64,000 nucleotides of DNA from Hydrotalea sp. (GCA_027364735.1 DAHXOT010000045.1:124001-188000), one strand, 5' to 3'; counted from the stretch's first letter, positions 1-64,000 are shown. Notes: generated from the sequence alone by a model not told the origin. Numbers and translations are program-made.

Positions 1-141
1 GAAAATGAACAAGTAAGGCGATTATATTTAGGAACCAACTTTGAATTAAAAAGAAAAGATTGGATTATTGATATGGAAAGAGATAATGCCTTATTAAGAG
101 ATAACGATATTGTTCGGCAAAATAATTATATACAAGAATAA
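1..141 (+). CDS. lptB: LPS export ABC transporter ATP-binding protein LptB, C-terminal end (partial)
   Basis: The window opens inside a reading frame of 46 codons that ends with TAA at 139-141. Its residues (VRRLYLGTNF followed by ELKRKD) match the C-terminal tail of LptB, the cytoplasmic ATPase of the Lpt complex that extracts lipopolysaccharide from the inner membrane. Only the tail is visible, so the Walker motifs cannot be checked. After the usual LptB end there is an acidic and polar extension of about 25 residues, a variable feature. The next gene starts 49 bases downstream on the same strand. The call rests on a short motif and is fairly but not fully secure. Confidence 0.72.
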   Translation, partial: ENEQVRRLYLGTNFELKRKDWIIDMERDNALLRDNDIVRQNNYIQE

Positions 142-190
142 TTCTTTCCTATTTCATTTTCATTGCTTATTTTGCTGCATTCAACTACAA

Positions 191-1702
191 ATGAAACTGC
201 TTAGCCCTGCAATATCAAGATTGGTACGATTGCGACTTTGGCGCATTGAACAATGGATGCAAAATCCGCTTGCAGCTCAAAGAGAAGTTTTACAAGATTT
301 AATTACACATGGCCAATATTCCGAAATTGGAAGAAAATATGGCATGAATGGTTTATTCTCAATTAGTGAATTTAAAAAAGCTGTTCCTATTCATGAATAT
401 GATGATATAAAACCGTTCATAGAAAGAATAATGAATGGAGAACAAAACTTACTTTGGGATACACCGGTTAATTGGTTTGCCAAAAGCAGCGGAACCACCA
501 ACGATAAAAGTAAATTTATTCCTATTACCCAAGAAAGTTTAGAAGATTGCCATTATCAGGGAGCTAAAGATGTATTATCCTTATATTATAATCATCATCC
601 GGACAGTGATTTGCTTACCGGAAAAGGATTAGTTATTGGCGGTAGCCATCAAATTAATACTGTAAATGAAGAAGTGCATTATGGCGATTTAAGTGCCGTA
701 TTATTGCAAAATACACCTATTTGGGCTTCGTGGATTAGAACACCGGAATTATCTATTGCATTATTAAATGAATGGGAAACTAAAATTGAACAATTAGCAC
801 AAAACACCATTCAAGAAAATGTAACATCTGTGTCCGGCGTACCAACCTGGACATTGGTTTTGTTTAAACGCATTTTAGAAATTACCGGAAAAAATACAAT
901 TAAAGAAGTATGGCCCAATTTAGAATTATATATACATGGCGGCGTTTCTTTTATTCCTTATAAAGAGCAATTTCAAAAAATTGTTGGCACAGAAATACAT
1001 TATTTAGAAATGTACAATGCCAGTGAAGGTTTTTTTGCAGCACAAGATAATCCCGATGAAAATGGTATGCTGTTATTCTTGCATCATGGTGTTTTTTATG
1101 AGTTTATGCCCATTGAAGAATATGGGAAAAAAAATCCGCATACTATTGGTTTAAATAAAGTTCAATTAAATAAAAACTATGCATTAGTGATATCAACCAA
1201 TGGCGGTTTATGGCGTTATTTAATTGGCGATACCATTCAATTTACATCGTTAAATCCGTTTAAAATTAAAGTAAGTGGCCGGTTAAAACATTATATAAAT
1301 GCATTTGGAGAAGAAATAATAATTGATAATACCGATAAAGCAATAGCTATTGCATCTGAAAAAACAAATGCTGTTGTAAATGATTATACCGCTGCACCAA
1401 TATACTTTAGCAACGAAGGAAATGGCGCCCATGAATGGCTAATTGAATTTGAACAACCACCTTTAAACCTTAGCGAATTTACTTATGAGTTAGATGCAGC
1501 ATTACAATCTTTAAATAGCGATTACGAAGCAAAACGGTATAAAAATATAGCATTACGTATGCCACTAATTCATTCTTTACAAAAAGGAATATTTACCAAA
1601 TGGCTTCGTAATAAAAACAAACTTGGTGGGCAACATAAAGTACCTCGGTTAAGTAATGATAGAAAAAATGTAGAAGAAATTTTATTATTACTGAGCGAGT
1701 AA
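191..1702 (+). CDS. GH3-family (auxin-responsive promoter family) acyl-adenylate-type protein
   Basis: A 503-residue protein of the GH3 family, the adenylate-forming fold that in plants conjugates amino acids to auxin or jasmonate; the bacterial role is unknown. Supporting motifs are the KSSGTTNDKSKFIP loop near residue 100 (ATP/AMP binding), the YNASEGFFAAQ segment around 275 and LWRYLIGDTIQF around 340. I start it at the ATG at 191, giving MKLLSPAISRLVRLRLWRIE, the usual N-terminus of bacterial members; the frame is open for 27 codons further upstream but that part looks non-coding. No signal peptide, so cytoplasmic. It follows lptB on the same strand with a short gap and may be co-transcribed with it. 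Confidence 0.85.
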   Translation: MKLLSPAISRLVRLRLWRIEQWMQNPLAAQREVLQDLITHGQYSEIGRKYGMNGLFSISEFKKAVPIHEYDDIKPFIERIMNGEQNLLWDTPVNWFAKSSGTTNDKSKFIPITQESLEDCHYQGAKDVLSLYYNHHPDSDLLTGKGLVIGGSHQINTVNEEVHYGDLSAVLLQNTPIWASWIRTPELSIALLNEWETKIEQLAQNTIQENVTSVSGVPTWTLVLFKRILEITGKNTIKEVWPNLELYIHGGVSFIPYKEQFQKIVGTEIHYLEMYNASEGFFAAQDNPDENGMLLFLHHGVFYEFMPIEEYGKKNPHTIGLNKVQLNKNYALVISTNGGLWRYLIGDTIQFTSLNPFKIKVSGRLKHYINAFGEEIIIDNTDKAIAIASEKTNAVVNDYTAAPIYFSNEGNGAHEWLIEFEQPPLNLSEFTYELDAALQSLNSDYEAKRYKNIALRMPLIHSLQKGIFTKWLRNKNKLGGQHKVPRLSNDRKNVEEILLLLSE

Positions 1703-1749
1703 AATAGCAGATAACCCTAAACTGCTACCAAAGCTTATTTCAATAATAG

Positions 1750-1757
1750 TACATTTG
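1750..1757 (+). promoter_or_regulatory. -7 promoter box of fabG
   Basis: TACATTTG matches the Bacteroidetes -7 consensus TAnnTTTG exactly and lies 20 bases before the fabG start codon. No clear TTTG -33 element is seen at the right distance, so the assignment rests on the -7 box and its position. Confidence 0.5.
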
Positions 1758-1777
1758 TAAACAATAAAATAACTTGT

Positions 1778-2533
1778 ATGAAACTTCTTGAAGGAAAAGT
1801 ATCTATTATAACCGGAGCCGCACGTGGTATTGGTGCTGCAATTGCCATAAAGTTAGCAGAACACGGATCGAATATTGCGTTTACCTACATAAGCGATAGC
1901 AGTGCAGAAAAGGCGGCTGCTTTAGAAACTCAATTACAATCTCTTGGAGTAAAAGCAAAAGCATTTAAAAGCAATGCGGCAGATTTTACCCAATGCGAAT
2001 CTTTTGTAAATACAGTATTAAAAGAATTTAACACTATTGATGTTTGTGTAAATAATGCCGGTATATCAAAAGATAATTTATTATTAAGAATGAATACAGA
2101 ACAATGGGATGATGTGATGAATACCAACTTGAAAAGTGTTTTTAATATGACGAAACACGTAATTCGTCCAATGATGAAAGCAAAATCTGGAAGTATTATT
2201 AATATGAGCTCTATTATTGGTGTAAGAGGTAATGCCGGACAAAGCAGCTATGCAGCCAGTAAAGCAGGAATTATTGGGTTTACAAAATCTATTGCTTTAG
2301 AACTGGGCAGTAGGAATATTAGGTGTAATGCTATTGCTCCCGGTTTTATTGAAACCGATATGACGCATTATTTAAAAGAAGGAAATACTGCAGATGAATT
2401 TTTAAAAAAGATTCCTTTGGGAAGATTTGGGAATGCCGAAGAAGTGGCTAATACCACATTATTTTTAGCAAGTAATATGAGCAGTTACATAACCGGTCAG
2501 GTATTAAGTGCTTGTGGCGGTTTGAATATTTAG
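1778..2533 (+). CDS. fabG: 3-oxoacyl-[acyl-carrier-protein] reductase (SDR family)
   Basis: A 251-residue short-chain dehydrogenase that most likely reduces 3-oxoacyl-ACP with NADPH in fatty acid elongation. Visible features are the nucleotide-binding GAARGIG loop near residue 13, the NNAGIS motif near 91, the catalytic Ser in NMSSIIG, and Tyr158 with Lys162 in YAASK. The C-terminus ends in TGQVLSACGGLNI, in the position of the usual TGQxLxVDGG of FabG, with Cys-Gly-Gly instead of Asp-Gly-Gly. Length fits FabG. It stands alone with its own promoter, not beside acpP or fabF, so a different SDR substrate remains possible. Confidence 0.8.
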   Translation: MKLLEGKVSIITGAARGIGAAIAIKLAEHGSNIAFTYISDSSAEKAAALETQLQSLGVKAKAFKSNAADFTQCESFVNTVLKEFNTIDVCVNNAGISKDNLLLRMNTEQWDDVMNTNLKSVFNMTKHVIRPMMKAKSGSIINMSSIIGVRGNAGQSSYAASKAGIIGFTKSIALELGSRNIRCNAIAPGFIETDMTHYLKEGNTADEFLKKIPLGRFGNAEEVANTTLFLASNMSSYITGQVLSACGGLNI

Positions 2534-2612
2534 GTGGCTGCAAGGTCAATAGATATCACGATAACAAATAATAAACGATTTCTGAAAATATTACTTGAAC
2601 TACTAAAATAAA

Positions 2613-4262
2613 ATGAACTACTTATTATTTGGAGCAATTCTAATCTTATTTATATCTATTTTGATTCAGTATTTAAGCAAGCGGCAGTATAGACAAAAAA
2701 TAGAGCAAATCAGGGCTGCATGGGGTAAGCCTAAAACAGAGTTCTTTAATTTTGATGGTATTAGAAATTATTCTGAAGAAGTAAAAGGCAATAAATTTCA
2801 TCTTCTATCCGAACAGACGATTAATGATATAGATTTTTATGGGCTTTTTAAATTTATTGACCGTACCACAAGCAAAGTTGGGCAACAATTTCTATTTAGG
2901 AAAGTTATAGAACCAACAAATCATACATCTGATTCTTCGCAAAGTTTTGTAGAACTATTTTCAGATAACCAGAAACTACGCGAGGAAATACAATTGGAGC
3001 TTTTAAAATTAAACAAAACTGATGCTTATCATATCCCTTCATTGCTAAAGGATAATTTATTACAAAAACCTAAATGGTTTAAGCTTCTACGCGTAGATAT
3101 TATTATTACAGTTTGCCTAATTATTTTCTCATTTATATATCCTGTTTTTGTAATTTTTCTTATTATTCCATTTGCGATAAATATGTTTTTGCACTATTGG
3201 AATAAAAGTAATGCATTTCAATTTTTCAGATCAATTCCACAATTGAACTTGTTAATTAAAGTGTCAAAGTCTATATTACTACGAAATGGATTTTTTTACG
3301 ATAAGCTCGTTGAGGAAAGCATATCCAATCTAAAAACATTTCAGCGAAAATCAATCATAATAACTTTCGAAAAGGGAAATGGGATTCAATCTGAATTAAA
3401 TCAAATTGGGGCGTATTTATTTGAACTAATAAAAGCATTTTTTTTAGTGGAGGTCTTTACCTTTTTTAAAGTTATAAAAGAAATAGAAGCTAAACGATCT
3501 TCCATAATAATACTATTTGATTATATTGGTAATATTGATTCTTCGATTTCAATTGCCTCATTGAGGGCAGATAATTTAAAAACTTGTCAGCCTAATTTTA
3601 GTTTGCATGAGAAAAAAATATCTGTCAAAAAAATGTATCATCCGCTTATTGAAAACTGCGTTGAAAATGACCTTTCAATAAGTGAGAAAAGTATTTTGAT
3701 TACAGGTTCAAATATGTCTGGTAAGTCAACATTTCTTCGAACATTTACAATTAATTCAATACTGGCACAGACTATTTATACATGTTTTGCCGAAGAATTT
3801 GTTTCTCCAATTTTAAAACAATACTCATCAATTAGAATAGATGATAACTTATTCGAAGGAAAAAGCTATTATTTTCAAGAGGTTAATACCATGGCAAGTT
3901 TAATAGCAGAAGTTAATTCGCCAAATCAAAATTTATTTGTTTTAGATGAAGTTTTTAAAGGTACTAATACAATAGAAAGAATTTCTGCAGCAAAAGCGAT
4001 ACTTTCCTATTTAAATCTGAAAAATAATATTGTAATCATATCAACTCATGATATTGAGTTGTCTGATATGCTAAAAAGTGAATACGATTTATATCATTTT
4101 ACCGAGACAATTGAAAATGGAGAACTTTATTTTGACCATAAAATTAAATGTGGGCAACTAAAAACACGAAATGCTATAAAGTTATTGGAATTATCAAATT
4201 ATCCCCCAGAAATAATCAGCGAAGCAAGGCAAATTAGTATGACCTTAGGAATGACAATATAA
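2613..4262 (+). CDS. Membrane-anchored MutS-family ATPase (MutS domain V without mismatch-recognition domain)
   Basis: A 549-residue protein with a C-terminal MutS-type ATPase. Walker A is GSNMSGKST at residues 365-373 and Walker B is LFVLDEVFKGT with Asp445-Glu446, followed by the STHD motif seen in MutS proteins. The N-terminal part lacks the mismatch-binding domain. Residues 3-21 form one hydrophobic helix and residues about 161-196 form one or two more, so the protein should be tethered to the inner membrane. Membrane-bound MutS relatives of this kind occur in Bacteroidota but their role is not established; ordinary mismatch repair is unlikely. The gene stands alone between fabG and a non-coding stretch. 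Confidence 0.8.
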   Translation: MNYLLFGAILILFISILIQYLSKRQYRQKIEQIRAAWGKPKTEFFNFDGIRNYSEEVKGNKFHLLSEQTINDIDFYGLFKFIDRTTSKVGQQFLFRKVIEPTNHTSDSSQSFVELFSDNQKLREEIQLELLKLNKTDAYHIPSLLKDNLLQKPKWFKLLRVDIIITVCLIIFSFIYPVFVIFLIIPFAINMFLHYWNKSNAFQFFRSIPQLNLLIKVSKSILLRNGFFYDKLVEESISNLKTFQRKSIIITFEKGNGIQSELNQIGAYLFELIKAFFLVEVFTFFKVIKEIEAKRSSIIILFDYIGNIDSSISIASLRADNLKTCQPNFSLHEKKISVKKMYHPLIENCVENDLSISEKSILITGSNMSGKSTFLRTFTINSILAQTIYTCFAEEFVSPILKQYSSIRIDDNLFEGKSYYFQEVNTMASLIAEVNSPNQNLFVLDEVFKGTNTIERISAAKAILSYLNLKNNIVIISTHDIELSDMLKSEYDLYHFTETIENGELYFDHKIKCGQLKTRNAIKLLELSNYPPEIISEARQISMTLGMTI

Positions 4263-4520
4263 AAAAAATTAATCTAAAGCGGCCAACAAAAGGCTTGCCG
4301 CAAGGATAGCGTAGGGCGGTATAACAATTAGCAATATTGGGCTTGGCAGAATTTGATTTGGTTTCGTTTGTTAGGTCGAACAGTTATAAAATGCCAGTAC
4401 TGTGGAAGCCTCCAACTTTGAAAAAAATACAAACCTACTTTAGGCTGTTATTTGTCATTTTTCTGTTAAATACGTACTCATGGGTACTTTTCAGAAAATG
4501 TAACAATACTTTCGCCGAAG
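4263..4520 (+). other. Non-coding stretch after the MutS-like gene, with a GC-richer hairpin segment
   Basis: No convincing gene is seen here. Positions 4279-4301 can form a short stem (GCGGC with GCCGC) and the stretch to about 4320 is clearly richer in G and C than its surroundings, as in intergenic repeat remnants of Bacteroidota. An open frame from 4337 overlaps the next gene in another frame and has no protein-like character. TACTTTCG at 4507-4514, close to the -7 consensus, sits six bases before the next start codon. Confidence 0.35.
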
Positions 4521-4817
4521 ATGTTGAAAAAAATAATTGTAATATTATTGATATTTATTCTGTTTATTCAGGCAATTCCTATTTTGCAAGTAGGTAAATT
4601 ATTATTCAACAATCAACTCAATGAAGAAGTAGTACATGATATTGATTTTGAAAAAGATGTTGTAAAGAACATTAATAATAAAAGTGATTTTCTTCAACCC
4701 GAAATTTTATTTGCATCTATTTATACTAATCATAGTTTTCATTCTTATACTCAATTTTCCGAAACTATTCCATTAAATCATTCCTACGACATTCACGTTC
4801 CGCCACCTAATAAATAA
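4521..4817 (+). CDS. Small exported or membrane-anchored protein of unknown function upstream of the SulP gene
   Basis: A 98-residue protein that I do not recognise as a named family. Residues 4-20 are a strongly hydrophobic helix after Met-Leu-Lys-Lys, either an uncleaved anchor or a signal peptide. The remainder is polar with acidic stretches (EEVVHDIDFEKDV) and ends in a His/Pro-rich tail, HIHVPPPNK-like (YDIHVPPPNK). Small proteins with the pattern hydrophobic helix, then QVGKLLFNNQ, are common in Bacteroidota next to transport genes. It lies 58 bases ahead of the SulP transporter on the same strand, so a supporting role for that transporter is possible but only inferred. Start at the ATG at 4521, preceded by a near-consensus -7 box. 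Confidence 0.6.
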   Translation: MLKKIIVILLIFILFIQAIPILQVGKLLFNNQLNEEVVHDIDFEKDVVKNINNKSDFLQPEILFASIYTNHSFHSYTQFSETIPLNHSYDIHVPPPNK

Positions 4818-4875
4818 GTGTAATTAAAAAAAGACAGTTAGTTATTGTATTAATTATTTTACTCTTATTATTTAC

Positions 4876-6438
4876 ATGAAAAAGCGTATTCAAAATATAA
4901 GTGCAGATATTCCTGCATCAATTGTTGTATTATTAGTTGCATTGCCTTTGTGTTTAGGCGTTGCATTAGCTTCCGGAGCTCCATTGTTTTCGGGTATTAT
5001 TGCCGGTGTGGTGGGAGGAATTGTGGTAGGCTTATTGAGCAAATCGGCACTAAGTGTTAGTGGTCCTGCTGCCGGATTAACCGTTATTGTTGCATCTTCT
5101 ATAATAAAACTACAACATTATGAGGCATTTTTACTTGCCGTAGTAATAGCGGGTATGTTGCAGATTGGTTTAGGCATTTTAAAAGCCGGATTAATAGGCG
5201 ATTATATACCCAATTCTGTTATTAAAGCAATGCTTGCTGCTATTGGACTTATTCTTATTTTAAAACAAATACCACATTTTGTTGGCTATGATAAAAACTT
5301 TGAAGGGGATGAATCTTTTAAACAATTAGACAGTAGCAATACTTTTACTGAAATTATTAATTCAATTAGTTTTATAACACCCGCCGCATTGCTTATAGGT
5401 GTTGTTTGTTTATTTATATTAATCTTTTGGGAAAATAAAAAAATAAAAAACAATCAATTCTTGCAATTAATACCGGGTCCGTTGGTTGCAGTTGTTGTGG
5501 GCGTTTTAATAAGTAATTATTTTTCAACTCAATATTCTCAGCAAGCATTATCTGCCAAACAGTTGGTTTCCTTGCCAATTGCTCCCGATATAAAAAGCTT
5601 CTTTTCGTTTTTTACTTTTCCCGATATTGTATTTTTAAAAAATCCTAATGTTTGGATAACAGCAGTTACTTTGGCAATTGTTGCAAGTTTAGAAACACTG
5701 TTAAGTGTTGAAGCTATTGATAAATTAGATACGCTTAAAAGAGTTACCCCTACTAATAGAGAATTAATTGCTCAAGGAGTGGGTAATATAGCATCGGGGT
5801 TAATTGGAGGTATACCAGTTACATCTGTAATAGTTCGAAGCTCTGCCAATGTTAGTGCGGGTGCCAAAACTAAATTATCAACTATTATACATGGCATATT
5901 GTTACTAATTTCTGTTGTGCTTATTCCTAATATTTTAAATCAAATACCATTAAGTGCTTTAGCTGCTATTTTAATATTTACCGGATATAAGCTGGCTAAA
6001 GTTCAATTATTTAAAATGTTTTATAAAAAAGGATGGGATCAGTTTATTCCTTTTATAGTTACCATTTTAGTAATACTATTAACCGACCTGCTTATAGGTA
6101 TTGTTATAGGAATAATTGTTGGTTTATTTTTTATGATAAGAAGTAACTTTAAATCGGCTGTTTTAGTAGTCAACGATCAAAACAGATATTTGGTAAGATT
6201 AAGAAAAGATGTTTCTTTTTTAAATAAACCAATTATTAAAAAGAAATTAGAAGAAATACCTAAAAACTCTTTTCTTATATTAGATGCAACCAGAGCCGAT
6301 TTTATTGATAAAGATATTATTGAAGAAGTAAATAATTTTCTTTGTCATGCACATTTAAAAAATATAAAAGTAGAAATTAAAAAAAGCAACCATAAAGAAA
6401 TGCATCAGCTATTTCATCATCCAAAAAATACTATATAA
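4876..6438 (+). CDS. SulP-family anion transporter with STAS domain, probably bicarbonate
   Basis: A 520-residue inner-membrane protein of the SulP (SLC26) family. The first 430 residues are a run of transmembrane helices with the family signature SGPAAGLTVIVASSI near residue 63, and the C-terminus from about 430 to 520 is a STAS domain. Family members carry sulfate, bicarbonate or other anions. The stop codon TAA overlaps the start codon of a beta-carbonic anhydrase by one base (TAATG), so the two are translationally coupled. This favours bicarbonate as the transported ion, an inference from context; sulfate cannot be excluded. Confidence 0.88.
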   Translation: MKKRIQNISADIPASIVVLLVALPLCLGVALASGAPLFSGIIAGVVGGIVVGLLSKSALSVSGPAAGLTVIVASSIIKLQHYEAFLLAVVIAGMLQIGLGILKAGLIGDYIPNSVIKAMLAAIGLILILKQIPHFVGYDKNFEGDESFKQLDSSNTFTEIINSISFITPAALLIGVVCLFILIFWENKKIKNNQFLQLIPGPLVAVVVGVLISNYFSTQYSQQALSAKQLVSLPIAPDIKSFFSFFTFPDIVFLKNPNVWITAVTLAIVASLETLLSVEAIDKLDTLKRVTPTNRELIAQGVGNIASGLIGGIPVTSVIVRSSANVSAGAKTKLSTIIHGILLLISVVLIPNILNQIPLSALAAILIFTGYKLAKVQLFKMFYKKGWDQFIPFIVTILVILLTDLLIGIVIGIIVGLFFMIRSNFKSAVLVVNDQNRYLVRLRKDVSFLNKPIIKKKLEEIPKNSFLILDATRADFIDKDIIEEVNNFLCHAHLKNIKVEIKKSNHKEMHQLFHHPKNTI

Positions 6439-7073
6439 TGACACCCTACGAAAAATTATTATTAGAAAATAAAGCATGGGCAAATGAAATGCTTGAAAAT
6501 GATCCGAATTATTTTCATCGTTTATCAGACATTCAAACCCCCGATTTTTTATGGATTGGCTGTAGCGATAGCAGAGTACCTGCCGATAAAATTACGGGCA
6601 CACAACCCGGCGAAATTTTTGTTCATAGAAACATTGCTAATATGGTTATACATACCGATGTAAACTTATTTAGCGTATTAGATTATGCCGTAAACTATTT
6701 AAAAGTTAAACATATTATTGTTTGTGGCCATTATGGTTGTGGTGGTATTAAAGCAGCAATGACGGATCATGATTATAAGTACGTTTTAAATATGTGGCTC
6801 CGTAATATTAAAGATGTTTATAGATTATACAGAGATGAACTAAATGCAATTGAAGATATAGAAAATAGGGCCGATAGACTTTCTGAATTAAACGTAAAAG
6901 AGCAAGTACTGCATTTGGCTAAAACTTCGGTAATTCAAAAAGCATGGAAGTACAATAATTCTCCAGATATTCATGGATGGGTGTATGGTTTGAAGGATGG
7001 AATAATAAAACCCATTTTTGATATGAAAGCCGGAACACATATTGACCCCTTGTATGAATACGATGATTTATAA
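6438..7073 (+). CDS. can: Beta-class carbonic anhydrase
   Basis: A 211-residue zinc enzyme that interconverts carbon dioxide and bicarbonate in the cytoplasm. The expected ligands and catalytic pair are all visible: Cys42, Asp44 and Arg46 in the CSDSR motif, then His98 and Cys101 in GHYGCGG. Length and the C-terminal segment HGWVYGLKDG fit the Can-type enzymes of E. coli and relatives. It starts inside the stop codon of the SulP transporter, so the pair probably acts as one unit that imports bicarbonate and sets its balance with carbon dioxide. A strong hairpin terminator follows 64 bases downstream. Confidence 0.92.
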   Translation: MTPYEKLLLENKAWANEMLENDPNYFHRLSDIQTPDFLWIGCSDSRVPADKITGTQPGEIFVHRNIANMVIHTDVNLFSVLDYAVNYLKVKHIIVCGHYGCGGIKAAMTDHDYKYVLNMWLRNIKDVYRLYRDELNAIEDIENRADRLSELNVKEQVLHLAKTSVIQKAWKYNNSPDIHGWVYGLKDGIIKPIFDMKAGTHIDPLYEYDDL

Positions 7074-7137
7074 TAGCAAACACTTTTTTTATGAAAACTA
7101 TAAAACACATGTATTGTGCTTATTAAAGTATATACAA

Positions 7138-7166
7138 AACCCCGCTTAAATTTTTTAAGCGGGGTT
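7138..7166. terminator. Bidirectional intrinsic terminator between carbonic anhydrase and adk
   Basis: A 13-bp perfect stem (AACCCCGCTTAAA against its complement) with a TTT loop lies between two convergent genes. The A-rich left end and T-rich right end allow it to stop transcription from both sides. Confidence 0.85.
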
Positions 7167-7198
7167 GTAAGCAGTTAGGGATGGTTGTAAATGAAATA

Positions 7199-7777
7199 CT
7201 AAGATAAGTGATTATCTATTTCTTTGCATAATATCGAAAAAATTTCTTCAACAGTTCCACCACCTTTTATTTGCACCACTTTATTAAACTGTTTATAGTA
7301 TGCTGCTACGGCCGAAGTTTTTTTATGATACTCAATAATTCTTGCTTTAATTATTTGTTCATTCGTATCATCGCTTCTGCCACTGGTTAGCCCTCTGTGC
7401 AATATTCTTTTTATTAGCTCTTCTTCCGAAACGTCTAAGGAAAACACTATATTAATTTCTGTATGTTTTAATTGTAAAAGTTTATCTAATGCTTCACTTT
7501 GTGCGGTAGTTCTCGGAAAGCCATCAAATAAAAATCCTCTTGCCTCCATATTATTTTCTAATGCAGTACTAATCATTCCAATTACTACTTCATCGGGCAC
7601 TAATTCTCCTTTATCCATTATGGCTTTTGCTTCAAGGCCTAAAGGTGTTTTAGCTGCAATTTCAGATCGTAATAAATCGCCGGTACTAAGATGTTTTAAT
7701 TGATATTTTTCAATTAGTTTTTCACTTTGAGTTCCTTTGCCACTACCGGGTGGTCCAAATAAAATAATATTAAACAT
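7199..7777 (-). CDS. adk: Adenylate kinase
   Basis: A 192-residue cytoplasmic enzyme that balances ATP, ADP and AMP. The P-loop GPPGSGKGTQ is at residues 8-17, the AMP-site segment HLSTGDLLR near 30-38 and FDGFPRTTAQ near 84-93 are intact, and the LID is the short form (RGLTSGRSDD), without zinc cysteines. The length agrees with the short-LID adenylate kinases. Start at the ATG at 7777; a perfect -7 box lies 26 bases upstream. It ends toward a terminator shared with carbonic anhydrase. Confidence 0.95.
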   Translation of the reverse strand: MFNIILFGPPGSGKGTQSEKLIEKYQLKHLSTGDLLRSEIAAKTPLGLEAKAIMDKGELVPDEVVIGMISTALENNMEARGFLFDGFPRTTAQSEALDKLLQLKHTEINIVFSLDVSEEELIKRILHRGLTSGRSDDTNEQIIKARIIEYHKKTSAVAAYYKQFNKVVQIKGGGTVEEIFSILCKEIDNHLS

Positions 7778-7803
7778 GCCAATTACTTACATTAGGTAAT
7801 GGA

Positions 7804-7811
7804 CAAATATA
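7804..7811 (-). promoter_or_regulatory. -7 promoter box of adk
   Basis: On the minus strand this reads TATATTTG, an exact match to TAnnTTTG, 26 bases before the adk start. An imperfect inverted repeat (7779-7786 with 7796-7802) sits between box and gene. Confidence 0.6.
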
Positions 7812-7941
7812 AGATGCCTAAAGGGAAAAATATTTAACTAAACTCATTTGTCAGAAAAAAGAGAGGGAAGTTGAAAAAATTTGTTTCTATAATTACGAAC
7901 ATTTTGCTATAGATAAGTGTAATTTTATAAATAATTGGGTA

Positions 7942-8496
7942 ATGATAAAAATATACAAGTTTATATTGGGAATAACTTTATTAAGTAGTTGCAATGCCCA
8001 AAATCAAACAAAAATAAGTAGTAGTATGCCCACTAATAAAGAGAATAACCCTATTTATTCTAGAAGTGATACAAATAAAATAGTATTAAAAGAGGAAGAA
8101 TGGCAAAAAATATTAAGTCCGGAATTGTATTCTATTCTTAGAGAAAAAGGAACTGAGCGGCCATGGACAAGTCCTTTTGAAAATTCGAAAGAAATAGGTA
8201 CTTATTATTGTGCAGCTTGCGGAAATCCATTATTTAAAAGTGATACTAAGTTTGAAAGTGGCTGTGGTTGGCCAAGTTTTTATGAGCCTATTAAAAAAAG
8301 TTCCATTATTTATTTACCCGATCATTCTCATGGAATGAATAGAACAGAAGTAGTATGTGGCCGTTGTAAAGGTCATTTAGGACATGTTTTTAATGATGGT
8401 CCGCCACCAACCGGATTGCGTTATTGTATTAATGGTGTGGTGCTCGATTTTGAAAAAGCACAAGAAGCAGAAAAAAAATACAAGCAACAGCCATAA
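7942..8496 (+). CDS. msrB: Peptide-methionine (R)-S-oxide reductase MsrB, lipoprotein form
   Basis: A 184-residue MsrB that repairs the R-diastereomer of methionine sulfoxide. Structural zinc is bound by Cys90/Cys93 and Cys139/Cys142 (CAAC and CGRC), and the catalytic cysteine is Cys162 in RYCING. The N-terminus is a short signal peptide with lipobox LSSC at residues 14-17, so the enzyme should be lipid-anchored outside the inner membrane, protecting envelope proteins. A linker of about 40 residues separates the lipid anchor from the enzyme. Single gene between divergent adk and the aminotransferase. Confidence 0.93.
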   Translation: MIKIYKFILGITLLSSCNAQNQTKISSSMPTNKENNPIYSRSDTNKIVLKEEEWQKILSPELYSILREKGTERPWTSPFENSKEIGTYYCAACGNPLFKSDTKFESGCGWPSFYEPIKKSSIIYLPDHSHGMNRTEVVCGRCKGHLGHVFNDGPPPTGLRYCINGVVLDFEKAQEAEKKYKQQP

Positions 8497-8592
8497 TGTA
8501 AAAAATTGTAGCAATTGGTCTAATTCCTAACTAATAAAACGTTTCTTTCAACTTTGCAATAATTACCTTTACTACTTAAAGTGTAATTAAGC

Positions 8593-9858
8593 ATGAAGGA
8601 ATATCCATTAAGCCATCTTGCAGAAACATTAATTGGCAGCGAAATTGTAAAATTGGGTAATGCAATTAGTGATCGCATTCGTAAAGGAGAAAAAATATAT
8701 AACTATACAATTGGAGATTTTGATCCTGCATTATTTCCTATTCCCTCGCAATTAGAAACTCTTATAATTGAATCTTATAAAGAAAAAAACACCAATTATC
8801 CTACAGCCGATGGTGTTATAGAATTACGTGAATCGGTAAGCTCATTCTTAAATTTTTTTGAAGGAATAGATTATTTGCCCTCAGAAATTCAAATTGCTTG
8901 TGGTGGAAGACCATTAATTTATACGGCATTTAGAGCAATTGTAGATAAAGGAGATAAAGTAATTTATGCAGCTCCATCGTGGAATAATAATCATTACGTG
9001 CACATGACAGAAGCCGTACATTGTGTAGTTGATTGCAAGCCCGAAAATAATTTCATGCCAAGGGCTAAAGATATTTCACCATATATTCAAGACGCAAGTT
9101 TATTATGTTTATGCACACCTCAAAATCCAACGGGAACAACACTCATAAAATCTGAATTAGAACAAATTTGCGAATTGGTTATAGCCGAAAACAATCGTAG
9201 AAGTAACAAAGAAAAAAAACTATATGTTTTATTCGATCAAATTTATTGGTTGTTAACTTATGGCACAACACATCATTTTAATCCGGTGTTGCTTAATCCG
9301 GAAATGAAACAGTATACCATTTTTGTAGATGGTATTACAAAGGCATTTGCATCAACCGGTGTTAGAGTTGGTTGGTCCTTTGGGCCCGAACATGTTATTG
9401 CTAAAATGCGTGCAATTTTAAGTCATTTAGGTGCTTGGGCTCCTATGGCCGAACAAAAAGCAGTAGCTAAATTTTTACAACAAACCGAAGCTATTAATCA
9501 ATATTTAGTTGATTTTAAAAAAGGAATTGAACAAAGATTACAGGCCATTTATAACGGATTTATCTCTTTAAAAGAAAAAGGATTTTCTGTAGATGCTATT
9601 ACACCGCAAGCAGCTATTTATTTAACCGTAAAAATTGATTTAGTTGGAAAAAACCCCGATAATGGTGTTATACTATTAACTCAAGCAGAAGTTACTTCTT
9701 ATATTTTGTCAGAAGCAAAATTAGCAATTGTTCCGTTTTCGGCATTTGGCGCAAAAGCAGATAGTCCGTGGTATAGAGTGAGTGTAGGAACCTGCCAATT
9801 AGAAGATGTAAACGATGTTTTTGAAAAATTAGAAGCAGCATTACAAAAACTGCATTAG
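8593..9858 (+). CDS. PLP-dependent class I/II aminotransferase
   Basis: A 421-residue fold-type I aminotransferase. The PLP-binding lysine is Lys250 in GITKAFASTG, preceded by the DQIYW segment that contacts the cofactor, and the CTPQNPTGTT motif near residue 177 is typical of the aspartate aminotransferase superfamily. There is a conserved Arg in the C-terminal WYRVSVG segment that would bind the substrate carboxylate. No signal peptide. The substrate cannot be told from sequence alone and no amino acid biosynthesis genes adjoin it. Its stop codon overlaps the stop of the convergent 79-aa gene. Confidence 0.87.
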   Translation: MKEYPLSHLAETLIGSEIVKLGNAISDRIRKGEKIYNYTIGDFDPALFPIPSQLETLIIESYKEKNTNYPTADGVIELRESVSSFLNFFEGIDYLPSEIQIACGGRPLIYTAFRAIVDKGDKVIYAAPSWNNNHYVHMTEAVHCVVDCKPENNFMPRAKDISPYIQDASLLCLCTPQNPTGTTLIKSELEQICELVIAENNRRSNKEKKLYVLFDQIYWLLTYGTTHHFNPVLLNPEMKQYTIFVDGITKAFASTGVRVGWSFGPEHVIAKMRAILSHLGAWAPMAEQKAVAKFLQQTEAINQYLVDFKKGIEQRLQAIYNGFISLKEKGFSVDAITPQAAIYLTVKIDLVGKNPDNGVILLTQAEVTSYILSEAKLAIVPFSAFGAKADSPWYRVSVGTCQLEDVNDVFEKLEAALQKLH

Positions 9859-10094
9859 TTTTTATTGGCAATAAAAATAAATAGTGTTTCCAATTTATCG
9901 GCAACATATTGCTGAACAAGATATGGCTTACGAATAATTTTATGCCTATTAATATCAATTATTTCATTTGCCATATAAAATGTAAAACTAAAATTAGTCG
10001 AGTATAGTATTGCACAAATAAATGAAACCTCTTGTTTAAATAAGGCATACTTATTTTTCGTTATCCATAATAAATTTTCATTACCATAATTCAT
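9855..10094 (-). CDS. Hypothetical 79-aa protein, second gene of a two-gene unit
   Basis: A 79-residue protein of no family I recognise. It has protein-like composition with alternating hydrophobic and charged residues, one moderately hydrophobic stretch (residues 24-40, FICAILYSTNFSFTFYM) and a basic region around INRHKIIRK. Its start codon lies one base after the stop of a small lipoprotein gene (TAA-C-ATG), so the two are translationally coupled, which is the main reason to believe it. The end shares a TTAG with the stop of the convergent aminotransferase gene. Function unknown. Confidence 0.55.
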   Translation of the reverse strand: MNYGNENLLWITKNKYALFKQEVSFICAILYSTNFSFTFYMANEIIDINRHKIIRKPYLVQQYVADKLETLFIFIANKN

Positions 10095-10095
10095 G

Positions 10096-10224
10096 TTAAA
10101 CAGGTTTTCTTTCCGGGCACATGCAATGTTTTTTATACTTTGATGCTGAAAAAACTTTGCACGAAGTTGCGGTTAGGCATATTAACAACAATAAAACAAT
10201 TATTTGGTTTAAACGTATATTCAT
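10096..10224 (-). CDS. Small 42-aa lipoprotein
   Basis: A short gene: ATG at 10224, stop TAA at 10096-10098. The product begins MNIRLNQ, then a run of leucine and isoleucine, then the lipobox TSC at residues 20-22, and a mature part of only 21 residues that is basic and has two further cysteines in a CMCPERK motif. This is a textbook bacterial lipoprotein signal, so it should be lipid-anchored outside the inner membrane. The overlapping frame on the same strand is open too but has no start codon. It precedes the 79-aa gene with a one-base gap. The role is unknown; the Cys-x-Cys pair could bind a metal or form a disulfide. Confidence 0.7.
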   Translation of the reverse strand: MNIRLNQIIVLLLLICLTATSCKVFSASKYKKHCMCPERKPV

Positions 10225-10249
10225 AACATCAACTAAATTAGTATTTTCC

Positions 10250-10277
10250 TTGAATAATATACGGTACTATAATTTTG
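10250..10277 (+). promoter_or_regulatory. Promoter with consensus -33/-7 overlapping the glycosyltransferase start
   Basis: TTG at 10250-10252, a 17-base spacer and TAATTTTG at 10270-10277 fit the Bacteroidetes pattern. The last three bases of the -7 box are also the only plausible near-canonical start codon (TTG) of the downstream gene, so either the promoter or that start is not used. Confidence 0.45.
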
Positions 10278-11375
10278 AAAGAAGTTTTTAACATACCAAC
10301 AGTATTAATAGCTCCATTAGATTGGGGTTTGGGCCATGTTACGCGATGTATACCTTTAATAAAGGCATTTAAACAACTAAATTGGCGTGTAATTATTGCC
10401 ACCAATGCAACAGGAAAAATAGTTTTGCAAAAAGAGTTTACCGATATTGAATTTGAAGAATTAAAAGGATATAATATTAAATATTCAAAAAGTGCTGCAA
10501 CATTCTCGTTAAAAATTCTTACTCAAATACCCAAAATTTTTGCAATAATTAAATACGAACATAATTGGCTACAAAAAATAATTGATAAACATGCTATTAA
10601 TTTGGTAGTTAGCGATAACAGATACGGGTTATATTCTACAAAAGCAACTTGTGTTTTTATTACCCATCAATTAAAAATAAAAGCAAAATTTTCTTTTACA
10701 GAAAAACTACTGCAATTAAATAATTATTGGCATATACAAAGGTTCAATTATTGTTGGGTACCGGATTGTGCAGATACCAATAACCTTACCGGCGATATGG
10801 GGCATCCTATAAAAATGCCTGCTATTAAAACTTTTTATATGGGATTACTTTCTCGGTTTAATAAAAGTAATTCTACTAAAATAAAATATAAGTATTGTAT
10901 CTCTCTCTCGGGACCAGAACCACAGCGAACTATTTTAGAAAAAATGATTTTACAACAAATTAATCAGTTGCAGGAAAAAGTTTTAGTAGTAAGAGGGTTG
11001 CCCAAAAGCGATGAATTGATTGAAGTTGCTAAGAATGTAGAAATAAAAAATCATTTAACAGTAGCTGAGCTGGAACAAGCTTTTTTGGAAAGTGAATATA
11101 TTATTTGCCGAAGTGGATATACTACGATGATGGAGATTATTACTTTACAGAAGAAGGCAATTCTTATTCCAACACCTAAGCAAACAGAGCAAGAATATTT
11201 AGCTAAAATAGCGTTTACAAAAAATTGGTGTTATACAATACCACAATCGAAATTTAATTTATCTGAAGCTGTTATTGCTGCAGAAGAGTTTAATTACCAA
11301 ATTCCAACTAATTTGTCTGTTTTTACAGCCACAACATTGCAACATATTTTAGCAATGCAAATGCAGAAATCTTAA
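10275..11375 (+). CDS. Glycosyltransferase with MurG-like (GT28) C-terminal half
   Basis: A 366-residue GT-B fold glycosyltransferase. The N-terminus has the motif LIAPLDWGLGHVTRCIPLI, typical of the family, and the C-terminal half has SEYIICRSGYTTMMEII near residue 280 followed by ILIPTPKQTEQEYLA, in the place of the nucleotide-sugar binding loop of MurG-type enzymes. No signal peptide or membrane helix, so cytoplasmic or membrane-peripheral. Donor and acceptor are unknown. The only start near the conserved N-terminus is TTG at 10275; an ATA six codons later would give the family's usual length, and no upstream ATG exists before an in-frame stop. Confidence 0.8.
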   Translation: MKEVFNIPTVLIAPLDWGLGHVTRCIPLIKAFKQLNWRVIIATNATGKIVLQKEFTDIEFEELKGYNIKYSKSAATFSLKILTQIPKIFAIIKYEHNWLQKIIDKHAINLVVSDNRYGLYSTKATCVFITHQLKIKAKFSFTEKLLQLNNYWHIQRFNYCWVPDCADTNNLTGDMGHPIKMPAIKTFYMGLLSRFNKSNSTKIKYKYCISLSGPEPQRTILEKMILQQINQLQEKVLVVRGLPKSDELIEVAKNVEIKNHLTVAELEQAFLESEYIICRSGYTTMMEIITLQKKAILIPTPKQTEQEYLAKIAFTKNWCYTIPQSKFNLSEAVIAAEEFNYQIPTNLSVFTATTLQHILAMQMQKS

Positions 11376-11866
11376 ATTATATTTTTAGGATAATCGAAAA
11401 ATAGAAATTGCTTTTTAGCGGTTGCAAAATGCTTCCACGAATCAATAGGTATGTTAATAGAAAAAATGCCACAAGTTGGCATATTATCAATCTTAATATT
11501 GGTTAATTCATTTACAAAAGTTGTAATACCCGGATTATGTGAAAATAGAGCAACAGAGCCATAGCTGTTATTTAAGCTGCCAATAACTTTATAAAAAGTA
11601 GCAACACTTGCGTGATAAAGTTCGGGTACTTGAATGATATTTTTCTCAGCTACGTTATATGCGGCGGCAAAATAAGCAGCCGTTGTAAATGCTCGTTTTG
11701 CAGAACTTGAAATAAAAGCATCAATAGTAATTTTTTTATTAAGCAATCTTGTTGCCATTGCAGGTGCATCCTGATGCCCACGATTGTTTAGTGTTCTTTC
11801 AAAATCATTCCATTCGGAATAATCCCAAGAGCTTTTAGCATGCCGGATAATAAATAGCTGTTTCAT
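11372..11866 (-). CDS. Histidine phosphatase family protein, SixA-like
   Basis: A 164-residue phosphatase of the phosphoglycerate-mutase-like superfamily. The catalytic RHAKSSW motif starts at Arg8 with nucleophile His9, and the second histidine is in LFSHNPGIT. The small size and RHAKSSW form are those of SixA-like enzymes, which in E. coli remove phosphate from phosphohistidine proteins. In Bacteroidota the substrate is unknown. The gene converges with the glycosyltransferase, and their stop codons share four bases (TTAA). Confidence 0.88.
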   Translation of the reverse strand: MKQLFIIRHAKSSWDYSEWNDFERTLNNRGHQDAPAMATRLLNKKITIDAFISSSAKRAFTTAAYFAAAYNVAEKNIIQVPELYHASVATFYKVIGSLNNSYGSVALFSHNPGITTFVNELTNIKIDNMPTCGIFSINIPIDSWKHFATAKKQFLFFDYPKNII

Positions 11867-11963
11867 ACAACCTATAAAATATTGTTTAAGTATTGATGAA
11901 TATTATTTGTAAAATAAAATGTAAATCAGATCTTATTTCTATAATTAAACAATTATTTTGAGG

Positions 11964-13811
11964 TTAATAACCTCTTACATTTTTTCCTTCCATATAATTC
12001 ATAAAAGCTTTATTGCAAACTCTATTGCCACCAGGTGTTGGGTAATTACCGGTAAAATACCAATCGCCGGTATTGGTGGGGCAAGATTCGTGTAAATCTT
12101 CAATGGTTTGGTATATTACCTGAACGGGGGTATTAATTTCTGAAGGTGTAATAAGTTGTGCAATTTTTTCTGAAATTTCTTCGGTGCTAAATGGTTTATA
12201 AATTTGGCGTACAAGATTTTCGGTATGTAATTGGTTGGTACGTTGTAGTTCTTTGCACTTTTCTAAAGTTTCTATTAGTATGTTGTTTAATTCTTTCTCT
12301 TTAATTAATTCTATTGCGGCTTTAAATGCAATAAAATCTCCCAATTTACTCATATCAATGCCATAACAATCGGGATAACGTATTTGTGGAGCAGATGAAA
12401 CAACAATAATTTTTTTAGGTTGTAATCTTGCCAGCATGCGTATAATACTTTCTTTTAAAGTTGTACCACGCACAATACTATCGTCAATTACTACTAAAGT
12501 ATCTTCTCCTTTTTTAACAGTGCCATAAGTAATGTCGTACACATGTTGTACCATTTCATTTCGGCTTGTATCTTCTGTAATAAAGGTTCTTAGCTTTACA
12601 TCTTTGATAGCAATTTTTTCTTGCCGAATTTTTCTGTTAATAACTTCGCTTAATTTTTCTGCATCAATATTGTTTTCCCAGCTTAAAATTCTATCTACTT
12701 TTCTCTTATTTAAGTAGTCTTCCATGCCTTTTACCAATCCAAAAAAGGCAACTTCGGCGGTATTAGGAATATAAGAGAAAATAGTATTTTTTAAATCGTG
12801 ATTAATATCTTCCAATACGCGTTTACTTAAGTGATAACCTAAAGTAATTCTTTCGCGATAAATTTTTTCATCGCTACCGCGTGAAAAATAAATTCTTTCA
12901 AAGGAGCAAGCTCTTCTTTCTTTTGGTTCAACAATTTGCTCAATAGAATATAAGCCGTTATTATCTATAATTAGGGCATTGCCGGGCATTAGTTCAAATA
13001 CCTCATTTTCTCCTACATTAAATGTTGTTCTTATGGCGGCACGCTCACTGGCGGCTACAATAAAATCTTCATTAATAAAATAGTAAGCCGGCCGAATTCC
13101 GTGGGCATCTCGCATAATAAAACTATAGCCATTGCCAATTAATCCGCCAAAAGTGTATCCGCCATCGAATAGGGGAACAGATTTTTTTAAAACGGAAGAG
13201 ATATTTGCTGCATTAGGGTTTTGTTCATCTTCTTTCGATAAAAAATGATGTATTACTTCCATCATAGCAGCCAAATCACTTTGTTTTTGAAATTCTCCGG
13301 GTTCAATATTTAATAAGTCGTATAGCTCGTCTGTATTTACTAAGTTAAAGTTTCCGGCTAATGCTAAATTTTTTCCGGGTTCAATATTTCTTTTAATAAA
13401 AGGATGACAAAATTCTACATTATTTTTTCCTTGTGTACCATAACGCAAATGACCCATCAGTAATTCACCCATAAAAGGTAAATGACCTTTCATTAGTCCA
13501 GGATGTTGTTTAATATCGGGCTGATATTTTTCAAGGTCGGCAACTTCTTGGCCTATTTTAAAAAACAAATCGGCTATTGGTTGAGGGGCATTGCTTCGTA
13601 AACGATAAAGAAAAGGATAACCGGCTTCAACATTTAGTTTAATAGTGGCAATTCCTGCACCATCTTGGCCACGATTGTGTTGTTTTTCCATGAGTAGGTA
13701 TAATTTATTTAAACCATACATGGTAGAGCCATATTGTTGCAGATAATAAGATAGTGGTTTACGTAAACGGATAAATGCTAATCCGCATTCGTGTTTTATT
13801 TGATCGCTCAT
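11964..13811 (-). CDS. purF: Amidophosphoribosyltransferase, long Bacteroidetes form
   Basis: A 615-residue class II glutamine amidotransferase fused to a phosphoribosyltransferase domain, the first committed step of purine synthesis (PRPP to 5-phosphoribosylamine). The N-terminal nucleophile should be Cys9 in HECGLAFIR after removal of a short propeptide, and the glutaminase NRGQDGAG and RYGTQG motifs are present. The PRPP loop is VVIDDSIVRGTT near residue 440. It is about 100 residues longer than classical PurF, with extra sequence at the C-terminus (TGNYPTPGG). The hairpin 13824-13853 with its U-tract lies just before the start codon. A paralogous glutamine-dependent role is possible but less likely. 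Confidence 0.85.
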   Translation of the reverse strand: MSDQIKHECGLAFIRLRKPLSYYLQQYGSTMYGLNKLYLLMEKQHNRGQDGAGIATIKLNVEAGYPFLYRLRSNAPQPIADLFFKIGQEVADLEKYQPDIKQHPGLMKGHLPFMGELLMGHLRYGTQGKNNVEFCHPFIKRNIEPGKNLALAGNFNLVNTDELYDLLNIEPGEFQKQSDLAAMMEVIHHFLSKEDEQNPNAANISSVLKKSVPLFDGGYTFGGLIGNGYSFIMRDAHGIRPAYYFINEDFIVAASERAAIRTTFNVGENEVFELMPGNALIIDNNGLYSIEQIVEPKERRACSFERIYFSRGSDEKIYRERITLGYHLSKRVLEDINHDLKNTIFSYIPNTAEVAFFGLVKGMEDYLNKRKVDRILSWENNIDAEKLSEVINRKIRQEKIAIKDVKLRTFITEDTSRNEMVQHVYDITYGTVKKGEDTLVVIDDSIVRGTTLKESIIRMLARLQPKKIIVVSSAPQIRYPDCYGIDMSKLGDFIAFKAAIELIKEKELNNILIETLEKCKELQRTNQLHTENLVRQIYKPFSTEEISEKIAQLITPSEINTPVQVIYQTIEDLHESCPTNTGDWYFTGNYPTPGGNRVCNKAFMNYMEGKNVRGY

Positions 13812-13817
13812 GGTTAT

Positions 13818-13853
13818 AAAAAGAAAGTGGCGAAGTTACAACTTCGCCACTTT
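13818..13853 (-). terminator. Intrinsic-terminator-like hairpin between FMN reductase and purF
   Basis: A perfect 14-bp stem (AAAGTGGCGAAGTT and its complement) with a nominal loop of two bases, followed on the minus strand by C and five T. It begins eight bases after the FMN reductase stop and its T-tract ends seven bases before the purF ATG, so it can end the redox operon and also limit read-through into purF. Confidence 0.8.
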
Positions 13854-13861
13854 TTCAGCTA

Positions 13862-14428
13862 TTAATTATAAACCGGTTCTAATTCGGGTTTTAAATTTTC
13901 GGCCAGCCATAAAAATTCATGAATGAAAGTATCAATTGTGTTTTTAAAAGACTCGTCTATTAAATTTCCTGAAACATCAAATTTTCTATCAACAAATGGA
14001 GTAACTAACATATAAGGAGAAGCAATTCCAAACAATGCATTGATGAGTAATTGTAATTGTTGTGTTGCACGCATGCCACCCATAGCTCCCGGCGATGTTG
14101 TTACAATTGCAAATGATTTATGTACTTGTTTAGGAAAATGATCGAATAAGTTTTTTAAAGCGGGCGTGTAACTTCCGTTGAATTCGGGAGTTACCAAAAT
14201 AAATGCATCGGTTGCAAATATTTTAGTTGCTAATGTTTTTAAATGTTCAGGAGCTTTATCTACAGAAGTAATTACTTCTTGCAGCATTGAAGGAACTTCA
14301 TATTCTCTTACATCAATAATATCAATTTGATGCTTAGTTGTTTCTTCTAAATAACTTTTTAAAAATAAAGCAACACGAATGCTGATACTATTTTTTCTTG
14401 GACTGCCTGCTATAATTGAAATATTCAT
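13862..14428 (-). CDS. NADPH-dependent FMN reductase (flavodoxin-fold quinone/azo reductase type)
   Basis: A 188-residue flavodoxin-fold protein. The N-terminal IIAGSPRKNS loop binds the FMN phosphate, LVTPEFNGSYTPALKNLFDH near residue 79-98 is the signature of the NAD(P)H-dependent FMN reductase family, and SPGAMGG near 113 continues the flavin pocket. Such enzymes reduce quinones, azo dyes or chromate and guard against redox cyclers. It is the last gene of the MarR-headed operon, with a terminator hairpin directly downstream. Confidence 0.9.
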   Translation of the reverse strand: MNISIIAGSPRKNSISIRVALFLKSYLEETTKHQIDIIDVREYEVPSMLQEVITSVDKAPEHLKTLATKIFATDAFILVTPEFNGSYTPALKNLFDHFPKQVHKSFAIVTTSPGAMGGMRATQQLQLLINALFGIASPYMLVTPFVDRKFDVSGNLIDESFKNTIDTFIHEFLWLAENLKPELEPVYN

Positions 14429-14461
14429 GAATGTTTAATTAGAAAGTTCTAAAAAATGATA

Positions 14462-14836
14462 CTATTTGCTTGCTTGAATAATGGGTAAATAATTTCTTTT
14501 GTTTTGAGCAATTGCAAAAGCGGTTAATGCTAATAATAAAACGCCAATACCCGGCTTATGTGCAATTAATACCTCAAATAAAAAGATATTTACTACTATA
14601 GGAGCTAATAACAAAATACCCAATGCTTTTGTTTTATTAATTAACAGTAATATGCCAAATGTTAGTTCAAAAATTTTTAAAACTGTTAAAAAGCCGGTTG
14701 TATATAAAACTCCTGTAAAAGTTCCTGCATCTCCGCTCATTGGTGGCATTGGAATAAAGTGAAAAAAATAATTAGAGCCAAAAACTAAAAATATTAATGC
14801 CAATAAATAAGTTGGAATAAGATTAATAAATTTCAT
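14462..14836 (-). CDS. DoxX-like membrane protein
   Basis: A 124-residue protein with four predicted membrane helices (about residues 8-25, 48-66, 71-88 and 95-112), the layout of DoxX/DoxD-like proteins. The pattern of a Gly/Pro-rich loop after helix one (PMPPMSGDAGTF) and LKIFELTFGILLLINKTKALG in the middle is typical. DoxX relatives have been linked to redox balance and thiosulfate or quinone chemistry, but function here is unknown. It sits ten bases after the YceI gene in a five-gene unit. Confidence 0.8.
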   Translation of the reverse strand: MKFINLIPTYLLALIFLVFGSNYFFHFIPMPPMSGDAGTFTGVLYTTGFLTVLKIFELTFGILLLINKTKALGILLLAPIVVNIFLFEVLIAHKPGIGVLLLALTAFAIAQNKRNYLPIIQASK

Positions 14837-14846
14837 TAGTATTAAT

Positions 14847-15374
14847 TTAGGCTTGTTTAGTAAATTGAATATTAAATTGTAATTTAACCTCTTCGCTCAC
14901 TAAAACACCACCGGCTTCAAGTGCTGCATTCCATGTTAAACCAAAATCGGTTCTGTTTATTTTTCCTGTAACTTCAAAACCCGCTTTTGATTGCCCCCAA
15001 GGATCGGTTGCTAATCCTAAAAATTCTACATCCAATGTTACCGGTTTGGTAATGTTTTTAATTGTAAGATTTCCAGCTAAAGCATAGTTGCTGCCATGTA
15101 GTTTATTGATTTGGGTAGAAGCAAAATGTAGGGTAGGAAATTTTTCGGCCGAAAAAAAGTCATCACTTTTTAAATGTGTATCCCTATCGGCATTATTGGT
15201 GTTAATACTATTGATATCGGCTTCAAACGTAATAGCCGCATCGGTAAAGTCGGGATTCTCAGATTGTAGCGTTGCATCGAACTTGGTAAAAGTTCCTGTA
15301 ACATTCGTAATCATTAAATGTTTTACTTTAAAAGCAATTTCGCTGTGTGTTGTATCAATTTTGTAAGTTGCCAT
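14847..15374 (-). CDS. YceI family protein
   Basis: A 175-residue lipocalin-like beta-barrel of the YceI family, which binds isoprenoid quinones or other amphiphiles. The family pattern is clear: a start of YKIDTTHSEIAFKVKHLMI, then GTFTKFDATL, the HLKSDDFFSAEKFPTLHF block around residue 65-82, and GFEVTGKINRTDFGL near the end. There is no signal peptide, so this copy should be cytoplasmic, unlike E. coli YceI. The company of pirin, DoxX and a quinone-reductase-type protein fits a role in redox-active lipid handling. Confidence 0.92.
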   Translation of the reverse strand: MATYKIDTTHSEIAFKVKHLMITNVTGTFTKFDATLQSENPDFTDAAITFEADINSINTNNADRDTHLKSDDFFSAEKFPTLHFASTQINKLHGSNYALAGNLTIKNITKPVTLDVEFLGLATDPWGQSKAGFEVTGKINRTDFGLTWNAALEAGGVLVSEEVKLQFNIQFTKQA

Positions 15375-15406
15375 AATTAAAATTTAGTTTTATTTTGAGA
15401 AATTGT

Positions 15407-16117
15407 TTACAATGTCATTGGAACTTCAATTAATAGAAGTTCTGAATTGGTGGTTGAATGAATATCAAGTTTATTTGTTTCGGTAATACCTACAGCATCT
15501 CTTTTGTGTAAATCAATATTATTTACTGTAATATTTCCTTCAATTAAAAAAGCATAAATTCCGTTTTGCGTATTGTGTAGTGTATATGAAATTTCGGTGT
15601 CTTTGGTGAAGCTGGCCAATGAAAGCCAAGTATCCTGATTTAGTTGCAATGCATTTTCATCGTCAGGGGCAACAATGGTTTGAAATTGATTGATTCTATC
15701 GGTTGGGTTAAATGTTTTTTGATCGTAACGAGGTGTAATATTTTTCTTTTTCGGGAAAATCCATATTTGTAAAATATTAGCTTCATCTGTTTTGCTGTGG
15801 TTAAATTCTGAGTGATAAACGCCTGTTCCTGCACTCATAATTTGTATATCGTTTTTCCTAATTACACCATGGCCACCGGTACTATCTTTATGTTCTAAAG
15901 CTCCTTTTAGCGGAATTGTACAAATTTCCATATTATCGTGTGGATGTGTTCCAAAGCCCATTCCTGCCTGAATAGTATCATCATTCAAAACTCGTAATGC
16001 ACCAAAGTGAATTCTGGTAGGATCGTAGTAGTTGCTAAAACTAAAACTGTAATTAGCATTGAGCCATCCAAAATTTAAATGGCCTCTTGTATTGGCTTTA
16101 TATAAGGTAGAGTTCAT
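15407..16117 (-). CDS. Pirin family protein
   Basis: A 236-residue bicupin of the pirin family. The N-terminal cupin carries metal-ligand residues in FGTHPHDNMEICTIPLKG followed by the conserved GVYHSEFNHS segment. Bacterial pirins can act as quercetinases or as redox sensors. Start at the ATG at 16117 (MNSTLYKANTRG); the frame is open further to 16147 but the extra ten residues are not typical of the family. It is the second gene of the operon, 45 bases after marR, so it is likely under MarR control. Confidence 0.9.
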   Translation of the reverse strand: MNSTLYKANTRGHLNFGWLNANYSFSFSNYYDPTRIHFGALRVLNDDTIQAGMGFGTHPHDNMEICTIPLKGALEHKDSTGGHGVIRKNDIQIMSAGTGVYHSEFNHSKTDEANILQIWIFPKKKNITPRYDQKTFNPTDRINQFQTIVAPDDENALQLNQDTWLSLASFTKDTEISYTLHNTQNGIYAFLIEGNITVNNIDLHKRDAVGITETNKLDIHSTTNSELLLIEVPMTL

Positions 16118-16162
16118 GAGCATTAATTTATGTGTATATACATGCATATGGGTAAAAAAATA

Positions 16163-16621
16163 TTATTTTTCTTTTTCTCTAACTTTTTCGAGTAACTGAT
16201 TTAGTGATGTAGCTTCAGATTGTGTGATAGAAATATATTCATCAAAAATTTTATCTAGTTGAACAGTGGATGCTTCTAAAATATTTATACCCGCTTGTGT
16301 TAATGTAATCATGGTTTGTCTTCCATCGGTTGCTCCTTGTGTTCTTTTTACCAATTTTTTTATTTCTAAACGGTCTACAATTCTTGGCACGTTTGAGTTT
16401 TTCTCAATCATCCTCGATGCAATATCTCTTACACACAATTGTTCAGGGTATTTTCCTTTTAATATTCTTAATACATTGTATTGCTCATGGGTTAAAGCAA
16501 AATCTTTTAATTGATTACTGCTTTTTGTTTTTAGCCACCAAGCTGTATATAGTATATTAAGACCTGCTTTGTGCACTTCGTTTTTAAATTTACTGCTTTG
16601 TATGGCGGTTTCTAATTTCAC
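16163..16621 (-). CDS. MarR family transcriptional regulator, GTG start
   Basis: A 152-residue winged-helix repressor. The DNA-binding domain lies around residues 45-115, with VRDIASRMIEKNSNVPRIVDRL as the recognition region and the wing GATDGRQTMITLT after it. Dimerisation helices are at both ends. The start is GTG at 16621, giving MKLETAIQSSKF, which fits the family N-terminus. It heads the operon marR, pirin, YceI, DoxX and FMN reductase. A consensus promoter ends four bases before the GTG and is overlapped by a palindrome, so the protein very probably represses its own operon. Inducer unknown; quinones or electrophiles fit the gene content. Confidence 0.9.
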   Translation of the reverse strand: MKLETAIQSSKFKNEVHKAGLNILYTAWWLKTKSSNQLKDFALTHEQYNVLRILKGKYPEQLCVRDIASRMIEKNSNVPRIVDRLEIKKLVKRTQGATDGRQTMITLTQAGINILEASTVQLDKIFDEYISITQSEATSLNQLLEKVREKEK

Positions 16622-16625
16622 GATG

Positions 16626-16656
16626 CAAATATATGTACATACATTTAATTTTCAAA
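16626..16656 (-). promoter_or_regulatory. Promoter of the marR operon, full -33/-7 consensus
   Basis: On the minus strand TTTG (16656-16653), a spacer of 19 bases and TATATTTG (16633-16626) match the Bacteroidetes consensus in every fixed position. The GTG start of marR begins four bases after the box, so transcription should start at or next to the start codon and the mRNA should be leaderless. Confidence 0.8.
16628..16647. promoter_or_regulatory. Probable MarR operator palindrome
   Basis: A 20-bp inverted repeat that matches itself at 18 of 20 positions, with the perfect core TATGTACATA at 16632-16641. It covers the upstream part of the -7 box and the spacer, so a bound dimer would block RNA polymerase. 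Size and position suit a MarR dimer; binding itself is inferred. Confidence 0.65.
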
Positions 16657-16672
16657 AAAACTTTTTTATTAA

Positions 16673-16697
16673 AAAAGCCAGCATATAGCTGGCTTTT
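16673..16697 (-). terminator. Terminator-like hairpin after the SurA-like gene
   Basis: A 10-bp stem (AAAAGCCAGC with its complement) and loop of five bases begin three bases after the stop codon of the SurA-like gene. On the minus strand the stem ends in T residues, six in a row. Confidence 0.7.
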
Positions 16698-16700
16698 AAT

Positions 16701-18071
16701 TTATTGATTGGCTGCTGTGTATTTCCACCAATCGTCTAATATTTTGCATCCTTTATATTCTTTATCAATATATATGTAATAATTTGGTAAATGATCATTA
16801 AACCACTGTTCAAGTTTTAGTTGCTTTTTTTCTTCTAATGCACGTTGAGCTATTTTATTGTAATCTTCTTTTAAGTTTTCTCTATGCGGATTGGTTCTTG
16901 TTTTTAAATAAACTAAGCGTACAATTTTTTTCCCTCTTTCATCAACATAATATTGGGATTGTGAAACATTTCCTGCTTTTAAATCTTTTAGTAATGGCAC
17001 CATGTCTTTATCTAACATATCAATTGTAATGTAACTTGAGCCATCTCTATTTTGAATTTGGCCACCATTAAATTTACTATTTTCATCATCACTGTATTTA
17101 TTTACAGCTTCGTTGAAAGATATTTCTTTATTAATGATTTGTTTTCTAACAGAATCTAATTTTTGAATAGATAATTTTACTTCCTCTTCTGTTACGGGTG
17201 GTATTTTTAAAATATGTCTTACTACTGCATTATCGCCGGAACGACTAACCATTAATATGATATGATACCCGAATTTAGATTTAATAACCGGAGAAATTTG
17301 CCCTTCTTTTAAGCGGAAAGCTGTAGCCAAAAATGTAGGGTCTATTACACCTTTATCGTTTCTGTTAATTGTTAAAGTGCCACCTTGGCTCTCTGTGCCT
17401 TTATCATCAGAATATAGTTTTGCTAATTGTTCAAACTTTTTAGTTCCATTTTCAGCTTGGCGTTTATATTCATATAATTGTTGAATTACATAATCGTCCA
17501 CATCTTTATTCGCTTTTGGTTCGGAAGTTATTTGGCTTATTTCCAATTCACTTTCATAATATGGCAGATTATCTTTCGATATTTTATCGTAATATGTTTT
17601 TACTTCACTGGGTGTAATTTTTATATTCTCTACTATTTTAGCTCTCATTTTATCGGCTAAATCTCTTTCAACAAATACTTGCCTAAAATCTTCTTTTATT
17701 TGATAAATAGTTCTTCCGGCAATTTCTTCTAACACTTCTTTAGAGCCATATTCTCTAATAAATCCACGAATTTGATTGTCGAGTTTTGCATCAATATCAT
17801 CATCATTATGAGGAAGTGAATCTTTTTCGGCTTGCAATACCAAAGCTTTTTGAATTAATTGACCTTGTAAAAAAGAACATTCTGGGTCTGGTGGCAATTC
17901 TTGTCCTTGTCTTTTATAGTCAGATATGGCATTAACAATATCTGATCGAAGAATAATTTTATCACCAACTTGGCCAATAATTTTATCTGCAATTACTTTT
18001 TTTGTTTGCGCTGTTACAGAAAGTAAAAATCCGCTAACAACTAATATGCCTATTAACAACAATTTTTTCAT
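16701..18071 (-). CDS. SurA-like periplasmic peptidyl-prolyl isomerase/chaperone
   Basis: A 456-residue exported protein with a cleavable signal peptide (MKKLLLIGILVVSGFLLSVTAQ). After a SurA_N-like helical segment (about 25-165) come two parvulin (PpiC) domains, around residues 172-275 with GTESQGGTL and GYHIILM, and around 285-390 with NSKFNGGQI. This is the architecture of SurA, which escorts unfolded outer-membrane proteins across the periplasm to BamA, found at 42.2 kb here. It is a single gene after the infB operon, bounded by terminators at 18146 and 16673. SurA is the best match, but several paralogues occur in Bacteroidota. Confidence 0.88.
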   Translation of the reverse strand: MKKLLLIGILVVSGFLLSVTAQTKKVIADKIIGQVGDKIILRSDIVNAISDYKRQGQELPPDPECSFLQGQLIQKALVLQAEKDSLPHNDDDIDAKLDNQIRGFIREYGSKEVLEEIAGRTIYQIKEDFRQVFVERDLADKMRAKIVENIKITPSEVKTYYDKISKDNLPYYESELEISQITSEPKANKDVDDYVIQQLYEYKRQAENGTKKFEQLAKLYSDDKGTESQGGTLTINRNDKGVIDPTFLATAFRLKEGQISPVIKSKFGYHIILMVSRSGDNAVVRHILKIPPVTEEEVKLSIQKLDSVRKQIINKEISFNEAVNKYSDDENSKFNGGQIQNRDGSSYITIDMLDKDMVPLLKDLKAGNVSQSQYYVDERGKKIVRLVYLKTRTNPHRENLKEDYNKIAQRALEEKKQLKLEQWFNDHLPNYYIYIDKEYKGCKILDDWWKYTAANQ

Positions 18072-18145
18072 ATCACGAAAATGACTTCAAAATTAAAATT
18101 AAACCCATTGAAACTACTATATTGCTAAGCTTTTAACAAAAAATA

Positions 18146-18173
18146 AAAGTCTCAAGCTCATGCCTGAGACTTT
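18146..18173 (-). terminator. Intrinsic terminator after infB
   Basis: A 9-bp stem (AAAGTCTCA with TGAGACTTT) and 10-base loop lies 21 bases past the infB stop on the minus strand. The stem ends in three T with an A/T-rich tail, consistent with the end of the rimP-nusA-infB operon. Confidence 0.7.
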
Positions 18174-18194
18174 GCAGTTAATTGAATAGCTTAT

Positions 18195-21100
18195 TTATAA
18201 AGTTCTTTTTATTTCTTCTTCTTCGTATGCTACAATAGTATCGCCTGCTGTAATATCCGAAAAGTTTTTAATCGTTAATCCGCATTCCATATTGCTGGCA
18301 ACATCTTTCACATCATCCTTATAGCGTTTAAGACTTGCCAATTCTGCAAAAGCACCTTCTTGTCGTGGATATAGCAGAATACCATCTCTAAATAAACGAA
18401 TTTTTGCATCTCGTTTAATTTTTCCTTCTTGCACATAACATCCGGCAACTGTTGCTTTATCAAATTTAAATACCTCTTTTACTTCAACAGTAGCTACTTC
18501 TTTTTCTTCAACTTTAGGTTCAAGCATACCTTCCATGGCACTTTTTACTTCTTCAATGGCATTGTAAATAATAGAATACATTTTTATTTCTACGCCTTCA
18601 TTTTGTGCTAATTTATTTGCTTGAAGAGAAGGCCGAACGTTAAATCCTATTAAAATAGCATCGGAAGCTGTAGCCAATAATACATCACTTTCAGAAATTT
18701 GTCCAACTCCTTTGTGAACAACGTTTACAGCAATTTCGTTGTTGGATAGTTTTTGTAAAGAATCGCTTAATGCTTCAACCGATCCATCAACATCACCTTT
18801 AATAATGATATTTAATTCTTTAAAATTACCCAAAGCCAATCTACGTCCTATTTCATCTAATGTAATGTGCTTTCTGGCACGCAATCCTTGTTCTCGTAAT
18901 ATTTGAGCTCTTTTAGTAGCTATTTCTTTGGCTTCTGCTTCATCGTAATAAACTTTAAATTTTTCACCTGCCTGAGGAGCTCCATTTAAACCCAATATTA
19001 CAACCGGTGTTGATGGTGGAGCTTCTTGAACACGCATATTACGTTCATTAAACATGGCTTTAATTCTACCAAAATATTGCCCACTCACTAATAAATCGCC
19101 TTGCCTTAAAGTTCCATTTTGAACTAATATTGTTGCAACATAGCCTCTGCCTTTATCTAAAGAAGCTTCTATAATTGTTCCTGTTGCTTCTTTTTCGGCA
19201 TTGGCTTTTAGGTCTAGCATTTCTGCTTCTAATAATATTTTTTCTAATAGCTTATCAACGTTTAATCCTTTTTTAGCACTTAATTCTTGCGATTGAAATT
19301 TACCACCCCACTCTTCAACCAATAAATTCATTTGCGATAGTTGTTCGTAAATTTTTTGTGGATTGGCGCCATCTTTATCCATTTTATTTACGGCAAATAT
19401 CATTGGAACACCGGCAGCTTGTGCATGGCTTATAGCTTCTTTTGTTTGAGGCATTACGGCATCATCGGCTGCAACAACAATTACTGCAATATCGGTTACT
19501 TTAGCACCACGTGCACGCATGGCTGTAAATGCTTCATGCCCCGGGGTATCTAAAAATGTAATGTGTTTATTATTGGGAAGTGTTACTTCATAAGCACCAA
19601 TATGTTGGGTAATACCGCCTGCTTCTCCTGCTACAACATTGGCACTTCTTATATAATCTAATAAAGATGTTTTTCCATGATCTACGTGGCCCATAATTGT
19701 AACTATTGGCGATCGCGAATTTAAATTTTCTGAATTATCTATTTCGTTTTCTTCAAATTCAGCTTCAGCATCTTCTAAATTAATAAATTCAACTTCAAAA
19801 CCAAATTCGCCTGCTACCAATTCTATCACTTCGGCATCTAATCTCTGGTTAATAGATACCATAATACCCAAGCTCATACATTTACTAATGATATCGGTAA
19901 AATTAGCATTCATTAAATTGGCTAATTCGCTAACGGTAACAAACTCTGTAACTTGTAATTTATTATCTTCTTGTGTTTCGCCCATGGCTTCTGCCATTTC
20001 TTGTCTTTTCTCGCGGCGATATTTAGCTTTTTGGCTTTTACCTCTTCCACTTGCACCGGCTAATTTGGCTTGTGTTTCGCGTATTTTTTCTTGTATTTCT
20101 TTTGCATCAATTTCCTTTTCCTCGTGGCGATGAGGATGATGGTGAGGTTGTTGTACACTTCTATTGTTTCCTTTATTTCTGTTATCTCTATTGCCACCAC
20201 CTTGTTGCTGATTATTTCCTTGGTTTCTGTTAAATCCGCCACCGCCGGTTGCAGGTCCATGTTGTTGACCACCTCTGTTATCTCTGTTAAAATTAGTTCC
20301 TCCATGAGGTTGTTGAGGTCTATTATTGCCGGGATGTTGTTGTTGGCCGCCTTGGGTTCTATTAAATCCGCCACCGCCTTGTTGTGGTGGATTACCGCCA
20401 CCTTTATTTATTGGAATTCTTTTACGTTTTCTATCAATATCTCGTGGAGTTGGTTTGGGTCTTGTATCGCTGTCAATTGGTAATGCAATTTTTCCTAAAA
20501 TTTTTGGGCCGGTTATTTTTTCTACTTCAATATTCTCAATCGCCGGAGGTGTAATTGCAGATTCGGGTGTAGAAATTGGAGTTTCTACTTGATTTTTTTC
20601 TTCTAATTTTTCTTCAGGTATAATTATTTCTTTTTCTTGATTTTTAGGTTCTTCATTAATTTGTATAGGCTCAATATTTTTTTCTTCGATGGGTTCCTCC
20701 GCAGAAGTAGGAATATCTTTTTTCTTAATTATTTTTTTTGGTCTGGTAGAAGAGTCAATACTGCTTAAATCTATTTTATCTACTATTTTGGGTCCTTCAA
20801 TTTCGGGAGCATCAATTTTTATTACTTCCTTTATTGCTTCTACTATTTCTTCGGGGTGATTAATTTTTTCAACAACAATAGGAGGAGGGGGAATGATAAC
20901 AGGTTCTACAATAATTTCTTTTTCGGGTTTGGGTTCTTCTTTAATTACGGTAATAACTTTTTTTTCTTCTCTTTTAAAGCTAATATCTTCCTCGTCTTTT
21001 TTCTTTTTTTCAGCACTTGCGCCTCTTGGAATTTCTACTAAATCGGCTTTATTTTTGGCTGCTTTATCACTTTGAAATTCTGCTTGTAAAGCATAGTACA

Positions 21101-21239
21101 TATCTTCTGTAAGCTTTGCTGTGGGCTTAAGATCATCTTTACTAAAACCTTTTTTAGAAAGAAATTCAATAAGGGTATCTTGCCCTATATTAAATTCTTT
21201 GGCTGCTGCTAACAGTCTGGGTAATTTGAGTTCTGACAT
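18195..21239 (-). CDS. infB: Translation initiation factor IF-2
   Basis: A 1014-residue GTPase that brings initiator tRNA to the ribosome. The order is: IF2_N domain (residues 1-60, [18 protein letters not shown]), a long low-complexity linker of about 350 residues rich in Glu, Pro, Lys and then Gly, Asn and Gln, a second IF2_N-like module near 430-490, the G domain from about 510 ([26 protein letters not shown]), domain II, and the C-terminal fMet-tRNA binding domains. All G motifs are intact. It is the last gene of rimP-nusA-infB. The Gly/Asn/Gln-rich linker is unusually repetitive. Confidence 0.97.
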
Positions 21240-21309
21240 TCAGTTTTTTTTTGTCCAATCGTTTATGAAATATTCTAAACGAAAAAATTATATTAATGAG
21301 ACCATATTC

Positions 21310-21350
21310 AGTAATACAATGTTGCATTTGATTGTTTAATATGTATTACT
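21310..21350 (-). other. Inverted repeat in the nusA-infB intergenic region
   Basis: AGTAATACA at 21310-21318 pairs with TGTATTACT at 21342-21350 (9 bp, 23-base loop) in the 126-base gap between nusA and infB. No T-tract follows on the minus strand, so it looks like an RNA structure (processing or translational control) and not a terminator. Confidence 0.3.
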
Positions 21351-21365
21351 AAACGTGGTTTTACG

Positions 21366-22613
21366 TTATTCTTTATCAAACTCTTCTTGTAAGATTTTTC
21401 TTACATCGGCAATGGTTTCTTTTTCTAAATCTGTTCTTCTTTCTAATTCTTCAGGTGTTAAGTTTAATACGCTTCTGGCAGTATCGCAACCAACGCGTTT
21501 AAACTCATCAATAATCCATGTTTCAATTTCATCGCTAAATTCATCTAAATCAATATCGTATTCATCATTTTGTTCTTCATCTTCACGGAACACATCAATT
21601 TCAAATCCGGTTAATTCGCAAGCCAACTTAATATTTACACCACGGCGGCCAATTGCCAATGAAACCTGATCGGCTTTTAAATATACATCGGCTTGTTTTT
21701 TATCTTGATCTAAGTTCATGTAACTAATTTTAGCCGGAGTTAATGAACGTTGAATTAGTAATTGAGTATTGTTGGTGAAGTTAATTACATCAATATTTTC
21801 GTTTTTTAATTCACGTACAATTCCGTGAATACGGCTGCCTTTCATTCCTACGCAAGCACCTACAGGATCAATTCTATCATCGTACGATTCAACAGCAACT
21901 TTGGCTCTTTCTCCGGGATCGCGAACAATTTTTTTAATGGCAATTAACCCATCAAAAATTTCGGGAACTTCTATTTCTAATAATTTGGCAAGAAATAATG
22001 GACTTGTTCTGGAAAGTATAATTACAGGCGAATTATTTTTCATATCAACACGGGCAACAACTGCACGGGTATTTTCGCCTTTTTTAAAATAATCTTGTGG
22101 AATTTGTTCCGATTTAGGAAGAATTAATTCGTTACCTTCTTCATCTAATAATAACACTTCTTTTTTCCATACCTGATATACTTCTGCAGAAATAATTTCT
22201 CCAATTCTATCGCCATATTTTTTTACTAAAACATTTTTCTTTAAATCGCTAATACGGCTGGCTAATGTTTGTTTGGCGGCTAAAATAGCGCGGCGACCAA
22301 AATCTAACATATCTACCTCTTCGTATAATTCTTCGCCTACTTCAAAATCGGGTTCAATTTTAACGGCTTCACTATATGCAACTTCTGCTAAAGGGTTTGC
22401 CACTTCGCCATCTTCTACAATCATTCTTCTTCTAATAATTTCCAAATCTCCTTTTTCGGCATTTACAATAACATCAAAATTTTCATCACTGCCATATTTT
22501 TTACGAAGTAAAGTTTTAAATACATCTTCTACCACTTTCATCATCGTTGGACGATCTAAGTTTTCAGCATCTTTAAAGTCTTGAAATGCATCTATTAAAT
22601 TGATACTTGCCAT
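21366..22613 (-). CDS. nusA: Transcription termination/antitermination factor NusA
   Basis: A 415-residue RNA-binding factor that associates with RNA polymerase. The N-terminal domain (about 1-125) is followed by S1 (about 130-200), and two KH domains with GMKGSRIHGIVRELKNENIDV near 255 and AIGRRGVNIKLACELTG near 325. The C-terminus is an acidic, helix-hairpin-helix-like extension. Layout and length are those of Bacteroidota NusA. It lies 59 bases after rimP and 126 bases before infB, the order kept in most bacteria. Confidence 0.96.
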   Translation of the reverse strand: MASINLIDAFQDFKDAENLDRPTMMKVVEDVFKTLLRKKYGSDENFDVIVNAEKGDLEIIRRRMIVEDGEVANPLAEVAYSEAVKIEPDFEVGEELYEEVDMLDFGRRAILAAKQTLASRISDLKKNVLVKKYGDRIGEIISAEVYQVWKKEVLLLDEEGNELILPKSEQIPQDYFKKGENTRAVVARVDMKNNSPVIILSRTSPLFLAKLLEIEVPEIFDGLIAIKKIVRDPGERAKVAVESYDDRIDPVGACVGMKGSRIHGIVRELKNENIDVINFTNNTQLLIQRSLTPAKISYMNLDQDKKQADVYLKADQVSLAIGRRGVNIKLACELTGFEIDVFREDEEQNDEYDIDLDEFSDEIETWIIDEFKRVGCDTARSVLNLTPEELERRTDLEKETIADVRKILQEEFDKE

Positions 22614-22672
22614 AATATTTACTATTTACAAAGTACGAAGTTCAGTTTGGTGTGCTGTTGCTTCGTTATTTT

Positions 22673-23149
22673 CTAAAATTTAATTTGAACGGTTGTTGTT
22701 TTTATGTTTGAAAATGGAATTACTAATTGTTGTGTAATAGCCTTTTTACCTTTTCCTATTGTTTGTTCAATAATAATATCTTCGGCAGTTACTTCAAGTA
22801 GTTTTCCTTCTTTTTTTTCTCCATTAATAAAAACCACTTCTACCAGTTGGCCTTTATTTTTAAGATATTGCCTATGTTGTTGCAAGGGGTTATCTAAGCC
22901 GGGCGATGATACTTCTAAACTAAATTCGCCCGATGGATACCAACCTTTTTCCTCAATAAGCTTGTATAACTTACGATTAAATGCTACACACTTTTCAATG
23001 GGTAATCCATTATCGCCATCAATAAATACTTTAATGTTATTGGTTGGTTTAATACGAATGTTAATGCAAAAAAATGCCGGATCGCTTGCTAACATGGTAT
23101 TTACCAACTGTTCTATTTGTTGTATTTGAATATCTGTTGTCATAACCAT
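22673..23149 (-). CDS. rimP: Ribosome maturation factor RimP
   Basis: A 158-residue protein needed for maturation of the 30S subunit. The N-terminal alpha/beta domain contains IKVFIDGDNGLPIEKCVAF and LEVSSPGLDNPL, the RimP signature, and the C-terminal SH3-like domain follows from about residue 90. The ATG at 23149 or the one two codons later is the start; the longer frame begins inside a hairpin and is unlikely. It heads the rimP-nusA-infB operon, with a consensus promoter and a terminator-like hairpin in the leader. Confidence 0.93.
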   Translation of the reverse strand: MVMTTDIQIQQIEQLVNTMLASDPAFFCINIRIKPTNNIKVFIDGDNGLPIEKCVAFNRKLYKLIEEKGWYPSGEFSLEVSSPGLDNPLQQHRQYLKNKGQLVEVVFINGEKKEGKLLEVTAEDIIIEQTIGKGKKAITQQLVIPFSNIKTTTVQIKF

Positions 23150-23156
23150 AAAACAG

Positions 23157-23179
23157 AAGGGAACGATCATCGTTCCCTT
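23157..23179 (-). promoter_or_regulatory. Terminator-like leader hairpin before rimP (candidate attenuator)
   Basis: A near-perfect palindrome, stem AAGGGAACGAT with its complement around a single C, followed on the minus strand by a CTGTTTT tail that runs into the start codon. It lies downstream of the predicted transcription start and no same-strand gene precedes it, so it belongs to the operon's own leader RNA. Confidence 0.65.
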
Positions 23180-23199
23180 CTTAAATTCTTTTTCCGATG

Positions 23200-23232
23200 C
23201 AAATGTAATGCAATGGTTGCTAAAGTTCCAAA
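23200..23232 (-). promoter_or_regulatory. Promoter of the rimP-nusA-infB operon
   Basis: On the minus strand TTTG (23232-23229), 21 bases, then TACATTTG (23207-23200) agree with the Bacteroidetes consensus. Transcription would start near 23196, giving a leader of about 47 bases that contains the hairpin. Confidence 0.75.
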
Positions 23233-23285
23233 TTCTGTTTCAATAAAGATTTGATAAAAGGTAAAATGAAAAAAAATATTGCTTA

Positions 23286-23293
23286 TAAATTTG
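23286..23293 (+). promoter_or_regulatory. -7 box of the DUF4834-like gene, directly before its start codon
   Basis: TAAATTTG is an exact TAnnTTTG match and ends four bases before the ATG at 23298, which predicts a leaderless mRNA. No good -33 element is seen. Confidence 0.55.
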
Positions 23294-23297
23294 CAGT

Positions 23298-23534
23298 ATG
23301 ATTAAATTAATTATTTGGGGAATAGTTATATATCTCGTTTATAAGTTTGTATTTGAATTGGTTGTTCCTGTTAGTAAAGCTACATCGCAAATGAAAGATA
23401 CATTGCAACAAATGCAACAGCAACAGCATAGCTACCAACAACAACAGCAACAACCACCCACTGCTGCTACTACAACTAAGCCAACAACTTCTTCAGCAAA
23501 AGATGATTATATTGATTTTGAAGAAGTGAAATAA
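23298..23534 (+). CDS. Small membrane-anchored protein, DUF4834-like
   Basis: A 78-residue protein with one N-terminal membrane helix (residues 3-22), a short amphipathic stretch, then a Gln-rich run encoded by repeated CAA/CAG codons, a Thr/Ala/Pro linker, and the acidic C-terminal end DDYIDFEEVK. The layout of N-terminal helix, low-complexity middle and conserved acidic tail resembles DUF4834 of Bacteroidota, whose function is unknown. Divergent from rimP with a promoter of its own. The family name is a moderate-confidence guess. Confidence 0.6.
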   Translation: MIKLIIWGIVIYLVYKFVFELVVPVSKATSQMKDTLQQMQQQQHSYQQQQQQPPTAATTTKPTTSSAKDDYIDFEEVK

Positions 23535-23536
23535 TG

Positions 23537-24151
23537 CTACAGTTGCAAGTGTAATAAACTTATGTTTGGTTTAAGGTGTATGGTTTGTAAGCCTACTATT
23601 TTTGCACCTTCAACATTTTGTAGTGTATCGTCAATAAATAATGTTTCTGCCGCATTTAATTTTTGCTCTTGTAAAACATATTTAAACGATTCGGGATAGG
23701 GTTTTCTTAATCCAATAATATGCGAGTAATATGCTTTTGTGAATAGGTCGTTAAAATTGCTATTGCCAAAATCTTCTTCATATAATTTTATAAAAGCATC
23801 GAAATGAATTTGGTTGGTATTAGAGAAAAGAAAAATTTTGTAATGAGATTTTATACTTTTCAACCATTCTATTTTATCTGCCGAAAATCTTCCCAGCAAA
23901 GCATTCCAAGCTGTTTTTATTTCGTTATCCGATAAGTTTGATTGGGTTTCTTTTCTAAATGCTGTATAAAATTCTGCTTCAGTTATTTTACCTGTTTCTA
24001 ATTGTTCAAAAATATCGGAAGCATGGTGCTGTGTAAATAATGTATGAAAATTAGTAATACCTAAATTTTCAAATGCTTTTTGTGTAAGATGATAATGAAT
24101 ATCTATAAATACTCCTCCTAAATCGAAAATAATATTTTTAATAGGTTGCAT
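23537..24151 (-). CDS. HAD-superfamily phosphatase (subfamily IA)
   Basis: A 204-residue hydrolase. Motif I is IIFDLGGVFIDI with a Gly-Gly in place of the second catalytic Asp's usual DxD form, as in the sugar-phosphatase/epoxide-hydrolase type HAD-IA group; motif II is LFSNTNQ, motif III has the Lys in GLRKPYPESF, and motif IV is LFIDDTLQN. A helical cap lies between motifs I and II. I start at the ATG at 24151; an upstream TTG two codons earlier is less likely. The substrate is unknown. It converges on the DUF4834-like gene with a two-base gap. Confidence 0.87.
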   Translation of the reverse strand: MQPIKNIIFDLGGVFIDIHYHLTQKAFENLGITNFHTLFTQHHASDIFEQLETGKITEAEFYTAFRKETQSNLSDNEIKTAWNALLGRFSADKIEWLKSIKSHYKIFLFSNTNQIHFDAFIKLYEEDFGNSNFNDLFTKAYYSHIIGLRKPYPESFKYVLQEQKLNAAETLFIDDTLQNVEGAKIVGLQTIHLKPNISLLHLQL

Positions 24152-24240
24152 GTACAATGTTATTTAATTTCAATGCAATAAAACTACAAGAAAGTTATTT
24201 AAGTTTTTGATTACTTTATTTCAAGTCAATAGTAGTAAGA

Positions 24241-26406
24241 ATGAAAAGCAATACTAATTTATGGGGTATAATTATTTGCGTATTTATTTTTTATTCTTGT
24301 AATACCAACAATATAAAATATACAAGTTGGATGGTGTATGGCGGTAATAAAGAGAATAATCATTACTCATCATTGCAGCAAGTAGATACCAATAATATTG
24401 CTCAATTAAAAGTTGCATGGCAATATCATACCGGCGATGCAGATACTATGACACAAATTCAAGTAAATCCAATTATTATAAATGGTGTGTTGTATGGGGT
24501 ATCGCCTAAATTAAAGTTATTTGCTGTAGATGCTGCATCGGGAAAACAACTATGGGTTTTTAATCCGGTAAACGATGCTTCGAACGATGTAAAAGGATTT
24601 GGCTATTTTTTATTAAATGTTTGCAGAGGTGTTACCTATTATGCCAATGGCGAAAATGATAAAAGAATTTTTTATGCAGCAGGTTCAAAACTTTTTTGTG
24701 TTAATGCCTCATCCGGTAAACCTATTGTATCTTTTGGAAATAAAGGCAATATTGATTTACATACCAATCTGGGAACAACAGCAGACAATTTATATGTAGC
24801 TTCAACAACGCCGGGAATAATTTATAAAAATCTAATAATTATTGGTACACGCGTAGCCGAAGAAATGCCTGCAGCTCCGGGTCATATTAGAGCCTATGAT
24901 GTACATTCCGGAAAACTAAAATGGATATTTCATACCATTCCGCAACCCGGAGAGGAAGGATTTAACACCTGGGAAAATAAAGAAGCTTATTTGCATGTTG
25001 GCGGCGCAAACGCATGGTCGGGATTTAGTTTAGATGAAAAAAACGGAATTCTATTTGCACCTACAGGTTCGGCAGTATACGATTTTTATGGCGGTAAAAG
25101 ACTCGGAGAAAATTTATATGCCAATTGTTTATTGGCATTAGATGCGGCAACCGGAAAAAAAATATGGCATTACCAAACTGTGCATCACGATTTGTGGGAT
25201 AGAGATTTACCTGGCCCGCCCGCTTTAACTACCATTATAAAAGATGGTAAAAAAATAGATGTTGTTGCACAAACTACTAAAAGTGGTTTTATTTTTCTTT
25301 TTGAAAGAAAATCGGGTAAACCAATATATCCTATAATTGAAAAAAAAGTACCTCAATTATCGGATTTAGTAGGAGAAAAGCCCAATGCAACACAGCCTTT
25401 TCCATCATTGCCACTTCCTTTTGTACGGCAAACTTTAAACGAAAAAGATCTCAATTATTTAGTAGCCGATTCTTCCTATCAGTACATCAAAAAAAGATTA
25501 TCTGCTTATAATGCAGGATCTATGTTTAATCCTCCTTCAAAAAAAGGAACAATCATTTTTCCCGGCTTTGATGGTGGTGCAGAATGGGGCGGGCCTGCAG
25601 TTGACCCTAAAACCGGAATTATGTATGTAAATGCCAGCGAAATGCCATGGGTACTTACTATGGTAAATGTTGCCAATAAAATAAAAGTAAATGAAACAAA
25701 TGTTGATGCAGGAAAGCGTTTGTATACAAATACTTGTATGTCTTGTCATGGTACCGAAAGGCAAGGAAGTGGCAATAATCCTTCTTTAATCAATAGTCAA
25801 AAAAAATATTCCGAAGAGCAATTTGTACAATTACTTAATTCGGGCAGACGAATGATGCCAGCTTTTAAGCAGTTAACCGAATCGGAAAAAACAGCATTGG
25901 CTTCTTTTGTTTTAAGTATAAAAGCAACTCAATTAAAAAAATTTATAGCACCATTAAAAATAGAAGATGAATGGAATAAAATGCCGTATAGAGCTACAGG
26001 GTATAATAAGTTTTTAACAAAAGAAGGATATCCTGCTGTTGCACCTCCATGGGGAACTTTAAATGCCATTGATTTACAAACCGGATTAATTGTTTGGAAA
26101 GATACGTTAGGCGATTATCCGGAATGGAAAGCCAAAGGCATACATACCGGAACAGAAAATTATGGCGGACCAGCTATAACAGCCGGGGGTTTAATTTTTA
26201 TTGCGGCTACCAGCGATTCGAAGTTTAGAGCTTTTAATAAACGAACGGGAAAATTATTATGGGAATTTAATTTACCTGCCTGCGGATTTGCAACACCTGC
26301 CATATATGAAGTTAATGGCAAAGAATATATAGTTATAGCTTGTGGCGGTGGTAAATTAAAAAAACATTCGGGCGATACTTATATGGCATTTAGCTTAGAA
26401 AATTAG
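24241..26406 (+). CDS. PQQ-dependent dehydrogenase with inserted cytochrome c domain, lipoprotein
   Basis: A 721-residue exported quinoprotein of the eight-bladed propeller family (glucose or alcohol dehydrogenase type). Cys20 in YSCN acts as lipobox cysteine, so the protein is lipid-anchored in the periplasm. Tryptophan-docking type propeller repeats start with WMVYGGNKENNHYSSL. A cytochrome c domain is inserted around residues 480-565 with heme motif CMSCH at 499-503 and a distal Met likely in MMPAF; the propeller then resumes. Electrons from substrate would go from PQQ to heme and then to the respiratory chain. Substrate unknown; no PQQ synthesis genes are in the window. Confidence 0.9.
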   Translation: MKSNTNLWGIIICVFIFYSCNTNNIKYTSWMVYGGNKENNHYSSLQQVDTNNIAQLKVAWQYHTGDADTMTQIQVNPIIINGVLYGVSPKLKLFAVDAASGKQLWVFNPVNDASNDVKGFGYFLLNVCRGVTYYANGENDKRIFYAAGSKLFCVNASSGKPIVSFGNKGNIDLHTNLGTTADNLYVASTTPGIIYKNLIIIGTRVAEEMPAAPGHIRAYDVHSGKLKWIFHTIPQPGEEGFNTWENKEAYLHVGGANAWSGFSLDEKNGILFAPTGSAVYDFYGGKRLGENLYANCLLALDAATGKKIWHYQTVHHDLWDRDLPGPPALTTIIKDGKKIDVVAQTTKSGFIFLFERKSGKPIYPIIEKKVPQLSDLVGEKPNATQPFPSLPLPFVRQTLNEKDLNYLVADSSYQYIKKRLSAYNAGSMFNPPSKKGTIIFPGFDGGAEWGGPAVDPKTGIMYVNASEMPWVLTMVNVANKIKVNETNVDAGKRLYTNTCMSCHGTERQGSGNNPSLINSQKKYSEEQFVQLLNSGRRMMPAFKQLTESEKTALASFVLSIKATQLKKFIAPLKIEDEWNKMPYRATGYNKFLTKEGYPAVAPPWGTLNAIDLQTGLIVWKDTLGDYPEWKAKGIHTGTENYGGPAITAGGLIFIAATSDSKFRAFNKRTGKLLWEFNLPACGFATPAIYEVNGKEYIVIACGGGKLKKHSGDTYMAFSLEN

Positions 26407-26990
26407 GTAGTTAAATTTGTTTTCAATTCCACTAAAAACGAACGAAATTTTGTTAAAGATTCTACTAATTGAAGATGCAATTCGGCTTTATGTTTATTGC
26501 CCTTTAAATATTCTTTGGCTCCTTCTAAACTAAATTTCCTGTTGCGTAATAAATAATAAATTAATTGTAAATTTTTTATGTCTTCTACTCTAAATAATCT
26601 ATCTCCCTTTCTGTTTTTGCGTGGCTGTAAAATATCAAATTCATTTTCCCAAAACCGAATTTGCGAAGTAGCAACATTAAACCATGCGGCTACTTCGCTA
26701 ATGCTGTAATATAATTTTTGATGTAAAGTTTCATCATCGGGAACATTTATATCATCAATATTGGTATAATTTTCTTTATACGATTTTCTTCCTCGTTTAT
26801 TACTATTGGTAGCAATGTTTTCGGGGCTTACTATATTTGGCACTTCATCAACCTTTTTAACAGGTAAATTACTAACCGTAGTTTTTTCTTTTAATTTTAC
26901 TTTTATTTTTTCGTTGGCAAAAACAACTTTTTGCTCCAATTCAGGAGTGGAAGGTAGAGCATCAAAAAGTTCTAATTGTTGTAATCCCAT
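26403..26990 (-). CDS. MerR family transcriptional regulator
   Basis: A 195-residue regulator with a MerR winged helix at residues about 92-160: YYSISEVAAWFNVATSQIRFWE, then the wing RKGDRLFRVEDIKNL. The N-terminal 80 residues are low-complexity and basic, and the C-terminus lacks metal-binding cysteines, so the signal is unknown. This architecture (long N-terminal tail, single MerR domain) is widespread in Bacteroidota. It overlaps the PQQ dehydrogenase stop by four bases in convergent orientation, so the neighbour is not necessarily its target. Confidence 0.88.
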   Translation of the reverse strand: MGLQQLELFDALPSTPELEQKVVFANEKIKVKLKEKTTVSNLPVKKVDEVPNIVSPENIATNSNKRGRKSYKENYTNIDDINVPDDETLHQKLYYSISEVAAWFNVATSQIRFWENEFDILQPRKNRKGDRLFRVEDIKNLQLIYYLLRNRKFSLEGAKEYLKGNKHKAELHLQLVESLTKFRSFLVELKTNLTT

Positions 26991-27117
26991 TTTGTAAAAT
27001 TAATAAACAAGATTTGCTATATTCATCAACAATTATTTCAGGTGGAAAAGATGTAAGTATCTTGTGCTACTAACTAATTAAAGAATAGTTTTTATATTTA
27101 AAACTTAATATTGATTC

Positions 27118-28899
27118 ATGAAAAAAATATTTTTTGCTGTAATTATTTTGATAATGACCAATAGTTGTAAACTTAGTAATAATAATCAGCATAATGAAGC
27201 TAATAAAGAACTTGGAGCTTTATTAGATAAATATTACGATGAGCGAATGTCTTTATTTCCTTTAGAAGCTACTGCTATTGGCGACAACCGGTTTAACGAT
27301 AAATTATATGCCGATTTTACAGATGGGTATAGGCAAAAATTATTAGAATTCTATAAAAAGTATAGTGATTATCTTAAAAAATTCGATCGCGATCAGCTAA
27401 ACGAAAATGATCGATTAAGCTATGATGTTTTTAAGCGTGAAATGGAAATGAATATAGAAGAATTAGCATTTCATACTAATTACATTCCTACAAATCAGTT
27501 CGAAGGTTTAACACTTACTATGGGGCAAATGGGCAGCGGAAGTGGTAATCAGCCTTTTAAAACAGTAAAAGATTATGATAATTGGCTTTTGAGAATGAAA
27601 GCATTTGGAGAATGGACGGATAGTGCTATTGTATATTTTAGAAAAGGAATAACCAATAAGTATGTTTTACCCAAAGCTTTGGTTTTAAAAATGATTCCTG
27701 AAATGAATGCAATGATTACAACAGATGTTACCAAAAATCTTTTTTATTCACCTATTAATAGTTTTCCGAAAAATTTTGATGAAGCCGATAAAAAAAGATT
27801 AACCAATGCTTATAAGCAAACCATTCAACAATACATTATTACTTCTTATAAAAAGTTAAGCGATTTTTTAACAAACGATTATTTACCCGCTGCCCGTAAT
27901 TCAACAGGAATAAGTGATGTGCCCGATGGAAGTGTGTATTATAAGTATTTAGTTAAATATTGGACAACCACTAATAAAACACCTGAAGAAATTTATACCA
28001 TCGGTTTAAATGAAGTGGTAAGAATACGTACCGAAATGGAAAAAATTAAAACCGAAGTAGGTTTTAAGGGCAGCCTAAAAGCGTTTTTTGAATACATAAA
28101 GACCGATAAAAAATTTATGCCTTATAAAACACCTCAAGATGTTTTAAACGCCTTTCATGCTATTCAATTAAAAATGGAGCCTAACCTACAAACTATGTTT
28201 GGAAAAGTTCCCAAAACAAAATTTGAAATAAGACAAACCGAAGCTTTTAGAGCAGCAAGTGCCAGTGCAGAGTATAACCCCGGAGCACCAGACGGTTCTA
28301 GGCCCGGAATATTTTATATTCCAATTGTTGATGCAACAAAATTTAATATAACCAGCGGAATGGAAAGTTTGTTTTTACACGAAGCTATTCCCGGGCATCA
28401 TTATCAAAACTCTTTGCAAATGGAGAACGATCAATTGCCTAAGTTTAGAAGATTTTTATGGTATGGTGCTTATGGAGAAGGATGGGCATTGTATTGCGAA
28501 AGTTTAGGAAAAGAATTAGGATTATATACCGATCCTTACCAATACATGGGTGCATTAGGAGATGAAATTCATAGAGCTATTAGATTGGTTGTTGATGTTG
28601 GAATGCATACTAAAAACATGACACGTGAAGAGGCTATAAAATATATGATGGATAATGAACAAATTAATGAAGAAGGAGCTACTGCAGAAATTGAACGTTA
28701 TATGGCCATTCCGGCACAAGCATTGAGTTATAAAATTGGTGCGTTAAAAATAACCGAATTACGAAATAAATATACACAACAGTTGGGTGTCAATTTTAAA
28801 CTATCTGCTTTTCATGATGAATTTTTAAAAGATGGTTGCTTACCATTAGATATTGTAGAACAAAAAATGGATAAGTGGGCCGAGCAAATGAAAAAGTAA
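27118..28899 (+). CDS. DUF885 family lipoprotein, putative metallopeptidase-like
   Basis: A 593-residue exported protein of the DUF885 family. The signal peptide ends in a lipobox near Cys17 (MTNSCK), so it should be lipid-anchored. The family's zinc-site-like motif HEAIPGHH is at residues 421-428, and the downstream glutamate-containing GEGWALYCESLG segment fits the third ligand in thermolysin-like peptidases. DUF885 proteins are suspected metallopeptidases but activity has seldom been shown. Full length, no disruption. It is a single gene; a repeat-like palindrome follows at 28908. Confidence 0.88.
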   Translation: MKKIFFAVIILIMTNSCKLSNNNQHNEANKELGALLDKYYDERMSLFPLEATAIGDNRFNDKLYADFTDGYRQKLLEFYKKYSDYLKKFDRDQLNENDRLSYDVFKREMEMNIEELAFHTNYIPTNQFEGLTLTMGQMGSGSGNQPFKTVKDYDNWLLRMKAFGEWTDSAIVYFRKGITNKYVLPKALVLKMIPEMNAMITTDVTKNLFYSPINSFPKNFDEADKKRLTNAYKQTIQQYIITSYKKLSDFLTNDYLPAARNSTGISDVPDGSVYYKYLVKYWTTTNKTPEEIYTIGLNEVVRIRTEMEKIKTEVGFKGSLKAFFEYIKTDKKFMPYKTPQDVLNAFHAIQLKMEPNLQTMFGKVPKTKFEIRQTEAFRAASASAEYNPGAPDGSRPGIFYIPIVDATKFNITSGMESLFLHEAIPGHHYQNSLQMENDQLPKFRRFLWYGAYGEGWALYCESLGKELGLYTDPYQYMGALGDEIHRAIRLVVDVGMHTKNMTREEAIKYMMDNEQINEEGATAEIERYMAIPAQALSYKIGALKITELRNKYTQQLGVNFKLSAFHDEFLKDGCLPLDIVEQKMDKWAEQMKK

Positions 28900-28907
28900 A
28901 AACCGTT

Positions 28908-28972
28908 AATCACTCCGAGCAAAGTGAGGAATCTGCTCAATAGATTTCTCACTTTGCTTCATTCGAAATAAC
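28908..28972. repeat. REP-like intergenic palindrome
   Basis: An imperfect inverted repeat: 28917-28934 (GAGCAAAGTGAGGAATCT) pairs with 28942-28959 at 16 of 18 positions, loop of seven bases, plus weaker outer arms with the CATTCGAAATAACG pattern. It resembles the dispersed CATTCCGAGC/AGGAATCT palindromes found between genes in Bacteroidota genomes. Only one copy lies in the window, so the repeat nature is inferred. Confidence 0.55.
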
Positions 28973-29004
28973 GAACACTTGCTCTTTACAATTGACAATG
29001 AACT

Positions 29005-30132
29005 ATGAAGATTGCGGTAAATACAATATTTCTACAAAAAAATAAACTTGAAGGATACGGATATTTTGTTCAGGAAATTTTTAGTAGGATAGCAAAAAAA
29101 TATACAGAACATGATTTCTATTTTCTTTTTGATAGAGAATATGATGATCAATTTATTTTTTCGCCCAACATTCATCCGGTTATTATTCATCCTAAAGCTC
29201 GGCATGCATTGTCATTCAAATATTGGTACGATGTAAAACTACCGCTGGCATTGCGTTCTATTCAACCCGATATTATCATTCAGCCTTTTGGTTTTTGCAG
29301 CTTAACTACTAACATTTCGCAATTGTTGGTAGTGCACGATGTAGCATTTCTACATTACCCTCAGCAAATACCTACACATCATTTATTGTATTATAAATTT
29401 TTTACCAAACGCTTTTTACAAAAGGCAACACGTATTGCAACAGTAAGTGAATTTTCTAAAAATGATATTATAAAAAAATACCCTGCAGTTTCGCATAAAA
29501 TTGATTTGGTGTATAGTGCTGCAAAAGATTTTTTTATTCCTTTAAATAATTCTTTCCGGCAACAAATTAAAACACAGTATGCAGAAGGAAATGAATATTT
29601 TTTATTTGTAGGAGGCATTCATCCCCGAAAAAATTTAATGAATGTTTTAAAGGCTTTCTCGTTGTTTAAAAAATGGCAACGAAGTAATATGAAATTACTG
29701 GTTGCAGGAAGATTAGCTTGGCAATACACCGATATTATTGAAAAACTAAAAACCTATAAACATAAAACAGATGTTATTTTATTAGGGTATGTTGAAGAAG
29801 AAGAATTAGCAAAAATTATGGCATCGGCGTATGGACTTGTATTTACATCTTTATTTGAAGGATTTGGCGTGCCAATTATTGAAGCCATGCAATGTGGGGT
29901 TCCGGTAATTACATCATCGGTAAGCAGTATGCCCGAAATAGCCGGTGATGCTGCATTATATGCCGATCCTTTGGATTATGACACTATTGCCCAAAAAATG
30001 ATGTTATTATATAAAGATGAAAAACTAAGAAACGAATTAATTGAAAAAGGATTTGAACAATGTAAAAAGTTTAATTGGGATATTACAGCCCAATTAATGT
30101 GGGATAGTATTATAGCAATAACTAAAAAATAA
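29005..30132 (+). CDS. Glycosyltransferase family 4 protein
   Basis: A 375-residue GT-B glycosyltransferase. The C-terminal half has the GT4 donor-site signature: FVGGIHPRKNLMNVLKAF near 201, then FEGFGVPIIEAMQCGVPVI with the E-x7-E pair near 287-295, and SSMPEIAGDAALYADPLD. The N-terminal half (MKIAVNTIFLQKNKLEGYG) is the acceptor-side domain. Cytoplasmic, no signal peptide or membrane helix. It lies just before the GH130-REC gene on the same strand and is near a second GT4 gene, so the three may act on one glycan. Donor and product unknown. Confidence 0.9.
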   Translation: MKIAVNTIFLQKNKLEGYGYFVQEIFSRIAKKYTEHDFYFLFDREYDDQFIFSPNIHPVIIHPKARHALSFKYWYDVKLPLALRSIQPDIIIQPFGFCSLTTNISQLLVVHDVAFLHYPQQIPTHHLLYYKFFTKRFLQKATRIATVSEFSKNDIIKKYPAVSHKIDLVYSAAKDFFIPLNNSFRQQIKTQYAEGNEYFLFVGGIHPRKNLMNVLKAFSLFKKWQRSNMKLLVAGRLAWQYTDIIEKLKTYKHKTDVILLGYVEEEELAKIMASAYGLVFTSLFEGFGVPIIEAMQCGVPVITSSVSSMPEIAGDAALYADPLDYDTIAQKMMLLYKDEKLRNELIEKGFEQCKKFNWDITAQLMWDSIIAITKK

Positions 30133-30256
30133 TTTTAGTATAACTCTTCATATAAAATTCTGCTTTAAAAAATAATTTTTATCGAACAATTAATTTGTTT
30201 TTTCAGATAAAGAATTGTTAACTTCAATAATCTTATGAAATTTAAACCATCTTGTT

Positions 30257-32122
30257 ATGGCTATTACTGTTAATAGAAAATCAGTATTTTTTTCTCCCGA
30301 TTCAAAAAGAGTAATTGTTCGTTTTTTTATGCCTGGCGGCGAGCAAAGGGCTAAAAAAATTATTAAGCGAATTATGCAGCTAACCGAGGAAGAAGCATTG
30401 CTGGTATTAAATCAAATATTAAGAGATTTTTCGGGTAGGCATAGAAATATCACAAAAATTTTTAGTAAACATTTTAATAAGGTAACACATTTAATAACTG
30501 AAGTTGGATTTGATGTAAATAATATTTCTAATGAAAGGCAATTATTAATGGGGGCTTATTTTACCCATGAATACTCTATAGAATCTGCAGCATTTTTTAA
30601 TCCGTCTATGGTAGAAGACCCCGATCAATCGCACTTACAAAAGGGACAAAAAAGAGTAATTGTAAGTTTTAGGGCTACTGGCGAAGGGCATGTTTCTTCA
30701 ATTGTATTTAGAGGTGGTATTATAGACGAGCATAACAACTTAGAGTTTCAACAAGCCGGTAAATTGGTTGATGAGGCCGAATCTATCAAATTGCATGTTT
30801 ACAATAAAAAGAACTTTATTGATAAGCTTGCTGATATGGACTTGGAAAACTATCATATAATAAATGATATTTTCGATCCTCTTGGCGAAAGTTTTCCTTT
30901 TAGAGAGTTAAGGCAAAGAATGAACAGTTATTTAGAATCGCATCAATTAAATATTGCCGAAAAAAAAGTAATGCAAGCCATACAATGGATAGCAAATGGG
31001 CAATACGAAATAAGATTTTCTCTCGATACTGCAATTTCCGATAGAGTTATTTTTCCTGTTACCGATACCGAAAGCAATGGAATTGAAGATGCAAGATTTG
31101 TTCGTTTTATTGATGATGACGGTTCTGTAAAATATTATGCTACTTATACTGCATATAATGGTTTTGTAATAATGCCTCAGCTAATTGAAACAACCGATTT
31201 TTATAGGTTTAAAATAATGCCTATTTATGGTAAATATGCTCAAAATAAAGGCATGGGGTTATTTCCACGAAAAATAAATGGACAATATGTGATGCTATCC
31301 AGAAATGATGGAGAGAATAATTACATTATGTTTTCCGATCAAATTAATATTTGGGATGCAGAGCCTATTTTGTTACAAGAACCATTATTTCCTTGGGAAT
31401 TTGTGCAGTTAGGTAACTCCGGATCTCCTATAGAAACTGAGCATGGTTGGTTAGTAATTACACATGGGGTTGGCGCAATGAGGCGTTATTGCTTAGGAGC
31501 TATTATGTTAGATAAAAATGATCCTCAAAAAATTATTGGTCAACTTTCAACACCTCTTTTAATGCCCAACGAAAAAGAAAGAGAAGGATATGTGCCCAAT
31601 GTAGTATACTCCTGCGGTTCAATTATTCATAATGAAGAATTAATTATTCCGTATGCCATGTCCGATTATAGTTCGGGTTTCGCATCTGTTTCTTTAAAAG
31701 AGTTATACGATAAAATGGCCTTGAATTATGCCGAAAATGAAAGTGTTAAACAATCTTCCACCAAAAAAATATTATTGGTAGATGATGATATTATTAGCCA
31801 AGAAATAATTGCCGAAATTCTTATCTCCGGCGGATATGAAGTAGAAACAGCATCCGATGGAATACAGGCTATTGTAGAAATAGGAAGAAAAAAATTCGAT
31901 CTTGTTTTATCTGATATTACGATGCCCAATTTTACCGGTTATCAATTATTAGAATTCTTGCAAAATAAAAATATTTCAGTACCTGTTGTATTACTTACGG
32001 GCCATGTAAGTGAGCAAGATGAAATTAAAGGACTAAAATCCGGAGCAATAGAATATTTGCGTAAGCCGATTGATGCAGATATTCTATTACTCCGGTTAGA
32101 AAAAATATTTGGGGGTAAATAA
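30257..32122 (+). CDS. GH130-like glycosidase/phosphorylase fused to a response-regulator receiver domain
   Basis: A 621-residue cytoplasmic protein in two parts. Residues 1-490 resemble a GH130-type enzyme (mannoside phosphorylase or beta-1,2-mannosidase group): a helical N-terminal segment (SGRHRNITKIF), then the five-bladed propeller with the catalytic-type motif GIEDARF, Asp278, in place of GIEDPR. Residues about 500-621 are a complete CheY-like receiver: Asp509-511 (VDDD), phospho-acceptor Asp553 (LSDITMP), Thr581 (LLTGH) and Lys603 (RKP). No linker kinase gene is nearby. The two known activities suggest phosphorylation-controlled breakdown of an intracellular glycan. The fusion is unusual, and the GH130 assignment is by motif, so moderately sure. 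Confidence 0.75.
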   Translation: MAITVNRKSVFFSPDSKRVIVRFFMPGGEQRAKKIIKRIMQLTEEEALLVLNQILRDFSGRHRNITKIFSKHFNKVTHLITEVGFDVNNISNERQLLMGAYFTHEYSIESAAFFNPSMVEDPDQSHLQKGQKRVIVSFRATGEGHVSSIVFRGGIIDEHNNLEFQQAGKLVDEAESIKLHVYNKKNFIDKLADMDLENYHIINDIFDPLGESFPFRELRQRMNSYLESHQLNIAEKKVMQAIQWIANGQYEIRFSLDTAISDRVIFPVTDTESNGIEDARFVRFIDDDGSVKYYATYTAYNGFVIMPQLIETTDFYRFKIMPIYGKYAQNKGMGLFPRKINGQYVMLSRNDGENNYIMFSDQINIWDAEPILLQEPLFPWEFVQLGNSGSPIETEHGWLVITHGVGAMRRYCLGAIMLDKNDPQKIIGQLSTPLLMPNEKEREGYVPNVVYSCGSIIHNEELIIPYAMSDYSSGFASVSLKELYDKMALNYAENESVKQSSTKKILLVDDDIISQEIIAEILISGGYEVETASDGIQAIVEIGRKKFDLVLSDITMPNFTGYQLLEFLQNKNISVPVVLLTGHVSEQDEIKGLKSGAIEYLRKPIDADILLLRLEKIFGGK

Positions 32123-32129
32123 GCTATTT

Positions 32130-34448
32130 TTAAAGCTGAATAGTTATACTGTTTTGTGGGCTATTGTGTAAATATTTTTCGAACATTTCGTTTTTATTGA
32201 TTTTAAGTTTATTTTGTTTTCTCTTATCGTATTTAGCATTAATTGCTAATGTTAAAAGTGCCATATAATACGAAATGGTACTTTCTGCACCCTGATTTCG
32301 GTTTACACAATATTTTTCTATACCATCGCAACAACCTTTAGTTTCCTCATCGTACACCGGAATGTATAAATCATTATTGCCTGTAAACCATGAAAAACCA
32401 AGTAACATTTTTTGAAAGAAATTAATATTGTTGGTTACTTCATACGCTTTTTGATACATCATTACTAAGGCCATTGCATTAATAGGTTGCTGCCCATATA
32501 AATTTCGTTGATCATCATTTTTTAATTGCCATGTTTTACTTCCAATTAATGAAATATGCCCACCTATAATAGTTTTTTTATCTAAAAACGAAGTAGTTTC
32601 TGTAGCTATTTTTAGCGTTTCGGCATTATTAATAATTGAGTAGGATGTCCATAATGCTAAAGGCAAAATTGCATTATCGTAACATAAAATTGGTTCAAAC
32701 CAATGCCATTCCGCATCCTTTTCGGCCTTATATTGTTGAATAAGTTTATTGGTTAAAATAGAAAGCGTGTGTAGCACTTTTTCATTATCGGGGTATCTTT
32801 TTAAAAAATGACCAATACCCATTATAATATTTGCAATAGCCCTGATAGATTCAATTTTTTCGAAATTATTAAATGAGCTGAAGAAAACATCTTTTGCAAA
32901 TTGAAAATAAGCATCATTAGGTGCTAATTTTATCATATATCCCATAGCCCAAATGGTTCTTCCAAAAGCATCATCCGAGCCGGTTTCGTCTAAAAACTTT
33001 TTATCAAAACCTAAGTCGTTATGAAAATAGCCATCATCTTTTTGCATTAATTTAATATAGCGCAAATAAATATCAGCTAAAGGTGTTAAGGTAGTTTCAA
33101 GCCCGGCTTCATAAGCCATTAGCATTACCAACAAAGCACGTGCATTATCATCTAAGCAATAGCCTTCTTTAAAATTGGGTACGGAGTAATTAGCGTGTTC
33201 AATAATTCCTACTTCATCGGTTAATCGTTTAATATGCTCTAAACTAAATGGTGGAATTTGAACATGAATTTTATTAATACTATTGGTTGATATATAAATT
33301 GGTTGTTCAATTACTTTATTAAATAAGCTTACATACTGTTTGCCAATTTGATGCCAATACATTTTTTTGCCATAGCTAAAAGCTCTTTCTTTATATTGCT
33401 GAATTTTAGAAGGGTTAGACAATAATTTTAAAAGTACTTTAGCAAGATGGTTGCTATCGCCAAAATTAAATAGCTCGCCTCGTCCATTAGCCAATAACTC
33501 CGAAGCATGCCAAAAGGGGGTTGATACAATACAGGTACCGGAGCCGGCTGCATACGAAAGTGTGCCACTGGTAATTTGAGCCTCATTTAAATAAGGCGTT
33601 ATATAAATATCTACGGTTAATAAATATTTTTCTAATTCGGGTTCGTTTAAAAAAGTATCAATAAAGAAAACATTGTTTTGCAAATTATTTTTTGTTACCA
33701 GCGATTGTAAATATTCTCGATATTCTTCCCCGCAATGTTTTTTTACGTTAGGATGCGTTTTGCCCAAAATGGTGTAAGTAATATCCGGAAACTTTTTAAC
33801 CACCGCAGGTAAAGCATTAATTACAGTTTCAATTCCTTTGCTACGGCCTAATAAACCAAAAGTGCTAAGCGAAATAGTATTTTTTAATTTAAAATCGGCA
33901 CTTATATTTTTTCTTGAACTTGTAAAATCGGGGACACCATGTTGTATAATTTCAATTTTTGTAAAAGGTATTTTATAAATAGTCGTTAAAAACTTAACAG
34001 CCAATTTGCTCATTACAATTACTTTTTTGGCATTCTCACCAATTTTTCTAAGAATATTTTTTTCATGAAAAGAAGGTGTTTTTAATACGGTATGTAAAGT
34101 GGCAACAAAAGGAATGCTCAGTTGTTCTAATAGCGACAAAATATATACGCCACTTTCGCCACCATAAATGCCAAATTCGTGTTGCAAAATGCATAAATCT
34201 ATTCCAGAACTATTTAATAAATCGGCAGCTTTAAGGTAATCTTCTCTTTCATTTTGTCGTATCGCAAATTTTACTGTTTCCGGATAATTATATTCTTGTT
34301 CCGGATCGTTCATGGCAATAGCAAAAATTTCTACATCTCCCGAAGATAAAATATCGTTGGCTGATAAAATTGCTTGCACCAAGTTTTGTGTAAATGTGGC
34401 TATTCCGCATTGACGGGGAAGAAAATTTCCAATAATGGCTATTCTCAT
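32130..34448 (-). CDS. Two-domain protein: GT4 glycosyltransferase plus C-terminal alpha/alpha-toroid domain
   Basis: A 772-residue cytoplasmic protein. Residues 1-390 are a GT4 glycosyltransferase: FLPRQCGIATFTQNLV at the N-terminus, GLLGRSKGIETVINAL near 190 and the late donor-site segment SGTLSYAAGSGTCIVSTPFWHASELL. Residues about 400-750 form a mostly helical domain with LDDNARALLVMLMAYEAG and repeated short helices typical of (alpha/alpha)6 glycosidase or epimerase folds. Proteins of this arrangement occur next to GH130-like glycosidases in several phyla; the role is unproven. It converges on the GH130-REC gene with a seven-base gap. The second domain may trim or bind the product. Confidence 0.8.
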   Translation of the reverse strand: MRIAIIGNFLPRQCGIATFTQNLVQAILSANDILSSGDVEIFAIAMNDPEQEYNYPETVKFAIRQNEREDYLKAADLLNSSGIDLCILQHEFGIYGGESGVYILSLLEQLSIPFVATLHTVLKTPSFHEKNILRKIGENAKKVIVMSKLAVKFLTTIYKIPFTKIEIIQHGVPDFTSSRKNISADFKLKNTISLSTFGLLGRSKGIETVINALPAVVKKFPDITYTILGKTHPNVKKHCGEEYREYLQSLVTKNNLQNNVFFIDTFLNEPELEKYLLTVDIYITPYLNEAQITSGTLSYAAGSGTCIVSTPFWHASELLANGRGELFNFGDSNHLAKVLLKLLSNPSKIQQYKERAFSYGKKMYWHQIGKQYVSLFNKVIEQPIYISTNSINKIHVQIPPFSLEHIKRLTDEVGIIEHANYSVPNFKEGYCLDDNARALLVMLMAYEAGLETTLTPLADIYLRYIKLMQKDDGYFHNDLGFDKKFLDETGSDDAFGRTIWAMGYMIKLAPNDAYFQFAKDVFFSSFNNFEKIESIRAIANIIMGIGHFLKRYPDNEKVLHTLSILTNKLIQQYKAEKDAEWHWFEPILCYDNAILPLALWTSYSIINNAETLKIATETTSFLDKKTIIGGHISLIGSKTWQLKNDDQRNLYGQQPINAMALVMMYQKAYEVTNNINFFQKMLLGFSWFTGNNDLYIPVYDEETKGCCDGIEKYCVNRNQGAESTISYYMALLTLAINAKYDKRKQNKLKINKNEMFEKYLHNSPQNSITIQL

Positions 34449-34854
34449 AGGTATCAGTTTGAATGAAGGAATAAGGATAGATAAAATTTTACTGCACGAT
34501 TCGAAAAATATATTTCATTACATAAATAATATTTCCGTAGGAATTAAACCAAAGGTAACTATTATTCTGAAAATAAAATTCTTCTTTTCGGGCAGTTTAA
34601 AGATAAATATTATATTAAAATAAAATGTAGTAATTCAAACCCTTTTTTTGTAGTTGAAATACTACATGTTTAATTTTAAAAATTGTAGTAAACAGCAATA
34701 ACTTGTTGCTTTAAATGGCAATAAAAAGAAAGTACATTCAAAATGCTTTTTGCAACGTATAGATTGTTAGCGTTTTAACTTAAGAAAAGCACATTAAATT
34801 TTTTTTCAAAGAAAAATGTTGTTTTTTAGTTTTAAAATTGCAAAAATTTATTTA
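34449..34854. other. Non-coding divergent region between the GT4-toroid gene and gldC
   Basis: About 400 bases, very AT-rich, no credible gene on either strand. A short inverted repeat (TGTAGT with ACTACA, loop six) lies at about 34649-34666 and a related TGTAGT occurs nearby at 34625 and 34686. No exact TAnnTTTG box was found before either gene. An in-frame extension of gldC upstream to 34816 is rejected. Confidence 0.4.
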
Positions 34855-35205
34855 ATGAATAAATCAACTATAATTATTGAAGTGCAGTTAGATGAAAATA
34901 AAGTTCCCGAAAAAATAAATTGGACTGCAACTGATAGTACTGCCAATGAAATGCAAACGGCTAAATCTATGATGATTGCTTTTTGGGATGCAGCAGAAAA
35001 GGCCGCATTAAGAATAGATTTATGGACAAAAGATATGATGGTTGATGAAATGGCCGATTTTTATTATCAAACTTTTATGGGTATGGCCGATGCTTATGAA
35101 AGAGCAACACATCAGCAAGAATTGGTACACGATATGAAACATTTTGCTCAAGATTTTTATCAAAAGTTTCGAGCTATTCAAATGAAAGAAAATAAATTAA
35201 GTTAA
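34855..35205 (+). CDS. gldC: Gliding motility protein GldC
   Basis: A 116-residue protein matching GldC of Flavobacterium gliding motility by its N-terminal STIIIEVQLDENKVPEKINWTA-like pattern and helical C-terminal half (FWDAAEKAALRIDLWTKDM, DEMADFYYQTF). GldC is needed for efficient gliding and type IX secretion in Flavobacterium but is conserved in non-gliders too. No signal peptide here, so cytoplasmic. Start at the ATG at 34855, not the further upstream frame. It is followed by yqeY and cvpA on the same strand with short gaps. Confidence 0.85.
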   Translation: MNKSTIIIEVQLDENKVPEKINWTATDSTANEMQTAKSMMIAFWDAAEKAALRIDLWTKDMMVDEMADFYYQTFMGMADAYERATHQQELVHDMKHFAQDFYQKFRAIQMKENKLS

Positions 35206-35240
35206 TAATTACACTATATTTTTATAAAAAACATTTTTAT

Positions 35241-35693
35241 ATGAGTCTCGAAGTAAATATAATGGCAGAATTGAAAGAAGCAATGAAAGCCAAAGATGAA
35301 GCAACATTACGCGGATTGCGTGCAATTAAAGCCGAAATAATAAAAGCTAAAACAGAACCCGGCGCTAATGGACAAATTAGCGAAGAAGGCGAAATAAAAC
35401 TTTTACAGAAATTAGTGAAACAACGAAAAGATTCCTTAGAAATTTTTACCCAACAAAACCGTGAAGATCTTGCTAAAAAAGAACAAGAAGAAATTATCAT
35501 AATAGAAAAATTTTTACCCAAACAACTCTCTGAAGATGAAATAAAAATAATAGTATCAAAAATAATTTCTGAAACAGGAGCAAAATCCATTGCCGATTTA
35601 GGTAAAGTAATGGCAAATGCAACTAAACAGTTAGCCGGTAAAGCAGATGGTAAAACTATTTCAATGGTTGTAAAACAACTTTTAAATACATAA
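35241..35693 (+). CDS. GatB/YqeY domain-containing protein
   Basis: A 150-residue YqeY-like protein made of helices, homologous to the tail domain of the GatB amidotransferase subunit. The KAKDEATLRGLRAIKAEI start and the KQRKDSLEIFTQQNREDLAKKE-like central block are family hallmarks; the C-terminal domain ends with GKADGKTISMVVKQLL. Its role is uncertain, possibly tRNA-related. The stop overlaps the cvpA start by one base (TAATG), so the pair is translationally coupled. Confidence 0.9.
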   Translation: MSLEVNIMAELKEAMKAKDEATLRGLRAIKAEIIKAKTEPGANGQISEEGEIKLLQKLVKQRKDSLEIFTQQNREDLAKKEQEEIIIIEKFLPKQLSEDEIKIIVSKIISETGAKSIADLGKVMANATKQLAGKADGKTISMVVKQLLNT

Positions 35694-36238
35694 TGCTAAT
35701 AGATACTTTTTATGTTATTATTTTAATTTTTGCTGTAATAAAAGGATTTAGCCGTGGTATAGTGGTTGCCATTTTTTCGTATTTGGCAATAATTATAGGC
35801 TTAGCCGCAGCAATAAAATTATCTACAGTAGTTGCCGGTTGGTTAAAAGATAGCTTACATTTTACTACTGCATGGTTACCTTTTTTGGCTTTTGCATTGG
35901 TAATGGTTATTGTATTTTTTGTAGTGAAATTGGCTGCTAATATGGTACAGAAAACAGTAGCATTTTTAATGATGGGTTGGGCAGATAGAGTAGGTGGAAT
36001 TTTATTATATGCATTAATTTATACTACGGTATATAGTATTGTACTTTTTTTTGCAATAAATATTCATGTACTTCATCAAGATGTAGTTGCAACTTCTAAA
36101 ACCTATGATTTCATACAACCATTTGGTCCCAAAATTATTAATACCATGGGCGATTGGATTCCTTGGTTTAAAAATATGTTTAATCAGTTAGAAACATTTT
36201 TTGAATCTATTGGAAATCAAATTTCCGCTACTACATAA
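35693..36238 (+). CDS. CvpA family membrane protein
   Basis: A 181-residue integral membrane protein of the CvpA family with four predicted helices (about residues 2-18, 22-44, 55-80 and 98-122), and the family loop FSRGIVVAIFSYLAIIIG near the N-terminus. CvpA relatives in other bacteria affect colicin V export, purine gene expression and envelope stress resistance. The start codon overlaps the stop of the yqeY gene. An amphipathic C-terminal tail ends in a polar segment. Confidence 0.85.
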   Translation: MLIDTFYVIILIFAVIKGFSRGIVVAIFSYLAIIIGLAAAIKLSTVVAGWLKDSLHFTTAWLPFLAFALVMVIVFFVVKLAANMVQKTVAFLMMGWADRVGGILLYALIYTTVYSIVLFFAINIHVLHQDVVATSKTYDFIQPFGPKIINTMGDWIPWFKNMFNQLETFFESIGNQISATT

Positions 36239-36376
36239 ACTAAATAAATAAAACAAATTAGTAAATTGCAATGTAGTATGTTATTTATAAATGATTAATT
36301 ACGCAATAACATGTTTTTAGTTTAATTTTCATTTTCTTTGTAAAGATGCAGTACTGCTTGCATAAGAAAATTTTAT

Positions 36377-37156
36377 ATGGAGTATCAAATTAAACAACAC
36401 GATAAATTTAAATTTATTGAAGAAGGTAACGGAGAGCCATTACTTCTTTTACATGGCCTTTTCGGAGCCCTTAGCAATTTTCAGCATTTAGTTGAATATT
36501 TTCGTGCATCCTATAAAGTAGTAGTTCCACTATTACCTTTATTCGACTTAGACATTTTTCATACCACTGTTGGTGGATTAGAAAAGTATGTACAAAAATT
36601 TATTGAACTGAGAGATTATACTAATATTCATTTATTGGGCAATTCTCTTGGTGGCCATGTAGCATTAGTTCATGTTCTTAAAAATCCCGAACGTATTAAA
36701 TCGCTTATTTTAACAGGAAGTTCCGGTTTATTCGAAAGTGGTATGGGAGATAGTTATCCTAAGCGTGGCGATTACGATTATATTAGAAAAAAAACAGAAC
36801 TTACTTTTTATAATCCAGCTACTGCAACCAAAGAATTGGTTGATGAAGTTTTTGAAATTACCAACAATCGACTAAAAGTGATAAAAATTATTTCCTTAGC
36901 TAAAAGTGCCATACGAAATAATTTGGGCGAAGAGCTTAATCAAATACAAAAACCAACACTTTTAATTTGGGGAAATAACGATACCATTACACCACCATTT
37001 GTTGGACGAGAATTTAATAAATTAATTCCCAATAGTGAATTATATTTTATTGATAAATGTGGGCATGCACCCATGATGGAAGTTCCGGAAGAGTTTAATG
37101 AAATATTAAATAGCTTTCTTACAAAACTGCATAAACCTATAGTATCTTTAGTATAA
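36377..37156 (+). CDS. Alpha/beta hydrolase
   Basis: A 259-residue alpha/beta hydrolase. The oxyanion-hole segment is LLHGLFGAL near residue 25, the nucleophile elbow is GNSLGGH with Ser near 93, the acid is likely Asp in WGNNDTITP near 201, and the catalytic His is in CGHAPMMEVPE near 231. No signal peptide. The substrate is unknown. It is 37 bases upstream of a CBS-domain gene on the same strand, and both precede a BamA-like gene. Confidence 0.9.
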   Translation: MEYQIKQHDKFKFIEEGNGEPLLLLHGLFGALSNFQHLVEYFRASYKVVVPLLPLFDLDIFHTTVGGLEKYVQKFIELRDYTNIHLLGNSLGGHVALVHVLKNPERIKSLILTGSSGLFESGMGDSYPKRGDYDYIRKKTELTFYNPATATKELVDEVFEITNNRLKVIKIISLAKSAIRNNLGEELNQIQKPTLLIWGNNDTITPPFVGREFNKLIPNSELYFIDKCGHAPMMEVPEEFNEILNSFLTKLHKPIVSLV

Positions 37157-37193
37157 TATGTAATTGCGAATATCATACACAACTATTAGCAAC

Positions 37194-37850
37194 ATGATAG
37201 CAGCTACCATAGCTCATAATAATTATCCCTCTATTCATTTATCCGATAAAGTATTATTGGCATTACAATTAATGGATGATTACGATTTTCAACACCTATG
37301 TGTGCTAAGTGAAGATAAGTTTGCAGGCATAATTAGTAAGAATGAAATAATGGATGCCGATACAAATGCTACCATAGCCACACTGCAAAAAAATTTTATA
37401 CAAGTATTTGTAAAAAGTACCGATTATTTTTTAACCGCATTAAAATTAATTGCCGAAAACGAACTGTCTTTAATTCCAGTTATCAATAATAACCAGCAAT
37501 TAGTTGGTATTATTACTGTGCATGAAATTTTAAAAATAATGGCATCTTTTAACGGAACACAAGAACAAGGCGGAATTATTGTGTTAGAAATTGATAAAAG
37601 AAATTACTCTTTTGGAGAAATAAGCCGTTTAGTTGAAACCAATGATGCATACATTACCCAGTTAAATACCATGGCAGAAAAAGATGATATTGTTGTAGTA
37701 ACCCTAAAAATAAACAAAACCGAAGTAAGCGATATAGTATCTACTTTTCAGCGATTTGATTATACTATTCGTTATTATTTTGGAGAAGAGCAATACAGTA
37801 ACGAGCTTAAAGAAAACTATCATCATTTAATGGCATACCTTAGCATTTAG
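37194..37850 (+). CDS. CBS-domain pair protein
   Basis: A 218-residue cytoplasmic protein with two tandem CBS motifs in its first half (residues about 8-65 and 75-130: SEDKFAGIISKNEIMDA and NNQQLVGIITVHEIL), followed by an ACT-like or unrecognised regulatory segment (residues 135-218, IVLEIDKRNYSFGEISRLVE). CBS pairs bind adenine nucleotides and sense energy state. Start at the ATG at 37194; an earlier TTG at 37164 gives an atypical extension. It lies between the hydrolase and the BamA-like gene on the same strand. Confidence 0.82.
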   Translation: MIAATIAHNNYPSIHLSDKVLLALQLMDDYDFQHLCVLSEDKFAGIISKNEIMDADTNATIATLQKNFIQVFVKSTDYFLTALKLIAENELSLIPVINNNQQLVGIITVHEILKIMASFNGTQEQGGIIVLEIDKRNYSFGEISRLVETNDAYITQLNTMAEKDDIVVVTLKINKTEVSDIVSTFQRFDYTIRYYFGEEQYSNELKENYHHLMAYLSI

Positions 37851-37935
37851 CCTCTTTTTATTATTTATTTGTAACGATATTTTCCCTTACTATTTCAAAC
37901 ACTTACATTTACCATTACTTTTTTAAAATAATTTG

Positions 37936-39375
37936 ATGCAGGGAAAAGCAATTTTTGTTTGGGTATTTTTGGTGTATTCCGCTTTTTTAAATGCTCAATC
38001 GGTTTCATTAATCGATACGTCTAACCATGCTCTTATCGATTCAACCCAAAATTCTAAATCCGATATTTATTTAATAGGCGATATTAAAGTAACAGGAAAT
38101 AAAAAAACCAAAGAAAAAATTATTCTTAGAGAAATGCTTTTTAAAAAAGGCGATTATATTTTTGAAAATGAATTATACAGTAAATTAAAAAGATCTAAAG
38201 AACTCATTTATAATACCACATTATTTGTTGACGATTCTGTTTATGTTGCACAAAAAAAAGGAAATGTACTCTTTATTAATGTTGATGTAAAAGAACGATG
38301 GTATTTTTTCCCTTTGCCTTATTTTATTTTAATTGACAGAAATTTTAATACTTGGTGGGTACAAGAAAATCACGATTTAAACCGAATTAACTATGGTATT
38401 AAATTTATGCAAAGCAATTTTACCGGCGTAAATGATAAACTAAACATTTGGTTAATTAACGGGTATAGCCAGCAAATTACCATGCGGTACGATTTGCCAT
38501 TTTTAAATAAAGCATTAACCAAAGGATTTAATGTAGGATTTACCTACTCGCACCAACGCGAAGTAAATTATGGAACAGATATTACTAATAAACAAATGTT
38601 TTTTAGATCGTATAATAATTACATGCGAAAGTTTATGCGGTTTGATGCAACATACTCTTATCGCCCCGATCAAAAAATTCAACAATATTTTCGCATCTCC
38701 TATATCAATGAAACTGTTGCCGATACTATTATAAAACTCAATCCCAAATTCTATCCCAACCAATTAAATAATGTGAAGTTTATAGATTTTGGATATTATT
38801 TTAAATATTACGATATAGATTATAATGCCTATCCTACCAAAGGTTTTTTTGGTGAAGCTTTTATTTATAAACGTGGCATAAACGATGTTAATAATTTATG
38901 GCAAATTGGTGCGCATAGCATATTTGCCCAACATTTATTGCCCAAAACCTATTATAATATTGAACTTGCAGCAACAGCTAAATTCCCGTCCAATAATTAT
39001 TTTTATAATCAAGGGTTATTCGGATACGGATATTATACCTTACGCGGTATGGAATATTATGTGGTAGATGGTTTATCAGGTGCTTTAGCCAAATTCACAT
39101 TGGCACATCAAATTTTTAATTATACCTATAAAACTCCTTTTCATTCAAAAACCCACGATAAAATTCCATTTCAATTTTACTTGAAAGCCTATTCCGATTT
39201 TGGCTACAGCTATAATCCTAATGTAATAAATAATTATTTCAATAATAAATTAATGCGTACATGGGGTGTGGGGTTAGATGTAGTGTCTATTTATGATTTT
39301 GTGTTTAGGTTTGAATATAGTTTCAATCAATTAGGTAACAGGGGATTGTTTTTTCATGCACGAACCGAATTTTAG
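37936..39375 (+). CDS. BamA/TamA-superfamily outer-membrane protein with one POTRA domain
   Basis: A 479-residue outer-membrane protein: signal peptide ending in LNAQS, a single POTRA domain at residues about 45-130 (GDIKVTGNKKTKEKIILREMLF, the classical POTRA start) and a C-terminal 16-strand barrel with alternating hydrophobic residues and a final Phe (HARTEF), the Omp assembly signal. It is about half the length of BamA, which is encoded at 42.2 kb. Its job is unknown; single-POTRA barrel proteins include patatin-associated and Omp85-like forms. ATG at 37936, preceded by a TTG that I do not use. Confidence 0.85.
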   Translation: MQGKAIFVWVFLVYSAFLNAQSVSLIDTSNHALIDSTQNSKSDIYLIGDIKVTGNKKTKEKIILREMLFKKGDYIFENELYSKLKRSKELIYNTTLFVDDSVYVAQKKGNVLFINVDVKERWYFFPLPYFILIDRNFNTWWVQENHDLNRINYGIKFMQSNFTGVNDKLNIWLINGYSQQITMRYDLPFLNKALTKGFNVGFTYSHQREVNYGTDITNKQMFFRSYNNYMRKFMRFDATYSYRPDQKIQQYFRISYINETVADTIIKLNPKFYPNQLNNVKFIDFGYYFKYYDIDYNAYPTKGFFGEAFIYKRGINDVNNLWQIGAHSIFAQHLLPKTYYNIELAATAKFPSNNYFYNQGLFGYGYYTLRGMEYYVVDGLSGALAKFTLAHQIFNYTYKTPFHSKTHDKIPFQFYLKAYSDFGYSYNPNVINNYFNNKLMRTWGVGLDVVSIYDFVFRFEYSFNQLGNRGLFFHARTEF

Positions 39376-39449
39376 GTATTGTGCTTAGGTTTAATGAGCA
39401 AACCATTGTAAATTGCTTTTCTTTTATTGGATGGTTTAATTAAGTTATA

Positions 39450-40328
39450 ATGCGAGTAGCCATTTATAGTAGAGGATTAGATATAGATCAAGGAAATCCT
39501 TTACAAATTTTATTGGAAGAATTAGGTAAATATCAAATAGAAATTTTGATTTATAGCCCGTTGTTGCAACAATTTCCTTTACCAACTGCTTTACTACAAA
39601 CATTATCTGTTTTTCAAACTCCTGAAGATTTAGATAAAAATATAGATTGCATGATAAGCTTAGGAGGCGATGGAACAATTTTAGATTCAATAACATTAGT
39701 GCAACACAGAAATATACCCATTTTAGGAATAAATTTTGGCAGGCTAGGATTTTTAGCAAGCATAGGAAGAGAAGAGCTAACCATGGCCGTTGATGCTTTA
39801 ATAAATAGAACCTATGTGGTTGATAAACGAAGTTTAATTCATCTCGATGCCAGTGAACCTATTTTTACTAACGCACCTATTTGTTTAAATGAATTTGCTA
39901 TTCATAAGCGAGATACCTCACCAATGATAAAAATTCATACCTATATTAATGGAGAATTTTTAAATACTTATTGGGCCGATGGTTTAGTTGTATCAACGCC
40001 TACTGGCTCTACGGGGTATAATATGAGTTGTAACGGACCCATTTTATTTCCCGAATCATCCAGCTTTGTAATTACTCCGGTAGCACCTCACAATTTAACC
40101 GTACGCTCGGTAGTAATTGCCGATTCCAGTATCATATCTTTCGAGATAGAAGGAAGAACTGATCAATTTATTTGTGCAATGGATGCAAGAAGAGAAATTG
40201 TCGATCATCGTATTCAATTAGCCGTACGAAAAGAAAAATTTTATGCTAATTTAATTCGGCTCAACGAAAATAGCTTTTTATCTACCCTTCGATCTAAATT
40301 AGCTTGGGGATTAGATAAAAGAAATTAA
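39450..40328 (+). CDS. nadK: NAD kinase
   Basis: A 292-residue cytoplasmic enzyme that phosphorylates NAD to NADP. The GGDGT motif with Asp74 is intact (SLGGDGTILDS), and the conserved substrate-binding segments GINFGRLGFLAS near 99-110, NEFAIHKRDTSP near 147 and DGLVVSTPTGSTGYN near 172 are all present. Full length for the family. It lies in the nadK-DUF6089-uppS-bamA order seen in many Bacteroidota. Confidence 0.96.
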   Translation: MRVAIYSRGLDIDQGNPLQILLEELGKYQIEILIYSPLLQQFPLPTALLQTLSVFQTPEDLDKNIDCMISLGGDGTILDSITLVQHRNIPILGINFGRLGFLASIGREELTMAVDALINRTYVVDKRSLIHLDASEPIFTNAPICLNEFAIHKRDTSPMIKIHTYINGEFLNTYWADGLVVSTPTGSTGYNMSCNGPILFPESSSFVITPVAPHNLTVRSVVIADSSIISFEIEGRTDQFICAMDARREIVDHRIQLAVRKEKFYANLIRLNENSFLSTLRSKLAWGLDKRN

Positions 40329-40383
40329 CTTTTTATATAACAGCAAAACTGCCAACTTTAGGCAATCTGTATAATAATTTATA

Positions 40384-41229
40384 ATGAAGAGAATAGCTTT
40401 AATTAGTATATTTTTTTGCTTTTTTATTACATCAAAAGCCCAATTACTCGAAAGTTTTGTGCATGAAGGAGAATTTGGAATATCATTGGGTGGCGGTCAT
40501 TATTTTGGCGATTTGAATCCCAATTTTGCATTAAATAAACCCAAATTTTCGGCAGGGGCTTTTTATCAAAAACAATTTAATAATTACATAGGAGTAAGAT
40601 TGGGAGGCTATTACACTTTTTTAGGCTATTCCGATATTTATAGTAATAACCCCGTTCAGCAAAGGCGAAATTTAAGTTTTAATACCAATGTTTGGGAATT
40701 AAGTATAAGCGGTTTTTTTAATTTTTTTAAATTTTATCCGGGATTTAGAGAGTATAGTTTTACGCCATACATAAGTTTGGGTATTGGTGCTTTTACCTTT
40801 GACCCCTACGCTTATTTAGGTGGCCAAAAAATATATTTACGGCCATTAGGCACCGAGGGGCAAGGAAGTACATTATACCCAAACAAAAAACCCTATAGCA
40901 ATGTTGCCATTAGTATCCCTATTGGTTTTGGTTTAAAATATGCATTAAATGAGCAAATAAATTTATTTACCGAAATATCTTATCGGTTTACCACAACCAA
41001 GTATTTAGACGATGTTAGCGGAACTTATGCACCCAATGCTTTTTCGGCAACTAATGCCAATGGTAATCCATCAACTTGGTATTTATTGCAAGATAGAAGT
41101 TACGAAACCGGAGCCCCCATTGGTGTTCAGGGCAAACAAAGAGGTAATGGTCAGTACGATTCTTTTGTAACGGCACAAATAGGAATATCCTTCAATATTC
41201 AATCATATCGTTGCCCAACTTCAAAATAA
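40384..41229 (+). CDS. DUF6089-like outer-membrane beta-barrel protein
   Basis: A 281-residue exported protein with a cleavable signal peptide (ISIFFCFFITSKAQ). The body is a predicted beta-barrel with the family's GISLGGGHYFGDLNPN at the N-terminus and LGGQKIYLRPLGTEGQG in the middle. It is widely found upstream of uppS and bamA in Bacteroidota, hence a likely role in outer-membrane biogenesis, but function is unproven. The C-terminus is a polar tail with Cys (YRCPTSK) rather than a Phe, so the last strand may be shorter. Confidence 0.85.
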   Translation: MKRIALISIFFCFFITSKAQLLESFVHEGEFGISLGGGHYFGDLNPNFALNKPKFSAGAFYQKQFNNYIGVRLGGYYTFLGYSDIYSNNPVQQRRNLSFNTNVWELSISGFFNFFKFYPGFREYSFTPYISLGIGAFTFDPYAYLGGQKIYLRPLGTEGQGSTLYPNKKPYSNVAISIPIGFGLKYALNEQINLFTEISYRFTTTKYLDDVSGTYAPNAFSATNANGNPSTWYLLQDRSYETGAPIGVQGKQRGNGQYDSFVTAQIGISFNIQSYRCPTSK

Positions 41230-41253
41230 ATTACATAAAACTTTAGCTTTTAT

Positions 41254-41261
41254 TAGATTTG
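41254..41261 (+). promoter_or_regulatory. -7 promoter box before uppS
   Basis: TAGATTTG is an exact TAnnTTTG match 26 bases before the uppS start, suggesting that uppS, bamA and the ompH genes can be transcribed separately from nadK. Confidence 0.45.
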
Positions 41262-41287
41262 CCATATAAATCAGATGCAACACACTC

Positions 41288-42049
41288 ATGAAACAAGTTT
41301 TCGAGCAAATTGATAGAAGTCGGTTGCCAAAACATATTGCTATAATTATGGATGGTAATGGGCGATGGGCAGAAGAAAAAGGTCAGGAACGTTTATATGG
41401 TCATTTTCAAGGCGTTGAAAGTGTTAGAAATATAGTAGAAGGATGTGCTTCAATAGGCATTCAATACCTTACTTTATATGCTTTTAGTACCGAAAATTGG
41501 GATAGGCCACAACAAGAAGTAGATGGTTTAATGGCATTATTGGTAGATACAATTCATAAAGAAGTACCCGATTTAAATAAAAATAATATACGCTTACGAA
41601 TGATTGGAGATATGTCAATGCTTCCAACATTTGCCCAAGAAGCTTTACAGGAAGCTATAGAAAAAACAGCCCAAAATACAGGCCTAAACTTAATAATGGC
41701 ATTAAGCTATAGCAGTCGCTGGGAATTAGCAAATGCAATAAAAAATATAGCCATAGATGTAAAAAGCGGAAAAATAAATCCCGAAACAATTAGTCAAAAT
41801 ACCTTACAACAATATCTTGCCACTAAGGATTTTCCAGATCCGGAATTAATGATAAGAACAAGTGGAGAATACAGAATCAGTAATTTTTTATTATATCAAT
41901 TGGCTTATTCTGAACTTTATTTTACCGAAACTTGTTGGCCCGATTTTAGAAAAGAAAACTTATATCAAGCTATTATTGATTTTCAGCATCGAGAAAGGCG
42001 CTTTGGAAAAACCGGAAATCAAATAAAAAACGAGATTGTTTCGGCCTAA
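41288..42049 (+). CDS. uppS: Undecaprenyl (isoprenyl) diphosphate synthase
   Basis: A 253-residue cis-prenyltransferase that makes the C55 lipid carrier for peptidoglycan and other envelope glycans. The catalytic Asp22 is in IIMDGNGRWA, the Arg pair in LMIRTSGEYRISNF near 192-205 and the FTxxxWPDF element (YFTETCWPDF) near 218 are typical. Full length. It sits between DUF6089 and bamA, as in many Bacteroidota, so carrier synthesis and outer-membrane assembly genes share a transcription unit. Confidence 0.95.
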   Translation: MKQVFEQIDRSRLPKHIAIIMDGNGRWAEEKGQERLYGHFQGVESVRNIVEGCASIGIQYLTLYAFSTENWDRPQQEVDGLMALLVDTIHKEVPDLNKNNIRLRMIGDMSMLPTFAQEALQEAIEKTAQNTGLNLIMALSYSSRWELANAIKNIAIDVKSGKINPETISQNTLQQYLATKDFPDPELMIRTSGEYRISNFLLYQLAYSELYFTETCWPDFRKENLYQAIIDFQHRERRFGKTGNQIKNEIVSA

Positions 42050-42189
42050 TTTTGCGATTTGGAAAAATAAAGATGCTGATTTAACAAACACTTTTAAATA
42101 TTCCCTTTAATTTGCCACACTTAAAAGCTAAAACGACTGCTGAAAGCTACTTTTTTTACTTTCAGCGTCAATTTTATAAATTGATTCGG

Positions 42190-44925
42190 ATGCAGAAAGT
42201 GTACAAATTTTTATTGTTATTATTTATTCTCAGTTCGTTAGGTACGTTCGTTTATTCTCAGGAGAAGGATACTACTATAACCTCTATTGATGCAGACTTA
42301 ATTAATATTTTCAATCAAAAAACACCTAAAAAATATAAAATTGCTGCAATTGGCACAATTGGTAACAGGTACTTCGATGAAAATCTTTTAATTTCTATAT
42401 CAGGCTTAAATGTAGGAGACGAAATAACTATTCCCGGTGGCGATAATTTTGCCAAAGCCATTAACAAATTATGGTCGCAAAACTATTTTAATAACGTAGA
42501 AATATATATTACAAAGCTTGAAGGGAAAAATATTACTGTTCAAATTGCAGTAACCGAACGGCCCCGATTAGCTAGATTTTCATTTAAAGGCGTTAAGCAT
42601 GGCGAAATTGACGACTTAACTACAAAAACCGGGTTAATAGCAGGAAGAGTAGTTACAGAAAACATGCGGCGCTCGGCAATTGAAGCCATCAAAAAGTTTT
42701 ATGCAGAAAAGGGTTTTGAAAATGCTAAAATTAGAATTGATGAAAGAAAAGATTCTACAATACATAATTCCATTAGTTTAATATTTTACATTGATAAAGG
42801 CAATAAAGTAAAAATTAATAATATCAATTTTGCCGGTAATAATATTGAAACAGCTATATTAAAAAAGCAATTAAAAGGCACCAAAGAACAATCGAGATTA
42901 ACACTATTTAAGCCCGATGATAAAGGTGGATTTATTGAAGTAAAGCCTTATACCTTTAATGATTATTTAAAAGATAAGGGATATCTTACTTACACCTATA
43001 CCAGAAAAGTGTTAGACCCTTATGTTCGGTTTAAATTTTTTATTTCGGCAAAATTTAACGATAAAAAATATACAGAAGATAAAGAAAAACTAATTGGCTA
43101 TTATAATGCTAATGGGTATCGAGATGCGCTAATAGAAAGAGATACAATTGTACATAATAATGTTGGTGCTTTAAATATTGATATACAAGTTAATGAAGGG
43201 CATAAATATTATTTTGGAAATATTGCTTGGAGAGGCAATACCAAATACCCCGATTCAATTCTTACTGCAGTATTAGGTATTAAAAAAGGCGATACTTATA
43301 ATTTAGATATTTTAAATAAAAAATTAGGAAAAGGCGGTGCTCCCGAATCGGCGGATGTTAGTAGTTTATATATGGATGACGGATATTTATTTTTTGTAGC
43401 CGATCCGGTTGAAACTTCGGTATATAACGATACCATAGATTATGAAATAAGATTACGTGAAGGTCCTCAGGCTACCATTAAAAACATAAAAATTGCCGGA
43501 AACGAGAAAACAAAAGAATATGTAATTAGAAGAGAATTAAGAACAATTCCGGGAGATAAATTTAGTAGAGAATTGCTTATTCGTTCTCAACGAGAAATAG
43601 CACAGCTTAAATTTTTTAATGCAGAAAAAATAAATCCGAATGTTATTCCAAGTCCTGATGATGGAACAGTTGATATTACATGGAATGTGGAAGAAAAATC
43701 AAGCGATCAGTTAGAATTAAGTGCAGGTTGGGGCGGTATTATTGGTTTAACCGGAACATTGGGAGTTACGTTTAATAATTTTTCTATTAAAAATATTTTG
43801 CACAAATCTGCATGGGATCCTTTACCAATGGGCGATGGGCAGCAATTAAGTATTCGTGCACAAAGTAATGGAAGGGCTTTTCGATCCTACAATTTTTCTT
43901 TTACCGAACCTTGGTTTGGTGGCAAAAAGAGAGATCCATTTACCGTTTCGGTTTATGACACCAAATTTGCCAATGCCTATAATCCGCTTACAGGAACATA
44001 TACATCGGCATCGGCTAATAGCTCTTATTTAAGAACTACAGGTATTTCTGTAAGTTTAGGAAAACAATTAAAATGGCCGGATGATTATTTTTCAGGTTCA
44101 ATTGGATTAAGTTTTACAAGGTATCAATTGGTTAATTATTATATAAGCCCTATTTCATTACCCGGCTTTAATAACGGGTTCTCGCATAACTTAAATGTAA
44201 AATTTGCCATTCAGCGTTCTTCTATCGATCAGCCTATGTTTCCAAGAACAGGATCAAACTTTTTGCTAAGCTTACAAATTACTCCACCATTCTCATTAAT
44301 AGACAGAAATTTAGTAATGCAGTCTAATCAATACGAATGGATTGAATATCATAAATGGAGATTTAATGGAGAATGGTATTTACCACTTACCAAACCTGCA
44401 GGTGCCGAGCATAATAAACAATTGGTACTAAAAGCAGCAGCAAAATATGGTTTTTTAGGCAAGTATAACCCACTGTTGCAAATTTCTCCTTTCGAAAGAT
44501 TTCAAGTGGGCGATGCGGGTTTAAGTAATCAGTATGCATTAATAGGATACGATATTATTTCGCAAAGAGGGTATCCTGTATATCAAACCTCCAATCCAAA
44601 AGTAAATCCCGATCAAAATGGCGCTACACAATATTTTACCATCTTTAATAAATATACATTAGAGTTAAGGTATCCGCTTAGTTTAAACCCCAGTAGCACA
44701 ATTTATGCTTTAGGATTTTTTGAAGCGGCCAATGGGTGGTACGATATTAAAGAATATAATCCTTTTAAGTTAAGGCGTTCGGTTGGTTTGGGTATGCGTT
44801 TCTTTTTACCCATGTTTGGATTATTGGGATTTGATTATGGCTTAGGCTTAGATAGATATTTCCCGGGAGCTACTTTAAAAGATATGTCGAGATTTACCTT
44901 TATGTTAGGATACGAACCAGAATAA
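42190..44925 (+). CDS. bamA: Outer-membrane protein assembly factor BamA
   Basis: A 911-residue outer-membrane protein with a signal peptide (MQKVYKFLLLLFILSSLGTF) and about five POTRA domains in residues 60-480 (clear starts at FSFKGVKHGEID, INNINFAGNNIE and IKNIKIAGNEKTKEYVIRR), then the Omp85 16-strand barrel to the final residues FMLGYEPE. POTRA domains bind SurA-type chaperones and the barrel inserts proteins into the membrane. I start at the ATG at 42190; an upstream TTG at 42112 adds a long non-typical leader. It has two ompH genes directly downstream, as usual in this phylum. Confidence 0.95.
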   Translation: MQKVYKFLLLLFILSSLGTFVYSQEKDTTITSIDADLINIFNQKTPKKYKIAAIGTIGNRYFDENLLISISGLNVGDEITIPGGDNFAKAINKLWSQNYFNNVEIYITKLEGKNITVQIAVTERPRLARFSFKGVKHGEIDDLTTKTGLIAGRVVTENMRRSAIEAIKKFYAEKGFENAKIRIDERKDSTIHNSISLIFYIDKGNKVKINNINFAGNNIETAILKKQLKGTKEQSRLTLFKPDDKGGFIEVKPYTFNDYLKDKGYLTYTYTRKVLDPYVRFKFFISAKFNDKKYTEDKEKLIGYYNANGYRDALIERDTIVHNNVGALNIDIQVNEGHKYYFGNIAWRGNTKYPDSILTAVLGIKKGDTYNLDILNKKLGKGGAPESADVSSLYMDDGYLFFVADPVETSVYNDTIDYEIRLREGPQATIKNIKIAGNEKTKEYVIRRELRTIPGDKFSRELLIRSQREIAQLKFFNAEKINPNVIPSPDDGTVDITWNVEEKSSDQLELSAGWGGIIGLTGTLGVTFNNFSIKNILHKSAWDPLPMGDGQQLSIRAQSNGRAFRSYNFSFTEPWFGGKKRDPFTVSVYDTKFANAYNPLTGTYTSASANSSYLRTTGISVSLGKQLKWPDDYFSGSIGLSFTRYQLVNYYISPISLPGFNNGFSHNLNVKFAIQRSSIDQPMFPRTGSNFLLSLQITPPFSLIDRNLVMQSNQYEWIEYHKWRFNGEWYLPLTKPAGAEHNKQLVLKAAAKYGFLGKYNPLLQISPFERFQVGDAGLSNQYALIGYDIISQRGYPVYQTSNPKVNPDQNGATQYFTIFNKYTLELRYPLSLNPSSTIYALGFFEAANGWYDIKEYNPFKLRRSVGLGMRFFLPMFGLLGFDYGLGLDRYFPGATLKDMSRFTFMLGYEPE

Positions 44926-44967
44926 TTTCAGTATCTTTTAAGCCTAATTTCAATAAAAATCTATACA

Positions 44968-45483
44968 ATGAAACAGTTATTTTTAATTGCATTTTTCTTT
45001 ACTATCTCCTGCTCTATTGTTAATGCACAACGATATGCAGTTATAGATACAAAGTATATTTTAAATAAAATGCCCGAATATAAAGATGCTGATAGCAAAC
45101 TTCAATTAATAAGCGAGCAATGGCAAAAAGAAATTGATGCTAAGCAAGCCGAGTTAAACAATATGTATAAAAATTATGATGCTGAACAATATATGTTAAG
45201 CGATGAATTAAAAAAGAAAAGAGAAACAGAATTGTTTAATAAAGAAAAAGAAGTTAGAGAATTACAGAAAAAAAGATTTGGCTACGATGGCGATTTATTT
45301 AAGCAACGCCAAACCTTAATAAAACCAATACAAGATAAAGTGTATAACGCTATTCAAAAAATTGCTGTTGCCAAAGCTTATGATTTTATATTGGATAAAA
45401 GTGAAGGAATTACTGTTATATTTGCCGACCCAAAATTGGATAAAAGCAACGAGGTATTAATGGCATTAGGTATTAAAAACTAA
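44968..45483 (+). CDS. OmpH/Skp family periplasmic chaperone, copy 1
   Basis: A 171-residue protein with a signal peptide (residues 1-20) and the Skp pattern: YAVIDTKYILNKMPEYKDAD at the start of the mature part, long Lys/Glu-rich helical arms in the middle (residues 50-110), and AYDFILDKSEG near the end. Skp trimers hold unfolded outer-membrane proteins for BamA. It lies 42 bases after bamA. Confidence 0.92.
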   Translation: MKQLFLIAFFFTISCSIVNAQRYAVIDTKYILNKMPEYKDADSKLQLISEQWQKEIDAKQAELNNMYKNYDAEQYMLSDELKKKRETELFNKEKEVRELQKKRFGYDGDLFKQRQTLIKPIQDKVYNAIQKIAVAKAYDFILDKSEGITVIFADPKLDKSNEVLMALGIKN

Positions 45484-45515
45484 ATACGAATAATATAAAA
45501 ATTAAAACAATCACA

Positions 45516-46124
45516 ATGAAAAAAGTTGTAGTAGTTTGTTTGGCTTTTGCAGTAAGCCTTTCATTCTCCAATAAAGCTCAATCGCAAGTTAAAATTGGAA
45601 TTTTTGATGACCAACAAATTCTTGGATTAATGCCCGGAATTCAAAAAGTTGATACACTTTTAAATAAATACGTGAATGATTCCTTGAGAACAGAATACGA
45701 TTATGAATTAAGTGAATTAAAGCGTAAAGACAGTATTTTTAAAAGAGATTCGGCTACCATGAACCCCAGCTTGAGAAGTATTATGCAAAAAGAAATTACA
45801 CAACATACTTATAAAGTTGTAAACTGGCAACAATACCAACAACAAATGGTACAACAAAAACAACAAGAGTTATTAAAACCTTTTTTAGAAAAAGTGTATG
45901 CTGCTTTACAAGAAGTAATTACAGAACAAAAATATACCCATGTTTTAAAACCCGATGCAATTGTTTGGGTTGATCCGGCTAAATCAAGCGAATTATCACT
46001 TCGTGTATTAGACAAACTACGAATTCCATTACCCAAAGAAATTCAAGATCAAATTAAAGCTTTAGTAGGTACAACTTCTGCTTCAAAGCCAACCCCTGCT
46101 AAAACAACTCCGGTAAAACATTAA
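45516..46124 (+). CDS. OmpH/Skp family periplasmic chaperone, copy 2
   Basis: A 202-residue second copy with signal peptide (residues 1-23, ending SQA-like) and the mature start KIGIFDDQQILGLMPGIQKVD. The helical arms carry a Gln-rich stretch (QQYQQQMVQQKQQE) and the C-terminus ends with a Ser/Thr/Pro/Lys tail. It lies 32 bases after copy 1, so the two are tandem paralogues; in Bacteroidota such pairs may form mixed or separate trimers. A strong terminator follows the stop by 22 bases. Confidence 0.9.
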   Translation: MKKVVVVCLAFAVSLSFSNKAQSQVKIGIFDDQQILGLMPGIQKVDTLLNKYVNDSLRTEYDYELSELKRKDSIFKRDSATMNPSLRSIMQKEITQHTYKVVNWQQYQQQMVQQKQQELLKPFLEKVYAALQEVITEQKYTHVLKPDAIVWVDPAKSSELSLRVLDKLRIPLPKEIQDQIKALVGTTSASKPTPAKTTPVKH

Positions 46125-46146
46125 TCTGTTTCACTAAATTATAAAT

Positions 46147-46183
46147 AGAACCATCATGCTTCTGCGTGATGGTTCTTATTTTT
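46147..46183 (+). terminator. Intrinsic terminator after ompH copy 2
   Basis: A stem of about 13 bp (AGAACCATCA with its complement, plus inner G-C pairs and one G-U) with a TTCT loop, followed by TATTTTT. The T-tract ends six bases before the murI start codon and overlaps a TAnnTTTG box. Confidence 0.85.
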
Positions 46184-46184
46184 G
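46177..46184 (+). promoter_or_regulatory. -7 box of murI, overlapping the preceding terminator's T-tract
   Basis: TATTTTTG matches TAnnTTTG exactly, ends four bases before the murI ATG, and shares its T-run with the terminator hairpin. This predicts a leaderless murI transcript. Confidence 0.5.
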
Positions 46185-46188
46185 TGCT

Positions 46189-47022
46189 ATGCAAGCAAAT
46201 GGACCAATAGGCATTTTTGATAGTGGTTATGGCGGATTAACCGTTTTAAAAGAAATTATTAAAGAATTACCTCAATACAATTATTTGTACTTGGGCGATA
46301 ATGCAAGGGCTCCTTATGGCTCCAGAACTTTTGAAACCGTATATCATTATACATTACAATGTTTGCAATGGTTTTTTAAGCAAGAATGCCCATTGGTAAT
46401 AGTGGCATGTAATACAGCATCTGCAAAGGCTTTAAGAACCATTCAACAAAACGATTTACATCAATTCGGTATTTCAAAACGAGTATTAGGTGTAATTCGC
46501 CCCACAACCGAAATAATAGGTAATTTAACCGGCAGCAAGCATATTGGTATTTTAGGTACTACTGGTACAGTACAATCCTTATCTTATGTTATTGAAATAG
46601 AAAATTTTTTTCCCGAAGTAAAAGTATTTCAAGAGGCTTGTCCTATGTGGGTTCCGTTAATAGAGAATAACGAACATTTATCGGCAGGAGCAGATTATTT
46701 TGTGAAAAAACATTTAGATAATTTATTGCGTCAATCTTCTAATATCGATACAGTATTATTGGCATGCACCCATTATCCTTTACTAATTAGTAAAATAATG
46801 CAGTATTTGCCCGCTAACATAAAAATTATTTCTCAGGGTAATATTGTTGCTAAAAGTTTAAAAATGTACCTCAATCGGCATCCTGAAATTGAAATTAATT
46901 GTACCAAAACTGGCGAAACCAATTTTTTTACAACCGACTCTGTAGATGATTTTAATAAGCATGCCGGAATATTTTTCGAGAAATCCATCCAATCTAAACA
47001 TGTAAATATTCCGGAAGAATAA
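46189..47022 (+). CDS. murI: Glutamate racemase
   Basis: A 277-residue cytoplasmic enzyme making D-glutamate for peptidoglycan. The two catalytic cysteines are in VACNTASAKAL (Cys74) and LLACTHYPLL; the N-terminal IGIFDSGYGGLTVL and the GDNARAPYGSR segment bind substrate. Full length. Start at the ATG at 46189 (MQANGPIGIFDSG); the frame is open 11 codons further upstream, through the terminator hairpin, so that part is rejected. It follows the ompH genes but is separated by a terminator. Confidence 0.95.
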   Translation: MQANGPIGIFDSGYGGLTVLKEIIKELPQYNYLYLGDNARAPYGSRTFETVYHYTLQCLQWFFKQECPLVIVACNTASAKALRTIQQNDLHQFGISKRVLGVIRPTTEIIGNLTGSKHIGILGTTGTVQSLSYVIEIENFFPEVKVFQEACPMWVPLIENNEHLSAGADYFVKKHLDNLLRQSSNIDTVLLACTHYPLLISKIMQYLPANIKIISQGNIVAKSLKMYLNRHPEIEINCTKTGETNFFTTDSVDDFNKHAGIFFEKSIQSKHVNIPEE

Positions 47023-47116
47023 TATTCCAAACGCTTATGTAATAAGGAAATAGTAGCTGTAATTTTCGGTTCCAAAAAAATAATATTTGAAAATAGCTAT
47101 TTTAATTGCTAACCCT

Positions 47117-47124
47117 TACCTTTG
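47117..47124 (+). promoter_or_regulatory. -7 box of rpmH
   Basis: TACCTTTG is an exact TAnnTTTG match with the usual following GCCGTC, 81 bases before the rpmH start. A -33 element at the right distance is not clear. Confidence 0.5.
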
Positions 47125-47205
47125 CCGTCCTTTCACAAAACTGTGGTATGGTGGCCACTGTTAAGTTGAAATTAAATTGTTGGGTTTAGTAAAAATTAAT
47201 TCATT

Positions 47206-47361
47206 ATGAAACGTACATTTCAACCACATAAGCGTCGTCGTAAAACGGTACATGGTTTTCGTAAACGTATGCAAACTGCTAATGGCCGTAAAGTATTGGC
47301 AAGTCGCAGAGCGAAAGGTCGTAAGAAACTAACTATTTCTGACGAAAAAGGATTAAAATAG
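47206..47361 (+). CDS. rpmH: Ribosomal protein bL34
   Basis: A 51-residue, very basic protein. The N-terminus [20 protein letters not shown] and the middle [17 protein letters not shown] are diagnostic of bL34. It binds the 23S rRNA in the large subunit. It precedes rnpA and yidD, the order kept in most bacteria. A terminator hairpin separates it from rnpA. Confidence 0.97.
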
Positions 47362-47397
47362 AAAATTCTCTTTACATAGAAAAAGATGTATAATTTG

Positions 47398-47420
47398 TCC
47401 CGCCATTGGCGGGATTTTTT
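47398..47420 (+). terminator. Intrinsic terminator/attenuator between rpmH and rnpA
   Basis: A 7-bp GC-rich stem (TCCCGCC with GGCGGGA, loop ATT) followed by six T, ending exactly at the base before the rnpA ATG at 47421. It should reduce transcription of rnpA relative to rpmH, the ratio most bacteria need. Confidence 0.85.
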
Positions 47421-47828
47421 ATGGTAAAAAAATTTTCATTCAATAAAAAAGAAAAATTAAAAAGTCGCAAACAATTAGCCCAATTATTTGCTACCGGAAA
47501 GTATTTTACTGTTTTTCCTGTAAAGGCATTTTTTGTTGAAAATCAAACACCCGAAGCTATAAACATTAAAATAGGGGTAGGCGTAAGTAGTAGAAATTTT
47601 AAAAAATCAGTTGAACGAAACAGAATTAAGCGGTTATTACGAGAAACATATAGGGTTAATAAAATGCCTTTGGTTGATTTTATTGATGGTAATAAAAAAA
47701 GCATTTCTGTATTTTTTTTATACATTGATAAGGTAATGCCATCGCATGCGTTATTAAAAAGTAAAATGCCCGTTATAATTGATAAATTGATAAAGCAATT
47801 AAGTGAAACTTCTATTACAAATACTTAG
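47421..47828 (+). CDS. rnpA: Ribonuclease P protein component
   Basis: A 135-residue basic protein that helps the catalytic RNA of RNase P cleave tRNA precursors. The RNR motif appears as [19 protein letters not shown] near residues 55-75, with the N-terminal [19 protein letters not shown] typical of the family. Start at the ATG at 47421, directly behind the hairpin; the earlier in-frame TTG at 47406 is inside it. The last 26 bases overlap yidD. Confidence 0.92.
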
Positions 47829-48033
47829 TTATCCAATAATATTATTGGTAAAATTATATCAATACATTATTTCTCCTGCGTTAGGGCCTAAATGCAGGTA
47901 TATTCCCACTTGTTCCGAATATACCATTCAAGCACTAAAAAAATATGGGTTATTTAAAGGAGGCTGGTTGGCAATCAAACGAATTTCTTCTTGTCATCCT
48001 TGGGGAGGCCATGGTCCAGATCCGGTTCCATAA
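47803..48033 (+). CDS. yidD: Membrane protein insertion efficiency factor YidD
   Basis: A 76-residue protein with an amphipathic N-terminal helix (residues 1-24), then [19 protein letters not shown] and [24 protein letters not shown], the YidD signature. It helps YidC insert inner-membrane proteins. The start is GTG at 47803 and overlaps the end of rnpA by 26 bases, a common arrangement. yidC is not in this window. Confidence 0.96.
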
Positions 48034-48073
48034 AAATATTTACGATGCAGCTAATAAATTAAAAATTCTCTCA

Positions 48074-48081
48074 TAGATTTG
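48074..48081 (+). promoter_or_regulatory. -7 box before the sigma-factor gene
   Basis: TAGATTTG is an exact TAnnTTTG match 52 bases before the ATG at 48134, so the regulatory genes of the glycan locus may start here. Confidence 0.4.
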
Positions 48082-48133
48082 TTCTGCCACAATTTTTAGA
48101 TTTTTTTAACTAAAATTGCTAACTGTTTGCCAT

Positions 48134-48712
48134 ATGTTAAGTAATGAAGAAATAAAAGCTCTTCATAGAAGAATATCAGTAGAATGCAACGAACAGGCAT
48201 TTGGTCAGCTATATATGGCATTAATGCCTCATTTACTTCAATTTGCCCAATCTATTATTAAAAACAAAGAACTTTCCGAAGAAATTGTTTCCGATGTATT
48301 TATTAAAATTTGGCAAAATAAAGAGCAGTTAATTGCGGTTGAAAATTTTAAATTGTATTTATATATTAGCATAAAAAATACCGCATTAAATTACTTATCG
48401 AGGCGTTACAGAAAAAATGTTTTATCGTTAGATGATTTAAATGTTGTTACCTCTGCTTTAAACTACAATCCCGAACAAATTTTAATTACTTCCGAGCTAA
48501 TTAATAGAATTAATGTTGCTATCAATATGCTTCCTCCAAGGTGTAAGCTTATTTTTAAATTGGCCAAAGAAGATAATTTAAAGTATAATGAAATTGCCCA
48601 ACTACTCAATATTTCTATAAAAACAATCGATAGCCAAATGGCAATTGCCGTAAAAAAAATAGGAAAGGCAATTAATTTTGATTTGAAAAAAGAAAACAAA
48701 TCGCCTATTTAA
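48134..48712 (+). CDS. ECF (FecI-like) RNA polymerase sigma factor, Bacteroidota family
   Basis: A 192-residue ECF sigma factor. Region 2 is about residues 15-85 (FAQSIIKNKELSEEIVSDVFIKIW), region 4 about 125-180 with the helix-turn-helix NEIAQLLNISIKTIDSQMAIAVKKIG. Such factors with a FecR-type anti-sigma factor next door control a SusC/SusD operon in response to the glycan in the outer membrane. Start at the ATG at 48134; an earlier TTG is rejected. Next gene is the FecR protein, 55 bases downstream. Confidence 0.93.
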   Translation: MLSNEEIKALHRRISVECNEQAFGQLYMALMPHLLQFAQSIIKNKELSEEIVSDVFIKIWQNKEQLIAVENFKLYLYISIKNTALNYLSRRYRKNVLSLDDLNVVTSALNYNPEQILITSELINRINVAINMLPPRCKLIFKLAKEDNLKYNEIAQLLNISIKTIDSQMAIAVKKIGKAINFDLKKENKSPI

Positions 48713-48767
48713 AAAAATGTTAAGATTGGCTTAGTAGATTTTTTACTTTTTGGTGTCCATTACCCTG

Positions 48768-49925
48768 ATGTCTAATACTGCAAAAGAGAAAATTTGGGAA
48801 CTAATTGCCCGCAAATTATCGGGGGAAGCATCTGAACTAGAATTGCTTGAATTGCAAAGATGTTTACAGCAACATGCCGAAGAAGCCTATTCTTTAGAAA
48901 TAATGGAAGATTTATGGAGGCATCCTATACCTATTAATCGCCAATATACAGAGCATCAATTTAAAGCATTAACCCAAAAAATGCAAAATTTAGGAATAAA
49001 TGTTGATGGATTTAAAGTAGAAGACGAGCATTTAATTGAAGTGGATGAAAGTAATGAAAAATATACTCAAAAAAGCTGGATAAAAACTAATACAACCCTT
49101 ATAGCTGCTGTTTCGTTTTTTACAATTATTTTAATTTCTGCCTTATTTTATAGTAAATATAACTCTAAACAAACTGACGCTGCAAGTACTGCTGTTGCCA
49201 AAAAAAGTGAGATAACCACTAAATATGGTTCTAAAACAACGGTAGTATTACCCGATGGTACCAAAGTATGGGTAAATGCCGGCAGTAAACTATCGTACGA
49301 TAATAATTTTGGAAATAAATTGAGAGAAGTTGCTTTATTAGGAGAAGCTTTTTTTGATGTAACCCATAATGCCGAAAAACCATTTATTATTCATACATCA
49401 AAAATGGATATTAAAGTATTGGGCACTGCTTTTAATGTACGGTGCTATCCGGATGAAAATAAAATGGAAACAAGTTTATTGAGAGGAAGCATAGAAGTAA
49501 CATTAAAAGACAGATACAAAGAAAAAATTTACCTTAAACCCAATGAAAAATTAACACTTATTAACGATCAGGTTATTCAATCAAAAAACATTACTTTAAA
49601 TAAAGCCAAACAAGAATTTATTGCAGCAAAAGAACCTATTGTAGCCATTAGTCATCTTACTTATCAGCCGGTGGATAGCACTGTTATAGAAACATCGTGG
49701 GTAGAAAATAAATTAATTTTTAGAGGAGAAACCTTTGAAGAAGTTGCCCGTAAAATGGAAAAATGGTATGGAATAAACATTATCATTTCCAATGAAAAAT
49801 TAAAAGAAGCCCATTTAACAGGCTCTTTTGAAAAAGAAACAATTGACCAAGCATTAGCAGCACTTCAGATTACAACTCCCTTCAAATTTGTAAATAATAA
49901 AAACAGCATTATAATAACTAAATAA
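48768..49925 (+). CDS. FecR-family anti-sigma factor with DUF4974 domain
   Basis: A 385-residue inner-membrane protein. The N-terminal cytoplasmic part (1-105) would bind the sigma factor; one membrane helix at about 108-130 (AAVSFFTIILISALFY); the FecR domain follows (TKYGSKTTVVLPDGTKVWVNAGSKLSYD), and the C-terminal DUF4974 segment from 300 onward (EEVARKMEKWYGINIIISNEKL). It relays the signal from the STN domain of the adjacent SusC protein. Start at the ATG at 48768; an earlier TTG is less likely. Confidence 0.94.
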   Translation: MSNTAKEKIWELIARKLSGEASELELLELQRCLQQHAEEAYSLEIMEDLWRHPIPINRQYTEHQFKALTQKMQNLGINVDGFKVEDEHLIEVDESNEKYTQKSWIKTNTTLIAAVSFFTIILISALFYSKYNSKQTDAASTAVAKKSEITTKYGSKTTVVLPDGTKVWVNAGSKLSYDNNFGNKLREVALLGEAFFDVTHNAEKPFIIHTSKMDIKVLGTAFNVRCYPDENKMETSLLRGSIEVTLKDRYKEKIYLKPNEKLTLINDQVIQSKNITLNKAKQEFIAAKEPIVAISHLTYQPVDSTVIETSWVENKLIFRGETFEEVARKMEKWYGINIIISNEKLKEAHLTGSFEKETIDQALAALQITTPFKFVNNKNSIIITK

Positions 49926-50071
49926 AAACGCATGAATAAAAACTACCACAATACTGCTTAAAAAAAAACGGAAAGTGCGCCAACACTTCCCGCCAAGGAT
50001 TATTTAGAAAACTTAACATTCTTTCTGAGGGAATATAGTTTTCTTATTATTTAACCTTAGACAATAAAAGT

Positions 50072-53000
50072 ATGAAAAAAACTAACCAAGTGAGTGCTTT
50101 TTCACAAACAGGCATTCTTAAAGTACTGCTTCTTATGAAACTAACGATTGCAATACTGTTAATCTCGCTAGTGCAGGTTTCAGCTAAAGGATTTTCACAA
50201 TCAAAAGTTACCCTTAAATTATCGGATGTTGAGCTAAAAAAAGTGCTTTTTCAAATTGAGAAAAAAAGCAAATGCCGCTTTTTATACAACGATGATGCTG
50301 TTTCTGCAACCAATCCTAAAGTAAATGTAAATGTTGAAAACGAATCTGTAACAGAAGTATTAAATACGCTGTTAATAGGAACAAATTTAACGTATAAAGT
50401 TTTAAGCAATAATCTTATTGTATTGTCTTCAAAAGACAACACAATAATTCAAGATATTAAAATTACGGGACGTGTAGTAGGTGCTAATGGAGATGGTGTT
50501 CCATCTGCTACCATACGAGTAAAAGGAACAACCGTTGTTACATCGGCCGATGTAAATGGCCGATTTTCTATAGTAGCACCGGATAATGCAACATTGATTA
50601 TTTCATCGGTTGGATATATAGAAACCGAAATACAAATAAACGGCCGAAAACAAGTAGATATTGAATTGAAAGAATCTGAAAAAGTTTTAGATCAAGTAGT
50701 GGTTATTGGTTACGGTAATGCCAATAAAAGAGACTTAACGGGTTCTATTGTTAAAATTGCGGGAAAAGAAGTAGCAGATAAACCCAATGCTAATCCTATT
50801 GCTTCTTTGCAAAGTAAAGTAGCAGGGTTATACGTGGTAAATAATGGTACACCGGGTCAGGCTCCGGATATTCGTATTCGTGGTACAGTAAGTATTGGTA
50901 ATGTACATCCATTGTATGTGGTAGATGGTATATTTAACGATAATATCGATTACTTAAATCCTAATGATATTGAATCAATAGAAATTTTAAAAGATCCTTC
51001 TTCCTTAGCAATATTTGGGGTAAAAGGTGCAACAGGTGTTATTGCCATTACAACCAAAAAAGCCAAAGCCGGACAAACAGTTATTAATTTTAATACAGCA
51101 TACGGCTATAAAAAATTAGTTGATAAAATTCAAATGGCCAATGCCAGTCAGTTTAATACATTATTTGCCGAAGAAAATGCCAATAATAATGTGCCTACAC
51201 CCAATTATTCGGCATTAACTTCTAATACCGATTGGATAGATGCTGTAACCAGAACAGGCAATTTTAGTAACAGCAATTTAAACGTTTCTGGCAGCTCTCA
51301 AAATAATAGATTTAATTTTGGTGTAAGTTATATTCAAGATCAAGGAATAATTAAGCACGAGCAATTACAAAAATTATTACTCAACTTTAATGATGAATTT
51401 AAGGTTAATAATTCTATTAAATTAGGAGTAAACTTTAATACATCTCGCACCAATAATCCTTATGGTGCTTCATGGGTATTAGATGCAGCCAGAAAAGTAA
51501 TGCCACAAGTTTCGGCACAACCTAAACAATTTCAGGTACAAAACCCTTATGGTGGCAATACGATAAATACCAATATTTATTCTGGTTTAGATATTGCATT
51601 GCAAAATTCGGGGGTAGTTAATCCATTATTAATTTTGGAAAACGAATGGGATAAAACAAAAAGTACAGAATACAGATATGTAGGAAGTGTATATACCGAT
51701 ATTAATTTTTTAAAGTATTTCAATTTCAGAGCTACTTGGTATGCCGATATTAGCCAAGTTGCTACACGTATTTATACTCCTTTATATTACTATTACAATC
51801 CTTTAACCAACACACCTACGCTATATAGGCCACTAACCAGCCTATCAGAAACCAATAGCGATTGGAGAAAATTTCAACAAGACTATATACTTACTTTTAA
51901 AAGAAAATTTGGAGACCATAGTATAACCGCAACAGGTGGTTTTACATCCTATTACTTTGGTAACTTTAATAGAAGTGCAACTGCTGCTCAAGGTACCAGT
52001 CCTGCAGATTTACCCATTCCCAATGATCCCAGATTTTGGTATATGAGTTCCGGACCATGGATTACACAAGCAAACACAAGTGCCAGTTCCAATCAAAGTG
52101 AATATACTACAGTATCCGGTTTAGCTCGTATTTTATATAATTATAAAGAAAAATATTTCTTTAATGCTTCATTAAGAAACGATGCATCTTCTCGTCTTCC
52201 CAATCATCGAAATCAACAATTTTGGGCTTTAGGTGGTGCTTGGGAAATTACGAAAGAAGACTTCATGCAGAATCAAAAAATTTTCGACTTCTTAAAATTA
52301 AAAGGTTCAATTGGCGTATTGGGTAATCAAACTGCCAGTTTCTTAGATGGAACCCCGATTAACTATCCTGCCTATCCTAATTTATTAACAGGTAGTAGTT
52401 CAACTGCAGTATTTAACCAATATGTTTATGGTGCAGCTCAACCACAATGGTTAGATAATCCTAATTTAAGATGGGAAACAGTAAATGCTTCAGAAATAGG
52501 CATAGAAGGTAATGCATTTAATAACCAATTGCATTTTGAAATTAATTATTACAATAAGGTTACCAATAATTTAATGACATACGTCGATAGATCTCCCATT
52601 GGATTACCTAATGAATTAATCAACGGAGGAAGCCTTAAAAACTGGGGTGAAGAAATATCCGCAACATGGAATCAAAAATTGAATAAAGATTGGTCAATAT
52701 CGGTAGGTGGTAACATTACTTTTGTACAAAATAAAGTACTTAGTTTAGCGAGCGATCTTCCATCCGGTGTATTAATTAGAGGATTCCAAAATAACGGAAG
52801 TGCAGAAGCCAGAACAATGCCAGACCAACCAATAGGATCATTCTTTGGATATAAAGTAGCAGGATTATATCAATCTTATGCCGATATTTTAGCTTCACCG
52901 GTTGCATCGGCAATAGGTTCGTACAGACCAGGAGATTTTAAATTTAAAGATGTGAATGGAGATGGCGTAATTTCTCCGAGCGATAGAACAGTAATTGGTA

Positions 53001-53494
53001 ATCCTTCACCCAAATTTTTTTATGGGGGTTCTATCAATATCAACTATAAGAAATTTAATTTAGGAATTGATGTAGGTGGTGTGTATGGAAACGATATTTT
53101 CAGAACATGGGGCTCACTCGAATCTCCTTTCCAAAGAGTTAATTATCCGGCATTTAAAATGAACAGATGGCGTGGACCGGGTACATCTAATTGGGAACCA
53201 ATTATCAGTCAGGCAGATAGGTTTAATTATAATGGTTCTACTTATAATATTGAAGATGGAAGTTATTTCAGAATTAGAAATCTTCAACTTGGATACACAG
53301 TAGATTCAAAGTTCTTAGCTAAAAATAAAATTTCAAGCATAAGAATATATGCTAATGTTCAAAACCTTAAAACATGGAAGCGTAATTTAGGTTACTCACC
53401 AGAATATGGTGGAGATGCAACCGCTTTTGGATTTGATAATGGCGGTGGTGCAATTCCCATGATTACAACAATGGGTTTGAACGTAACATTTTAA
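50072..53494 (+). CDS. SusC/RagA-type TonB-linked outer-membrane protein with STN domain
   Basis: A 1140-residue outer-membrane transporter. After a long signal peptide (about 45 residues, ending SAKGFSQ) come an STN domain at about 55-125 (VTLKLSDVELKKVLFQIE), a carboxypeptidase-D-like repeat at 130-205 (KITGRVVGANGDGVPSATIRVKG), the plug with VVVIGYGNANKRDLTGSIV, and the barrel to the final Phe (MGLNVTF). SusC imports oligosaccharides using TonB energy; the STN domain is the hallmark of sigma/anti-sigma controlled members, and those genes lie directly upstream. SusD follows by 24 bases. Confidence 0.96.
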   Translation: MKKTNQVSAFSQTGILKVLLLMKLTIAILLISLVQVSAKGFSQSKVTLKLSDVELKKVLFQIEKKSKCRFLYNDDAVSATNPKVNVNVENESVTEVLNTLLIGTNLTYKVLSNNLIVLSSKDNTIIQDIKITGRVVGANGDGVPSATIRVKGTTVVTSADVNGRFSIVAPDNATLIISSVGYIETEIQINGRKQVDIELKESEKVLDQVVVIGYGNANKRDLTGSIVKIAGKEVADKPNANPIASLQSKVAGLYVVNNGTPGQAPDIRIRGTVSIGNVHPLYVVDGIFNDNIDYLNPNDIESIEILKDPSSLAIFGVKGATGVIAITTKKAKAGQTVINFNTAYGYKKLVDKIQMANASQFNTLFAEENANNNVPTPNYSALTSNTDWIDAVTRTGNFSNSNLNVSGSSQNNRFNFGVSYIQDQGIIKHEQLQKLLLNFNDEFKVNNSIKLGVNFNTSRTNNPYGASWVLDAARKVMPQVSAQPKQFQVQNPYGGNTINTNIYSGLDIALQNSGVVNPLLILENEWDKTKSTEYRYVGSVYTDINFLKYFNFRATWYADISQVATRIYTPLYYYYNPLTNTPTLYRPLTSLSETNSDWRKFQQDYILTFKRKFGDHSITATGGFTSYYFGNFNRSATAAQGTSPADLPIPNDPRFWYMSSGPWITQANTSASSNQSEYTTVSGLARILYNYKEKYFFNASLRNDASSRLPNHRNQQFWALGGAWEITKEDFMQNQKIFDFLKLKGSIGVLGNQTASFLDGTPINYPAYPNLLTGSSSTAVFNQYVYGAAQPQWLDNPNLRWETVNASEIGIEGNAFNNQLHFEINYYNKVTNNLMTYVDRSPIGLPNELINGGSLKNWGEEISATWNQKLNKDWSISVGGNITFVQNKVLSLASDLPSGVLIRGFQNNGSAEARTMPDQPIGSFFGYKVAGLYQSYADILASPVASAIGSYRPGDFKFKDVNGDGVISPSDRTVIGNPSPKFFYGGSININYKKFNLGIDVGGVYGNDIFRTWGSLESPFQRVNYPAFKMNRWRGPGTSNWEPIISQADRFNYNGSTYNIEDGSYFRIRNLQLGYTVDSKFLAKNKISSIRIYANVQNLKTWKRNLGYSPEYGGDATAFGFDNGGGAIPMITTMGLNVTF

Positions 53495-53518
53495 TAATAT
53501 TCATAAACGAATTAGTAT

Positions 53519-55090
53519 ATGAAAAATATCATAAAAATTATAAAGAGCTTTTTAATCTTAGCTACTTTATTTTTAGCCATTTCGGGGTGCAACAAATTTC
53601 TCGATCGTAAACCCCTTACGGCAACATTAAACGATTTGAATCAAGGTGCATTAGAAGCTCAAAGTTTAACCTTATATAGTACTTTAAGAAACTATGCAGG
53701 CTTTTCAACATTACCTTGGATAGATTTTAATAGTATTAGAGATGATGATGCACAAAAAGGAAGTAGCTTAACCGATGGTGCTGAAATTAATGCCGAATTT
53801 GAAACATTTCAATACACAAAAGATGATTGGGCAACCAACACTTATTGGAACGATCATTATTACATGATTAACTTATGTAACAAAGAATTATATTGGGCCG
53901 ATTCTTTAAAACTAACAGATCAAGCTTCGCTTAGAAATGTTGGAGAAGCCCACTTTTTTAGAGCATACTCTTATTTCGAATTAGTAAAAGCTTATGGCGG
54001 ATATATTCCCAAATTCGATTATTATTATACCGATCCAAAATTAGGTATTCAGCCAAATGCTTCTGCAACCGGAGACCCTACCATTATTTATACTTTAATA
54101 GATAGAGATTTAGATTCTGCTTCTAAATTATTGCCTTTAGATTGGAAAGTAGCAGGAACAAACCGTTATCCGGGCAGATTAACCAGTGGTGCTGCAAATG
54201 CATTATGGGCACAAACCTATTTGTTTCGTCAGCAATGGAGTAAAGTAATTAGTTTATGTAATACCATTATTAATTCGGGCGAATATGCATTGGCTACCAA
54301 TTTTACCGATATATGGAAAGATGGTTTAAATGCTGTAGGTAAAAACGGTCCCGAATCTATTTTTGAGATGCAAGCTTGGGTTGGGGCAAATGGTACCAAT
54401 TATAATGGCGTACCATGGGGCACATCTCAAAATGTTAGGCAAGGTGGTGCCGATGTATCGTGGAATTTAGGTTGGGGTTGGAACACACCTACCGATGTAT
54501 TAAATAATGCTTGGGACAATACCGATCCAAGAAAATCAATGACTATATTATATTCAGGTCAATTCGATGGAGGTCCTGCTACCGGAGGTTACGGTGCAAC
54601 TTTACCACCATACAATCCGGGTACTGCATTAGATCAAAAATATTGGAATAAGAAAGTATATTCAGATCCTGCCATGCGGCAATTTACTGGCGAAATTAAT
54701 GGCAGTGGTGGTGCCGATTGGATAAATAAAAGAATTATACGTTATGCCGATGTAATATTAATGCTGGCAGAAGCAGCTAACGAAACAGGAGATGGTGCAA
54801 CTGCAGAAGCCATGTTAGAACAAATAAGAGCTAGGGCAAGAGGTAGTAATGCTTCTGTTTTACCACATGTAGCTTTTGCAAATCAAGCACAAATGAGGCA
54901 AGCAATTAAAAATGAGCGCCGTTGGGAATTTGCTATGGAAGGAGCAAGATTTTACGATTTGGTTCGTTGGGGAGATGCTAATAATGTTTTATCTGGATTA
55001 GGATATACACCCAGATGCCAATATTATCCTATTCCTCAAAAAGCAATTGATTTATCGGGTGGTGTTTTAAAGCAAAACCCCAATTGGTAG
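53519..55090 (+). CDS. SusD/RagB-family surface glycan-binding lipoprotein
   Basis: A 523-residue lipoprotein; the signal peptide ends in ISGC with Cys24 as lipid anchor. The body has the SusD TPR-like helices (GEAHFFRAYSYFELVKAYGG near 140) and the C-terminal SusD segment with NERRWEFAMEGARFYDLVRWG near 460-480. It forms the lid over the SusC barrel and binds the glycan on the cell surface. It lies 24 bases after susC and is followed by the LamG gene. Confidence 0.96.
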   Translation: MKNIIKIIKSFLILATLFLAISGCNKFLDRKPLTATLNDLNQGALEAQSLTLYSTLRNYAGFSTLPWIDFNSIRDDDAQKGSSLTDGAEINAEFETFQYTKDDWATNTYWNDHYYMINLCNKELYWADSLKLTDQASLRNVGEAHFFRAYSYFELVKAYGGYIPKFDYYYTDPKLGIQPNASATGDPTIIYTLIDRDLDSASKLLPLDWKVAGTNRYPGRLTSGAANALWAQTYLFRQQWSKVISLCNTIINSGEYALATNFTDIWKDGLNAVGKNGPESIFEMQAWVGANGTNYNGVPWGTSQNVRQGGADVSWNLGWGWNTPTDVLNNAWDNTDPRKSMTILYSGQFDGGPATGGYGATLPPYNPGTALDQKYWNKKVYSDPAMRQFTGEINGSGGADWINKRIIRYADVILMLAEAANETGDGATAEAMLEQIRARARGSNASVLPHVAFANQAQMRQAIKNERRWEFAMEGARFYDLVRWGDANNVLSGLGYTPRCQYYPIPQKAIDLSGGVLKQNPNW

Positions 55091-55120
55091 TTTAATTATT
55101 CAATCTTAATAATCATTATT

Positions 55121-55987
55121 ATGAATAAAAAATTTTTGATAGCAACTAATTACTTTTTTATTGCTACAATACTAATCTTAGGATTTATAGGTTGCCAGAA
55201 AATGGATAGACCGGCACTTGGAAAATACCTTCAAGATGCAAATCCTCCGGGTGGGCCTTTAAAATTTTATGCAGCTTTTGATGGAACAACCTCTAATCCG
55301 TTAATGAATGCTGTAGACAGTATACGAGCAAATTTTCCGTCTGCTAATCCTTTTACATCGGTGGCAGGTATTAGCGGTAAAGCAGTACAAGGTGTAAGTG
55401 GAATGGCAATTAATTACCCTTCTGCCAATGATTTTAAATATGCTACAAGTTTTACTATTGCTTTTTGGGTAAAAACAACCGGTGTGCCCAAATCTGCCGA
55501 TGGACCTCAATTTGTTTTCTCTTTAGTACAAAATAATTATTCATGGCATAATAGTGTAATATTTTTATTATTCGACCATACCGGAGCCGGATCTACTGTT
55601 GATTCTGCCGCAATTAGTTTTGCCTTGAAAGATAATTGGTATGTTTTTCATAATGGAGATAGAATACCTAAACTATACGATCAGCAATGGCATCATTTAG
55701 CTTTTGTTTATGATGAAACAACTTCTTTATTAACCACTTATGCCGATGGTAAAGCGTTGGTGGTATCTGCCGCTGCTTCTTCACAAACTGGGGTAAAAGG
55801 TCCTTTAAATTTTACCACAACCGATATTGCAAATTTGGTAATTGGCGGATGGAATACACATGCCGGTTTAAATGGTGCAACAGGAAGTTGGATACAATCT
55901 TATCCTGGTGCAATAGATCAGTTTAGAATGTATGGAAAAGTGTTATCGGCATCCGAAATACAAAGTTTGTATAATAACAAACAATAA
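55121..55987 (+). CDS. LamG-like surface lipoprotein, probable glycan-binding
   Basis: A 288-residue lipoprotein with the lipobox Cys25 (FIGC). The mature part is a jelly-roll of the LamG/concanavalin type: FAFWVKTTGV near 110 (the SxWVK pattern), WHHLAFVYDETTSLLTTYADGK near 190, and PGAIDQFRMYGKVLSASEIQSLY near 270, which is the end motif of LamG_3. It is in the position of the surface glycan-binding proteins that follow SusD in utilisation loci. A terminator 46 bases downstream closes this transcription unit. Confidence 0.9.
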   Translation: MNKKFLIATNYFFIATILILGFIGCQKMDRPALGKYLQDANPPGGPLKFYAAFDGTTSNPLMNAVDSIRANFPSANPFTSVAGISGKAVQGVSGMAINYPSANDFKYATSFTIAFWVKTTGVPKSADGPQFVFSLVQNNYSWHNSVIFLLFDHTGAGSTVDSAAISFALKDNWYVFHNGDRIPKLYDQQWHHLAFVYDETTSLLTTYADGKALVVSAAASSQTGVKGPLNFTTTDIANLVIGGWNTHAGLNGATGSWIQSYPGAIDQFRMYGKVLSASEIQSLYNNKQ

Positions 55988-56033
55988 TTTACCATCATAA
56001 AAATTTTAGATTAGTGTAAGATGATACATTCTA

Positions 56034-56069
56034 AAGGGCTGAATGATTTGTATTCAGCCCTTGTTTTTT
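56034..56069 (+). terminator. Intrinsic terminator after the LamG gene
   Basis: An 11-bp perfect stem (AAGGGCTGAAT and its complement) with a loop of seven bases, then G and six T. It lies 46 bases after the LamG stop and 29 bases before the cytochrome gene. Confidence 0.9.
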
Positions 56070-56097
56070 CGGTAATAAAGAATAAAAAATATTTTCC

Positions 56098-57339
56098 ATG
56101 GGTACAGTTATACACAATCGGAAATCTTTTGTAGTTATTACCGGTATTATTATTTCTACCTTTTTATTTGTAAAGTGTATTGATGACAGTTCTAAAAGTA
56201 CTACCGCTAATAACAATAAAAATAAATTTCAAGAATTTGCGGGTTCTAAAGTATGTGCCGAATGCCATAAAAAAATTTATGATACACATGTTCTAACAGC
56301 ACATTATTTAACCTCTCAACCGGCTAATGAAAAAAATATAAAAGGAAGTATTGCAGAAGGCGAACACACATTTTATTACAATCCCAATGTATATGTTTCA
56401 GTTCAAAAAAGAGATAGTTTATTTTATCAGGCCGAATATGTTGATGGCGTTGAAAAATATTTTGCACCTATTAATATTACGGTAGGATCGGGTAAGCGTG
56501 GTCAAACTTTTTTGTATTGGAATAATCATCGTTTATTTCAATTGCCACTTACCTATTTTACCGCTTTAAAGCAATGGACAAATAGTCCGGGATTTTCTAA
56601 TAGGGTAGTATTTAGGCGCCCTATTACTTCTCGGTGTTTAGAATGCCATAGCACGTTTTTTGAAAAAATTAATACCGATACAAATAGCTTGGTGGAAGAA
56701 TTTGATAGAACACATATTGTGTATGGTGTAGATTGTGAAAAATGCCATGGCCCGGCGGCTAATCATGTGGCATTTCACCAAAAAAATCCTTCAGCAACCA
56801 AAGCACAATTTATTATCAATCCTTCCAACTTTACCCGAACACAAAGTTTAGAATTATGCCAATTATGCCATGGAGGAAGATTAACCAAATCAAAGCCATC
56901 TTTTAGCTTTCAGGCAGGAGAAAAATTATCGGATTATTTTTCAATGGATACTGTACAAAAAAATATTTCCAATATTGATGTTCATGGAAATCAATACGGA
57001 ATGTTAATTGCCAGTAAATGTTTTAAGATGAGTAAAATGACTTGTGTTACTTGCCATAATTCGCATCAAAACGAAACTGGAAACAAAATTCTATTTTCAC
57101 AACATTGCATGAGTTGCCATACCGAAGCAAACAATACCTTTTGTAAGGCCAAAAATAAAGTAGGCAATAAAATTATCAACAATTGTATTGATTGCCACAT
57201 GCCCGAGCAAGCATCAAAATCAATAATGGTATTGCTTCAAGGGCAGAATATTCCTACGTCGGCAACTATGCGTTCTCATTTTATTGCAGTGTATCCTACT
57301 GAAACAAAAAATTTTTTACAGGCACAAAAAAGTAAATAG
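56098..57339 (+). CDS. Seven-heme c-type cytochrome, membrane-associated
   Basis: A 413-residue exported protein with an N-terminal membrane helix (about 10-29), probably an anchor (the Cys near residue 29 is not in a good lipobox). Seven CxxCH heme motifs are present: CAECH, CLECH, CEKCH, CQLCH, CVTCH, CMSCH and CIDCH, several followed by further conserved His. The arrangement resembles cytochrome c554-like multiheme electron-transfer proteins. It follows the glycan-uptake genes after a terminator and precedes the VCBS gene by 19 bases. The electron donor or acceptor is unknown. Confidence 0.88.
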   Translation: MGTVIHNRKSFVVITGIIISTFLFVKCIDDSSKSTTANNNKNKFQEFAGSKVCAECHKKIYDTHVLTAHYLTSQPANEKNIKGSIAEGEHTFYYNPNVYVSVQKRDSLFYQAEYVDGVEKYFAPINITVGSGKRGQTFLYWNNHRLFQLPLTYFTALKQWTNSPGFSNRVVFRRPITSRCLECHSTFFEKINTDTNSLVEEFDRTHIVYGVDCEKCHGPAANHVAFHQKNPSATKAQFIINPSNFTRTQSLELCQLCHGGRLTKSKPSFSFQAGEKLSDYFSMDTVQKNISNIDVHGNQYGMLIASKCFKMSKMTCVTCHNSHQNETGNKILFSQHCMSCHTEANNTFCKAKNKVGNKIINNCIDCHMPEQASKSIMVLLQGQNIPTSATMRSHFIAVYPTETKNFLQAQKSK

Positions 57340-57358
57340 TGTAAATAAAAATTAAAAA

Positions 57359-60300
57359 ATGCGTATGTATATGTTTAAAAAAATACGGTTTTCTTTTTTT
57401 GTTATAAGTGTTTTTTTTACAGCTTGCCATTCATCTAATACGGGCTTTACGGCTTTATCATCTTCAACAACACATATTCAATTTGAGAATAATCTCGAAA
57501 AAAAAGAAGGGTTTGGAATTTTATATTACTTATACTATTACAATGGAGGAGGGGTTGCTGTAGGAGATATTAATAATGATGGATTACCCGATATTTATTT
57601 TACAGCAAATAGTAAAGGGCACAATAAATTATATTTAAATAAAGGCAATTTTGAATTTGAAGATATAACCGAAAAAGCAGGTGTAGAAGGCACTTCGGAT
57701 TGGTGTACCGGAGCCACTATGGCCGATGTTAACGGAGATGGTTTATTGGATATTTACGTATCGTCTGTAAATAATGCTTATGGGTTACATGGGCATAACG
57801 AATTTTTTATTAATAATGGTAATGGAACTTTTACAGAAAGTGCGGCTAAATATGGATTAGATTTTTCGGGATTTACAGTTCAAACCGTTTTTTTCGATTA
57901 TGATCATGATGGAGATTTAGATTGTTTTATTTTAAACGAATCGCAACAACCTTATCAAAATATTGTAGATACCAGTCATAGAAGAGAATTTGATGCCAAT
58001 GCAGGCGATTATTTATTTAGAAACGATATAAACACAACCGGAAAATTTACCGATGTATCGAAACAAGCAGGAATTAATCAAAGTAATTTGGGCTATGGCT
58101 TAGGGTTATCGGTAGCCGATTTAAATAATGATGGATGGGAAGATATTTATATAGGAAACGATTTTCACGAAAACGATTATTATTATGTTAATAATCACGA
58201 TGGAACTTTTACAGAAAGTGGCGCCAAACATTTTAATCATTACTCCCGATTTAGTATGGGTAACGATATTGCCGATTTTAATAATGATGGCCAATTAGAT
58301 GTACTTACTGTAGATATGCTTCCGCCCGATGAAAAAACCCTCAAAACTTATGGAAGCGATGAGCATAACGATATTTATGATTTTAAAATAATACACAATG
58401 GGTATCAACCCCAATTTTCAAGAAACTGTTTACAACGAAATAATGGCAATGGCGAAAGCTTTAGCGATATTGGATTAATTGCAGGCGTATCTGCTACCGA
58501 TTGGAGTTGGAGCCCTTTAATGGCCGATTTTGACAATGATGGGAATAAAGATATTTTTATTTCAAGTGGTATTGTAAAACGACCGGTAGATTTAGATTAT
58601 GTACGTTTTGTTTCCGATTTGGCTGCAAGAGTTAACCGAAATGCCTCTACACAATTTGATGATGTTACAGTTGATAAAATGCCCGAAGGAAGCTCGTATT
58701 GTTATATGTTTAAAGGCGATGGCACAGGCCAATTTAACAGCATAGGAAAAGATTGGGGTTTAATGAATAAAAAAGGTTTTTATAATGGAGCTACTTATGC
58801 CGATTTAAATAATGATGGAAATTTAGATTTAATAGTTAATGCACTTAATGCAAAAGCAGCAATCTTTAAAAACATTACACAACACAAAAATTATCTTACC
58901 ATCAACTTTAAAGGAGAAGGAGCTAATAAATTTGGTATTGGAGCCAAAGCATATCTTTTTACTAAAAATAAAATGCAATACGAGCAATTAATGCTCACAA
59001 GAGGTTTTCAATCATCTACAGAACCTCGCTTACATTTTGGAATAGATACTATTAAAACAATTGATAGTGTTGTTATTGTTTGGCCAAATCAAAAATATCA
59101 AACTATCAAAAACATTCAGCCTAATAAGCAAATAACCGTATTCGAGAAAGATGCAATGAATAATTTCAATTACAACCTTTTCTTTATACCTAAAAAAGAA
59201 AAGGCAATCAATATTACTAACCAAATACAATGTAATTGGAAGCATATTGAAAATAATTTTAACGATTTTAATTTCCAATATTTAATTCCGCATAAAGAAA
59301 GTACACGCGGACCAAAAATTGCAGTTGGCGATGTAAATAAAGATGGGTTAGAAGACTTTTATGTATGCGGAGCAAAAGGGCAACCCGGTGCTTTAATGAT
59401 TCAACAAAAAGATGGCAATTTCATTAGTTCCGATACTGCATTGTTTAATCAATTTGCAATATGTGAAGATGTAGATGCTATTTTTTTTGATGCCAATGGA
59501 GATGGTTTTCTTGATTTATGGGTTGTTGCGGGTGGAAATGAATTACCCTCCAACGATATTAGTAATGCTGATAGGTTATTTATTAACGATGGAAAAGGGC
59601 ATTTTACTTTTTCGCCACAAGCATTTCAACAAGAATATTGGAATAAATCTTGTATTGCAGTTGCCGACATAGATCATGATGGAGATTTGGATGTTTTTAT
59701 TGGGCATTTTACCGATCAGCAGAAATATGGCTACGCAATGAATTCTTATTGCTACATTAATAATGGCAAAGGAAAATTTAGTATTGCCGATACAAAAACC
59801 ATTAACCTACTTAAACTGGGTATGGTTACTTCTGCTTCATTTACTGATATAAATAATGACGGTTGGCCCGATTTAATTGTTGCCGGCGAATGGATGCCCG
59901 TAAAAATTTTTATAAATAACAAAGGGAAGTTTGTAGAAACCGATATTCCTAATTCAACAGGTTTATGGCAAAATATTTATACCACCGATGTAAATGGCGA
60001 TGGATTTCCCGATATACTTGCTGGTAATTGGGGGCATAATTCTAAACTTTGGGCCGGTAAAAATGGACCATTAAAACTGTATGTAAAAGATTTTGATAAC
60101 AATGGAATTATTGAACAAATAATGTGTTATACCATTGATGGTAAAGAATATACTTTTTTACCTAAAGATGAGTTAGAACAAGCCTTGCCTATTTTACGAA
60201 AAGCCTATTTAACCTACAGCGAAGTGGCCGGTAAAACCGTGCAATATATGTTTTACGATTTATTTAAAGATTATACTGAATTAAAAGCCGAAACTTTAGG

Positions 60301-60658
60301 TAATGCCTGTTTTTTAAATGATGGCAAAGGAAATTTTATTAAACAAGATTTACCTTTTAACCTTCAACTATCACCAATATTTTCTTTTCAAAAAGAGGAA
60401 GGAGCCAACCAGTTTTTTAGTGGAGGCAATTTTTTTGATGTTCCTCCATACGAAGGATCTTACGATGCAGCAGCATTATCAAGTTTTTCGCTAAAGGCTT
60501 CTAAAAATACTATTACCGTTAGCGATGCAACAGTAGAAGATATTAAAGGGCAAGTAAGAGACTTAAAATGGATTAACAATGCCAAATATGGTAAACTATT
60601 AATGGTAGCAAGAAATAACGATAAAATTGAGTTTTATAAAATGCCAAATAAAAATTAA
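57359..60658 (+). CDS. VCBS/FG-GAP repeat lipoprotein with ASPIC/UnbV domain
   Basis: A 1099-residue exported lipoprotein; the signal peptide ends in TACHSS (Cys near 24). I count 12 DxNxDGxxD calcium-binding motifs of FG-GAP/VCBS type, seven in residues 60-500 and five in 645-890, with an ASPIC/UnbV domain (residues about 515-600) between the two groups. Each half can fold as a beta-propeller. Proteins of this kind (CRTAC1-like) are secreted or surface-bound and often lie near SusC/SusD pairs, but no activity is established. It is coupled to the cytochrome gene and 3 bases ahead of the first GH144-like gene. Confidence 0.9.
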   Translation: MRMYMFKKIRFSFFVISVFFTACHSSNTGFTALSSSTTHIQFENNLEKKEGFGILYYLYYYNGGGVAVGDINNDGLPDIYFTANSKGHNKLYLNKGNFEFEDITEKAGVEGTSDWCTGATMADVNGDGLLDIYVSSVNNAYGLHGHNEFFINNGNGTFTESAAKYGLDFSGFTVQTVFFDYDHDGDLDCFILNESQQPYQNIVDTSHRREFDANAGDYLFRNDINTTGKFTDVSKQAGINQSNLGYGLGLSVADLNNDGWEDIYIGNDFHENDYYYVNNHDGTFTESGAKHFNHYSRFSMGNDIADFNNDGQLDVLTVDMLPPDEKTLKTYGSDEHNDIYDFKIIHNGYQPQFSRNCLQRNNGNGESFSDIGLIAGVSATDWSWSPLMADFDNDGNKDIFISSGIVKRPVDLDYVRFVSDLAARVNRNASTQFDDVTVDKMPEGSSYCYMFKGDGTGQFNSIGKDWGLMNKKGFYNGATYADLNNDGNLDLIVNALNAKAAIFKNITQHKNYLTINFKGEGANKFGIGAKAYLFTKNKMQYEQLMLTRGFQSSTEPRLHFGIDTIKTIDSVVIVWPNQKYQTIKNIQPNKQITVFEKDAMNNFNYNLFFIPKKEKAINITNQIQCNWKHIENNFNDFNFQYLIPHKESTRGPKIAVGDVNKDGLEDFYVCGAKGQPGALMIQQKDGNFISSDTALFNQFAICEDVDAIFFDANGDGFLDLWVVAGGNELPSNDISNADRLFINDGKGHFTFSPQAFQQEYWNKSCIAVADIDHDGDLDVFIGHFTDQQKYGYAMNSYCYINNGKGKFSIADTKTINLLKLGMVTSASFTDINNDGWPDLIVAGEWMPVKIFINNKGKFVETDIPNSTGLWQNIYTTDVNGDGFPDILAGNWGHNSKLWAGKNGPLKLYVKDFDNNGIIEQIMCYTIDGKEYTFLPKDELEQALPILRKAYLTYSEVAGKTVQYMFYDLFKDYTELKAETLGNACFLNDGKGNFIKQDLPFNLQLSPIFSFQKEEGANQFFSGGNFFDVPPYEGSYDAAALSSFSLKASKNTITVSDATVEDIKGQVRDLKWINNAKYGKLLMVARNNDKIEFYKMPNKN

Positions 60659-60661
60659 GCA

Positions 60662-62353
60662 ATGTTTTTAGCAAGAGAAAATTATTTGAAGCATACAAAA
60701 TGGATAGTACTATTTTTTTTACTTGAAGGTTGTACTAAAAATAACAGTAGCAATACACCTCCGGTGGTTAGTTACAGTTTTGGTATACAATCGTATTCGG
60801 TTGATGGTATTTCTTCTTCAAATATTATACATAATATTAGTACAAAGCCAACAATTAAATTTCAGTTTGGTGCTGCAATTAATAGAGCCGATATTGTAAA
60901 TAGTATCAGTTTAAAAAATAATTTTTCCAACCTTATTAGCTATTCTATTGCTTATTCAAATAACGATAGTGTTGTTATACTACAACCGGTATTGCCATTA
61001 AATTATCTTTCAAAATATACAGTTTCAGTTTCAATTCCTTTACGTTCTTCAACAGGTGCTACTTTAAGTTCGGGTATTTCGTTTAGTTTTTACACGCAAA
61101 TTGATTCAACCGATAAGTTTCCTGTAATTGCAGATACAGCTTTACTTACACTAGTTCAAAAACAAACGTTTAAATATTTTTGGGATTTTGGTCACCCAAC
61201 TTCTGGAATGGCAAGAGAGCGAAATACCAGTGGTGATGTGGTAACAACCGGCGGAACAGGTTTTGGTATTATGGCAATGCTGGTAGCAATTAACAGAGGG
61301 TTTATTTCAAGAACAGATGGATTAAATAGAATTAGTACCATCACCAATTTTCTTACCACAAAATGCCAGCGTTGGCATGGAGCTTTTTCTCATTGGATGA
61401 ATGGTGCAACCGGTGCTACAGTTGCATTTGGAAATAATAATGGAGCCGATTTGGTTGAAACATCTTATTTGCTGGAAGGATTATTATCTGCCCGACAATT
61501 TTTTAATACTGCCGATGCTAATGAAATATTATTGCGAGATAGTATTAATTCTATTTGGAATAATATTGAATGGAATTGGTTTACACAAAATGGAACTCAG
61601 CAAAGTTTGTATTGGCAATACAATCCTTCTTACACTAATTCGGCAGATGTTTGGAGTATTGCAATAAATGGTTGGAATGAGGCTTTAATAACCTATGTAT
61701 TGGCTGCATCTTCTTCTACACATTCCATTGCTAAAAACGTGTACGATGTGGGTTGGGCTTCTTCGGGTAAAATTAAAAATGGCAATAGTTATTATGGTAT
61801 TACGTTGCCTTTGGGTCCTTCGTATGGTGGTCCATTATTTTTCGAGCAGTATTCTTTTATAGGTATTAATCCAACTTCTTTAACCGATGCCTATGCAAAT
61901 TATCAAACACAAACAATAGCACATACGCAAATTAATTACAATTATAGTGTAAATAACCCTAAACAATATTTTGGGTATAGTAATCTTTCTTGGGGCTTAA
62001 CAGCAAGTGATATTGAAGGAGGATATACTGCAAGCTCACCTACAAACGATGTAGGCGTAATTGCACCTACTGCCGCTATTGCTTCTATGCCATATACTCC
62101 TGTAGAATCTATTAATGCATTAAAATTTTTCTATTACAAGTTGGGCGATAAGTTATGGGGCAATTATGGCTTTTATGATGCTTTTAATTTAACCAATCCT
62201 TGGTTTGCAACTTCAACATTGGCAATAGATCAAGGACCAATTATTTGCATGATTGAAAATTACAGAACAGGATTATTGTGGAACTTATTTATGAGTTGCC
62301 CCGAAATAAAAAACGGAATGAAAAACTTAGGATTTAGTAGCCCTAATTTATAA
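60662..62353 (+). CDS. GH144-like glucanase with N-terminal Big_5-like domain, lipoprotein (copy 1)
   Basis: A 563-residue lipoprotein, lipobox Cys near residue 24 (LEGCTK). Residues about 35-155 form an Ig-like domain (SYSFGIQSYSVDG with KYTVSVSIPLRS), and residues 165-563 are an (alpha/alpha)6 glycoside hydrolase of the glucoamylase-like family (Pfam PF10091), which includes GH144 endo-beta-1,2-glucanases. The likely acidic pair is Asp263 and Glu266 in GADLVETSYLLEGL, and the C-terminal IDQGPIICMIENYRTGLLWN is intact. First of three tandem copies, starting 3 bases after the VCBS gene. Confidence 0.85.
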   Translation: MFLARENYLKHTKWIVLFFLLEGCTKNNSSNTPPVVSYSFGIQSYSVDGISSSNIIHNISTKPTIKFQFGAAINRADIVNSISLKNNFSNLISYSIAYSNNDSVVILQPVLPLNYLSKYTVSVSIPLRSSTGATLSSGISFSFYTQIDSTDKFPVIADTALLTLVQKQTFKYFWDFGHPTSGMARERNTSGDVVTTGGTGFGIMAMLVAINRGFISRTDGLNRISTITNFLTTKCQRWHGAFSHWMNGATGATVAFGNNNGADLVETSYLLEGLLSARQFFNTADANEILLRDSINSIWNNIEWNWFTQNGTQQSLYWQYNPSYTNSADVWSIAINGWNEALITYVLAASSSTHSIAKNVYDVGWASSGKIKNGNSYYGITLPLGPSYGGPLFFEQYSFIGINPTSLTDAYANYQTQTIAHTQINYNYSVNNPKQYFGYSNLSWGLTASDIEGGYTASSPTNDVGVIAPTAAIASMPYTPVESINALKFFYYKLGDKLWGNYGFYDAFNLTNPWFATSTLAIDQGPIICMIENYRTGLLWNLFMSCPEIKNGMKNLGFSSPNL

Positions 62354-62363
62354 AACTATCAAT

Positions 62364-63653
62364 ATGAAAAAATTGGTTCTTTCATTCATAACGCTATTTT
62401 TTTCTTTGGCGGTAATTGCCCAAAAAAATTTGTCGGATAATGAATTACTCGATGTAGTACAAAAACAAACATTTAAATATTTTTGGAATTTTGCTCATCC
62501 CGTTAGTGGAATGGCAAGAGAAAGAAGTAATACAACTTTTGGATATGGTAACGAAGTTGTAACAACCGGAGGAACCGGCTTTGGCGTAATGAGCATTATT
62601 GTTGCCACAGAACGAAAATGGATAGAAAGAGATACTGCAGCAAAACAAATACTTAAAATAATTAATTTTCTTTTAAAAGCTAATTCGTATCATGGGGCTT
62701 TCCCACATTGGATGAATGGCACAACCGGCAAAACAATTCCTTTTAGCAGAAAAGATGATGGAGCCGATTTAGTTGAAACATCTTTTTTATTTGAAGGATT
62801 ATTATGTGCTAAACAATATTTTAATGCAAATAACGAAGCAGAAAATGAAGTAAGAAATAAAATTGGTTGGTTGTGGAATGATGTTGAGTGGAATTGGTTT
62901 ACAAAAGGTGAAGATGTACTATATTGGCATTGGAGCCCCAATAACGGATGGGCAATGAACTTTCCGGTACATGGCTTTAATGAATGCTTAATAATGTATG
63001 TATTGGCTGCATCGGCCGAAAAATATGCTATCAATCCTTCGGTATATCATAAAGGTTGGGCAAGTGGAAGTTTTTTTAAAAATGGTAAAACCTTTTATGG
63101 ATACCAATTGCCATTAGGTTTCGATTATGGCGGGCCCTTATTTTTTTCGCATTATTCTTTTTTAGGATTAAAGCCTAAAGGCTTAAAAGATCAATACGCC
63201 GATTACTGGATACAAAACTGTCATCATACATTAATAAATCATGCCTATTGTGTGGCTAATCCAAAAAAATTTAAAGGCTATGGAGAAGATTGTTGGGGAT
63301 TAACTGCCAGCGATACCTATAATGGCTACGATGCTCATTCACCAACCAACGACCATGGAACTATTTCTCCTACAGCTGCATTATCTGCATTTCCTTATAC
63401 ACCTAATTTTTCGATGAAAGCATTAAAACACTTTTACTACGATTTGGGCAATAAAATATGGGGCGAATATGGTTTTACCGATGCATTTAACGAAACTAAA
63501 AATTGGTATGCTACATCGTATTTGGCAATAGATCAAGGACCTATTATTTGTATGATAGAAAATTACAGAACAGGATTATTATGGAACTTATTTATGAGTT
63601 GCCCCGAAGTACAAAAAGGCTTAAAAAAATTAGGATTTCAATATTCTAAATAA
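62364..63653 (+). CDS. GH144-like glucanase, secreted (copy 2)
   Basis: A 429-residue protein with signal peptide (FITLFFSLAVIAQ) and no lipobox, so it should be released to the periplasm or beyond. The catalytic domain matches copy 1: KQTFKYFWNFAHPVSGMARER at the start, GADLVETSFLFEGLL with Asp135 and Glu138, GGPLFFSHYSF near 250, and IDQGPIICMIENYRTGLLWN at the end. Unlike copy 1 it lacks the Big_5-like domain. It lies 10 bases after copy 1 and 8 bases before copy 3. Confidence 0.88.
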   Translation: MKKLVLSFITLFFSLAVIAQKNLSDNELLDVVQKQTFKYFWNFAHPVSGMARERSNTTFGYGNEVVTTGGTGFGVMSIIVATERKWIERDTAAKQILKIINFLLKANSYHGAFPHWMNGTTGKTIPFSRKDDGADLVETSFLFEGLLCAKQYFNANNEAENEVRNKIGWLWNDVEWNWFTKGEDVLYWHWSPNNGWAMNFPVHGFNECLIMYVLAASAEKYAINPSVYHKGWASGSFFKNGKTFYGYQLPLGFDYGGPLFFSHYSFLGLKPKGLKDQYADYWIQNCHHTLINHAYCVANPKKFKGYGEDCWGLTASDTYNGYDAHSPTNDHGTISPTAALSAFPYTPNFSMKALKHFYYDLGNKIWGEYGFTDAFNETKNWYATSYLAIDQGPIICMIENYRTGLLWNLFMSCPEVQKGLKKLGFQYSK

Positions 63654-63661
63654 TTATAGTT

Positions 63662-64000
63662 ATGAAGCAATATTTTCTCATCAGCATTTCATTGCTATCT
63701 ATAAATTTATTGGCACAACAACCCTCTAATAAACCAGTTCATTCAAAAAATGCTATTGCTCCGGTTGGTATTATAAAAAATATTCCCGATTCTATATTAT
63801 TAGACATTGTTCAACGACAAACATTTCGTTATTTCTGGCACTATGCACATCCTATAAGCAGATTGGCAAGAGAAAGAGATAATACTGTAAAAGCCGAATA
63901 TTATTGGGATTATATTAATGAAGCCGAAGATGAACCCAATTTAAGTAAACATACTTTTGGCGAAGAGGCATGTGCTATTGGTGGTACAGGTTTTGGCATT
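63662..64000 (+). CDS. GH144-like glucanase, copy 3 (cut off at the window end)
   Basis: The first 113 codons of a third paralogue. It has a signal peptide (ISISLLSINLLAQQ) and the family start VQRQTFRYFWHYAHPISRLARER. An insertion of about 25 residues rich in Glu, Asn and Asp (YINEAEDEPNLSKHTFGEE) lies before the GGTGFGI motif, absent from copies 1 and 2. It is 8 bases after copy 2, so it belongs to the same unit. The stop is beyond the window. Confidence 0.85.
   Translation, partial: MKQYFLISISLLSINLLAQQPSNKPVHSKNAIAPVGIIKNIPDSILLDIVQRQTFRYFWHYAHPISRLARERDNTVKAEYYWDYINEAEDEPNLSKHTFGEEACAIGGTGFGI

Follow-up and report, generated by a model that had tools for sequence, protein, structure and literature searches.

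Architecture of the locus

The window, a stretch of 64,000 nucleotides covering bases 124001-188000 of contig C11 in a genome of 2.77 Mb, carries at 48134-64000 a run of genes that all lie on the plus strand. Domain profiles identified a sigma/anti-sigma pair, SusC, SusD, a LamG lipoprotein, a heptaheme cytochrome, an UnbV protein and a GH144-type series (Table 1), and every part that an earlier note had named in this region was found in its place. We counted exactly seven CXXCH motifs in the cytochrome, in agreement with the seven hemes claimed for it. The 12 motifs claimed for the VCBS protein were reproduced by a simple D-x-D-x-D-G count, and the FG-GAP_3 profile gave ten stretches.

Table 1 Genes and features of the heptaheme cytochrome locus, with positions in the window
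Feature	Position	Strand	Profile or remark
ECF sigma-70 factor, Bacteroidetes SusCD-associated type	48134..48712	+	TIGR02985, above cut-off
FecR-type anti-sigma factor	48768..49925	+	FecR and FecR_C
SusC/RagA TonB-dependent transporter with STN domain	50072..53494	+	TIGR04056, 712 bits
SusD/RagB glycan-binding lipoprotein	53519..55090	+	PF07980
LamG (concanavalin-A-like) lipoprotein	55121..55987	+	PF13385; place in block conserved
Terminator-like hairpin and T run, between LamG and cytochrome genes	56034..56062	+	
Heptaheme c-type cytochrome, predicted NrfA/MccA/OcwA-type fold, putative N-terminal membrane anchor or lipoprotein	56098..57339	+	
FG-GAP (VCBS-type) repeat lipoprotein with UnbV/ASPIC domain, 1099 aa	57359..60658	+	
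GH144-type endo-beta-1,2-glucanase homologue 1, lipoprotein with Big_5 domain	60662..62353	+	PF10091
GH144-type endo-beta-1,2-glucanase homologue 2, Sec signal	62364..63653	+	PF10091
GH144-type gene 3, truncated at the edge of the window; complete protein 470 aa	63662..64000	+	PF10091

Intergenic gaps measure 24 bases between SusC and SusD, 30 between SusD and LamG, 110 between LamG and the cytochrome, 19 between the cytochrome and UnbV, 3 between UnbV and the first GH144-type gene, then 10 and 8. The third GH144-type gene ends about 1.07 kb beyond the window (L005:2074), and because the gene after it is on the opposite strand, the run ends there. With SusC and SusD adjacent and glycan-degrading enzymes beside them, the locus is a polysaccharide utilization locus (PUL). 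Like other SusC/SusD PULs with an ECF sigma/anti-sigma pair, it combines sigma factor, FecR, SusC, SusD, a glycan-binding lipoprotein (the LamG protein is the probable surface glycan-binding protein) and glycoside hydrolases in one run; unlike them, it has a heptaheme cytochrome and an UnbV repeat lipoprotein as conserved members. The usual description of a PUL comprises binding, cutting and importing, and a redox component stands outside this uptake model. Our searches of open-licence papers returned no earlier description of this gene combination.

The cytochrome recurs in a conserved gene order

A search of 60 relatives identified short orthologues of the cytochrome in nine genomes besides the window's own. 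Five of these relatives (L038-L042) have the SusC-SusD-LamG-cytochrome-UnbV block in the same order, four of them with the sigma/anti-sigma pair, and in a genome of the same genus (L046) a contig end interrupts the block inside the cytochrome. Scanning of genome contigs added 80 further loci with organism names. To annotate neighbourhoods we used profiles derived from the proteins of the window and from relatives of these, rather than Pfam, so that distant members may escape. The block order recurs in about twenty genomes from several genera, usually with GH144 and GH30 genes after it. In a maximum-likelihood tree of 86 cytochromes, the window protein falls in a 23-member clade with 100/100 support, and the LamG block accompanies 20 of these members. 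Cultured relatives that carry the block include Flavihumibacter profundi (L062) and Ginsengibacter hankyongi (L071).

Other arrangements were also observed. Two members of the clade (L061 and L063) encode the cytochrome without PUL context, a further locus (L071) has it inverted inside the locus, and in Flavobacterium loci it stands alone, outside any PUL; these solitary or inverted copies indicate that the conserved cytochrome can function away from this locus. Outside the clade, SusC, SusD or UnbV lies less than 7 kb from the cytochrome in 39 of 63 cases, in arrangements that differ from the block. Mucilaginibacter and Pedobacter have SusC-SusD-GH30-cytochrome, Arenibacter and Flavivirga have SusC-SusD-UnbV-cytochrome, and Mucilaginibacter also has a divergent cytochrome beside UnbV-PAP2/haloperoxidase-like-UnbV-SusD-SusC. 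Among the 72 loci with enough flanking sequence, SusC or SusD was located less than 6 kb from the cytochrome in 44, on the same strand in 40. In contrast, heptaheme-TPR proteins of 590-670 aa from the same order (L047-L057) had SusC/SusD adjoining in none of 11 loci. Since the cytochrome loci are related by descent, these counts are not independent, and the existence of several distinct cytochrome-SusC/SusD arrangements is a stronger argument for an association than the raw numbers.

Within the block, pairwise identities of the cytochrome correlated with those of SusC (r=0.60), SusD (0.44) and UnbV (0.73). Permutation equalled these values in 0 or 1 of 500 trials (0/500 for SusC and UnbV), although common ancestry of the genomes would also yield such correlations. 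The five-gene order persists even where the identity of the cytochromes drops, to a median of 0.50. Family searches of the window genome found only five SusD genes, four UnbV genes and one PF13435 cytochrome, the one at this locus. With these families so rare in the genome and the same order of genes recurring from genus to genus, cytochrome and UnbV co-locate above chance, and the conserved order led us to reject a chance neighbourhood of the two. On comparative grounds we conclude with high confidence that the cytochrome is best regarded as a conserved part of a beta-glucan locus, not a chance neighbour. The earlier note had looked to a recurrence of cytochrome, VCBS and GH144-like genes near SusC/SusD in other genomes, and this recurrence is what we observed; the gene order, the clade and the distances uphold that part of its interpretation in which cytochrome and UnbV belong to the PUL, and show both to be conserved components.

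PULs might alternatively act as mobile cassettes that carry cytochrome and UnbV as passengers without a shared function. The variable gene positions in other genera, the lone cytochromes of L061 and L063 and the inverted one of L071 are compatible with such hitch-hiking, which we nevertheless consider very unlikely in view of the order retained at that median identity, the tight gene spacing and the family-wide enrichment near SusC/SusD. A conserved membership of the cytochrome in the locus remains our preferred reading.

The association of UnbV is broader. UnbV genes adjoin SusC/SusD without a cytochrome at two other sites in the window genome (L006, L007) and at many sites in relatives, so UnbV qualifies only partly as the member of a special pair with the cytochrome. 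Some UnbV-carrying loci (L040, L078, L100, L110, L116, L125, L130) include a PAP2/vanadium-haloperoxidase-like gene. The AlphaFold model of the UnbV protein reached a pLDDT of 66 and was left unused.

GH144-type enzymes and the predicted substrate

All three PF10091 proteins matched CpSGL (PDB 5gzh, 5gzk) and 4gl3 across the full catalytic domain in phmmer searches, with E values of 1e-123 to 2e-162 against the (alpha/alpha)6 domain of CpSGL. The key residues of CpSGL are the general acid E211 and the acidic residues D135, D139 and E142 (PMC12102758). An equivalent of E211 is present in all three genes. Genes 2 and 3 also preserve equivalents of D135, D139 and E142, whereas gene 1 preserves those of D139 and E142 but carries N where CpSGL has D135. 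The full-length matches and the largely conserved catalytic residues support the previous assignment of these glucanases to GH144, and we predict that the three genes encode enzymes with the activity of endo-beta-1,2-glucanases. They differ from CpSGL in forming three tandem paralogues, of which the first, a lipoprotein, carries a Big_5 domain. Gene 1 starts with a lipobox and genes 2 and 3 with a Sec-type signal, as read from their sequences, which would fit one surface and two periplasmic enzymes.

Where enough downstream sequence was available, GH144 was found in 16 of 17 block loci and GH30, also detected by Pfam, in 14 of 17. Each genome of the relatives yielded 0 to 4 GH30 matches, compared with SusD candidates that exceed 100 in the richest, and GH30 is therefore over-represented at block loci. 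The window locus itself is devoid of GH30, and the GH30 pair of this genome resides on another contig (L138). GH16, GH5, GH3 and GH30 are present at cytochrome-bearing loci other than the block. A strict beta-1,2-glucan specificity of the block is weakened by the GH30 genes in related blocks. The glycoside hydrolase content points to beta-glucans as the presumed substrate, and to beta-1,2-glucan for the window locus.

The cytochrome resembles multiheme reductases

All 86 family members contain exactly seven CXXCH motifs. For these seven hemes there are five invariant or near-invariant non-motif histidines: His69, His223, His296 and His323 in every member, and His394 in 85. A non-heme cysteine, Cys308, is likewise invariant (86/86). 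The heptaheme-TPR proteins share the seven CXXCH motifs and Cys308, but they have C-terminal TPR repeats, and Met replaces both His69 and His296 in them, which suggests that these two histidines serve as axial ligands.

The AlphaFold model of the cytochrome is confident (mean pLDDT 91.5, pTM 0.84) and shows a segment rich in beta structure separating heme 1 from heme 2. In a Foldseek comparison with the PDB, two chains of OcwA were the only significant matches (E 2.6e-10, probability 1.00, TM 0.54), at TM-scores of only about 0.55. Profile searches with the cytochrome matched OcwA, MccA and cytochrome c554. By model and profile, the predicted fold is of the NrfA/MccA/OcwA/c554 type.

OcwA of Thermincola potens (PDB 6i5b) is a terminal reductase of the cell surface, has open hemes 2 and 5, reduces nitrite and hydroxylamine, exchanges electrons with electrodes, and has in common with MccA an extra beta-sheet domain (PMC6703420). 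Hemes 1 to 4 of the two proteins align in sequence, hemes 6, 7 and 8 of OcwA pair, judging by the pattern of motifs, with hemes 5, 6 and 7 here, and both have a beta-rich stretch after heme 1. The differences are considerable: identity is about 16%, the cytochrome stands in a Gram-negative context, no C-terminal three-helix bundle is evident in its predicted secondary structure, and its seven hemes contrast with nine in OcwA, of which hemes 5 and 9 have no equivalent. With seven CXXCH motifs throughout the family, the protein falls outside OcwA proper, which is marked by nine hemes with hemes 2 and 5 open. Since the alignment retains heme 2 of OcwA and lacks hemes 5 and 9, heme 2 is probably open and would be the likely place of reaction.

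The octaheme sulfite reductase MccA (PDB 4rkm) and cytochrome c554 (PDB 1bvb) show profile similarity across the heme motifs. MccA differs in having more hemes than the cytochrome described here. It also possesses a two-cysteine copper site. A site of this type is not evident in our protein, in which Cys308 is the single invariant non-heme cysteine. We assign the cytochrome to the reductase type with moderate confidence.

The N-terminal Cys is invariant in the nine orthologues of the window cytochrome. Across the 86 members, most have a Cys at the end of the N-terminal helix, usually preceded by K, Q, R, T or N, and several do not have it. This non-canonical lipobox makes both the membrane and the side on which the cytochrome resides unsure; the protein is a probable, though not certain, lipoprotein.

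A conserved hairpin precedes the cytochrome gene

A 12-pair stem followed by T's makes up the LamG-cytochrome hairpin. A hairpin was found in 19 of 19 loci that have this junction, 17 of them by automatic scan and two (L040 and L065) by eye. Alignment of the 19 revealed covariation: 8 of 10 pairs were changed on both sides with pairing retained. The same automatic scan detected no such hairpin in the longer of the cytochrome-UnbV gaps of these loci. Strong hairpins followed SusD in 19 of 30 gaps tested, and loci of this kind may generally end their SusC/SusD unit with a hairpin.

In several loci the hairpin lies 14-30 bases upstream of the cytochrome start. Inspection by eye identified no convincing promoter between hairpin and cytochrome, and consensus matches occurred at the level of shuffled sequence. 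Because this spacing leaves little room for a promoter, read-through into the cytochrome at a lower level is the likely, predicted outcome. The hairpin lies between SusC-SusD-LamG and cytochrome-UnbV-GH144, and the two halves may differ in their level of expression. Given the conservation of the hairpin, a difference in expression between the halves would alone be no sufficient ground for denying that the cytochrome belongs to the PUL.

Redox context and the proposed role of the cytochrome

Statements about the whole genome refer to family-by-family profile searches. No oxidase or LPMO gene was found near the cytochrome in the block, AA10 LPMOs had no match in the genome, and PF13435 and PF09699 returned no other multiheme gene. 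Neither a porin-cytochrome conduit nor an electron donor gene was found in the locus. COX1 homologues are present in the genome and suggest aerobic respiration.

These findings bear on the proposal, raised in the earlier note, that electrons released when the glycan is cleaved oxidatively, or when its products are oxidized, enter the cytochrome and are handed on by it. A redox protein inside a glycan locus and the PAP2/vanadium-haloperoxidase-like gene of some UnbV loci could be cited in its favour. However, the nearest folds (OcwA, MccA) are reductases, the block encodes no oxidoreductase acting on sugars, the genome has no AA10 LPMO, and the haloperoxidase-like gene is missing from the window locus. 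We regard glycan oxidation by this locus as highly improbable and, without any supporting gene, as unsupported; this part of the earlier interpretation gained no backing from the analysis.

A small-molecule or an extracellular acceptor is possible, and by analogy the match to OcwA makes an extracellular one somewhat more plausible. The cytochrome might accordingly act as an OcwA-like terminal reductase at the surface, with an acceptor encountered together with fungal or plant debris, such as Fe(III) or the quinones of humic matter or melanin. OcwA, its best structural match, has this role at the cell surface (PMC6703420), and the N-terminal Cys invariant in nine orthologues fits a lipoprotein. 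We consider this role unlikely, as the locus shows neither an outer-membrane conduit nor a further multiheme gene, PF13435/PF09699 return none elsewhere in the genome, the COX1 homologues suggest aerobic respiration, and the surface exposure that it presupposes is putative.

A detoxifying reductase for nitrite, hydroxylamine, NO or peroxide presents a further alternative, in which the gene has no direct link to the glycan and is borne by PULs because both serve the attack on fungi, algae or bacteria, living or dead. The NrfA-type fold, the reduction of nitrite and hydroxylamine by OcwA (PMC6703420) and the occurrence of the cytochrome gene outside PULs are consistent with this possibility, whereas the conservation of the block and the co-varying distances point to a connection with this specific uptake system. 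Overall it seems to us unlikely, if slightly less so than the surface role.

The most likely role of the cytochrome is that of an accessory, membrane-held reductase of the beta-glucan locus. The complete scheme, a Chitinophagaceae-type beta-glucan locus with an uptake module, a hairpin and a cytochrome-UnbV-GH144 module whose cytochrome is an accessory reductase that does not cleave glycan, we hold at about even chances. In this scheme, the sigma/anti-sigma pair would control the SusC/SusD/LamG uptake module. At the cell surface, the GH144 lipoprotein would cut the glucan into pieces that SusC/SusD would then import and the two other GH144 enzymes finish in the periplasm. The cytochrome, held to the membrane by its N-terminus, would pass electrons through six hemes to the open heme 2 and reduce a small molecule or metal encountered with the glucan. 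Candidate acceptors include nitrite, hydroxylamine, reactive oxygen or quinone species and Fe(III); our confidence in any named substrate is low. The UnbV repeat protein may serve as a surface-bound binding or scaffold partner.

A multiheme reductase found with SusC/SusD across several Bacteroidota families, in many cases at beta-glucan loci, suggests a redox side to glycan foraging by bacteria of soil and freshwater. A more far-reaching version, which we consider quite unlikely, is that a surface heptaheme reductase has become fixed in the beta-glucan loci of many Bacteroidota and, beside SusC/SusD, reduces the Fe(III) or quinones that debris of fungi or plants contains. If true, glycan uptake and extracellular redox chemistry would form one encoded machine, possibly one that loosens the glucan matrix by Fenton-type chemistry or uses the debris as an electron sink. 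The cytochrome offers a concrete gene for deletion and a protein for purification, and its seven CXXCH motifs together with Cys308 provide a family-wide marker for the same arrangement in other PULs.

Conserved hairpin and genomic settings of the cytochrome

The terminator-like hairpin between the LamG and heptaheme cytochrome genes was kept in 19/19 loci with this junction (the window, loci within the range L038-L073, and L119), among which compensatory changes were present. Similar hairpins were found in 19 of the 30 gaps tested 3' of SusD.

Cytochromes of the window's clade were also observed outside any PUL (L061, L063) and, inverted, inside one (L071). Heptaheme cytochromes ending in C-terminal TPR repeats (L047-L057) share Cys308 with the window family but carry Met in place of His69 and His296, and SusC/SusD were absent near them. 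Contigs labelled Gemmatimonadota, Betaproteobacteria and Acidobacterium hold further relatives (L124, L132, L136), which could reflect transfer or binning error.

Two more SusC-SusD-UnbV loci, both without a cytochrome, occur in the window's genome. GH30 genes lie inside the block in relatives, whereas those of the window's genome are on a separate contig, C27, with no SusC/SusD pair adjoining them within the stretch read. PAP2/vanadium-haloperoxidase-like genes adjoin UnbV repeat genes in SusC/SusD loci (L040, L078, L100, L110, L116, L125, L130, L006).

Positions of features in the window and compared loci
Feature	Position	Remark
Terminator-like hairpin	window 56034-56062	between LamG and cytochrome genes
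SusC-SusD-UnbV locus with DUF1573 and PAP2 genes	L006:5090-15659	no cytochrome
SusC-SusD-UnbV locus with two tandem UnbV genes and GH65 gene	L007:3786-18275	no cytochrome
GH30 gene pair	L138:419-5277	contig C27, window's genome; flanks 659-aa protein
PAP2/vanadium-haloperoxidase-like gene	L040:4628-5950	beside UnbV repeat genes
PAP2/vanadium-haloperoxidase-like gene	L006:14328-15659	window's genome; beside UnbV repeat genes
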